Shown here piece after piece: positions 1 to 38,956 of a stretch of 38,956 nt of DNA. The stretch spans positions 1 to 38,956 of the forward strand of contig CAMYMU010000067.1 in NCBI GenBank assembly GCA_947259575.1. The letters are read 5' to 3'. The number at the start of each line of letters is the position of its first letter. The stretch's first letter is position 1. The translations under genes and the position numbers were made by a program. The stretch is from an uncultured Ectothiorhodospiraceae bacterium (lineage in GTDB: Bacteria > Pseudomonadota > Gammaproteobacteria > UBA6429 > Thiohalophilaceae). The notes below the pieces were generated by a model. That model was given only the letters and a program-made list of their open reading frames with translations, was not told the origin of the DNA and ran no database searches.

Positions 1-403
1 CACCATATACGAACATTGGGCCACCATCTTTACAAGGTGCAGATTGAACAACTTTACCTGCACCTGCATCGATGTGCTTCTGACAGGTTTCTTGTGTTAA
101 GAAGAAACCAGTACAGTCGATAACGATGTCTGCTTTAACGTCGCCCCACTTAAGGTCAGCTGGGTCACGTTCTGCTGTTAAACGGATTTCTTTACCGTCA
201 ACGATCATTGCGCCTTCTTTATATGAAACTTCACCGCCGAAACGACCGTGTACTGAGTCATACTTCAGCATGTATGCAAGGTAGTCTGCGTCTAACAGGT
301 CGTTAATACCTACGATTTCAATATCCTTGAACTCGTTATAAACGGCACGGAATACCATGCGGCCAATACGACCAAAACCATTAATACCGACTTTAATAGC
401 CAT
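1..403 (-). CDS. gap: Type I glyceraldehyde-3-phosphate dehydrogenase, 3'-truncated by window edge
   Basis: This is the N-terminal 134 residues of an NAD(P)-dependent glyceraldehyde-3-phosphate dehydrogenase of glycolysis, gluconeogenesis or the Calvin cycle. The start reads [15 protein letters not shown], the classical Rossmann dinucleotide-binding motif, followed by [20 protein letters not shown] and then [10 protein letters not shown], both typical of the family. The catalytic cysteine motif lies beyond the window edge and cannot be checked. The start is the ATG at 401-403, preceded on the minus strand by a good AGGAGA ribosome-binding site. The gene lies 56 bases downstream of tkt on the same strand, so the two are probably cotranscribed. 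An erythrose-4-phosphate dehydrogenase (epd) paralogue is possible, since epd also sits beside tkt in some gammaproteobacteria; the fragment cannot separate the two fully. Confidence 0.9.
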
Positions 404-459
404 CTAATATTTCTCCTAAATTATTGTATTAAACAAAAAGTCTTACAAAACCTAAAAAT

Positions 460-2430
460 TTATAAAACAAAGTTTACTGCTTCAACAACGTTCTCTACAG
501 TGAAGCCAAATTCTTTAAACAGTTCGCCCGCTGGTGCTGATTCACCGAAGTGATCGATACCGACTACCACGTCTGCATATTTGTACCAGCCAGCTGTCAC
601 TGCTGCTTCAACCGCAACAGTCGGAACATTTGCTAATACGGCTTGTTGGTAGTCGTCGTCTTGTGCTTCGAAGGCATCGACTGAAGGCATAGACACGACA
701 CGAATTTTCTTGTCGCTCATGGCTTCTGCTGCACCGACTGCCAACGCAACTTCTGAACCGGTCGCGATGATGACTGCATCTGGTTCGCCGTCGCAATCTT
801 TAAGGATGTATCCACCTTTTGAGATGTTAGCGATTTGCGCATCGGTACGTTCCTGATGTGGCAAACCCTGACGAGAGAAGATTAAACAGCTTGGTCCATC
901 TTTACGCTCAACGGCCTGCGCCCAACATACAGCGGATTCAACTGCATCACACGGACGCCATACCGCCATGTTTGGAATCATACGCAAGGTAGGAATCTGT
1001 TCTACAGGTTGGTGAGTAGGACCGTCTTCACCCAGACCAATTGAGTCGTGAGTAAATACAAAGATGCTTTGGATCTTCATCAATGCCGCCATACGCAGCG
1101 CATTACGTGCGTATTCAGAGAACATCAAGAAGGTCGCACCAAATGGAATCAGACCACCGTGCAGAGCAATACCATTCATGATCGCCGACATACCAAACTC
1201 ACGCACACCATAGTTTACGTAGTTGGCTTCGACGTTATTGATCATTGGCTTGTAACCTGACCATTCGGTCAAGTTCGAACAACCGAGGTCAGCAGAACCA
1301 CCAAAAAGTTCAGGGGCTGCTGGTGAGTAAGCTTCAATAGCAGCAAGTGAAGCTTGACGAGTCGCAGGACTCTTTGCTTCTGCATTAACGCTGGCAATAA
1401 AGTCAGCAGATTTCTTCGCCCATTCAGCAGGTAAGTCACCGGCCATACGTCGTTCGAATTCTGCAGCTAATTCAGGGTAAGCTTTTTTGTAAGCATCAAA
1501 CTTTTCATTCCATGCTTTCTCAGCCGCGGCACCTGATTCTTTTGCATCCCAGCCATGATAAACATCAGCAGGAACTTCAAAAGGACCATGATCCCAGCCA
1601 ATTGCAGCCTTAGTCAGATTGATTTCTTCTTCACCTAAAGGAGCACCGTGACAGGCGTGGCTACCGGCTTTATTTGGCGAACCAAAACCGATGGTTGTCT
1701 TGCAACAAATCATGGTGGGCTTGTCAGTCATGGCCTTTGCCATTTCAATCGCTTTTTGGACTGCTTCAGGATCGTGACCGTCCACGTCTGGAATCACGTG
1801 CCAGCCATAGGCTTCGAAACGAGCAGGCGTGTTATCAGTAAACCAGCCTTCTACGTGACCATCAATCGAGATACCGTTGTCATCCCAGAAAGCAATCAGT
1901 TTACCCAGGCCTAAGGTGCCGGCTAGCGAACAAGACTCGTGAGAAATACCTTCCATCAAACAACCATCACCCAGGAATACGTAGGTGTGGTGGTCAACGA
2001 TGTCGTGACCTTTCTGATTGAATTGACCCGCCATCGCTTTTTCAGCAATCGCCATACCTACCGCGTTGGTGATGCCCTGGCCTAATGGACCTGTTGTGGT
2101 TTCTATGCCTGGCGCATAACCGTATTCAGGGTGACCTGGGGTCTTTGAATGCAACTGACGGAAGTTTTTCAGATCGTCCATCGACAACTCGTAACCGGTC
2201 AGGTGCAATAATGAATAGATAAGCATAGAGCCATGGCCGTTTGATAATACAAAGCGATCACGGTCATACCAGTTTGGATTGGTTGGGTTGTGCCTAAGAT
2301 GGTCGTTCCATAAAACTTCGGCGATATCCGCCATACCCATCGGTGCACCGGGGTGGCCTGAGTTGGCTTTCTGGACCGCGTCCATACTCAAGGCACGTAC
2401 TGCGTTGGCAAGTTCTCTACGAGAAGACAT
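460..2430 (-). CDS. tkt: Transketolase
   Basis: Thiamine-diphosphate enzyme that moves two-carbon units between ketose and aldose phosphates in the pentose phosphate and Calvin pathways; cytosolic homodimer. It has 656 residues, close to the usual 660-670. Visible motifs in order: [12 protein letters not shown] near the N-terminus, [37 protein letters not shown], the TPP/metal motif [12 protein letters not shown] with a following DDN, then [17 protein letters not shown] carrying the glutamate that activates the cofactor, [17 protein letters not shown], and a C-terminal domain ending [16 protein letters not shown]. The ATG start at 2428-2430 follows a purine-rich AGGAGAAAA site. gap follows 56 bases downstream. 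The 427-base region upstream is unusually long and can fold into several hairpins (see separate entries), so regulation at RNA level is possible. Confidence 0.97.
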
Positions 2431-2484
2431 AGTTTTCTCCTGTGCTGTGTTGCTGTCGCCTTAAGGCTTCAGCCCCATAAAGTT

Positions 2485-2534
2485 AAAAAAAGAAACCGTC
2501 CGCACTATTCGGCTGTGTCACCAAAATAGTGCGG
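2485..2534 (-). terminator. Terminator-like hairpin in the tkt leader (candidate attenuator)
   Basis: Read on the minus strand, CCGCACTAT and ATAGTGCGG form a perfect 9-bp stem (plus-strand arms 2526-2534 and 2500-2508) with a 17-base loop, followed 5 bases later by an 11-base tract that is all T except one C (plus 2485-2495). It lies inside the leader about 55-70 bases before the tkt start codon, not after a gene, so it would act as an attenuator if it works. The large loop makes it weaker than a textbook terminator. Function is inferred only from the shape. Confidence 0.45.
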
Positions 2535-2676
2535 TAATAAATTCTGTTACCGGGAATTTCCCCGAAGTGTGCCAGTCGCTGTCTGGCTGGCACCTCACAC
2601 CCTGCTATCTATGCCTACAGGCTCTGCCCGTCATAGAAGGTTCGAATTGTGCTGGTACTTCTTGGGTACCTCACAA
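2532..2676 (-). promoter_or_regulatory. Structured tkt 5' leader: alternative hairpin plus two similar hairpins
   Basis: The region upstream of tkt has no supportable gene but much inverted-repeat structure on the minus strand. CGGTAA (2532-2537) pairs with TTACCG (2547-2552) and shares bases 2532-2534 with the terminator-like hairpin, so the two stems exclude each other. Further upstream lie two hairpins that begin and end alike on the minus strand, TGTGAGGT...GCACA: arms 2569-2575/2587-2593 and 2654-2658/2666-2670. They are separated by about 50 bases. I know no named RNA family with this pattern. The rest of 2680-2857 shows no clear feature beyond a weak stem with a T-run near 2812-2838 that could end the redoxin transcript. 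Confidence 0.35.
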
Positions 2677-2857
2677 AATGAGCCGGCGATTTTCCCATTT
2701 TTACCCCCCCTGCGGCAATAGCCCAATGTAAATGACTGATAAAACTTATATTCCGGGGATAAAGGGGGCTTATGGTTAGGGTTAGAAAGTGAAACCAGGC
2801 ACGATTTGGTGAAAAAATAACCTGTTTTCTGGGCTAACTAGCTCTATTTTGATCTCG

Positions 2858-3427
2858 CTAGCCTAAAGAGGCCTCTTCTTTCCATTTTATCGAGCACCCC
2901 ATGCTGGGAATTTGGTCTGCCGGTCCCTGACCGGTTCTGGCCACGAGTAACATGGATTCATATAAATCACGTCGCACCGACTCAGCTGCGGTCTCCTTGC
3001 GGCTCTCGTCCAGTCGGCCCCGATACTGAAGCTGTAAATCCGCATTGTAGCCAAAGAAATCTGGTGTACAGACGGCTCCGTAGGCCTTGGCTACCGCCTG
3101 GGTCTCATCCATTAAATAGGGGAAAGGGAAATCAAATTCTGCCGCAATACGCTGCATATTCTCCAGGGAGTCTTCTTCATACTGTGTGGGATCATTAGAC
3201 ATAATTGCCACACTATTAATACCGTATTGAATTAGCTCACGGGTATCACGCACGATTCGGCTACGAATGGCTTTCACATAGGGGCAGTGATTACAGATGA
3301 ACATTACCAACAGGCCTTTTTCACCACGGCAATCATCCAATGTCCAGGTCTTGCCATCCACACCGGGTAGGCTGAAATCAATAGCTGGGGCACCAAAGTC
3401 ACAAACCGGGGTTTCTGTACTGACCAT
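2858..3427 (-). CDS. Thioredoxin-like / AhpC-TSA family redoxin
   Basis: A 189-residue cytosolic thioredoxin-fold protein of the peroxiredoxin-like group that carries an NHCPYVKA motif. The start of the fold reads GAPAIDFSLPGVDGKTWTLDD, and the active-site segment is FICNHCPYVKAIRSR with a CxxC pair at Cys45 and Cys48. The C-terminal half keeps PFPYLMDETQAVAKAYGAVCTPDFFGY, where the cis-proline and the resolving-type cysteine of the family occur, and ends YRGRLDES...PSMGCSIKWK. Its substrate is not known; a thiol-disulfide or peroxide-related role is inferred from the fold. The reading frame stays open upstream to about 3556, but I chose the ATG at 3425-3427 because an AAGGAA site precedes it by a normal distance and the family begins there. 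It is divergent from metK, and tkt follows downstream on the same strand. Confidence 0.85.
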   Translation of the reverse strand: MVSTETPVCDFGAPAIDFSLPGVDGKTWTLDDCRGEKGLLVMFICNHCPYVKAIRSRIVRDTRELIQYGINSVAIMSNDPTQYEEDSLENMQRIAAEFDFPFPYLMDETQAVAKAYGAVCTPDFFGYNADLQLQYRGRLDESRKETAAESVRRDLYESMLLVARTGQGPADQIPSMGCSIKWKEEASLG

Positions 3428-3588
3428 ATGACAATTCCTTTCTGAGCTGGGTGGATGGGCTGTCCATTGTAGGGATAGTTCGGCCAAGATTGAAGTCGTA
3501 TATAAGCCGCAAACCTGTAAATCAGCCCTAAAAGCAGCTAGAATCTTCGCCTTCAACTAAATTTAAATAATCTGAGGGATTAAGCAGG

Positions 3589-4758
3589 ATGGCAAAAACG
3601 CATTTATTTACTTCTGAATCTGTTTCTGAGGGACACCCAGACAAAGTCGCGGATCAAATTTCTGATGCCGTTTTGGATGCCATCTTCGAGCAAGACAACA
3701 AGGCGCGCGTCGCCTGTGAAACCATGGTCAACACCGGTATGGTCGTGCTCTCAGGTGAAATCACCACCAGCGCCTGGGTTGATATGCAGGAAGTGGTGCG
3801 CAAAACAGTCAAAGAAATCGGGTATAACAGCTCGGAAATGGGTTTTGACTGGGAATCATGTGCGGTCCTGACCTCAATCGACAAGCAGTCTGCTGATATT
3901 GCTGTCGGTGTTGATGAGACCAGCGATCATGAGCAAGGCGCCGGTGACCAGGGTCTAATGTTTGGTTATGCCAGCCATGAAACCGACGTATTAATGCCCG
4001 CCCCGATTACCTATGCTCATCGTCTGGTAAAACGCCAGGCCGAAGTACGTAAAAATGGCACCCTGCCCTGGTTACGTCCCGACGCGAAAAGCCAGGTCAC
4101 CTTCAAATACGAAGGCAACAAACCCGTTGGTATTGATGCTGTCGTACTCTCAACTCAGCACAACCCAGAAATTGAGCAAGGTGCCCTGGTTGAAGCTGTT
4201 ATGGACGAAATCATAAAACCAGTCCTGCCTGCAGAATGGCTTAGCAAAGATACTAAATATTTTGTGAATCCAACTGGCCGCTTCGTTATTGGTGGTCCTG
4301 TGGGTGACTGTGGTCTAACTGGCCGTAAAATTATTGTTGATACATACGGTGGTATGGCTCGTCACGGTGGTGGTGCCTTCTCTGGTAAGGACCCTTCAAA
4401 AGTGGATCGTTCTGCAGCCTATGCTGGTCGTTACGTTGCCAAGAATATTGTCGCTGCGGGTCTAGCTGATCGCTGTGAGATTCAGGTCTCCTATGCCATC
4501 GGAGTTTCTGAGCCTACTTCTATAAGTGTTGAAACATTTGGTACGGGTAAAGTTGATGATGCCCGTATTGTTGAACTGATTCGTGAGCATTTTGATTTGC
4601 GCGCAGGCGGTCTGGTCAAGATGCTGGATCTGCTACGTCCCATCTACCGCAATACTGCTGCCTATGGTCACTTTGGTCGTGAAGAAGCTGATTTCTCCTG
4701 GGAGAAAACAGACAAGGCTGATGCTCTGCGAGATGCTGCAGGCCTAAAGGTCGCATAA
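3589..4758 (+). CDS. metK: S-adenosylmethionine synthetase
   Basis: Makes S-adenosylmethionine from methionine and ATP in the cytosol; usually a homotetramer. It has 389 residues, normal for the family (about 384). Visible motifs: [23 protein letters not shown] at the N-terminus with the ATP-contacting histidine, the signature [12 protein letters not shown] near residue 120, and the phosphate-binding P-loop [19 protein letters not shown] near residue 262, followed by [11 protein letters not shown]. The ATG at 3589 follows GAGG and AGCAGG purine stretches. A strong intrinsic terminator follows at 4782, so the gene is probably its own transcription unit. It is the first of several genes here that make, use or recycle SAM (ahcY, metF, bioA, rsmE). 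Confidence 0.98.
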
Positions 4759-4781
4759 TTTACGCTTTGTCACACTTTTTT

Positions 4782-4811
4782 GGGGTCAAACTTTTCGGTT
4801 TGACCCCTTTC
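4782..4811 (+). terminator. Rho-independent terminator after metK
   Basis: A perfect 10-bp stem, GGGGTCAAAC (4782-4791) with GTTTGACCCC (4798-4807), closes a six-base loop TTTTCG and is followed by TTT. It lies 23 bases after the metK stop and just before the ahcY promoter, so it separates the two units. Confidence 0.85.
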
Positions 4812-4815
4812 TACC

Positions 4816-4844
4816 TTCACTAATTGAATATTTTTTACTAAACT
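4816..4844 (+). promoter_or_regulatory. Probable sigma70 promoter for ahcY
   Basis: TTCACT (4816-4821) and TAAACT (4839-4844) each match four of six consensus positions and stand exactly 17 bases apart. The predicted start of transcription, about 4850-4852, coincides with the first base of the SAH riboswitch P1 stem at 4852, which supports the call more than the hexamers alone. Confidence 0.6.
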
Positions 4845-4851
4845 ACACACC

Positions 4852-4937
4852 GTCGAATTGAGGAGCGTTGCACCGGTCAATCCCGTCAGGCTCAAATCGA
4901 CTCCATCTGAACAACGGCGCTCACCGAACCATGGAGT
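4852..4937 (+). promoter_or_regulatory. S-adenosylhomocysteine (SAH) riboswitch controlling ahcY
   Basis: The sequence matches the known SAH riboswitch core: GAGGAGCGTTGC, then CAGGCTC, then AACGGCGCTCACC. P1 is formed by GTCGA (4852-4856) with TCGAC (4897-4901), extended past an A-A mismatch by TTGAG (4858-4862) with CTCAA (4891-4895). The pseudoknot helix pairs GAGCG (4863-4867) with CGCTC (4918-4922), supported by GTTG (4867-4870) opposite CAAC (4912-4915). This class turns on ahcY when toxic SAH builds up. ACTCCAT (4900-4906) is exactly complementary to ATGGAGT (4931-4937), which holds the ahcY ribosome-binding site, so an off state that hides the site can be drawn. Confidence 0.93.
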
Positions 4938-4944
4938 AATAAAC

Positions 4945-6360
4945 ATGAATGCGGTGATCGACTCATTCTCTGATTATAAAGTTGCTGATATTAACCTTGC
5001 CGACTGGGGTCGCAAGGAAATTGCTATTGCCGAAACTGAAATGCCCGGCTTAATGGCATTACGCGAAGAATACGGCAAGGAACAACCGCTTAAAGGCGCC
5101 CGCATTATGGGTAGCCTGCATATGACCATCCAGACTGCTGTGTTGATCGAGACACTGGTTGCATTGGGTGCTGAAGTTCGTTGGGTTTCCTGTAACATTT
5201 TTTCTACACAAGACCATGCTGCTGCTGCCATTGCTGCGCAAGGTATTCCTGTTTATGCCTGGAAAGGTGAGACCATTGAAGAATACTGGTGGTGCACGGA
5301 GCAGGCATTGACCTGGCCTGATGGCAAAGAGCCGAACATGATCCTGGATGATGGCGGCGATGCAACCCTGCTAGTACATAAGGGTGTTGAATTCGAAAAG
5401 GCCGGTGCTGTCCCAGATGCTAAAGCTGGCGACAATGAAGAGTACGTTGCAATACTAGACGTCGTGCGTCGTAACTTTAAAGATAAAAGCAAATGGCAGA
5501 GAATCGCCGAGAGCATAAAAGGTGTAACTGAAGAAACCACAACAGGTGTACATCGTTTATACCAGATGATGGAAAACGATGAATTGTTATTCCCGGCCAT
5601 GAACGTTAATGATTCAGCCACCAAATCTAAATTCGATAACCTGTATGGCTGTCGTGAATCTTTGATTGATAGTATCAAGCGTGCCACTGATGTGATGATC
5701 GCAGGCAAAATCTGTGTTGTTTTAGGTTATGGTGATGTGGGTAAGGGTTGTGCTCAGGCCTACCGTGGAATGGGTGCAACTGTGTGGGTAACTGAAATTG
5801 ATCCTATCTGTGCCCTGCAAGCAGCAATGGAAGGTTACCGTGTTGTTGATATGGATGAAGCCTGCAAAATGGGTGACATCTTTGTAACAACGACGGGCAA
5901 CGTCAACGTTATTAATCATGACCACATGCTGGCTATGAAGAATGAAGCGATTGTTTGTAACATCGGTCACTTCGACTCAGAAATCGATATTGCCTCACTT
6001 GAAAAATATGAGTGGGAAGAGATCAAACCACAGGTTGACCATGTCATATTCCCTGATGGCAAGAAAATCATCGTCCTTGCCAAGGGTCGTCTGGTAAACC
6101 TGGGTTGCGCAACTGGACACCCAAGTTTCGTAATGTCAGCTTCTTTTACCAACCAGGTAATGGCGCAGATTGAATTCTTTAAAAACGCTGACAAGTATGA
6201 CAACAAGGTTTACATTCTACCGAAAGTGCTAGATGAGAAGGTTGCACGTCTGCACCTGAAGAAGATCGGTGTCCACCTGACTGAGCTTAGCCAGGAACAG
6301 GCCGACTACATCGGTGTAGCGGTTGAAGGCCCGTATAAGCCTGAACACTATCGATACTAG
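4945..6360 (+). CDS. ahcY: Adenosylhomocysteinase (SAH hydrolase)
   Basis: Hydrolyses S-adenosylhomocysteine to adenosine and homocysteine, relieving product inhibition of methyltransferases; NAD-dependent cytosolic tetramer. The product has 471 residues. It shows the N-terminal substrate domain ([37 protein letters not shown]), [13 protein letters not shown], the NAD-binding loop [15 protein letters not shown], the conserved [19 protein letters not shown], and the C-terminal cofactor tail ending KPEHYRY. The ATG at 4945 is the start: GGAG lies 8 bases before it. The frame is open to a TTG at 4858, but that codon sits in riboswitch helix P1 and would add 29 residues encoded by the switch. Expression is probably induced by SAH through the riboswitch. 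metF follows after a terminator. Confidence 0.98.
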
Positions 6361-6383
6361 TTTTTGGCGTTATTAATGACACT

Positions 6384-6415
6384 GGGCACGGAGCCATTCT
6401 GCTTCGTGCCCTTTT
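6384..6415 (+). terminator. Rho-independent terminator after ahcY
   Basis: GGGCACGGAGC (6384-6394) pairs with GCTTCGTGCCC (6401-6411), 11 bp with one G-T wobble, over a six-base loop, followed by TTTT. It lies 23 bases after the ahcY stop. Confidence 0.85.
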
Positions 6416-6454
6416 CTTATATTTTGTCACGCAGATCTAAAATGGAATCCGAAA

Positions 6455-7306
6455 ATGGAATCTCAAAAACAGTTTACCCCAACTTTCAGCTTTGAATTTT
6501 TCCCCGCCAAGACTGATGAGGGCAAAGAAAAACTCAAGGTCGTGATGGAAAAGCTTGGTACATTAAAACCAAAATATTTTTCTGTCACTTTCGGTGCGGG
6601 TGGTAGTACTCAACAAGGTACACTAGATGCTGTTTTAGACATTCAGCAAAGCGGATTCTCTGCTGCACCTCATATCTCCTGTATAGGAACCGACAAAGCA
6701 ACCATCAGCAACTTGCTTGATACTTATAAAAACAATGGCATCAAACACCTGGTTACGTTACGTGGCGATCTACCCTCTGGAGCAGGTAATATTAGCGGCG
6801 GCGATTTTAATTATGCCAATGAACTCGTCGCGTATATTAAAGATCAATACAATGATCATTTCTTTATCGAAGTCGCAGCTTATCCTGAGTTTCACCCACA
6901 GGCTACTAGCCCAACTGCCGACCTCGACAACTTTAAACGAAAAGTTGAAGCAGGTGCGGATAGTGCATTGACGCAATACTTTTTTAATCCCGACGCCTAC
7001 TTCCGCTTTATAGACGAGTGCGAAAAACGGAATGTAAATATTCCAATCGTGCCCGGCATTATGCCGATTACGAATTACGTGCAACTAGCTCGTTTCTCTG
7101 ACATGTGTGGTGCAGAAATACCACGCTGGATCAAAAAACGTCTTGAGGCATTCGGCGACGACAAAGACTCTATTCGTGCTTTCGGTGAAGATGTAATTAC
7201 TGAACTGTGTCACCACCTACTGGAAGCAGGTGCACCGGGTCTGCACTTTTATACTTTGAATCAGGCTAATGCGACCATGGCTATCTGGAAAAACCTCGGG
7301 CTTTGA
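6455..7306 (+). CDS. metF: 5,10-methylenetetrahydrofolate reductase
   Basis: Flavoenzyme that reduces 5,10-methylene-THF to 5-methyl-THF, the methyl donor for turning homocysteine (the product of ahcY) into methionine (the substrate of metK). It has 283 residues, typical for the bacterial single-domain enzyme. The N-terminus FSFEFFPAKTDEGKEKL carries the conserved catalytic glutamate region; VTFGAGGST, HISCIG, LVTLRGDLP, EVAAYPEFHP, ALTQYFFN and VPGIMPITN follow in the usual order, with the C-terminal APGLHFYTLNQA. The ATG at 6455 is preceded by a second in-frame-unrelated ATG at 6442 created by an 11-base direct repeat; the 6455 start gives the family N-terminus. The upstream terminator suggests separate control from ahcY; no clear promoter was seen. 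Confidence 0.96.
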   Translation: MESQKQFTPTFSFEFFPAKTDEGKEKLKVVMEKLGTLKPKYFSVTFGAGGSTQQGTLDAVLDIQQSGFSAAPHISCIGTDKATISNLLDTYKNNGIKHLVTLRGDLPSGAGNISGGDFNYANELVAYIKDQYNDHFFIEVAAYPEFHPQATSPTADLDNFKRKVEAGADSALTQYFFNPDAYFRFIDECEKRNVNIPIVPGIMPITNYVQLARFSDMCGAEIPRWIKKRLEAFGDDKDSIRAFGEDVITELCHHLLEAGAPGLHFYTLNQANATMAIWKNLGL

Positions 7307-7365
7307 TGAGCCAATCAATTATTTTCTAGTTACCAGTTATTGCTCTACTGGTATAGAATCAATAT

Positions 7366-8721
7366 ATGTCTCTAAACAAGACCCTTTTCGATCGTGACCT
7401 TGCGCACCTGTGGCATCCTTGTACCCAAATGAAGGACCACGAGTGGCTTCCAGTTGTCCCCATTAAATCTGGCAAGGGTGTCTGGCTGGAAGATTTCGAG
7501 GGTAAACGTTATCTTGATGCTATCTCGTCCTGGTGGGTTAACCTGTTTGGGCATTCTAATCCATATATAAACAGTAAAATTAAGGCCCAGCTCGACTCAC
7601 TCGAGCATGTCATCCTCGCCGGTTTTACGCATGAACCTATTATTGAGCTATCCGAACGTCTGGCACAAATAACACCGCCCGGCCTTGAAAAATGTTTTTA
7701 TGCTGATAACGGCTCATCTGCGATCGAAGCTGCACTTAAAATGAGTTACCACTATTGGCGTAATAAGGGGCAAACTAACAAAACTAAATTTATCACGCTC
7801 GGTAACAGCTACCATGGCGAAACACTGGGAGCCCTCGCAATTGGAGATGTCGCGCTTTACAAAGAAACTTATGCACCACTATTAATGCAGACCATTACGG
7901 TACCCTCTCCGGATTGTTATGAGCGAGAACCTGGTAGTAGCTGCAAGGAACATAGTGAGAAAATGTTTGCACATATGCGTGACGCACTCGAGCAACATGC
8001 AGGAGAAACATGTGCAGTTTTTGTAGAACCCCTGGTTCAATGCGCCGGTAATATGAGGATGTATGACCCGGTCTATCTTGAACTATTGCGCAAGGCCTGT
8101 GATGAATTTAATGTCCACTTGATTGCAGATGAAATTGCTGTTGGTTTTGGTCGTACAGGCAGTATGTTTGCTTGCGAACAAGCATCCATAAGCCCTGATA
8201 TTATGTGTCTGTCAAAAGGTATTACTGGTGGATATTTACCATTGTCTGTCGCGGTCACCACTGATGAAATTTACCAGGCCTTTTACGATGACTATACAAA
8301 TCTGAACGCTTTTTTACACTCGCATAGTTATACAGGAAATGCACTTGCCTGTTCAGCAGCATTGGCCACCTTCGAGCTATTTGACAACAATGACATTATT
8401 AATTCGAATAAAAAGCTGAGTAAGAAGCTCTACGAGTCAGTCGCCACACTAGAAGATCACGCACATGTTGCTGAAATAAGGCAAACTGGGATGATCCTGG
8501 CAATTGAGATGATAAAAAACAAAGCCACGCGTGAAGTTTATCCCTGGCAAGAGCGTCGTGGACTAAAAGTTTATCAACATGGACTCGCTAACGGTGTGCT
8601 GTTAAGACCATTAGGCAATGTGACTTATTTCATGCCCCCCTATGTAATCACAGAAGAAGAAATTGAGCTGATGGCAAAAGTTGCTATAGATGGCATCCAA
8701 CTCGCAACCCAGGATAGTTGA
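7366..8721 (+). CDS. bioA: Adenosylmethionine-8-amino-7-oxononanoate transaminase
   Basis: PLP enzyme of biotin synthesis that converts 7-keto-8-aminopelargonate to 7,8-diaminopelargonate with SAM as amino donor. It has 451 residues. Class III aminotransferase features are clear: DLAHLWHPCTQMKDHEWLPVV at the N-terminus, a family hallmark; ISSWWVNLFGHSNP, where the substrate-binding tryptophan pair lies; FYADNGSSAIEAALKM; NSYHGETLGALA; LIADEIAVGFGRTGSMFA; and the PLP lysine in LSKGITGGYLPLS at Lys284, then HSHSYTGNALACSAALA. The usual bio neighbours (bioB, bioF, bioC, bioD) are absent here, so bioA is an isolated biotin gene. It lies 59 bases after metF, and rsmE begins 4 bases after its stop, suggesting co-transcription with rsmE. 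Confidence 0.95.
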   Translation: MSLNKTLFDRDLAHLWHPCTQMKDHEWLPVVPIKSGKGVWLEDFEGKRYLDAISSWWVNLFGHSNPYINSKIKAQLDSLEHVILAGFTHEPIIELSERLAQITPPGLEKCFYADNGSSAIEAALKMSYHYWRNKGQTNKTKFITLGNSYHGETLGALAIGDVALYKETYAPLLMQTITVPSPDCYEREPGSSCKEHSEKMFAHMRDALEQHAGETCAVFVEPLVQCAGNMRMYDPVYLELLRKACDEFNVHLIADEIAVGFGRTGSMFACEQASISPDIMCLSKGITGGYLPLSVAVTTDEIYQAFYDDYTNLNAFLHSHSYTGNALACSAALATFELFDNNDIINSNKKLSKKLYESVATLEDHAHVAEIRQTGMILAIEMIKNKATREVYPWQERRGLKVYQHGLANGVLLRPLGNVTYFMPPYVITEEEIELMAKVAIDGIQLATQDS

Positions 8722-8725
8722 GTCT

Positions 8726-9451
8726 ATGCGCGTACCACGAATTTACCATAATGGAGATTTAAGTCTAGGCCAAACTATAGAGCTGGATCGCAATGCTTCA
8801 CAACACGTATGTAAAGTTCTACGCCTAACCAACAATGCTGAGTTGAGATTATTCAATGGCCGGGGAAATAGTGTACATGCCATTTTAACAAACAGTTCAG
8901 TAAAAGCAGCTACCGCTGAAATTATCAGCGAAATCTCTGAGCAAACTGAATCGCCCTTAAAAATCGAGCTTGGCTTAGGTATAAGCAAAGGTGATCGAAT
9001 GGACTACGCGATTCAAAAGGCGGTCGAGCTTGGTGTTCACTCGATTACGCCGTTGATAACTGAAAGAACGGTAGTACGACTTGACGACAAGAGAAAAGAA
9101 AAAAAGCTAAATCACTGGCAGGGTATTATTCTCAGCGCCTGTGAACAGTGCGGCCGTTCTTATTTGCCAAAATTAAATCCTGTAGTAACTCTAGAAAAAT
9201 GGCTTCCTCATGATGCACCATGCAAAATTGTATTTGATACAGAGTCGGAACAGAGACTTTCACAACTTACCAGAGCGGATAAAGTTAGTATTTTGATCGG
9301 TCCCGAAGGTGGCTTGTCTGAAACTGAAGTAAGCCATGCAAAAACGTATGACTTCCACTCAGTAAAACTTGGACCAAGAATTTTAAGAACCGAAACGGCC
9401 GTTGTAAGCGCCAGTAGCGCTTTGCAAACGTTATGGGGGGACTACGCTTGA
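8726..9451 (+). CDS. rsmE: 16S rRNA (uracil(1498)-N3)-methyltransferase
   Basis: SAM-dependent SPOUT-class enzyme that methylates N3 of U1498 in 16S rRNA. The 241-residue protein begins MRVPRIYHNGDLSLGQTIEL, with the PUA-like N-terminal domain containing HVCKVLRL and GRGNSVHAIL, and ends with the trefoil-knot SAM site ILIGPEGGLSETEV near residues 190-205 and LGPRILRTETAVVSA. The middle keeps GISKGDRMDYAIQKAVELGV and SACEQCGRS. The frame is open from an upstream ATG at 8690 that overlaps bioA, but the family starts at the ATG at 8726; AGGA lies 11 bases before it. The gene ends only 6 bases from the stop codon of chpC on the opposite strand, and no terminator lies between them. Confidence 0.93.
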   Translation: MRVPRIYHNGDLSLGQTIELDRNASQHVCKVLRLTNNAELRLFNGRGNSVHAILTNSSVKAATAEIISEISEQTESPLKIELGLGISKGDRMDYAIQKAVELGVHSITPLITERTVVRLDDKRKEKKLNHWQGIILSACEQCGRSYLPKLNPVVTLEKWLPHDAPCKIVFDTESEQRLSQLTRADKVSILIGPEGGLSETEVSHAKTYDFHSVKLGPRILRTETAVVSASSALQTLWGDYA

Positions 9452-9457
9452 TCGCTC

Positions 9458-9970
9458 TTAATGAATATTCTGGATTCGAGTTTCCAGATCGTCAATATCT
9501 GGTATAACTGCCGCAACACCATTTAGGTTGACATAAGCTTTGATAGATTGACGTGGGTTTGAAGGCTTATCAGTAAACTGTATTGAGCTTGGCCTAACAA
9601 CTTGCAGACTAGGCAGACCTTGCATAAGCACAGCTACATAGGGAACTTTACTATTTCCATTGAGTGTATTGAGGACCGCTACACGACAATTTTTATGGAT
9701 CGAGCCTGGCTCGCCTTCACTAATAACCTCGAATGCAATCAGTGGTATTCTACGATCACGCCAGTTCAGCATGCCCAACAACCACTCAGGTGCATCATTT
9801 ATCTTTTCTGGTTCAGAATAGGCTACCACTTCCGCAACGGAAGCATTAGGTAAAAGCAAGATTTCCTTATTAATAGGTAACAGCAGGCTATGCACGGTCT
9901 CAAAGTGTTTGCGTTGAGCCGCAGTCATTCCTGTATTGCCAGATTTTGTCATGTCGGTTACATCTGACAT
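9458..9970 (-). CDS. chpC: CheW-like adaptor of the Pil-Chp system (ChpC)
   Basis: A 170-residue protein with one CheW-type domain, last gene of the Pil-Chp operon. The domain begins SLLLPINKEILLLPNASVAEVVAYSEPEKI and continues with the conserved APEWLLGMLNWRDRRIPLIAFE, close to the family pattern of a short loop followed by a W-R-G/D-R-x-[IV]-P-[LV]-[IV] strand. CheW adaptors link chemoreceptors to a CheA kinase. By position and homology this is ChpC, the second adaptor beside PilI. Its ATG (9968-9970) directly follows the chpB stop with no gap, consistent with translational coupling. Position makes ChpC the likely name; its receptor partner is not known from this window. Confidence 0.85.
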   Translation of the reverse strand: MSDVTDMTKSGNTGMTAAQRKHFETVHSLLLPINKEILLLPNASVAEVVAYSEPEKINDAPEWLLGMLNWRDRRIPLIAFEVISEGEPGSIHKNCRVAVLNTLNGNSKVPYVAVLMQGLPSLQVVRPSSIQFTDKPSNPRQSIKAYVNLNGVAAVIPDIDDLETRIQNIH

Positions 9971-11071
9971 CTATACCACCTCACTGGTCTGCATATGTTT
10001 CGATAATTGTTTTGCCAATTGCTCTGGGTTACCAACAAAGTGAACATCGCAATGACGCTTCACATTATCCGGCATGCTACTAATTACACAGCTTTCGCTT
10101 GATTGCAGCCATACCTGGCCGCCTTTCTCCAAAAGTTTAGCACAGCCTAGTTTGCCATCATCACCCATACCACTAAAGATTATCGCGCCGGCCCTTGATC
10201 CATAGCGCTCAGCCATATCACTAATAACCATATCAATCGATGGACTGTAATTTGCCTCTTCACGAATACCTTCAAGTTCTATATTCCCAATTGGATTGAT
10301 GGTAATTCGCTCCTCAACCGGTGCTATTAAAACATCTTGCTTAAGAAAAACATGTCCTTCGCTAGGTGCCATTACATTCAACCGTGTACTTCGGTTTAAT
10401 TGTTCTGCCAATAAACTTACAAAGTTCGCCCCAAGGTGTTGTGCAATAATAAAAGCTGCAGGGATATCTGCTGGCAATGCTTTTAAAAATCGCTTTACTG
10501 CTTCAGGTCCACCTAAAGATGCACCCAATACCCAAACCTGGGAGGCAATATTCTGTTCTTGTCCTGGACGCGAGATTGGTTTATTAACTAATGCAAACGC
10601 CTCTTCAAATTCTGCTTGTTCGCTCTGCACTGAGTGCCAGTCATCAATACCTTTTGACTCGGCAATTTTCTGCATCAAGCTAAGGTGCCATTTTGAGTCT
10701 GCTGCATCTTCATTTAATGTTAGAGCAGTAACATCGTTAAAGATAATAGGTATCTCTACTTGATCAAGCACCTCGTGTAATAACTCCTCATCATGATCAA
10801 TATCATCATGTAAATCGAGTAATAAAACATCAGCTTGTGCCTTATCCAGCTTGCGTAGAAATAATCGCGTAAGTGGTTCACTCAGAACAACATTTAAACC
10901 AGATTGTTCTAAAACTTTTCGCAAATTAGTGCGATGTTGTAGTGAATCTGATGCAATGGCTATTGCCACGTGATTCAATGCCGGTTGAGACATAGAATAA
11001 TTCTCTATTCGCAGGTCCGAATTTTTTTGTTTCGGTTCAGCCAGTGACAGATCTGTTTCTGTCTCAATCAC
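9971..11071 (-). CDS. chpB: Protein-glutamate methylesterase of the Pil-Chp system (ChpB)
   Basis: CheB-type enzyme that removes methyl groups from the receptor PilJ to reset adaptation. It has 366 residues. The C-terminal catalytic domain shows the serine in VLGASLGGPEA (Ser185), the histidine in IIAQHLGANF (His212) and the aspartate in FSGMGDDGKLG (Asp305), a complete triad. The N-terminal domain has receiver-like character (VAIAIASDSLQHRTNLRKVLEQSG, DVLLLDLHDD) but lacks the acidic pair and the conserved lysine of true receivers, so it is probably a degenerate receiver not switched by phosphorylation. The start is a GTG at 11069-11071 with AAGGA nine bases upstream; an ATG at 10991-10993 would give a protein 26 residues shorter. 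It lies 5 bases after chpA. Confidence 0.9.
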   Translation of the reverse strand: MIETETDLSLAEPKQKNSDLRIENYSMSQPALNHVAIAIASDSLQHRTNLRKVLEQSGLNVVLSEPLTRLFLRKLDKAQADVLLLDLHDDIDHDEELLHEVLDQVEIPIIFNDVTALTLNEDAADSKWHLSLMQKIAESKGIDDWHSVQSEQAEFEEAFALVNKPISRPGQEQNIASQVWVLGASLGGPEAVKRFLKALPADIPAAFIIAQHLGANFVSLLAEQLNRSTRLNVMAPSEGHVFLKQDVLIAPVEERITINPIGNIELEGIREEANYSPSIDMVISDMAERYGSRAGAIIFSGMGDDGKLGCAKLLEKGGQVWLQSSESCVISSMPDNVKRHCDVHFVGNPEQLAKQLSKHMQTSEVV

Positions 11072-11076
11072 GATAG

Positions 11077-14000
11077 CTAGTCCTTGTCACCAAGCATCGT
11101 GTCTATGTTTTCAAGAAGTTCGCCTTCACTATATGGTTTACCCATATAAATGTTAACACCGATATTCATTGCTCGATCACGGTGTTTCTGTCCGGTACGT
11201 GACGTAATCATAATGATCGGTAAATCTTTTAAAATATCATCGTTACGAATGTTGGTTGCCAGTTCAAAACCATCCATCCGTGGCATCTCAACATCAAGTA
11301 ACATGACATCAGGTTTATATTCCTGTAATTGCGCCAGTGCATCAACACCATCTTTCGCTGAAACTGTCTTGAAATTGTTTCTTTCGAGTAAACGTGTTGT
11401 CACTTTACGCACAGTGATTGAGTCATCAACAACCATAATCAATGGAACACGTTTTTCTTCTGGTATAGCGACTGCTTTAATTTCACCGGCTTCAGTTTCG
11501 TGAACAATGTTTGCAAGTCTAATCAGGACACCCATATCCAGAATTAAAACGACACTACCATCACCCATAACCGTTGCACCGGAAATACCACGCAAAGTGC
11601 TAAGTTGTGGCCCGACTGGTTTAACAACAATTTCGCGACTGCCTATAAGACCATCTACATGGATCGCAGCCCTGAAATCACCCGAACGCACAAGTAGAAT
11701 AGGTAACTTGGTCACATCTTCCGGTGGCATTGTCATTTCGGTTAAACCGATTGTCGCACCGAGGTGAATATATTGATAATCATTTTCTAACCAGTGATAC
11801 GTGGCGTCCTTCTCTGATTGCATTCGCGCAATCTCTTCGCGAGATACACGTTCAACCGTCTCGACACCGAGCAACGGAATTGCATAGGTCTCTTCGCTAA
11901 TATTGATCATTAAGGCACGAGTGACCGACAAGCTAAGCGGCATGTTAATGCTGAACTTCGTACCCTTACCGCTTTCCGTACTGATATTAAGCAAACCACC
12001 AAGCTGCTTAATTTCATTGTTAACCACGTCCATACCAACACCGCGACCCGCAATTTGAGTCACTTCATCAGCAGTACTGAAGCCTGATTCCAGTATGATG
12101 TCGAGCAAATCGTCGGTACGTACTTTCGCGTCAGGCTTGATAATGCCTCTCTCTACAGCTTTAGTCCGGATTGCTTCAAGATCGATACCGGCACCATCAT
12201 CCGCGACAGTGATAACAACATCAGAGCCTTCTCTTGCAAATGTCAGGGAAATGTTACCTGTCTCGTCTTTACCCGCGGCAGCTCGCTGCTCTGGCATTTC
12301 AAGACCATGGGCTATCGCATTACGTAACATGTGTTCAATTGGCGACATAATCCGTTCAAGAACGTTTCTATCTAGCTCGTTATCTGCACCATCAATAGTG
12401 AGTTCGACATTTTTGCCAAGTTCTTCAGACGTTTGTCTAACAATACGACGCATACGAGGTACTTGTCCGGCAATCGGCACCATACGTGTACGCATTAAGC
12501 CTTCTTGCAGGTCCGTATTGACGCGCGACTGTTGCAACAATAAGGTTTCTGACTCACGCGTCAGGTTAGATAGAATTCCACGCAGCGAGTTTAGATCGTT
12601 AAGTGACTCCAACATACCACGTGATAGAGTCTGCATTTGTGTGAAACGGTCAAACTCAAGTGGATCAAAGTCCTGGTGGGTACTGCCACTTTCTTCAATT
12701 CTAAATTGAATCTGGGCCTCGGCTTCAATTTCGAAGTTTCTTAACTGTTCACGGAAACGTTCAACGGTATCATCCAGTTCCGTGAGGTTATATCTGAAGG
12801 CATTGGTTTGTTGTTCCATGCGCGAACGATAAATACTAACTTCACCCGCAAAGTTAACCAGGTTATCCAGTAAGCCAGAGCGCACTCGAACCATGTCGCC
12901 ACGTGCACGTTGCTGTGCCTGCTTTTGTTGTTCAGTCGCGATCTCTACTGGTGATGTTTCTTCGACTTCAGCTATTTGTTGTCCGGCATCTAATGGCACA
13001 ACATTGTCAGCGGTGATCTCTTCTACAGCAGGCTCTGTTGGAACTGATGGCTCTTCTTCCATACCAAGGATATCAGGCAAGTCCATAGCACCTGTATCAT
13101 CTTCAGTCTCGAACGAGATTGGTTCCTCTACAGCACTAAGATCATCGGCCGACTCATCCGGTACAGAGAAATTATCTTCGCTGACTTCAATAGCTTCGCT
13201 TGAAATTTCGCTGGGCGCCTCACTAATAGCTTCACTACTATCGGCCTCGCTGGCACCAGAATCAATCTTTGACAAGTCATAACTTTCAGACTTTGCCATC
13301 GCATTTATAACATCAATTAGTTCATTGGCAGGTTTTGGGTGTCCCTTACTGCGCACTGTTTCGAGCATCGCAACCAAACTGTCCTGAGCCTTTAACAGTG
13401 CCTTGAACATATCGTCTGCAACTTCCAGATGATCATCAACTATAGCGGTCAACATTGTCTCGATACTATGACTAAGATCACCCACTTCGATAACACCCGC
13501 CATGCGTGCACCACCTTTTAGTGTATGCAATTGGCGTTGAAGTGCTTTAACGTGATCAGTCTCACTAGGGGTTTCAATCCAGTCATGCAAGGTGTGATCA
13601 CTCTCGTCAAGTATCTCGACACCTTCTTCAAGGAAAATTTCAAGCAGTTCTTCGTCATAGTCTGACTCAGCCATCGCTTCGGCAAGTGCAGCGCTCATAG
13701 CTTCAGACTCATCGACAGAAGGCTCCTCACCAATAATATCTGTCGATGCTTCTACCCGCTCTTCTAGTGGTTCTTCCACTGACTCGGTAATCGGCTGGGC
13801 TATCTCATCAACACCGCCTTCTTCAAGATCAGGCATCTGAATTTGCATGGTAGGTGATTCATAGCGAGCTTTGTCGAGCAGTTCGCGGGTACGTTTTATT
13901 AATTCTATGTTATCGGGTAATTGCTCACTCTCGTCATCAAGGTTTTCAACAGTTTCAGCAACGAATGCGCCTGTTTCTTCAAACAGGTCAATGAGATCCC

Positions 14001-17000
14001 CATCAACTTCGATCTCATTAGTATTTAAATATTTAGTATGCTCTTCAAGGAAACCACACAACTCTGCAACTTGCGGTACGCTGGCAGTGCGTGAACTTCC
14101 CTTCAAAGTATGAAACGCCCGGATTAAATTCTGGTTTGAAGATTGATCGCCACCCGCCTTCCAGTTATCGATATACTCACGCAAGGCGGTCAGGTGAGTT
14201 GCTATCTCTTTTCGGTAAATACCAAGTAATACTGGATCTATAGTTGGTGACGAATCAGGTGTTTCCTCGACTGCAGCAATTACTGTTTCGTCGGCAAGCG
14301 CTAACTCGTCAGATAAGTCATCTAGTGATAAAGCATCTTCATCAACCTCAAGCTCGATACCTTCGATTTCGACTGGAGTGGCAACTTCACGCGGGGCTTG
14401 TTCTTCCGGTATATCAACCTGATGCAGGTCAACATCGCTTACGTCATCCGCACCCAGGTCAATCGAACTAATCTCAGAGAGACTGTCGGCCTCTTCTAGT
14501 TCAATTCCACTGGCATCAAGATCGATTCCACCAAGTTCAATCGCATCATCACCTTCCGCCGCTATATCCTGCTCTACTTCACCAGATTCTGGTGCTTCTA
14601 ATTCGATTTCTGCGGTATCGATTTCGACTTCATCTTGAACATCAATCGCCGGTTCTTCGGCCACAGAAGTCTCAGGAATATCATCGAGTTTGACAGACTC
14701 ACCCTTGCTTAAAGCCTCGGCGCTTGCCATGAGTGCAAAAACTTCCTGACCGGGTTTTGCTCCGGTTTTGAATAACTCAAGCATACCCGGCAGGGTATCC
14801 CGTGCCTTATCTAATAGCGCAAACATTTCAGGGGAAGCATCTATCGTTTTGTCGATGAGTCTGTTGAGCATTTGTTCATAGGACCAGGCAAATTCTCCAA
14901 CATCGACTGCCCCTACAAGACGCCCACTTCCTTTTAAGGTGTGGAATGAGCGGCGTAAATCTTTGAGTGTCTCTTCATCATCCTGATTGTTCTGCCATTT
15001 AGGCAACAAGCGGGAAATATTGCCATGTTCTTCTTCTGCTTCTTCTAAAAAAATCTCTACAATTTCATCATCAAGTTCATCAGCAATCGTACCCGTCTGC
15101 GGTGATACTACAGGTGCTGATGCTTCTGGTGCTGGTGCTTCTGGTTCTGGTACTGGTGGTTCGGGTGGGGCCGTCAGTTCTGGTTCTGGCTCCGTCACAA
15201 CCTCAGGCTCGACATTTTCAACCGCAGGTAAATTAAATTCCTGTGAAATCGTACCTTCAGTATTGGGTGCCTCTGCGTCATAGAGTTCCTGAACGTCATC
15301 ACTCACTGCGTCAGGCGAGATAGCCTCGGCTGCCTCATCATAGCCCTCAAGACTAAACTCACCAGATAATTCAGACTCATCCTGAATTGAAGAAATGTCT
15401 ATTTCAGGTTCGGTATCTTCTGCTCTGAGGTCAAGCCCAGCTTCAAGCCCACTCTCAGCCTCGACATCGTCCGGGGCAGCGATATCAACAAGTGTTTTAT
15501 CTTCGTCTTCTGTCTCAAAATCTGGTGCAACTATATCAACCACGGTCTGATCGTCTTCACCAACAGGCTGACTACTATCTTGTGCTACCTCTGCTGGTTC
15601 CTCTTCACCGATAGTAATACCCAACTCTGCGAGGCTGTTCTCGGCCACATCCAATATTGCTGATGGATGACCCCAGCTTTCTGTTAATGACTCTAGATAA
15701 TATTCAACACTACTAATCGCATCCGCAAGCAGATCCAAGGTACGCGCCTCAGGGCGTGTTGAATTATTCAAAATGCTTATTTGCACGTAATTAGAGGCAC
15801 TATTGAGCACATCCGCGGCTCTATTCAGCGTTAACATTGAGAGCGAACCGCGAATACGGTCAAGCAAACCAGGAACTTCCTGAAGTACGTCTATGTTCTT
15901 TGGCATGCGCGTGTAATCGTTGAACGATTCTTTGATTTTGCTGAGATCAACTTTGACCTCATCAACTACACGTTTAACTAATCTGCGTTGATCAGGATCG
16001 GCAAACTGCTTAATAATCGATTCATCTGAAGGAACACCTTCAGTAGGTTGGTCTTCAACATATGTTGAAGTTGGTTCACTTAGCGCGCTTTCAATACCAA
16101 GTAGAGCACCAGCCACATCCATCAGTACATTATCTTCAATCGGCTTCTCGCCACTTCCCATCTCTTTTATGATGCCGATCTGATCTTGCAAGACCATACG
16201 TTGATCACCAAAACCAAGCATGTCCAATGTATCGCCCATTTGAACAAGCTTCTCAGAAAGATCGATTAGCATTTGAGGATCACGATTTTCAGAGCGCACA
16301 AATACATCCAGGCTGTCTTTAACCTGGGTAAGATCTTCAAGCAATACAGAGGAAACCGTCTTCATCAGTGCAGCATTCGGCGCTGATAGATCAGCCCTTG
16401 CACGCTCAAGTGTCTCTGTATCTGGAATTAGTTCAGATAGATGAAATGCATCTTTTAGTTCTCGAACAAGATTTCCTTCTGAGCGAGAACTGGCAACGTA
16501 ATACAGCAGGTTTTTCAGTAACTCTTTAGGTGGCTCAGTTGATAAGGCAAACTCACCATTATCAATTATCTTCTTAAACTGTCGATCAACCTGCCCCATT
16601 AGCAGTTTTATCGCGACTGAAGATTCAATTCCTTTATCTTTTAGTGCTTCGGCAACACCACTGGCAGCCCATAATACGCGACCAGTATCTGGGTCATTCG
16701 CGGCAGGTCTAAGTTTCTCGATAACAGCACTGATTCTTCTGATACCCTTCTTAACATCACTGTCGCGAAACCAGTCAAGAAGTCCTACGTGATAGGCATG
16801 ACGCAAATTACGCGCGAGATCATCAATAGACTCATGAGTATCTTCCGCTGTTGGTGGAGCATCAACCCCCAGGTCTGGTGAAAACAACGCACTTTCTGAT
16901 AAAAGTGCGGCACTGCGCGCAGCACGTAGATCGTTTAATAGAGGTAAAAGGATAATGGGATAATCGGACTGGCCAGATTGCAGTTTTTCCAGATAGTCTG

Positions 17001-17304
17001 GTAACTGCATCATGCCGCGCATCATTACTTCGTAGGCATCATTAGGGTTTTTAACTTGATTTTCGATCAATGCCTGAGCAAGAACTTCTAATTCCTGGGC
17101 CAGCATACCTGCGCCATACAGTTCGACCATTTGCAAAGTACCGTATACCTGATGCAAATAGTTCAAACAAAAGCGTAGCTGTGACTCATCATCTGGTGCT
17201 TCGACATAGGCCTCTAATGCATGTCGTGCATTATCCATGGTTGAATCAATTTCTGACTTAACCCAACTTAATGTGTGCCCGTCGATGCGGTTCGCCTGTG
17301 ACAT
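11077..17304 (-). CDS. chpA: Chemotaxis-type hybrid histidine kinase ChpA/PilL
   Basis: The central kinase of the Pil-Chp system, 2075 residues. Phosphotransfer (Hpt) histidines are visible at His788 (RRSFHTLKGSGRL), His1065 (IRAFHTLKGSSRT) and His1260 (QRQLHTLKGGARM); a more degenerate N-terminal Hpt has His51 (NYLHQVYGTL). Long acidic, Pro/Glu-rich linkers lie about 565-760, 860-1010 and 1310-1440. A CheA-like core follows: dimerisation region, ATP-binding domain (HMLRNAIAHGLE, VADDGAGID, GRGVGMDVVNNEIK), and a CheW-like regulatory domain. A C-terminal receiver starts near 1954 with phosphoacceptor Asp2004 (LLDVEMPRMDG). P. aeruginosa ChpA is longer, as I recall about 2470 residues with more Xpt domains, so this looks like a reduced-Hpt version. 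The ATG overlaps the pilK stop as TAATG. Confidence 0.95.
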   Translation of the reverse strand: MSQANRIDGHTLSWVKSEIDSTMDNARHALEAYVEAPDDESQLRFCLNYLHQVYGTLQMVELYGAGMLAQELEVLAQALIENQVKNPNDAYEVMMRGMMQLPDYLEKLQSGQSDYPIILLPLLNDLRAARSAALLSESALFSPDLGVDAPPTAEDTHESIDDLARNLRHAYHVGLLDWFRDSDVKKGIRRISAVIEKLRPAANDPDTGRVLWAASGVAEALKDKGIESSVAIKLLMGQVDRQFKKIIDNGEFALSTEPPKELLKNLLYYVASSRSEGNLVRELKDAFHLSELIPDTETLERARADLSAPNAALMKTVSSVLLEDLTQVKDSLDVFVRSENRDPQMLIDLSEKLVQMGDTLDMLGFGDQRMVLQDQIGIIKEMGSGEKPIEDNVLMDVAGALLGIESALSEPTSTYVEDQPTEGVPSDESIIKQFADPDQRRLVKRVVDEVKVDLSKIKESFNDYTRMPKNIDVLQEVPGLLDRIRGSLSMLTLNRAADVLNSASNYVQISILNNSTRPEARTLDLLADAISSVEYYLESLTESWGHPSAILDVAENSLAELGITIGEEEPAEVAQDSSQPVGEDDQTVVDIVAPDFETEDEDKTLVDIAAPDDVEAESGLEAGLDLRAEDTEPEIDISSIQDESELSGEFSLEGYDEAAEAISPDAVSDDVQELYDAEAPNTEGTISQEFNLPAVENVEPEVVTEPEPELTAPPEPPVPEPEAPAPEASAPVVSPQTGTIADELDDEIVEIFLEEAEEEHGNISRLLPKWQNNQDDEETLKDLRRSFHTLKGSGRLVGAVDVGEFAWSYEQMLNRLIDKTIDASPEMFALLDKARDTLPGMLELFKTGAKPGQEVFALMASAEALSKGESVKLDDIPETSVAEEPAIDVQDEVEIDTAEIELEAPESGEVEQDIAAEGDDAIELGGIDLDASGIELEEADSLSEISSIDLGADDVSDVDLHQVDIPEEQAPREVATPVEIEGIELEVDEDALSLDDLSDELALADETVIAAVEETPDSSPTIDPVLLGIYRKEIATHLTALREYIDNWKAGGDQSSNQNLIRAFHTLKGSSRTASVPQVAELCGFLEEHTKYLNTNEIEVDGDLIDLFEETGAFVAETVENLDDESEQLPDNIELIKRTRELLDKARYESPTMQIQMPDLEEGGVDEIAQPITESVEEPLEERVEASTDIIGEEPSVDESEAMSAALAEAMAESDYDEELLEIFLEEGVEILDESDHTLHDWIETPSETDHVKALQRQLHTLKGGARMAGVIEVGDLSHSIETMLTAIVDDHLEVADDMFKALLKAQDSLVAMLETVRSKGHPKPANELIDVINAMAKSESYDLSKIDSGASEADSSEAISEAPSEISSEAIEVSEDNFSVPDESADDLSAVEEPISFETEDDTGAMDLPDILGMEEEPSVPTEPAVEEITADNVVPLDAGQQIAEVEETSPVEIATEQQKQAQQRARGDMVRVRSGLLDNLVNFAGEVSIYRSRMEQQTNAFRYNLTELDDTVERFREQLRNFEIEAEAQIQFRIEESGSTHQDFDPLEFDRFTQMQTLSRGMLESLNDLNSLRGILSNLTRESETLLLQQSRVNTDLQEGLMRTRMVPIAGQVPRMRRIVRQTSEELGKNVELTIDGADNELDRNVLERIMSPIEHMLRNAIAHGLEMPEQRAAAGKDETGNISLTFAREGSDVVITVADDGAGIDLEAIRTKAVERGIIKPDAKVRTDDLLDIILESGFSTADEVTQIAGRGVGMDVVNNEIKQLGGLLNISTESGKGTKFSINMPLSLSVTRALMINISEETYAIPLLGVETVERVSREEIARMQSEKDATYHWLENDYQYIHLGATIGLTEMTMPPEDVTKLPILLVRSGDFRAAIHVDGLIGSREIVVKPVGPQLSTLRGISGATVMGDGSVVLILDMGVLIRLANIVHETEAGEIKAVAIPEEKRVPLIMVVDDSITVRKVTTRLLERNNFKTVSAKDGVDALAQLQEYKPDVMLLDVEMPRMDGFELATNIRNDDILKDLPIIMITSRTGQKHRDRAMNIGVNIYMGKPYSEGELLENIDTMLGDKD

Positions 17305-18209
17305 TATTTATTAACCTCATCATTCTCAGCACGACGCTTAAACGCCAGTGTTGATTCATAGTTGATGAGATCTAACTCAGGATGAGTCCAACCAAACACT
17401 TCACCGGCACCTAGTACTAATATGCCACCTGGTTTCAAACGGGTAGTAAGGTGATCAAGGATCAGGTTTCTTAATTCACGCTTAAAATAAATCAATACAT
17501 TTTGGCAAAGAATAATATCCATCATGCCAGTTGGTTGCTGGGCAAGATCAAGTAAATTAATTTGTGTGAAACAGACCTTTTGTTTCAATGTCGATCTCAC
17601 CTGAACATGCTCTTCATCAACTGGTTCAAGGTAAGTTTTCGCAATGTGTTCAGGTACATTCTTAATTCGACGTTTGTGATAAATAGCATCACGGCCGGTT
17701 TGAAGTGCCGCACGACTAACATCGGAAGCAGTTACACCATAATACAATTCATTATGATTTAAGAATGTGTAGTCCATTAACATGGCTAATGAATAGGGTT
17801 CTTCACCCGTTGCACAACCAACACTCCAGGCATGAACGGTATAGGGTTTCTCTTTGCCATCTATGATTTCTTTCAAGTAGTTGTCATGAATCAGATTGAG
17901 TGCATTGTTGTCGCGGTAAAAACGAGTCTCATGTACCGTTAATCGATCAACCAGTGTCTCCCACTCGACTTGCCCACTCGAACCATTAGTAACGAGATGA
18001 AGGTAAGCCTGATAGTCAGGACTCTTTACTTCGCGCATACGAGAAATAAGATTAGTAATCAAAAAGGTTTTGCGTGACTCGGGTAATAAAATACCCGTCC
18101 TTTTCTCTAGCAATTCCACCCACTGCTGGAATAACAGATCGTCCATAGGAGGAGTCTCTGTATATTCCCAGGGCGCTTGCATTTGCGCTTGTTCTGGTAT
18201 CGCCACCAA
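17304..18209 (-). CDS. pilK: CheR-type chemoreceptor methyltransferase PilK
   Basis: SAM-dependent methyltransferase that methylates glutamates on the receptor PilJ, opposing ChpB. It has 301 residues. The CheR all-alpha N-terminal region (FQQWVELLEKRTGILLPESRKTFLITNLISRMRE) is followed by LTVHETRFYRD, the SAM-binding motif AWSVGCATGEEPYSLAMLM, TASDVSRAALQTGRDAIY, and MMDIILCQNVLIYF, the conserved CRNVLIYF variant. The C-terminus has LKPGGILVLGAGEVFG. The first codon at 18207-18209 lies 20 bases after pilJ; the stop codon overlaps the chpA start by one base, indicating translational coupling. The neighbourhood fixes the PilK identity rather than a general CheR. Confidence 0.93.
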   Translation of the reverse strand: MVAIPEQAQMQAPWEYTETPPMDDLLFQQWVELLEKRTGILLPESRKTFLITNLISRMREVKSPDYQAYLHLVTNGSSGQVEWETLVDRLTVHETRFYRDNNALNLIHDNYLKEIIDGKEKPYTVHAWSVGCATGEEPYSLAMLMDYTFLNHNELYYGVTASDVSRAALQTGRDAIYHKRRIKNVPEHIAKTYLEPVDEEHVQVRSTLKQKVCFTQINLLDLAQQPTGMMDIILCQNVLIYFKRELRNLILDHLTTRLKPGGILVLGAGEVFGWTHPELDLINYESTLAFKRRAENDEVNK

Positions 18210-18229
18210 GACTGATCACCTAACTACCG

Positions 18230-20245
18230 TTAGACCGGTAGTTTAAAGCCTGCGACTGAGCGTCGTAGTTCGTTCGCAAGTTCTGCGAGGTTACCAATCG
18301 ATGCAGCTGTTTCGTTAGTACCAGCAGATGTCTGAGTGGTGATTTCTTGAATAACGTTCATAGTATCTGAAATGTTATTCGCCGCACTCGCTTGCTGCTT
18401 GGCAGAATCGGAAATGTTAGTAATCAGTTCTGCAAGGTGCTTGGATACGTTTTCGATTTGTTCCAGAGACTCACCCGCGTTTTGCGCAAGTTGAGCACCC
18501 TTCACAACACCCGCGGTACTGGATTCCATAGAAGATACCGCTTCCTTAGTATCGGACTGAATACCTTTCACCAGGGCTTCAATCTGTTTGGTCGCATCAC
18601 CTGAGCGTTCAGCCAGTCGTTGTACTTCGTCCGCAACAACCGCGAAGCCTCGACCTGCTTCACCGGCCATCGCCGCCTGAATCGCTGCGTTCAACGCCAG
18701 AATGTTGGTTTGTTCCGCAATATCGTTAATCAATTCAACGATATCACCAATTTCCTGAGAAGATTCACCAAGACGTTTGATCCGTTTTGATGTCTCCTGG
18801 ATTTGTTCACGAATACTATCCATACCATGAATCGTACGTTGCACCGCCTCGTTACCACGAACAGCAATATCAACCGAGCGATTCGCTTCGTCCGCCAGTT
18901 CACCCGCGTGGGATGATACTGCTTCAATTGACACTGCCATCTCATTAATTGCAGAAGAGGCACCGGTAATTTGTTGCGCCTGATGATCTGATGCTTCAGC
19001 AAGGTGCATCGCGGTCGCCTGTGACTGCTGCGCTGCTGAGGACACCTGTTGGGTTGTTTCGTTAATCGCATGGACCAAGTTACGCAACGCGTCGATCGCG
19101 TAGTTGATAGAGTCCGCGATCGCGCCCGTGATGTCCTCGGTTACCGTTGCGTGTACGGTTAAGTCACCATCCGCCAGGTCACCCATTTCATCTAGCAGTC
19201 GTAAAATAGCTTCCTGGTTTCGCTTGTTGGTTTCTTCTGTCGAACGACGCTGCGACTCTGTATACATCAGGGTCTTACGTGAGTCACGCATATACAGGAA
19301 GCCAAGTAGTACAACGAAAACTAAGGCAACCAGACCCAGGACATAGGCCATGATAGGTTCAAGACGACCTTTAGTATATTCCTGATAAGCAGCACCGGTA
19401 CTTTCAATGTGTTTTAGTACAGTTGAAGATGCGGTAAGTACTTCTTCCGCCGCGCCTGACACCTGGAACATCTCTGGTGAACGATCCAGAATCGCACCTA
19501 CTTGATTACGGATTTGGTTAAACTGCTTTTGTACCAGTTGTAGTTTGGAACGCTCATTAGGGTTAGTGATTTTCTGAATTCGTTTGGCTGGATTACCACG
19601 TAGCATCGATTGGATAACTGAACCAAATAATGCTGCATCTCGACCGAACCGGTCAGCCGCCGTTACCGCGTTTTCACCACCTTCCAGTACCAGTGAAACG
19701 TTACTCGAGATACGTTGTGTCAACATTAATTGTCGTGTCGCGATGTAAACCTGGTCCGCTGGTGCACCCTGGCGGGTCATGGTCGCAACCACTTCATCAG
19801 ACAAAGCCAGCAGGGTAGGAATTTGTTCGTTAATACCGTTAATGTAAGAACGCATTGAAGTTACAACTTCTCGACGTTGCAAGATGGTATCAATATTCTG
19901 GCCGTACCCACTCCAGTCCTTATTCAGCATCTGTACCGCGTCAATTTCACCGGTTACAGCCATTTGATATTTCAGAATTTCATCAAACTTGTTATAGGCG
20001 ATTTGTAATGCTGGGAAGGCGTCCAGTCGACCTCGGGCTGCTTGTGAGGCAAGCTTAGCAATCTCTTGAGATAAGACTCGTTGCTCACCAAGACGTTGAA
20101 TGTATATTTGGTCATCACTGGCTAACTGCCCACTTCGCAGGAAGAAGTAGCCCATGCCCAACAGCGAACCCACCAAGAGGACAATTACTATCAGCATGAT
20201 ACCACCCATGCTAAAGGCGCGTCCGTCACTCGTTGTTGTTCTCAT
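18230..20245 (-). CDS. pilJ: Methyl-accepting chemoreceptor PilJ
   Basis: Transmembrane receptor of the type IV pilus surface-sensing system; 671 residues. A first membrane helix lies at about 14-36 (GGIMLIVIVLLVGSLLGMGYFF), then a mostly helical periplasmic domain with PilJ-type character (QRVLSQEIAKLASQAARG, LTQRISSNVSLVLEGGENAV), a second membrane helix at about 298-319, a HAMP-like stretch (LLDEMGDLADGDLTVHATVTED), and a cytoplasmic signalling domain. The hairpin tip reads DIAEQTNILALNAAIQAAMAGEAGRGFAVVADEVQRLAERS; the Gln and Met in AAIQAAMAGEAGRG, where most receptors have Glu and Arg, are typical of PilJ as I recall. A good ribosome-binding site TAGGAGTT precedes the ATG. A 12-bp hairpin separates it from pilI. 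Confidence 0.96.
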   Translation of the reverse strand: MRTTTSDGRAFSMGGIMLIVIVLLVGSLLGMGYFFLRSGQLASDDQIYIQRLGEQRVLSQEIAKLASQAARGRLDAFPALQIAYNKFDEILKYQMAVTGEIDAVQMLNKDWSGYGQNIDTILQRREVVTSMRSYINGINEQIPTLLALSDEVVATMTRQGAPADQVYIATRQLMLTQRISSNVSLVLEGGENAVTAADRFGRDAALFGSVIQSMLRGNPAKRIQKITNPNERSKLQLVQKQFNQIRNQVGAILDRSPEMFQVSGAAEEVLTASSTVLKHIESTGAAYQEYTKGRLEPIMAYVLGLVALVFVVLLGFLYMRDSRKTLMYTESQRRSTEETNKRNQEAILRLLDEMGDLADGDLTVHATVTEDITGAIADSINYAIDALRNLVHAINETTQQVSSAAQQSQATAMHLAEASDHQAQQITGASSAINEMAVSIEAVSSHAGELADEANRSVDIAVRGNEAVQRTIHGMDSIREQIQETSKRIKRLGESSQEIGDIVELINDIAEQTNILALNAAIQAAMAGEAGRGFAVVADEVQRLAERSGDATKQIEALVKGIQSDTKEAVSSMESSTAGVVKGAQLAQNAGESLEQIENVSKHLAELITNISDSAKQQASAANNISDTMNVIQEITTQTSAGTNETAASIGNLAELANELRRSVAGFKLPV

Positions 20246-20305
20246 TGTTAACTCCTAGCGTACTGAGTACATCGATAATAATTTTATAAAACTTGTTTTA
20301 TTAAA

Positions 20306-20333
20306 CATTACAGGTAGAACACTACCTGTAATG
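20306..20333 (-). repeat. Perfect 12-bp inverted repeat between pilI and pilJ
   Basis: CATTACAGGTAG (20306-20317) and CTACCTGTAATG (20322-20333) form a perfect stem with a four-base loop. It lies 7 bases after the pilI stop, inside the operon. On the transcribed strand it is followed by TTTAAT and then A/T-rich sequence, so it could be a partial terminator, a processing site or a stabiliser of the upstream message. Confidence 0.7.
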
Positions 20334-20340
20334 CACCTTG

Positions 20341-20889
20341 TTACAACCTTGCTGCGACATCCATAAAACGCTTATGGCCAAGTAGCTTTTCCATTTTAAA
20401 AACGCCCCATTGTGTGTTTCCCTGCTTATAGCCACCTACAACGAATTCACGATACGCGTCAGGCAAAGTCGATAATCCGCCTACTCTCTCTTCATCAAAA
20501 AAGTGTCGCAATCCCATGGCTTCGTCCACCATTAAACCTACTGATATATTTTCATGCTGGACCATCAATACACGCGTTCTCCGGTCCATTTCAGTCGGTA
20601 CACCTTCGATAAAATCGTGCAAGTCAATTATCGGTAATAAAGACCCGCGCATATTGGTGACACCTTTTACCCATCGTTTAGCGTGCGGTAATCTCGTCTG
20701 TGCTGGATAAACCAGAATTTCCCCGACTTCACCGAGCGACGATACAAGCAATAACTCACCAACTCTAAAACCGATTCCAGACCAGGTACGGCGAACCTCA
20801 ACCTGCTGAGGCAGACCTAGCGCACGACTTCTACTTCTAGCCTCGATCTCCTTGATGAGTGCATAGGGCGTTGTGCTCTCTACTGCCAT
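20341..20889 (-). CDS. pilI: CheW-like adaptor PilI
   Basis: CheW-type scaffold that couples the receptor PilJ to the ChpA kinase; 182 residues. The domain runs from RTWSGIGFRVGELLLVSSLGEVGEIL through PHAKRWVKGVTNMRGSLLPIIDLHDFI, the family core, to RVLMVQHENISVGLMVDEAMGLRHF and WGVFKMEKLL. I chose the ATG at 20887-20889, which has AAGGA five bases upstream; the open frame extends further into pilH, but that would be an overlap of about 90 bases without homology. It starts 8 bases after the pilH stop. Confidence 0.92.
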   Translation of the reverse strand: MAVESTTPYALIKEIEARSRSRALGLPQQVEVRRTWSGIGFRVGELLLVSSLGEVGEILVYPAQTRLPHAKRWVKGVTNMRGSLLPIIDLHDFIEGVPTEMDRRTRVLMVQHENISVGLMVDEAMGLRHFFDEERVGGLSTLPDAYREFVVGGYKQGNTQWGVFKMEKLLGHKRFMDVAARL

Positions 20890-20897
20890 TCTGTTCC

Positions 20898-21257
20898 TTA
20901 GAGTACCGCAGTAACTTTTGCTAGTAGGTCGTTCGCATCCACCGGTTTGGTGATGTAATCTTTCGCACCCTGGCGCAAACCCCAAACGCGATCTGTCTCC
21001 TGATCCTTGGTTGTTACGATCAGGATGGGAATATGCTGCGTTTCTGGGTCTTTTGTTAACGCCCTGGTGGCTTGAAAACCATTCATGCCAGGCATCACAA
21101 CGTCCATCAAGATTACATTTGGTTTAGTCGCCTTTGCTTGCTTGATTCCGTCTTCAGCGTTATCAGCAGAACTAACAGAGTGACCGCCTTGTTCGAGTAT
21201 GCCTTTGAGTACGTGAACCTCAGTTGGCGAATCATCGACAATCAACACATTTGCCAT
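20898..21257 (-). CDS. pilH: Response regulator PilH
   Basis: Stand-alone CheY-like receiver of 119 residues with no output domain. It has the acidic pair in IVDDSPTE, the phosphoacceptor aspartate in VILMDVVMPGMNG, the switch threonine in ILIVTTKDQ, and the conserved lysine in DYITKPVD. In P. aeruginosa PilH helps control pilus retraction and serves as a phosphate sink for the ChpA relay. A strong AAGGAGC site precedes the ATG. It lies 40 bases after pilG and 8 before pilI. Confidence 0.95.
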   Translation of the reverse strand: MANVLIVDDSPTEVHVLKGILEQGGHSVSSADNAEDGIKQAKATKPNVILMDVVMPGMNGFQATRALTKDPETQHIPILIVTTKDQETDRVWGLRQGAKDYITKPVDANDLLAKVTAVL

Positions 21258-21297
21258 GCTTGTTGCTCCTTAAACTTTGTTTACTAACTTCTATTTG

Positions 21298-21702
21298 TTA
21301 CGACTTCGCCACATGTTTCTTAATGGCACCAAGTAATTCTTCTTTGGTAAAGGGCTTAGTCAGATACTGTTCTGAGCCCACAATACGACCCCGCGCTCGA
21401 TCGAATAAGCCATCCTTACTGGACAGCATAATGACCGGAGTTTTCTTAAATACTTTATTGTTCTTGATTAGTGCAGTAGTTTGGTAGCCATCCAGACGCG
21501 GCATCATGATGTCTACAAATATAATATGTGGCCTGTGATCAGCGATCTTTGCAAGTGCCTCAAACCCATCAGTTGCCGTGATAACGTCACAGCCTACTTT
21601 CTTGAGCAAGGTCTCTGCGGTTCGCCGGATTGTCTTCGAGTCATCGATGACCATCACTTTTAGGCCTTGAAATTCATCATCCATAGCCTTCTCTGCTAAC
21701 AC
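21298..21702 (-). CDS. pilG: Response regulator PilG
   Basis: CheY-like receiver, first gene of the Pil-Chp operon; PilG promotes pilus extension and acts on cAMP signalling in P. aeruginosa. Motifs: MVIDDSKTIRRTAETLLKKVGCDVITATDGFEALAKIADHRPHIIFVDIMMPRLDGYQTTALIKN, with the aspartate in FVDIMMP, then IMLSSKDGLFDRARGRIVGSEQYLTKPFTKEELLGAI. This matches PilG rather than PilH by the VGCDVITA and GRIVGS segments. The start is uncertain: the GTG at 21700-21702 has AAGGA about 11 bases upstream, while an ATG at 21682-21684 (MDDEFQGLKV) fits the usual N-terminus better but has AGAAGG only two bases before it. The protein is 134 or 128 residues accordingly. Confidence 0.95.
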   Translation of the reverse strand: MLAEKAMDDEFQGLKVMVIDDSKTIRRTAETLLKKVGCDVITATDGFEALAKIADHRPHIIFVDIMMPRLDGYQTTALIKNNKVFKKTPVIMLSSKDGLFDRARGRIVGSEQYLTKPFTKEELLGAIKKHVAKS

Positions 21703-21856
21703 TCGTCGTTATCCTTAGTAATGTGAAAATTAAGAGCTTTCGCTTGATTAATTTCGTCAGGCCATTTTTTTATAGAAAACGTAGCCATTATTAAGTAGTT
21801 ATACCTCAATATTTAACATAGATTTGAAGAACAATCCATAAGTATCCATATTATAT

Positions 21857-21884
21857 AGGATATTTGCTATTGGCAGCCTGTCAA
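21857..21884 (-). promoter_or_regulatory. Probable sigma70 promoter of the Pil-Chp operon
   Basis: On the minus strand a consensus -35 TTGACA (plus 21879-21884) is followed after 16 bases by TATCCT (plus 21857-21862), which matches four of six -10 positions. The transcript would start near 21850 and carry a leader of about 150 bases before pilG. An inverted repeat TATCC / GGATA (21843-21847 with 21858-21862) overlaps the -10 and could be an operator. In the rest of the 21703-22009 intergenic stretch I saw no gene; a gshA promoter must also lie there but I could not assign it. Confidence 0.55.
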
Positions 21885-22009
21885 GCAATCCCTACAAATA
21901 AGTCCTTCTGCTCGTTTATTAAGCAATTCCTGCACCTTGTGGCCACGGTATTTCGCCCACATCATGGTGTAAACTAATACTAGTCAAGCAAATAAAAAGT
22001 ACCCAACAT

Positions 22010-23308
22010 ATGTCCGTTGAACACCTGCATGCCGTCCCGCATTTAACGACCGCTCTCTCTGGTCCACTTCGCCACTTAGAGTCGCATTTACTCCAGCATC
22101 AATCTGAGATCGAGACCTGGTTACGAACTCAATGGCTGAAAACACCAGCCCCTTTTTACGCCTCAGTAGACCTACGTAACTCGGGCTTCAAGCTGGCTCC
22201 TGTAGATACAAACCTCTTTCCTGCAGGCTTTAACAATCTAAATCCTGCCTTTATGCCTCTATGCATTCAGGCTATCCAGTCAGCCATGGAGCGTATCTGC
22301 CCAGATGCTGCCAGGATCATTCTGGTCCCTGAGAACCACACCAGAAATTTGTTCTACCTAGAGAATATCGCCACTTTGCAGAATATCATTAGCAAAGCTG
22401 GTTTCGATGTACGTATCGGCTCATTAATCCCAGATCTTAAAGAAAACGCACAATTTATGCTGCCATCAGGTCGGCAAATTACCATGTCGCCTTTGCAAAG
22501 AAAGGGGGATAAGTTAGTACTCACCGACTTCGAACCTTGTATTGTCTTATTAAACAATGATTTATCTTCGGGTGTCCCTGATTTATTTGAAGGTGTTGAG
22601 CAAAAAATTGTGCCCCCACTGGACCTCAGTTGGGCAGCAAGGCTGAAATCTGAGCATTTTGCCGAGTACAAGGAGGTCGCCGAAGAATTTGCCCAGCTCA
22701 TTGATATCGACCCCTGGTTGATTAATCCCCTTGCCCGAAATTGTGGTGAAATCAATTTTATGAAGCGCGAGGGTGAAGATTGCCTACGTAAGAATGTCAC
22801 TAAGCTACTCGATGGTATCCAGGCGAAATATGACGAGTACGGGATCAAAGAAAAACCGTTTGTGATTGCCAAGGCTGATGCTGGCACCTACGGGATGGGC
22901 ATTATGACCGTACACAGCGCCGACGAGCTGCTTGAATTAAATCGCAAACAACGCACTAAGATGTCCGCAACTAAGAGCGGTAAATCTGTCAGCAAAGTCA
23001 TCATGCAAGAAGGTGTCTATACCTTCGAGAAATGGGGTGATCAGCAATCCGCTGCTGAACCGGTAGTCTATATGATTGATCACTTTGTGGTCGGAGGCTT
23101 CTACCGTGTACATACCGAGCGTGGTACCAACGAAAACCTCAATGCCCCGGGGATGCATTTCCAACCACTGGCCTTTGTTGAACCCTGTAATGCACCGGAC
23201 GCCAGTAAGGCACCAGATGCCAATCCAAACCGGTTTTATGCCTATGGCGTCATCGGTCGCCTTGCATTGCTCGCCGCTGCACGCGAATATGCGAAGTCTA
23301 AAAATTAA
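22010..23308 (+). CDS. gshA: Glutamate-cysteine ligase, Acidithiobacillus type
   Basis: First enzyme of glutathione synthesis, joining glutamate and cysteine with ATP. At 432 residues it does not resemble the E. coli GshA sequence; it fits the gshA_ferroox family (TIGR02049, as remembered) found in several proteobacteria. Features include PFYASVDLRNSGFKLAPVDTNLFPAGFNNL near residue 50, RIILVPENHTRNLFYLENI, the central DIDPWLINPLARNCGEINFMKREGEDCLRKNV, KPFVIAKADAGTYGMGIM, an ATP-grasp-like segment, and MIDHFVVGGFYRVHTERGTNENLNAPGMHF. gshB follows 28 bases downstream, which strongly supports the assignment. It is divergent from the pilG promoter. Confidence 0.9.
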   Translation: MSVEHLHAVPHLTTALSGPLRHLESHLLQHQSEIETWLRTQWLKTPAPFYASVDLRNSGFKLAPVDTNLFPAGFNNLNPAFMPLCIQAIQSAMERICPDAARIILVPENHTRNLFYLENIATLQNIISKAGFDVRIGSLIPDLKENAQFMLPSGRQITMSPLQRKGDKLVLTDFEPCIVLLNNDLSSGVPDLFEGVEQKIVPPLDLSWAARLKSEHFAEYKEVAEEFAQLIDIDPWLINPLARNCGEINFMKREGEDCLRKNVTKLLDGIQAKYDEYGIKEKPFVIAKADAGTYGMGIMTVHSADELLELNRKQRTKMSATKSGKSVSKVIMQEGVYTFEKWGDQQSAAEPVVYMIDHFVVGGFYRVHTERGTNENLNAPGMHFQPLAFVEPCNAPDASKAPDANPNRFYAYGVIGRLALLAAAREYAKSKN

Positions 23309-23336
23309 AACATAATCTCATAACAAGAGCTTGCCG

Positions 23337-24281
23337 ATGATTAAACTGGGTGTAGTCATGGATCCCATAGGATCCATTAACATCAAAAAAGACAGCACCT
23401 TTGCCATGTTGCTAGAGGCTCAGCAACGTGGTTATGGACTCTTCTACATTGAACAACCAGCCATGTACCTCAACGGCCAGCAAGCCCGCGCCCAGGTGCA
23501 TGAACTTAAAGTCGATGATAATCCGAATAACTGGTTCGAGCTTACTGCTCCAAAGGACATAGCACTTGCTGAGTTAGATGTGATCTTAATGCGAAAGGAT
23601 CCTCCATTTAACATGGACTATATCTATTCGACTTATGTGCTCGAAGCGGCTGAACAGGAAGGGCTAATGGTCGTCAACAAGCCCAGCTCACTACGTGACT
23701 GCAACGAAAAACTCTTCGCCCTCCAATTTCCAAACTGTATTCCTCCAACAAGAGTCACAAGTTCTGCTGCACTGCTAAAAACATTCATAGAAGAACACGA
23801 AGACACTATTTTGAAACCACTCGATGGTATGGGTGGTGAATCTATCTTTAGAGTAAAAAAAGATGATGCAAATTTAAATGTCATCATTGAAACACTCACC
23901 AACAAGGGCAAACGCCTTATTATGGCTCAGGATTTTATCCCTGAAATCACAGAGGGTGACAAGAGAATCCTTCTCATCGACGGTGAACCTATTCCCTACG
24001 CACTAGCCCGTATACCCAGTAAAGGTGAAACACGTGGCAACCTGGCAGTAGGTGGTCGCGCTGAAGGTGTAGAACTGAGTGAACGTGACCGCTGGATTTG
24101 CCAACAAGTCGGGCCACGTCTAAAAGAGCTGGGCCTACTATTTGTTGGCTTAGATGTTATTGGTGAATATTTGACGGAGATCAACGTAACGAGCCCAACA
24201 TGCATCCGTGAACTTGATACAATCTATAACCTCAATATCAGTGCCACTTTGTTGGATTCAATCGAAAAATCAATACCATAG
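23337..24281 (+). CDS. gshB: Glutathione synthetase
   Basis: ATP-grasp enzyme that adds glycine to gamma-glutamylcysteine; 314 residues, normal size. Motifs: MIKLGVVMDPIGSINIKKDSTFAMLLEAQQRGY at the N-terminus, VILMRKDPPFNMDYIYSTYVLE, KPSSLRDCNEKLFALQFP, the ATP-grasp loop ILKPLDGMGGESIFRV, DKRILLIDGEPIPYALARIPSKGETRGNLAVGGR, and the metal-binding GLDVIGEYLTEINVTSPTCIRELD. A TTG two codons upstream is also in frame, but the ATG at 23337 gives the standard N-terminus. The stop codon is one base before the ATG of apbE. Confidence 0.97.
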   Translation: MIKLGVVMDPIGSINIKKDSTFAMLLEAQQRGYGLFYIEQPAMYLNGQQARAQVHELKVDDNPNNWFELTAPKDIALAELDVILMRKDPPFNMDYIYSTYVLEAAEQEGLMVVNKPSSLRDCNEKLFALQFPNCIPPTRVTSSAALLKTFIEEHEDTILKPLDGMGGESIFRVKKDDANLNVIIETLTNKGKRLIMAQDFIPEITEGDKRILLIDGEPIPYALARIPSKGETRGNLAVGGRAEGVELSERDRWICQQVGPRLKELGLLFVGLDVIGEYLTEINVTSPTCIRELDTIYNLNISATLLDSIEKSIP

Positions 24282-24282
24282 T

Positions 24283-25338
24283 ATGCGTATCCATACATTC
24301 ACACATATAGCAGCACTATTGCTAGCAAGTACCCTGCTGGCCAGTTGTCAGCAAAAACCGACGCTTGTTGAATACAAAGATTCAGTACTAGCGTTTGGCA
24401 CTTTTATTGAAATCACTTTAATCAATCTTGAGCCTGCCGATCGAGAACTCATAATCGAAAAAATAGAAGAAGAGTTTGGTTACTACCACTTTGCTTTTCA
24501 TCCCTGGCAACCTGGGCCAACCGGGCGCACTAATCAACTATTGGCCGCCACTGGCGAGTTCACCACCAATCCATCCTTAGTCCCGCTGCTTAAAAAATCA
24601 AAGCTATATGAAAAACAAAGTAAGGGACTGTTTAACCCAGCCATCGGCCATCTCATAAAACTTTGGGGCTATCACGATGAGTTTCCGCCTGAAGAGGGCC
24701 CGATACCAGCTAAAGAAGATATTCAACAGCTACTCGATAATAAACCCTCTATGCATGCCATGAGCATCAACGGGGTACGTATAAAAAATACTAACCCGCA
24801 CAATAAATTAGACTTCGGCGGAATAGCAAAAGGCTATGCTATCGATGTTGTCCTGGAGCACATCCAGCAAATGGGTGTTGAACATGCCAGCATCAATACC
24901 GGCGGCGACCTAAAGGTTCTCGGACAGCGTGGTGATAAGCCCTGGCACATAGGTATTCGAGACCCAAGGGGAGAAGGCGTAATCGCCAGCCTGGAGATGC
25001 AAGGCAATGAAGCAGCCTTCACCTCCGGTGATTATGAGCGTTTTTTCAAACTGGAAGGTAAGCGCTATCATCACATTCTGGATCCACGCACTGGCCAACC
25101 GGCCAGAAAGTCCCAGAGTGTCACTGTCATTCATTCTGATGCCACACTTGCCGATGCTGCGGCAACTGCGCTATTTGTTGCAGGCCCAGAAGAGTGGTTG
25201 GCTATCGCCAAATCCATGAATATCCAGCAAGCCATGTTGGTAGACAGGCAAGGCAAAATCCATATCACCCGCGCACTCGCCGATCGGGTTAAATTCGAAA
25301 AACCCGATCTTGAGGTGAATATCGTTAACACCCCATAG
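24283..25338 (+). CDS. apbE: FAD:protein FMN transferase lipoprotein (ApbE)
   Basis: Transfers FMN from FAD onto a threonine or serine of target proteins, as in the Rnf and Nqr complexes; acts outside the inner membrane. It has 351 residues. The N-terminus is a lipoprotein signal, MRIHTFTHIAALLLASTLLASC, with the lipobox LLASC and lipidated Cys22. The family features follow: GTFIEITL, GLFNPAIGHLIKLWGY, LDFGGIAKGYAIDVVLEHIQ, ASINTGGDLKVLG, HIGIRDP, TSGDYERFF, YHHILDPRTGQPA, and SVTVIHSDATLADAAATALFV with the metal-binding aspartate and threonine region. The frame is open from 24208, but that start would overlap gshB by 74 bases and hide the signal peptide, so I chose the ATG at 24283, one base after gshB. 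Its flavinylation target is not in this window. Confidence 0.93.
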   Translation: MRIHTFTHIAALLLASTLLASCQQKPTLVEYKDSVLAFGTFIEITLINLEPADRELIIEKIEEEFGYYHFAFHPWQPGPTGRTNQLLAATGEFTTNPSLVPLLKKSKLYEKQSKGLFNPAIGHLIKLWGYHDEFPPEEGPIPAKEDIQQLLDNKPSMHAMSINGVRIKNTNPHNKLDFGGIAKGYAIDVVLEHIQQMGVEHASINTGGDLKVLGQRGDKPWHIGIRDPRGEGVIASLEMQGNEAAFTSGDYERFFKLEGKRYHHILDPRTGQPARKSQSVTVIHSDATLADAAATALFVAGPEEWLAIAKSMNIQQAMLVDRQGKIHITRALADRVKFEKPDLEVNIVNTP

Positions 25339-25383
25339 GGTTCTTTTTGCAAACTGAATACCACTTTAGTGAAACTTCAGCGC

Positions 25384-25389
25384 TATAAT
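25384..25389 (+). promoter_or_regulatory. Possible -10 box (TATAAT) upstream of the tonB-family gene
   Basis: A perfect TATAAT lies 67 bases before the ATG at 25457. No convincing -35 hexamer sits at 16-18 bases upstream, so the call is weak. The gap between apbE and this gene (118 bases) leaves room for an independent promoter. Confidence 0.3.
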
Positions 25390-25456
25390 TTGTCGAAGTA
25401 TATATCCTTGATATTTATATCTAAGCGATCAGTTCCATAGTAAACTGTAAAACCAA

Positions 25457-26356
25457 ATGCAAAACGTAGTACACCAACAATACAACCAGCATCAGTTTGA
25501 TCGCGTCGGACTGACTATCTTTATTGCCCTCGCCTTTCATGCCATTTTGATTCTTGGTATCAGCTTTGACTTCGAAGAAATGCTACCCCAAAAACAAATG
25601 GCAACTATGGAAGTGACCCTGGTCCATTCATCGTCAAAAGATGCACCAGAAGAAGCCGACTACCTGGCACAGGCAAACCAGAAAGGTGGTGGTAATGTTG
25701 AAGAAATCGTCCGGCCCACCAGCCCGTTTTCGAACCCCGTTCCGACAACTGAGGATGGCATCGCACCGAATAGCCAACTGGATTTTTCACCGCCGCCACT
25801 CACCAAAGAAGAGCAACAACAAGAGATCATCACCGCGGAAAAATCGCCATTTGCCGAACAGACTGAAGATTTTAAACGCGACATTCCGATGGAAAGTAAA
25901 AGTACCAAGGCAGCACAACTTTACGAACGCAGCCGACAGTTTGCGCAATTACGTGCAGAGATCCAGCAACTAAAACGTGCCACCCAACGTACGCCACATC
26001 ACACCTATGTCACCGGCACCAATGCTAAACAGAATCGTTATGCCAGCTACATCGTCGCGTGGCGAGACAAGGTAGAGAACATAGGCAATCTAAACTATCC
26101 AGAAGCCGCCGTGCGCAACAACGTCAGTGGAGACTTGTTACTAGATGTCGCCATCAATCCAGATGGTAGTGTCTCTGAGATAAAAGTACTCCGATCATCA
26201 GGTAAACCCCTACTCGACAAAGCCGCCAAAGATATCGTCAACATGGCAGCGCCCTACCCACCTCTTAGCAAAGAAATACTCAGAGACACCGACATATTGC
26301 ACATCCCGCTTGTCTGGAATTTCAGGGTCAGTGGGTTAACTACTTCATCTCAATAG
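25457..26356 (+). CDS. TonB-family energy transducer-like protein
   Basis: A 299-residue inner-membrane protein with TonB architecture: a single N-terminal membrane helix at about 17-37 (VGLTIFIALAFHAILILGISF), a long Pro/Glu/Gln-rich periplasmic spacer, and a C-terminal TonB domain beginning at YASYIVAWRDKVENIGNLNYPEAA and running through GDLLLDVAINPDGSVSEIKVLRSSGKPLLDKAAKDIV to the end. TonB proteins pass proton-motive-force energy from ExbB/ExbD to outer-membrane receptors. No exbB or exbD is nearby. The corresponding P. aeruginosa locus between gshB and yqgE also encodes a TonB-like protein, as I recall TonB3, linked to twitching, so a role with type IV pili rather than iron uptake is possible (inference from position only). 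Confidence 0.88.
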   Translation: MQNVVHQQYNQHQFDRVGLTIFIALAFHAILILGISFDFEEMLPQKQMATMEVTLVHSSSKDAPEEADYLAQANQKGGGNVEEIVRPTSPFSNPVPTTEDGIAPNSQLDFSPPPLTKEEQQQEIITAEKSPFAEQTEDFKRDIPMESKSTKAAQLYERSRQFAQLRAEIQQLKRATQRTPHHTYVTGTNAKQNRYASYIVAWRDKVENIGNLNYPEAAVRNNVSGDLLLDVAINPDGSVSEIKVLRSSGKPLLDKAAKDIVNMAAPYPPLSKEILRDTDILHIPLVWNFRVSGLTTSSQ

Positions 26357-26436
26357 TATTTTTTTCGTCCCACTGGGCCGAGGTACTTTTCTTTGCTTGT
26401 TGTATGAGTTTTTTCGCTCTCGCTGAGAGCGAAAAA
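26357..26436 (+). repeat. Solo copy of the left end of the 30971-31565 repeat element
   Basis: Starting at the first base after the tonB stop codon, this 80-base stretch resembles the left end of the larger element at 30971: both carry TCCCACTGGG, CTTTTC, and then TTTTTTCGCTCTCG.GAGAGCGA in the same order and spacing. Here the palindrome extends to a 12-bp stem, TTTTTCGCTCTC with GAGAGCGAAAAA (26410-26421 / 26425-26436). The interior and right end of the element are missing. The T-run precedes and the A-run follows the hairpin, so it is not an intrinsic terminator on either strand. Confidence 0.7.
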
Positions 26437-26487
26437 GGAATATATAAAAAATCAAAAACAATGACCCAATATCCCCCTAATTCAACC

Positions 26488-26516
26488 TTGTAGATCCCAT
26501 ACTTCTCACCGATACT
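26488..26516 (+). promoter_or_regulatory. Weak candidate promoter for yqgE (possible leaderless start)
   Basis: TTGTAG (26488-26493) and GATACT (26511-26516) are 17 bases apart. The predicted transcription start falls at or next to the yqgE ATG at 26524, and no Shine-Dalgarno sequence precedes that ATG. Both hexamers are weak, so this is tentative. Confidence 0.3.
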
Positions 26517-26523
26517 TAGTTTT

Positions 26524-27111
26524 ATGTCTGGCTCCACACCTACATCTAGCCAAACCGCTAATCAGTTGGCGAATCAGTTCCTTATTGCGATGCCTTCGCT
26601 GGCTGACCCTAATTTTTCTCAAACCGTGACATACATGTGCGATCACAATGAGGATGGTGCGATGGGTCTGGTTATTAACCGGCCGCTGGATCTGGATATT
26701 GAGGCGTTGTTAACACACCTTGAAATTAATGATACTCGTCGCGGTCAGGGATATATTCCGATTTACCAGGGTGGACCTGTACAGACGGAACGGGGGTTTG
26801 TCTTGCATCGCGACATTGGCCAATGGGAGGCTTCGATTCAAGTAAGCGATGATATTGCACTGACCATGTCACAGGATATTATTGAGGCCATTGCCCATGA
26901 TGAGGGGCCGAAAAATTACCTGATTACTCTCGGCTACGCAGGTTGGGGTTCAGGTCAACTCGAGGAGGAGCTAGCGGCTAATGCCTGGCTGAATGGTCCG
27001 GCTGATCCTGCCATTATTTTCGAACTACCAGTAGAACAACGCTGGAACGCAGCGGCCAAACATCTTGGCGTTGAGCTCAATAACCTTTCCAGCGACGTGG
27101 GTCACGCGTAA
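26524..27111 (+). CDS. yqgE: YqgE/AlgH family protein
   Basis: Conserved cytosolic protein of unknown biochemical function; AlgH was first named for an effect on alginate genes in Pseudomonas. It has 195 residues. The family pattern is clear: LANQFLIAMPSLADPNFSQTVTYMCDHNEDGAMGLVINRPLDL at the N-terminus, IPIYQGGPVQTERGFVLHRD in the middle, and NYLITLGYAGWGSGQLEEELAANAWL near the end. It stands directly before yqgF, as in many gammaproteobacteria. No Shine-Dalgarno sequence is visible before the ATG. Confidence 0.95.
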   Translation: MSGSTPTSSQTANQLANQFLIAMPSLADPNFSQTVTYMCDHNEDGAMGLVINRPLDLDIEALLTHLEINDTRRGQGYIPIYQGGPVQTERGFVLHRDIGQWEASIQVSDDIALTMSQDIIEAIAHDEGPKNYLITLGYAGWGSGQLEEELAANAWLNGPADPAIIFELPVEQRWNAAAKHLGVELNNLSSDVGHA

Positions 27112-27123
27112 AATCCTAGCCCT

Positions 27124-27549
27124 ATGACAGGTCGCACCCTTTTAGGCTTTGACTATGGCCGTAAACGTATTGGTATTGCCGTCGGTCAGGAGATCACCTC
27201 GACCGCCAAGGGCTTAGCCACGCTAAACACCACACCAGAAGGACCCGATTGGGCTGCCATCGACAAGCTGGTCAAAGAATGGCAACCACAACTCATCGTG
27301 GTCGGCATGCCCTCCAACATGGATGACCGACCGCATAAGCTGCATGACGAAGTGAAAGACTTTGGGAATAAGCTCGCTGAGCGTTACAATCTACCCGTTG
27401 AGTGGATTGATGAAAAACTCAGTTCTGTAGAGGCCGAACAGCAATTGTCTGGCGGCCCACAATCAAAAAAAAGGAAGCAAGATAAAGCGCAAATCGATAA
27501 ACTGGCCGCCCAGCTGATTTTGCAGTCTTATTTAAACACGAACTTATGA
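27124..27549 (+). CDS. yqgF: Putative pre-16S rRNA nuclease / Holliday junction resolvase-like RuvX
   Basis: RNase H-like fold nuclease of 141 residues; in E. coli it is implicated in 16S rRNA 5'-end maturation, and it was earlier annotated as a Holliday junction resolvase. The catalytic segments are visible: LLGFDYGRKRIGIAVG with the first aspartate, LIVVGMPSNMDD carrying the usual GxP motif, and VEWIDEKLSSVEAEQQL with the glutamate, then DKAQIDKLAAQLILQSYL with the last aspartate. Its stop overlaps the pyrR ATG by four bases (ATGA). Confidence 0.95.
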   Translation: MTGRTLLGFDYGRKRIGIAVGQEITSTAKGLATLNTTPEGPDWAAIDKLVKEWQPQLIVVGMPSNMDDRPHKLHDEVKDFGNKLAERYNLPVEWIDEKLSSVEAEQQLSGGPQSKKRKQDKAQIDKLAAQLILQSYLNTNL

Positions 27550-28052
27550 CGACATGCCCTTCTCCCAGTGAACTGATTCCCAACATGGTTGCCGAGCTCA
27601 AGACTTTATTAAAGGAGCGCGACATCAAGAATGCTTGCATGATCGGTATTCATACAGGTGGTGTCTGGCTGGCCGAAAAGCTACATAAAGAGCTGGCCAT
27701 CGACTCTGCATTGGGTACATTAAACATTACCTTTTACCGCGATGACTTCACACGAATTGGCATGCACCCACAGGTCACTCCTTCCAGTCTAGAATTTGAA
27801 GTCGAGGATCAGCACATCATCCTGGTCGATGACGTGTTACACACCGGCCGCACCATTCGCGCCGCACTCAATGAGATTTTTGACTATGGACGCCCGGCCT
27901 CAGTCATCCTGGTGACACTGGTCGACCGCAGTGGGCGAGAATTACCGATCAATGCCGACGTAACTGGTGTACAATTGGCACTCGGCCCTAATGAACAAAT
28001 CAAATTAAACGGGCCTGAGCCACTTAGTTTAGAAGTACAGGAGACTTCGTGA
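27546..28052 (+). CDS. pyrR: PyrR: uracil phosphoribosyltransferase / pyrimidine operon regulator
   Basis: A 168-residue type I phosphoribosyltransferase-fold protein. The PRPP-binding motif [18 protein letters not shown] is intact, as is [14 protein letters not shown] near the C-terminus and [15 protein letters not shown] near the N-terminus. PyrR proteins bind pyr mRNA in Gram-positive bacteria and have uracil phosphoribosyltransferase activity; in Pseudomonas pyrR lies upstream of pyrB and its regulatory role is less clear. I saw no PyrR-type attenuator in this stretch. It overlaps yqgF by 4 bases and the next gene by 4 bases (GTGA), so translation is probably coupled. Confidence 0.93.
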
Positions 28053-30079
28053 AGCAGCAAGATATTCAATTTGATAACACCGGCAAGCTCCGCCACTTCC
28101 TTACTATTGAAGATCTTCCCCGTCAGACCCTGATAGACATTCTCGATACCGCTGAAAACTTTTCTACCGTCGGCACCCAACAGGCCAAAAAAGTCCCGTT
28201 ACTACGTGGCAAGACCATCGTTAATTTATTCTTCGAAGGCAGCACCCGAACCCGCACTACCTTTGAGCTCGCCGCCAAACGCCTGTCTGCTGATGTGCTC
28301 AACATTAATATCAATACCTCCTCAACCAGTAAGGGCGAAAGCTTGCTCGACATGCTGCGCAACCTGGAGGCAATGCATACCGATATGTTTGTTGTGCGGC
28401 ATGGTGAAAGCGGTGCGGCGCATTTTATCGCGGAACACGTCGCCCCACACATCAGTGTGATTAATGCGGGTGATGGTAGCCATGCTCATCCAACCCAGGG
28501 CATGCTGGATATGTTCACGATTCGTCGTCACAAGCAGGAATTTCAAAATTTACGTGTCGCCATTGTTGGTGACATCATGCATTCGCGCGTAGCCCGTTCC
28601 CAGATTCATGCTTTGAATCGACTCGGTGTACCGGAAGTACGTGTTGTCGGTCCACACACGCTAATACCACGCACGGCCAGCTCACTTGGTGTACATGTCT
28701 ACCACAACCTGCGTGAAGGTATTAAGGACGTCGATGTGGTGATTATGCTCCGGCTGCAAAAAGAACGCATGCAGGGTGCGATGTTACCTAGTGAAGCCGA
28801 GTATTTCTCACAGTATGGCTTAACCGAAGAAAAACTTAGCCTGGCTAAACCAGATGCGATTGTGATGCACCCCGGTCCGATTAACCGTGGAGTCGAAATT
28901 GAATCAGAAGTAGCTGATGGTCCGCAATCCGTCATCCTCGAACAAGTTACCAATGGCTTAGCTGGCTTTGTCGATCTGTGTGCGCGTTTGCGTGAACCTG
29001 GCCAGGAACACAAGGGCACGATTCTTTCAGAGACACGTGCCGCAGCGGCGAGTGGCATCACCAGCCTGTGCATGCCACCGGACACTAACCCGGTGATTGA
29101 TACACCTGCCGTTATCGAACTTATTCACCAGCGCAATGAAGAGGCCGGCTTTTGTCGCATCTATACCATGGGCGCATTAACGATGGGGCTTGCCGGCGAA
29201 CATCTCACCGAGATGGCACACTTAAAAGATGCTGGCTGTGTCGGCGTGAGCAACGTGATGAATTGCATTAATAACCCTCAAGTCTTAAGACGTGCAATGG
29301 AATATGCGGCCAGTGTCGACATGACGGTCTTCCTACACGCACAAGACTCGGGTCTTGCCAACAATGGTTGTGCACACGAAGGGGCCGTAAGTACTCGTTT
29401 AGGCTTAGCAGGCATTCCTGAAGCGGCCGAGACACAGGCAGTGGCAAACTTTCTGATGCTGGTAGAACAGACCGGCGCTCGTATTCACTTCTGTCGATTA
29501 ACCACCTCGCGGGCGATACAGATGATCAGCCGCGCAAAGTATGATGGCTTTGATCTCACCGCAGATGTCGCGGCACATCAGTTACATCTTACAGAAATGG
29601 ACATCGGTTACTTTAATAGTCAATGTCATGTACAACCACCACTACGCACACAACGTGATCGGGATGCACTACGTCAGGCCGTGGTCAACTCACAAATTGA
29701 GGCTATTTGTTCCGATCACCAACCACATGATATTGATGCCAAGCTTGCACCCTTCCCAGCTACTGAACCTGGTATCTCTGCACTCGAGACTTTATTGCCG
29801 TTAAGCTTACGATTAGTCAAAGATGGACTTTTAGATATGCCCGGCTTGATCGATCGACTATCAACGACACCGGCAGAAATACTTGGTCTCAATGCCGGCC
29901 ACTTAAGTGTTGATGCCAAGGCCGATATCACCATCTTTGATCCCGATAAGCATTGGGTGCTGAAACCACAGAACATGTTGAGTGAAGGACGTAATACGCC
30001 TTTTACCAACTGGGAACTTCAAGGTTCAGTTTACAAAACAATTTGTAATGGCCAGGTCGTCTATTCTAACGAACACTAA
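28049..30079 (+). CDS. pyrB: Fused aspartate transcarbamoylase / inactive dihydroorotase-like subunit (PyrB-PyrC')
   Basis: A 676-residue reading frame that joins two proteins normally separate. Residues 1 to about 304 are aspartate transcarbamoylase: carbamoyl-phosphate site STRTRTTFE (65-73), [37 protein letters not shown] (274-284), then [13 protein letters not shown]. From about 305 it continues as the PyrC' (PyrX) type of dihydroorotase homologue: [13 protein letters not shown], where active enzymes have an HxH metal motif and this has none; then [28 protein letters not shown] and [10 protein letters not shown] (around 553-560). PyrC' is catalytically dead but structurally needed by PyrB in Pseudomonas. 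The junction (nt about 28958-28966) lacks the final PyrB helix and the first 50 or so residues of PyrC', about 80 residues in total by memory of family lengths. Start is GTG, overlapping pyrR. A deletion, real or in the assembly, is the simplest cause. Confidence 0.88.
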
Positions 30080-30088
30080 TTTAAAACT

Positions 30089-30970
30089 ATGAACCAAACA
30101 GCTACAAAACCACACCGCGATACTATCGTTTGCGAACAGGCAGAAATTCTTTGCCATGATGCCTTTGAAGGGGAGCAATATATTTTACGCATCCAGGCAC
30201 CTGAAATAGCCAGACGCGCTCTAGCAGGTAGCTTTGTACATATTCAATGCGATCCATCGTTGCCCATGCGCAGACCTATTTCGATTATGCGCGTTGATGC
30301 CAAAGCCGGTTGGGTAGAACTATTATATAAAGTCTTCGGCCATGGCACCGCGCTATTAGCCAAACGACAAGTTGGTGAACAACTGGATCTGTTTGGCCCC
30401 ATTGGCGTGCCGTTTGTAATTCACGAGAATAAAACAAGACCATTACTCATAGGTGGTGGTGTAGGCATTCCGCCCATGATCTTTGTCGCCGACGAGCTCA
30501 AGACACAAAAGCAATACACACCGTTTGTGATCATGGGTTCGGAAGTGCCGTTCCCGTTTAAAAGCAAACCATCGACCGTCATTGTCCCAGGCCAACCTGA
30601 TGGGGTCATCGGCTGCATGCCCCTGCTCGAAGATTGGGGCATCGCTTCACGACTAACATCAAAACAAGGCTACCCAGGTTGCTTCGATGGTTACGTTACA
30701 GATTTGGCTAAACACTATCTTGATGCACTGAATGATGAACAACGACAGGAAGTCGAGATTTTCAGCTGCGGCCCTACTGTCATGTTGGAGGCCGTCGCCA
30801 AACTTGCAAAAGAATATGAACTACCTTGCCAGGTATCACTAGAAGAGCACATGGCATGTGCCGTCGGTGGTTGTGCCGGTTGTGTAGTTGAAGTTAAAAC
30901 AGAAAATGGCCCTGCAATGAAGCGCGTGTGCGTTGATGGGCCGGTGTTTGATGCTTATTCAGTATTCTAG
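30089..30970 (+). CDS. PyrK-like iron-sulfur flavoprotein (dihydroorotate dehydrogenase electron-transfer subunit type)
   Basis: A 293-residue ferredoxin-reductase-like protein with the PyrK layout: a flavin-binding barrel with RRPISIMRV near 60, a nucleotide-binding domain with GGGVGIPPMIFVADEL near 125 and FSCGPTVMLEAVAKLA near 225-240, and a C-terminal [2Fe-2S] motif with Cys257, Cys262, Cys265 and Cys281 (CAVGGCAGC then a cysteine 16 residues on). In Gram-positive class 1B dihydroorotate dehydrogenases PyrK passes electrons from PyrD to NAD. It follows pyrB-pyrC' by 9 bases, which supports a pyrimidine role, but no pyrD is in the window and most gammaproteobacteria use a quinone-linked PyrD without PyrK. 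Another reductase partner is therefore possible. No Shine-Dalgarno sequence precedes the ATG. Confidence 0.85.
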   Translation: MNQTATKPHRDTIVCEQAEILCHDAFEGEQYILRIQAPEIARRALAGSFVHIQCDPSLPMRRPISIMRVDAKAGWVELLYKVFGHGTALLAKRQVGEQLDLFGPIGVPFVIHENKTRPLLIGGGVGIPPMIFVADELKTQKQYTPFVIMGSEVPFPFKSKPSTVIVPGQPDGVIGCMPLLEDWGIASRLTSKQGYPGCFDGYVTDLAKHYLDALNDEQRQEVEIFSCGPTVMLEAVAKLAKEYELPCQVSLEEHMACAVGGCAGCVVEVKTENGPAMKRVCVDGPVFDAYSVF

Positions 30971-31565
30971 TTTTATTTCTTTTTCATCCCACTGGGACGA
31001 GTCCCTTTTCATTGTTTCTAAATTTGCGTTTTTTCGCTCTCGCCGAGAGCGACCTACTTTCTTGTATCGACAAGAAAGTAGGCAAAGAAACTCCTCCCCA
31101 GCGCCAGCCAAACGTTCGCGGCTTATTGGCTTACTCAGTGAAACTTTGTGATTCGCCCTCCTTGGCTCATCACAAAGGCTCGGCGTCCTGCCTCACCCCA
31201 TTCGGGTTTCACCTGCGTTTAGCCAAACGCCTCTCACGGCCGCGCAAGGGGATTATCCCCTGAGCAGGCACTGAGAAATAATTCTAGGTCTGTAACTCTA
31301 ACCTTGATGTGAGTAAAAATGCTCCATGCGCTGGCTACGAGAAAAAATTGGCTGCAACGCAAGTAAGGCCCGCAGGGGCGAGCTAGGGAAGGCGAGCCTG
31401 CGTGCTGAGGCAGGAGGCCGAATCGCGCAGCCTTACTGAGTACTGCCAATTTATTCGAGCGATTAGCCTAGCGCGGAGTGTCTTTTTTCTTTCGTCTCTT
31501 TCTTTTTGGACAGGCAAAAAGAAAGGGACTCGCTTCAGTGAAGCGAAATAGAAATAAAAAAAGAA
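30971..31565. mobile_element. MITE-like non-coding element with imperfect terminal inverted repeats
   Basis: This ~595-base stretch fills the gap between two convergent genes, starting at the first base after one stop codon and ending 6 bases from the other. Its ends are inverted repeats of about 39 bases (30971-31010 and 31521-31560), with identical outer TTTTATTTCT and inner CGAGTCCCTTT and a central hairpin that differs by compensatory changes. Inside are a perfect 13-bp hairpin CCTACTTTCTTGT/ACAAGAAAGTAGG (31053-31065 / 31070-31082), a palindrome CGCTCTCG C CGAGAGCG (31035-31051), a 10-bp hairpin (31499-31508 / 31515-31524), CTTTGTGAT/ATCACAAAG, and a nested AATTGGC...GCCAATT arrangement at about 31345-31455. 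No credible coding frame. No transposase or clear target-site duplication was found. Confidence 0.7.
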
Positions 31566-31571
31566 AAAACC

Positions 31572-32696
31572 TTAATCCGTTTCCTGAATAGTAATCCCAT
31601 CTAAGCCTGAAGAAATGGCATCGGCATCACCTTTTGATTCACCGAGTTTGATCATCAAACGTAGTTCATTTGCAGAGTCAGCATGATTGATTGCATCTTC
31701 ATAGGTGATCTTACCGTCACGGTATAATTCGTAAAGGGCCTGGTCAAAAGTCTGCATACCATTTTGGCGTGACTTGGACATGAGTTCTTTCAAGGTATGA
31801 ACTTCACCTTTTTTAATCATGTCTGATGCGAGTGGGGTGTTAATCAGAATTTCAGCGCAAAGGACACGACTCTGACCATCAGGTGCAGGTATTAATTGCT
31901 GTGCAACAATCGCCTTCAAGTTTAGCGACAAGTCCATCAACAACTGGTTACGACGATCATCAGGGAAGAAGTTAATAATCCGGTCCATTGCCTGGTTAGC
32001 ATTATTCGCGTGCAAGGTCGCCAGGCACAGGTGACCGGTTTCCGCAAAGGCAATCGCATGATCCATGGTATCGCGAGATCGAATCTCACCAATCAGGATC
32101 ACATCTGGCGCCTGTCGCAAAGTATTCTTCAAGGCAATTTCAAAGGTTTCAGTATCCAGACCCACTTCACGTTGAGTAACGATACAACCTTCATGTTGGT
32201 GGATATATTCAATTGGGTCTTCGATAGAAATAATATGACCCGTACTGTTTTTATTTCGATAACCAATCATCGAGGCAAGCGAAGTCGATTTACCTGAACC
32301 CGTCGCGCCTACAAATAACACCAGACCACGTTTGGTCATGGCCAGGTCGCGCAGGATCGGTGGCAGTGATAATTCTTCTATCGTTGGAATCTTGGTTTCA
32401 ATTTTACGCAGCACCATGCCGGCATGGTTTCGTTGTTGAAAGGCACTGACACGGAAACGACCAATGCCGGATGCTGAAATCGCGAAATTACACTCACGCG
32501 AACTATCAAATTCCTGGCGTTGCTCGGGCGACATGATCGAGTAAACGATTTCACGTGCCTGTGAAGGCGTAAGCGTCGCCTGGGTAACAGGATTGACCTT
32601 ACCGTTCACTTTTAAGCTAGGCGCAACACCGGCTGTAATAAATAAATCTGACGCCTTCTTGTGCACCATTAATTTAAGCAGTGAATTAAAGTCCAT
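31572..32696 (-). CDS. pilU: Type IV pilus retraction ATPase PilU
   Basis: Secretion-type AAA ATPase of 374 residues that assists PilT in pulling back type IV pili. Motifs: LLKLMVHKKASDLFITAGVAPSLKVNG at the N-terminus, Walker A GATGSGKST (130-138), Asp box HIISIEDPIEYIHQHEGCIVTQREVGLDT, Walker B VILIGEIRSRDTM, and the His box TGHLCLATLHANNANQAMDR. The GDADAISSGLDGITIQETD tail extends beyond PilT length, which is typical of PilU. It lies 36 bases after pilT on the same strand, so the two are cotranscribed. Confidence 0.95.
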   Translation of the reverse strand: MDFNSLLKLMVHKKASDLFITAGVAPSLKVNGKVNPVTQATLTPSQAREIVYSIMSPEQRQEFDSSRECNFAISASGIGRFRVSAFQQRNHAGMVLRKIETKIPTIEELSLPPILRDLAMTKRGLVLFVGATGSGKSTSLASMIGYRNKNSTGHIISIEDPIEYIHQHEGCIVTQREVGLDTETFEIALKNTLRQAPDVILIGEIRSRDTMDHAIAFAETGHLCLATLHANNANQAMDRIINFFPDDRRNQLLMDLSLNLKAIVAQQLIPAPDGQSRVLCAEILINTPLASDMIKKGEVHTLKELMSKSRQNGMQTFDQALYELYRDGKITYEDAINHADSANELRLMIKLGESKGDADAISSGLDGITIQETD

Positions 32697-32732
32697 ATAT
32701 CTACCTGTTTATTTCGTTGTACAACTATCGGC

Positions 32733-33770
32733 TTATTCGAAATCGTCTTTATTCGCCGCACGCATCTTGGCATCTTGCTTACTGATCACGCCACGTTGTA
32801 ATAGATCTTGCAAACACTGATCAAGTGTCTGCATACCAAACTGTTGGCCCGTCTGGATCGCTGAATACATCTGCGCAACCTTATCTTCACGAATCAGGTT
32901 TCGAATCGCCGGGGTACCGATCATGATTTCATGTGCCGCAACACGACCGCCACCAATGCGCTTCAAGAGTGTTTGCGCAATTACCGCTCGCAACGACTCA
33001 GATAGCATTGAACGCACCATACCTTTTTCTGCTGCAGGGAACACGTCGATAATACGGTCAATGGTCTTGGCTGCAGAACTGGTATGTAAAGTACCAAATA
33101 CTAAGTGTCCCGTTTCCGCTGCACTTAAGGCAAGTCGAATCGTCTCAAGGTCACGCATCTCACCGACCAGTACGATATCCGGGTCTTCACGTAGTGCCGA
33201 GCGAAGCGCCTCGCTAAATCCAAGTGTGTCACGGTGTACCTCACGCTGGTTAACCAGACATTTTTTACTCTCGTGAACAAATTCGATAGGGTCTTCGATA
33301 GTAAGGATGTGGCCGTGTTCGCTCTCATTTTTATAATCAACCATCGCTGCTAGTGTCGTGGATTTACCTGAACCGGTTGGCCCGGTCACTAACACGATGC
33401 CACGCGGTTGGTCGGAGATATCTTTGAACACCGCCGGGCAACCCAACTCTTCCAGAGTGAGGATTTTCGATGGAATGGTTCTAAATACTGCGCCCGCTCC
33501 GCGATTGTGATTAAAGGCATTTACACGGAAGCGAGCAATTTCTGGAATCTCAAATGAAAAATCGGTTTCGAAGTATTCTTCAAAATCCTTACGCTGCTTA
33601 TCATTCATGATGTCATATATCAACGCATGCACAGTTTTGTGCTCCAAAGGCGGAACGTTGATACGGCGCACATCACCATCCACCCGAATCATCGGTGGCA
33701 GGCCAGCTGATAAGTGTAAATCTGAAGCTTTGTTTTTAACGCTGAAGGCGAGTAGTTCTGTAATATCCAT
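32733..33770 (-). CDS. pilT: Type IV pilus retraction ATPase PilT
   Basis: Hexameric motor that depolymerises pili for twitching; 345 residues. Motifs: MDITELLAFSVKNKASDLHLSAGLPPMIRVDGDVRRI, Walker A GPTGSGKST (130-138), HILTIEDPIEFVHESKKCLVNQREV, Walker B IVLVGEMRDLETI, His box TGHLVFGTLHTSSAAKTIDRIIDVFP, and the C-terminal AIRNLIRE signature that marks PilT and is needed for retraction. The gene is divergent from yggS. Its product is the likely endpoint of the Pil-Chp signalling operon that lies about 11 kb away. Confidence 0.97.
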   Translation of the reverse strand: MDITELLAFSVKNKASDLHLSAGLPPMIRVDGDVRRINVPPLEHKTVHALIYDIMNDKQRKDFEEYFETDFSFEIPEIARFRVNAFNHNRGAGAVFRTIPSKILTLEELGCPAVFKDISDQPRGIVLVTGPTGSGKSTTLAAMVDYKNESEHGHILTIEDPIEFVHESKKCLVNQREVHRDTLGFSEALRSALREDPDIVLVGEMRDLETIRLALSAAETGHLVFGTLHTSSAAKTIDRIIDVFPAAEKGMVRSMLSESLRAVIAQTLLKRIGGGRVAAHEIMIGTPAIRNLIREDKVAQMYSAIQTGQQFGMQTLDQCLQDLLQRGVISKQDAKMRAANKDDFE

Positions 33771-33793
33771 TTGGATCCCGCTATTAATTCCTG

Positions 33794-33823
33794 TTTATCA
33801 CGTTAGTGTATATCGGTTTTCAA
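33794..33823 (-). promoter_or_regulatory. Candidate sigma70 promoter for pilT-pilU
   Basis: On the minus strand TTGAAA (plus 33818-33823) matches five of six -35 positions, and GATAAA (plus 33794-33799) matches four of six -10 positions, 18 bases apart. It would give a leader of about 15 bases before the pilT ATG. Confidence 0.35.
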
Positions 33824-33875
33824 GTGTTATTCTAAACCCTTACTTTAATGCAAATTCGTGAATAGCGCACACTCT

Positions 33876-34571
33876 ATGGCCAATATTGCTCAACAACTAG
33901 ACACTGTACGACAACGTATCGCAACTGCAGCAACCAAAGCAGGTCGGAATGCTGATGACATTCAACTGCTGGCAGTCAGTAAAACCCGTCCTGCTGAAGA
34001 TCTGCTAGAAGCCATCGAAGCAGGGCAAACTCGCTTTGGAGAAAACTATCTCCAGGAGGCCCTCGAGAAAATAGCTGCGCTTTCAAATCAAGCCTGCGAG
34101 TGGCACTTTATCGGCCCTTGCCAGAGCAATAAAACCGCAGCCCTCGCCCAACATTTTGACTGGGTACACAGTGTCGATAGATTAAAAATAGCACAAAGAC
34201 TGAGCGATCAACGTCAAAGCAGCCCGGATAGCCAAAATGAACGCTTAAATATTTGCCTGCAAATCAATACCAGTGGCGAGCAAAGCAAGTCAGGTATTGC
34301 CCCAGAACAATTGGAAGAACTGGCCAGCGCAGTAGCTTGCTTACCCGGGATCAGGCTACGAGGGCTGATGACTATCCCTGCAGCCTCAGCTGACTTTGGA
34401 CAACAAAGAACACCTTTTCGGCTCATGAAACAGCTATTTGATGCATTGAACGAAAAAGGCTACGAACTGGACACCTTGTCGATGGGTATGAGTAATGACC
34501 TGGAAGCCGCGATCATGGAAGGAGCTACCATTGTACGCATCGGCACCGCTATCTTTGGGGCTAGAACCTAG
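33876..34571 (+). CDS. yggS: YggS family PLP homeostasis protein
   Basis: A 231-residue alanine-racemase-fold protein that binds pyridoxal phosphate and keeps free PLP in balance; no enzyme activity is established. The PLP lysine is Lys36 in LLAVSKTRP, followed by the hallmark RFGENYLQEALEKI, WHFIGPCQSNKTAALAQHFDWVHSVDRLKIAQRL, LQINTSGEQSKSGI, LRGLMTIPA and SMGMSNDLEAAIMEGATIVRIGTAIFG. The frame is open from a GTG at 33858, six codons earlier. I chose the ATG at 33876 because MANIAQQLDTVRQRI matches the family N-terminus; neither start has a strong Shine-Dalgarno sequence. Confidence 0.93.
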   Translation: MANIAQQLDTVRQRIATAATKAGRNADDIQLLAVSKTRPAEDLLEAIEAGQTRFGENYLQEALEKIAALSNQACEWHFIGPCQSNKTAALAQHFDWVHSVDRLKIAQRLSDQRQSSPDSQNERLNICLQINTSGEQSKSGIAPEQLEELASAVACLPGIRLRGLMTIPAASADFGQQRTPFRLMKQLFDALNEKGYELDTLSMGMSNDLEAAIMEGATIVRIGTAIFGART

Positions 34572-34647
34572 CTGGAAAGTGACTTATTAGAAACTGCCTG
34601 TTAAGTTAAGACACCCAGGGACTTCACAAAATCCGGGACAAAGCAAT

Positions 34648-35463
34648 ATGGAAAATATCAACATCGGCTTTATCGGCGCTGGCAACATGGCCACGGCACT
34701 CATTGGTGGTCTATGTAAAAGCGGCTTCGCCGGTGAACGACTTTATGTCTCTGACCGGGACGAAAATAAAATGTTGCCTTTGTCCAACACTTTCCAGATT
34801 AACACATGTGCTTCCAATCAGACGCTCATCGATGAGTGTCAGGTTGTAGTGCTCGCGGTCAAACCCCAGGCCATGCATGAGGTAATCAGCGAGCTAGAAA
34901 TTGGTAATAGCAAACGTTTATATCTGAGCATTGCCGCCGGGATCCCTACTGATCATCTACGTAACTGGTTTGGGCAGGACGTTGCCCTGGTCCGAGCTAT
35001 GCCCAACACACCAGCCCTGGTGCAAACCGGGGCGACCGGTTTATATGCGAATCAGGCCGTAACGCAAGAGCAACAACAAATTGCAGAAGATATTATGGCC
35101 GCCATTGGAATCGCCCTTTGGGTGGAGAAAGAATCGCAACTCGATGCGGTAACTGCACTTTCAGGCAGTGGCCCTGCCTATTTTTTCTACATGATGGAAG
35201 CCATGGAACAAGCCGGCAAAGAAATGGGGCTTAACGATGATCTGGTACATAAGCTCACTTTGCAAACGGCACTGGGTGCCGCCAAGCTTGCGCAATCTGC
35301 TACCGAAAGCCCTGCCCAGCTTCGTAAACGTGTGACATCACCAGGCGGCACGACAGAAGCAGCAATTAACCATATGCAATCAGAAAATGGACTGAATATA
35401 ATTAAACAGGCTGTCCTGGAAGCCAAACAGCGCTCCGAAGAACTCGCCAAAGAGCTTGGCTAA
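34648..35463 (+). CDS. proC: Pyrroline-5-carboxylate reductase
   Basis: NAD(P)H-dependent last enzyme of proline synthesis; 271 residues. The Rossmann start INIGFIGAGNMATALIGGL is followed by VLAVKPQAMHEVI, RAMPNTPALVQTGATGLYAN, and the family signature VTALSGSGPAYFFYMMEAMEQAG, then LAQSATESPAQLRKRVTSPGGTTEAAI, which binds the substrate. It follows yggS by 76 bases and precedes yggT, a conserved gene order in gammaproteobacteria. Confidence 0.97.
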   Translation: MENINIGFIGAGNMATALIGGLCKSGFAGERLYVSDRDENKMLPLSNTFQINTCASNQTLIDECQVVVLAVKPQAMHEVISELEIGNSKRLYLSIAAGIPTDHLRNWFGQDVALVRAMPNTPALVQTGATGLYANQAVTQEQQQIAEDIMAAIGIALWVEKESQLDAVTALSGSGPAYFFYMMEAMEQAGKEMGLNDDLVHKLTLQTALGAAKLAQSATESPAQLRKRVTSPGGTTEAAINHMQSENGLNIIKQAVLEAKQRSEELAKELG

Positions 35464-35570
35464 AATGGCCTTAGCTCAAAATGGCTTTGGATTAAATCGG
35501 TGCTTGAATAAATGAGCATCGGCCACAGACATATAATAATCAGCCGCACAATTTAAAAGGGGAAAGGCAA

Positions 35571-36167
35571 GTGAGTTATTTTCTAGGGTTTAGCAACTTG
35601 GTCGTCCAGATTATCTTCGGACTACTGATCTTTTTTGTGATGGCCCGCTTTATCCTCCAGCTGGTACGCGCAGATTTTTACAACCCGATAAGCCAGATGT
35701 TCGTTAAGATCACCAACCCTATGTTGCGGCCTCTGCGCAAGGTTGTCCCCGGAGTATTTGGCCTGGATATGGCTGCCATTGTGCTACTGATCATCCTGCA
35801 ATGCATTGAGCTTGTGCTTACCCATACGATTAGCGGAATGCAGTCGATCGGCGGTATTAATTTACATAACCCCGTTCTATTCATTCTTGAGGCCATTGGC
35901 ACACTGATCAACCATGCGGCATGGCTGTATCTGATCTGTATATTCATCACGATCATCATGAGCTGGATAAATCCAAGCGCTTACCAACATCCCCTGGTTC
36001 AGATCGCGGTACAGATCACCAACCCGGTTATGCGCCCCTGTAGAAAGATCTTACCGCCCATGGCTGGCATCGATTTTTCGCCTATTCTCGCATTGATTAT
36101 TATCTATGCAGTCATGTTCCTGGTTGCCGCTCCACTTATTGATTTGCCTGGCCACCCACGTTTCTAA
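35571..36167 (+). CDS. yggT: YggT family integral membrane protein
   Basis: A 198-residue protein made of two copies of the YGGT domain. Each copy has a hydrophobic stretch followed by PLVQ-like and NPMLRPLRK-type motifs: FVKITNPMLRPLRKVVP at about 44-60 and IAVQITNPVMRPCRKILPP at about 145-163. At least four membrane segments are visible (about 8-30, 66-84, 104-127, 170-190). Function is not well defined; links to osmotic shock and to partition of FtsZ in other bacteria have been reported for the family. The start is a GTG at 35571, supported by a strong purine-rich AAGGGGAAAGG just upstream. Confidence 0.93.
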   Translation: MSYFLGFSNLVVQIIFGLLIFFVMARFILQLVRADFYNPISQMFVKITNPMLRPLRKVVPGVFGLDMAAIVLLIILQCIELVLTHTISGMQSIGGINLHNPVLFILEAIGTLINHAAWLYLICIFITIIMSWINPSAYQHPLVQIAVQITNPVMRPCRKILPPMAGIDFSPILALIIIYAVMFLVAAPLIDLPGHPRF

Positions 36168-36189
36168 CCAATAGACGCGTTACTGGCTG

Positions 36190-36489
36190 ATGGGCCTCGA
36201 GCACCATAGGTCTAACTGGTTGCGTTGGTAATAGCGATTACTCATCAAAGTACAGGTACAACCGGGTAGTTGTTGTAATGAAATTGCAGAGATTCATGAT
36301 GACGCACTAAAAATCAGGATTAAGGCCCGCCAGCAGATAGCATAGCCAATAAATATCTTTGCGCATATTTGGCGAAAATTTGAGGTTAAAAAATCACTGA
36401 TCAAGATAGAATCAGGCCAGGTCGCTAGAACCAAAACCCTCAGAATTCAACTTGCAGAACAAAAATTACCCAGTTTCTTCGCGCGTTAA
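36190..36489 (+). pseudogene. yggU: Decayed yggU (DUF167) pseudogene
   Basis: In the apparently empty stretch after yggT, a YggU-like protein can be read if stops and frameshifts are ignored. From ATG 36190 the frame gives MGLEHHRSNWLRW, then stops TAA and TAG (36229-36234), then RLLIKVQVQPGSCCNEIAEI and HDDALKIRIKA. One base appears missing near 36328, after which PADSIANKYLCAYLAK follows in the next frame; one extra base near 36378 returns to the first frame with FEVKKSLIKIESGQVARTKT, LRIQLAEQKLPSFFAR and TAA at 36487-36489. The QPGA...EI..IH.DALKIRIKA, PP.DGKAN and ESG...RTK.LRI pattern is the DUF167 signature, and yggU normally follows yggT. The gap 36490-36683 shows only a 7-bp hairpin TTGAGTG/CACTCAA at 36615-36634. 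Confidence 0.85.
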
Positions 36490-36683
36490 ACGCAAAATAA
36501 TCGACTGGATCACATAAAGCATTTTATAAATAGGGGCTTGCTAAACTTCCTGCATGTGATGCCGTTAACACTATTGAGCTCATTTTGGGGCAAATTATCC
36601 AATCCGGTTGTTTCTTGAGTGTAATTTCACTCAAAAAAAAGCTATATTGATTAGCATGTTACCGGAATAAACTGAGACCATTT

Positions 36684-38639
36684 ATGGCAGCCGATCGTTT
36701 TACAGACCAAATGCAGGCCTACGGAAAGTGGAAGTCCACACTCGTAGAGGCAATATTGAAATACCAGAGCTGGCTCGAGCAAAACAAAATGTCCGAAGCC
36801 GAAATGGAATTGCGCATTTTTGAATTGCTGGATCAGTTGCGATCTGACTCATTGACGATCGCATTTGTTGCAGAATTCGCTCGCGGTAAAACCGAATTAA
36901 TCAACGGCATCTTTTTCTCTGAATATGATCGCCGTCTACTGCCATCAGAGGCAGGTCGCACTACCATGTGCCCGACTGAGTTATTTTATGACTCCGCAGA
37001 AAACCAGAGTTATATCCGTTTACTGCCAATCGAGACACGTCTTGAAGATACCAGCATCTCCGAACACAAACGCAACCCAATCAACTGGACAACCATTGAG
37101 CTGAACACCAGCTCATCTGAAGAAATGGCCGAGGCCTTCCGCGAAGTGGTACGCAAAAAAGCCGTACCACCAGAGGTGGCCCAAAAGCTGGGGCTGTTCA
37201 ATCCTGAACACGACCAGGGCCACATAAACAAAGATGGTACCGTTGATGTGCCTATGTGGCGCCATGCTCTCATTAGTTTTCCACACCCCTTATTGAAAGA
37301 AGGTTTGAGCATCCTCGACACCCCGGGCCTAAATGCGATGGGATCAGAGCCAGAGCTAACATTGAACATGCTGCCGAATGCACAGGCCGTGGTATTTGTA
37401 TTAGCTGCTGATACCGGTGTGACAAAGTCGGATATGGAGATGTGGACGCACCACGTCAAGGCATTAAATGCAGATACCCGTCATGCCCGCCTGGTGGTCC
37501 TGAACAAGATCGATACGCTTTGGGATGAACTAAAAGACGAGAGCAGTGTTAACAATACTATCCAGGCACAGTGTAATACGGCAGCCAAGATGCTCGACAT
37601 AGAAACCAAGTCCGTTTTTCCGGTTTCAGCACAAAAAGGTCTGTTAGCCAAAATACGCCATGACCAGGACCTGTTAGAAAAAAGTAACATCCTGTCCCTG
37701 GAAACCATTCTCTCTACCGATATCCTGCCCAAGAAACAGGAAATCGTTCGCGACAGTGTCGTCGGTGAAATCGGCAGCATGGTCAAACAATCACGTGATC
37801 TGATTGCCTCACGCCTGGCCGACGCTAACAAACAACTCAAAGAACTTCAAAGCCTGAGCAATAAGAACGAAGACGTCATCTCGCACCTGCTAAAGAAAAC
37901 GCGTTCAGAACAGGCCATCTACTACAAGAGTGTAGAAAGCTTCCAGGCGAATAGAAAGTTGTTTAGTGAAGCCCACACAGGGTTGCTGGGTATCCTTAGC
38001 CTGAATGAACTTGATCAGCTCATGTCCAAGACACGTAAGACTATGGCCGATACCTGGACCACAGTCGGTCTTAAAAACTCAATGAAGGAATTCTTTGAAG
38101 TAATTAATAACACCATCAAAGAAGCATCGTCACGCACCGACAAAACTAATATGTTGATGCAAGGCATTTATAGAAAATTCAATGCCGAACATGGACTTGG
38201 TGACACCAAGCCAAAATTATTCACCATGAGCAAGTATAAGCGTCATATGGAACGCCTCTATCATGAAGCAGATGCTTATCGTAAGAGTCCTGTCACCGCA
38301 ATGACCGAACAAAGCTTTGTGATAAAGAAATTCTTTATCTCCATGGTCTCGCATGCACGTAATACATTTTTCAATGCACATCAGGAAGCTGAGTCCTGGG
38401 GTAAAGCAGCGATGGCACCACTGGTCTCCCGCATCAAAGAGCATAAAGACCAGATGGAAAAACGACTGGAAAGCCTGCGTAAGATCAACGAATCACGCGA
38501 CACCCTTCAATCCCGTGTCGCCGAGCTGGAACGCTCTGCCGAGGCACTGAATGTTCAACTCGCCGATCTCAACATGTTGATGGAAACACTCAATCAACCG
38601 CTTGATAATTTTATAAACAAAGAACAACAAGTTGCTTAA
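36684..38639 (+). CDS. Dynamin-like large GTPase
   Basis: A 651-residue protein with an N-terminal GTPase domain of the dynamin superfamily and a long helical C-terminal stalk. G1 is AEFARGKT (63-70), which keeps GKT but has Ala where the usual first Gly stands; G2 is in TTMCPTELFY; G3 is LDTPGLN from Asp212; G4 is VLNKIDTLWD with Asn274; a G5-like VSAQKG follows near 313. Residues about 360-650 are predicted helix-rich, with a coiled coil near 580-635 (MEKRLESLRKINESRDTLQSRVAELERSAEALNVQLADL). Bacterial dynamins remodel or guard membranes. The name of this subfamily and its target are not known to me; no membrane segment is visible, and it stands as a single gene with its own terminator. Confidence 0.85.
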   Translation: MAADRFTDQMQAYGKWKSTLVEAILKYQSWLEQNKMSEAEMELRIFELLDQLRSDSLTIAFVAEFARGKTELINGIFFSEYDRRLLPSEAGRTTMCPTELFYDSAENQSYIRLLPIETRLEDTSISEHKRNPINWTTIELNTSSSEEMAEAFREVVRKKAVPPEVAQKLGLFNPEHDQGHINKDGTVDVPMWRHALISFPHPLLKEGLSILDTPGLNAMGSEPELTLNMLPNAQAVVFVLAADTGVTKSDMEMWTHHVKALNADTRHARLVVLNKIDTLWDELKDESSVNNTIQAQCNTAAKMLDIETKSVFPVSAQKGLLAKIRHDQDLLEKSNILSLETILSTDILPKKQEIVRDSVVGEIGSMVKQSRDLIASRLADANKQLKELQSLSNKNEDVISHLLKKTRSEQAIYYKSVESFQANRKLFSEAHTGLLGILSLNELDQLMSKTRKTMADTWTTVGLKNSMKEFFEVINNTIKEASSRTDKTNMLMQGIYRKFNAEHGLGDTKPKLFTMSKYKRHMERLYHEADAYRKSPVTAMTEQSFVIKKFFISMVSHARNTFFNAHQEAESWGKAAMAPLVSRIKEHKDQMEKRLESLRKINESRDTLQSRVAELERSAEALNVQLADLNMLMETLNQPLDNFINKEQQVA

Positions 38640-38644
38640 CCACT

Positions 38645-38670
38645 AATCCCCGCCAAGAGCGGGGATTTTT
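38645..38670 (+). terminator. Rho-independent terminator after the dynamin-like gene
   Basis: AATCCCCGC (38645-38653) pairs with GCGGGGATT (38659-38667) over a five-base loop CAAGA, and the 3' arm runs into TTTTT. It lies 6 bases after the stop codon. On the other strand the run after the stem is weaker, but it may also serve the convergent gene. Confidence 0.9.
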
Positions 38671-38674
38671 AATT

Positions 38675-38956
38675 CTATTTGCCTGCTCCGCACTTACCTG
38701 GTCCACATTTCATTGGACGCTGTTGCTCTTGCTTAGTGCCAGTATTATCCGTATCAAAATTAGCATCTCCCATATCCATCGGCATCCACACTTGTGCAAT
38801 CAAATATACGCCGGCGGCTATAACTGTCACACCCGCTATAACTTTAACAACAACGTGTCGTAAAAACTTCTGTAAACTCGCAGCCATTAGCCCCATAGCT
38901 AACAAGTTTGGCAAGGTTCCCAAACCAAAGCTAAGCATCACCAATGCACCTTGCGT
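38675..38956 (-). CDS. TauE/SafE-like membrane protein, C-terminal part (5'-truncated by window edge)
   Basis: The last 93 residues of a membrane protein; the frame stays open to the window end, so an internal ATG at 38944 is not its start. LVMLSFGLGTLPNLLAMGLMAASLQKFL with a second hydrophobic segment VVVKVIAGVTVIAAGVYLIAQVWM resembles the C-terminus of the sulfite exporter TauE/SafE (cytochrome biogenesis/UreH-like) family, where a GLGTLPNLLAMG motif is common. After the last helix comes a soluble tail of about 35 residues ending RPMKCGPGKCGAGK, with two cysteines in a CGPGKCGAGK arrangement that could bind a metal (inference). The substrate cannot be told from this fragment. Confidence 0.7.
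   Translation of the reverse strand, partial: TQGALVMLSFGLGTLPNLLAMGLMAASLQKFLRHVVVKVIAGVTVIAAGVYLIAQVWMPMDMGDANFDTDNTGTKQEQQRPMKCGPGKCGAGK

What the first reader, a model, noticed from the sequence alone, without database searches (positions are those of the whole stretch)
30971..31565. Non-coding element with terminal inverted repeats whose end hairpins covary
Seen: the two ends align in inverted orientation over about 39 bases. The central hairpin is kept in shape but not in sequence: CATCCC ACT GGGACG at the left end against CGCTTC ACT GAAGCG at the right, with three compensatory base-pair changes. The interior is packed with further inverted repeats. Inference: the ends are recognised as folded structures, as in REP-like or IS200/IS605-related elements, or the element works as RNA. 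It sits exactly between two convergent stop codons.
Basis: partly seen in the sequence, partly recalled or inferred. Interest (0 to 1): 0.65.

Follow-up and report, generated by a model that had tools for sequence, protein, structure and literature searches.

The report
Foldback mobile repeat with double-hairpin ends
A stretch of non-coding DNA between two genes is one of about two dozen scattered copies of a foldback repeat whose paired end-hairpins keep their shape while changing their letters; relatives occur in other Gamma- and Betaproteobacteria, a few seem to carry genes in their middle, and what moves them is not known.

Summary
The element fills the space between two convergent stop codons. 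It is multi-copy: 49 complete ends in this genome, 46 of them in 23 inward-facing pairs 492-607 nt apart. Each end is two adjoining hairpins, hp1 and hp2, which mostly keep pairing while letters change. The whole strand folds back (DNA z -8.6). Relatives lack the insert at five sites. Of 21 classifiable copies, 14 lie between convergent genes, against 15% background. In another genome six copies have ends 99% and interiors 72% identical. Similar ends occur in 75 of 398 phylum genomes, some weak. In two genomes a gene lies between the halves, twice a candidate defence gene. Mover: no Y1/RAYT gene found here, but RAYT genes occur in 34 of 38 genomes searched; among 30 best RAYT loci one lies between such ends and has its own flanking repeats. 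So RAYT is unlikely but not excluded. Best reading: a non-autonomous foldback element with hairpin-recognised ends.

The parts
30971..31026 (+). outer, truncated left end: AT-rich tail, hp1 (30985-30999, one A.C mismatch), then a decayed half of hp2
   Evidence: similar truncated ends outside one end of other copies
31027..31091 (+). complete left end: hp1 CGCTCTC-GCC-GAGAGCG and hp2 CCTACTTTCTTGT-ATCG-ACAAGAAAGTAGG, then CAAAGAAA
   Evidence: covariance model R1, E 6.6e-14 in the whole-genome search, 8.7e-15; this end was one of the 60 training sequences
31092..31484 (.). interior: two half-modules that are imperfect inverted repeats of each other and fold into one rod
   Evidence: antiparallel BLAST matches to other copies
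31485..31555 (-). complete right end: hp2 (31494-31508 with 31515-31529) and hp1 CGCTTC-AGT-GAAGCG (31531-31545)
   Evidence: R1, E 6.7e-12; also a training sequence
31556..31571 (.). AT-rich tail beyond the right hp1, up to the pilU stop codon
   Evidence: weakly alike outside hp1 in other copies
26361..26432 (+). lone truncated left end of the same family elsewhere in the window

Best explanation
A non-autonomous, foldback-type mobile element (MITE-like). Each end carries two adjoining hairpins, hp1 and hp2, that a trans-acting recombinase or transposase recognises, probably in folded or cruciform form. The enzyme is not identified; no Y1/RAYT gene was found in this genome. Copies accumulate mainly behind stop codons, especially between convergent genes, where they do least harm. 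Halves and end modules are exchanged between copies and pile up on one side; the centre is the most variable part and in a few foreign copies holds a gene. SHOWN: dispersed copies, inward-facing paired ends, pairing kept through changes on both sides, absence at the same site in relatives, convergent bias in this genome, ends changing more slowly than interiors. INFERRED: transposition itself, a trans-acting enzyme, recognition as a folded structure, cargo status of the central genes, and selection as the cause of the location bias.
For: 49 complete ends, 23 pairs, span 492-607 nt (150 of 1353 candidates were scored, so possibly a lower bound). hp2: of 29 loci chosen by the 3' arm pattern alone, 28 have the 5' arm; the two outermost variable pairs are Watson-Crick in 26 and 28 of 28, in three and two pair types. 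hp1: 96 of 108 cells paired against a shuffle mean of 81.5 and maximum of 91. Absence: the L012, L010, L007 and L002 sites in relatives (no R1 hit there), and pilU/pyr in 24 of 25 loci with a pyr match. Convergent 14 of 21, binomial P about 1e-7, 0 divergent. G540: ends 99%, interiors 72% identical. Own genome: singletons in 4 of 840 cells of hp2 against 28 of 1551 in the arm, P 0.008.
Against: No autonomous copy with a matched enzyme was found, and no target-site duplication could be read. In one search the third, inner variable pair is Watson-Crick in only 19 of 28 (8 C.A). Two convergent junctions are occupied in distant genomes as well (pilU/pyr here and in a Chromatiales MAG; the L003 site here and in G019), which random transposition predicts only rarely. 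Across the class the convergent excess is weaker (17 of 43, with 6 divergent). Hairpin arms can be corrected against each other by template switching, so covariation alone does not prove selection for shape. The G540 copies were found with the end model, which favours copies with good ends.
Confidence: 0.55

Rival explanations
1. It is a REP/REPIN or TIR repeat moved by an IS200/IS605-like Y1 transposase (RAYT or TIRYT), as the first reader suggested and as Di Nocera et al. (PMC3733652) describe for self-complementary long TIRs.
For: Hairpin ends, 3'-of-gene bias and paired arrangement resemble REPs and TIR repeats (PMC3733652, passages read). RAYT family NF047646 is found in 34 of 38 genomes searched, 18 over its cut-off. 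In G665 a RAYT lies between two such ends 1445 nt apart; in G352 and G657 a RAYT lies next to an element or half-element.
Against: None found in this genome, nor in G540, and none by NF047646 in G680 and G555. Among the 30 RAYT loci fetched only G665 has ends; 20 stretches holding 23 of the 25 PF01797 matches have none. The three RAYTs near ends have inverted repeats of their own just outside the gene: 53, 54 and 32 nt, 96-100% identical; four of five other Y1 loci also have other inverted repeats.
Confidence: 0.17
2. A host-used structure: the ends are binding sites or 3'-end RNA structures at convergent junctions, spread long ago and kept by selection.
For: Ends evolve more slowly than interiors; strong convergent bias; two junctions occupied more than once; very strong RNA fold.
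Against: Absent at the same sites in relatives. Only 8 of 37 genomes of the family, this one included, have a DNA match to the copy (up to 10 candidates scored per genome). No terminator signal above shuffles.
Confidence: 0.2
3. Relic of an ordinary long-inverted-repeat transposon whose transposase belongs to a known DDE or other family and was lost from the genomes looked at.
For: MITE-like size and no Pfam match in six frames; long inverted-repeat arms; another transposase family exists here (IS110, 2 matches; no link tested).
Against: All complete pairs in this genome are 492-607 nt. In other genomes, 19 stretches around ends without a close partner gave a RAYT, two candidate defence genes and ordinary genes, but no DDE transposase among the ORFs given to Pfam; not every ORF was tested.
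Confidence: 0.2

Closest known systems
TIR repeats and TIRtrons (Di Nocera et al. 2013, PMC3733652)
   Same: long, partly self-complementary inverted repeats in families, often as close pairs, in Proteobacteria (passages read)
   Different: those flank Y1 genes; ours flank one of 30 RAYT loci examined, and that RAYT has its own inverted repeats
REP / REPIN / BIME
   Same: hairpin repeats, mostly 3' of genes and between convergent genes
   Different: 20-40 nt with a GTAG or CGTC tag (PMC3733652); ours has 65-71 nt double-hairpin ends around a foldback of about 300-800 nt, and no Y1 gene was found here
Pseudomonas fluorescens intergenic repeats R0, R2, R6, R200 (PMC2718517)
   Same: inverted-repeat-flanked intergenic repeats with tail-repeat-tail bias (passages read)
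   Different: 50-352 nt; R0 and R2 share IRs with IS elements. Their sequences are in a supplement not read, so identity with R200 or R26 is untested
Foldback / Galileo elements of Drosophila (PMC3573991, search listing with start of abstract only)
   Same: long, internally repetitive, variable inverted repeats that fold back
   Different: eukaryotic, P-element-type transposase; analogy only
IS200/IS605
   Same: hairpins near the ends recognised as folded single strands (family knowledge; start of abstract of PMC6006769)
   Different: ends not inverted copies of each other (recalled), Y1 transposase; no Y1 gene found here

Membership tests
IS200/IS605 or RAYT/TIRYT-mobilised repeat | Y1 (HUH) transposase in the genome | tested here: not met
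   0 matches in this genome (95.85% complete) to PF01797, NF047646 and the G665 RAYT protein; G540 likewise. But 34 of 38 genomes do have a match
IS200/IS605 or RAYT/TIRYT-mobilised repeat | Y1 genes flanked by these ends | tested here: inconclusive
   0 of 20 stretches with PF01797 matches (several cut by contig ends); 1 of 30 RAYT loci, G665, where the RAYT has its own 53-nt inverted repeats
REP | GTAG or CGTC tag plus one 20-40 nt palindrome | tested here: not met
   ends are hp1+hp2 of 65-71 nt; CGTC occurs only inside some hp1 stems
MITE (generic) | short, non-coding, terminal inverted repeats, multiple copies | tested here: met
MITE (generic) | target-site duplication | tested here: inconclusive
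   none read in own copies or six G540 copies; outer tails are degenerate, so borders are uncertain
MITE (generic) | related autonomous transposon | tested here: inconclusive
   no pair in this genome is long enough; elsewhere the only transposase seen between ends is the G665 RAYT with its own repeats
Rfam structured RNA | match to a curated family | tested here: not met
   no match at the gathering score (their hits lie outside the elements); one search lists 10 sub-threshold matches with E 0.89 to 8.4

The most novel reading that the evidence does not exclude
A family of bacterial foldback elements in Gamma- and Betaproteobacteria, for which I found no name in what I searched. It is defined by double-hairpin ends that stay nearly invariant within a genome while interiors diverge and exchange halves. 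It is moved by machinery that is not the Y1/HUH kind, repeatedly colonises the same convergent gene junctions, and can carry genes, candidate phage-defence genes among them, in its centre; short copies such as the one in the window would be its empty form.
Probability: 0.33. Interest if true: 0.78.

Novelty: new variant of a known kind. Interest (0 to 1): 0.6.

Why it matters
If right, a share of the intergenic palindromic DNA in many proteobacterial genomes belongs to one definable element family with a testable end structure and an unknown mover. The contrast between nearly invariant ends and divergent interiors gives a way in: find the protein that binds hp1+hp2. Copies with a candidate defence gene in the middle would make it a small gene vehicle. 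It also warns against assigning every hairpin-ended repeat to REP/RAYT, and against using PF01797 alone to call RAYT genes absent.

Tried and rejected
RAYT/TIRYT parentage: made unlikely, not excluded. For this I lowered the best explanation from 0.60 to 0.55 and raised the RAYT rival from 0.10 to 0.17. This copy in plasmids or phages: no blastn match. Parts of elements from G615 and G682 do match Paraburkholderia, Caballeronia, Variovorax and Comamonas replicons. Of 108 viral-contig stretches with the motif 80 were returned; 6 of these hold R1 matches. Known RNA: none at threshold. Canonical terminator: not above shuffles. The lone end at G000:C19 is at a contig end. Long ORFs beside lone ends in GC-rich genomes: several look like antisense or low-complexity frames without Pfam match. 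IS110: present, no link tested. Literature: nine searches. Motif strings gave two unrelated papers. PMC2718517, PMC3733652 and PMC1590033 were read as passages only; supplements were not read.

Caveats. A1 and A2 hold ends chosen for a stem of at least 10 pairs, so the 96.4% is inflated; avoids that choice. Gene calls are home-made, 4 of 25 copies were not classifiable. The 20 background stretches were chosen away from known copies. In one search, 12 of 44 rows in another stem register were left out, and two of the 18 kept are one base out of register. In one search, L017 (6 differences) and L020 (1) were left out for a non-A interior. Of the 25 pyr matches, two have 35% and 29% identity and may not be orthologues, and a few have 1.6-2.0 kb with other sequence between the genes.

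Full report
What is there. The 601 nt between the stop codon of a dihydroorotate dehydrogenase electron-transfer subunit-like gene (stop 30968-30970, +) and that of a pilU-like gene (stop 31572-31574, -) are wholly occupied by the element (families; the former below NCBIfam's cut-offs but over Pfam's for DHODB_Fe-S_bind, the latter over the cut-off of the PilT/PilU family). The whole strand folds back on itself with separate end hairpins, z -8.6 as DNA and -11.6 as RNA against 20 shuffles each.

The end module. Lining up copies shows that an end consists of an AT-rich tail, then TTTCG-hp1-CGA, then hp2 (13-15 bp in this genome, ACTTTCTT-type arm), then usually CAAAGAAA, reading inwards. hp1 has 24 distinct forms in 44 ends, with mostly three-base loops (ACT, GCT, GCC). 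In the 18 distinct ones read as 6+3+6, 96 of 108 cells pair, against a shuffle mean of 81.5 and a maximum of 91 in 2000 shuffles. On 60 ends chosen for a stem, hp2 has 132 cells changed on both sides, and pairing falls from 96% to 48-58% when slid. The check free of that choice uses 29 loci found by the 3' arm alone: 28 have the 5' arm within 45 nt; the next pair outwards is Watson-Crick in 19 of 28, the two after it in 26 and 28 of 28. The two ends of one element usually carry different hp2 letters, each complementary to itself, so what is kept is the hairpin of each end.

Correction of the finding. The complete left end is at 31027-31091, the right one at 31485-31555. Extra truncated ends outside one end (CCTAC or CTTAC type) occur in 10 of 21 copies by script (L007, L010, L011, L013, L014, L015, L017, L022, L023, L026) and in the window copy by eye; other scattered hits of that scan may be chance, its control being 0.19 per window.

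Copies in this genome. BLAST gives 63 matches. A covariance model of the end (R1) finds 49 complete ends, of which 46 form 23 inward-facing pairs spanning 492-607 nt; three are lone, one at a contig end. By eye the halves are modular, A- and B-type halves combining as AA', AB and BA'. In five AA' copies the consensus pairs the two halves into one rod; in ten AB copies each half folds on itself.

Location and absence in relatives. With a simple codon-based gene caller, 14 of 21 classifiable copies (of 25) lie between convergent genes, 7 in tandem, 0 divergent. Background is 46 convergent of 310 neighbouring pairs in the window and 20 other stretches; binomial P about 1e-7, or 6e-7 for gaps of at least 100 nt. 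A rough count over class loci is weaker: 17 convergent, 20 tandem, 6 divergent. Relatives lack the insert at four of the eight sites queried: L012 in G002 and G019, L010 in G001 and G002, L007 in G002 and G019, L002 in G019 (no R1 hit there). For L016, L019 and L022 no joined junction was recovered. At the L003 site G019 carries an element of the same kind (R1 E 5.6e-13 and 5.9e-11), while G003 has about 1.4 kb of other sequence. At pilU/pyr, 25 of 80 pilU loci have a pyr match downstream, and only one of the 25, a Chromatiales MAG, holds an element. So the junctions are empty in most of these relatives, yet two of them were hit more than once.

Ends against interiors. In G540, a single-contig genome rated 100% complete, six dispersed copies of 288-312 nt have ends (72 nt each) 99.1% and 99.5% identical, interiors 72%, flanks about 34%. 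In this genome the 40-nt hp2 block has 4 singleton changes in 840 cells, against 28 in 1551 in the adjoining arm (Fisher P 0.008), and 17 of the 21 copies compared carry it unchanged. Either the ends are under continuing constraint, or copies derive from active lineages that kept their ends.

Spread. The 3' arm motif occurs in 20 of 274 class genomes, this one included, with none in the reversed control. R1 matches 75 of 398 phylum genomes, this one included; 24 of them lie outside the class with E 2e-6 to 9.5e-4 and may not be real, and some class matches are also weak. Parts of elements from G615 and G682 match 16 Paraburkholderia and Caballeronia records (up to 37 places in one) and one record each of Variovorax and Comamonas. 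R1 finds inward-facing pairs in P. caribensis MBA4 (598 nt apart) and V. paradoxus VAI-C (710 nt, between convergent annotated genes).

Genes in the middle. In G657 the plain copy is 572 nt. A second copy carries 1.1 kb with a 163-aa ORF (no Pfam or NCBIfam match) between the same two halves. A third has, right after 100 nt of left half, a 348-aa RelA/SpoT-domain gene that matches the candidate defence family PDC-S33 (E 1.8e-104), then 163 nt of right half without its end. In G678 a KAP-NTPase gene (PDC-S20, E 1.2e-94) lies between a left half and a right half that match each other better (82%) than the nearer pair does (74%), but an inner right half stands before the gene. These are few cases, found among 19 stretches around ends without a close partner plus L234; most of the other stretches show ordinary or spurious frames. 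That the genes are cargo is inference.

Mover. This genome has no match to PF01797, to the RAYT family NF047646 or to a RAYT protein; G540 has none either, nor by NF047646 have G680 and G555. But NF047646 matches 34 of 38 genomes, 18 over its cut-off, and PF01797 alone misses some (G665). Of the 30 RAYT loci fetched, one per genome, only that of G665 lies between R1 ends. There the RAYT has its own 53-nt inverted repeats (98%) and sits where the middle of an element would be, with element arms on both sides; in G352 a 91% identical RAYT with such repeats stands beside an intact element, and in G657 a RAYT with 32-nt repeats abuts a half-element. I read these as REP-type units nested in or beside our element, not as its motor. 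No other transposase was seen between ends. I therefore file the element as a MITE-like foldback repeat with an unknown mover, and not under REP or IS200/IS605.

Noticed in passing
L006, L007, L014, L017, L022, L023, L026 (own genome): A second, roughly 60-120 nt palindromic module (GTACAGGATGTAC ... GGCCATGGACGGCC ... GCACATCCCTGTGC) is inserted into ends or interiors of the element.
   Followed up: no
L002, L003, L008, L009, L010, L012, L016, L019, L020 near the element: ATTCCC...GGGAAT hairpins, like the CGTC-tagged REPs / dRS3 of PMC3733652, lie just outside many copies.
   Followed up: partly
window 28049-30079: One open frame joins aspartate carbamoyltransferase (residues 15-305) to a dihydroorotase lacking its first ~53 positions: a fusion, or two genes joined by a sequence error.
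   Followed up: partly
window 4854-4929: SAH riboswitch above Rfam's gathering score.
   Followed up: no
L430 2019-2561 (G665): A RAYT (NF047646, 94 bits, cut-off 80) that PF01797 does not find, in a unit with its own inverted repeats inside an element.
   Followed up: yes
L444 438-2159 (G678): A protein kinase + PP2C gene (matches to PD-T4-6-type defence kinases, possibly unspecific) near a lone end; no second half found within 12 kb.
   Followed up: partly
L012 1480-1520: The element seems to supply the stop codon of the upstream gene (TATGAGTTTTTTCG), whose orthologue in G002 ends differently.
   Followed up: no
L235 1899-1973: Burkholderia sRNA ncS54 (Rfam RF02871) lies about 200 nt beyond an element end.
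   Followed up: no
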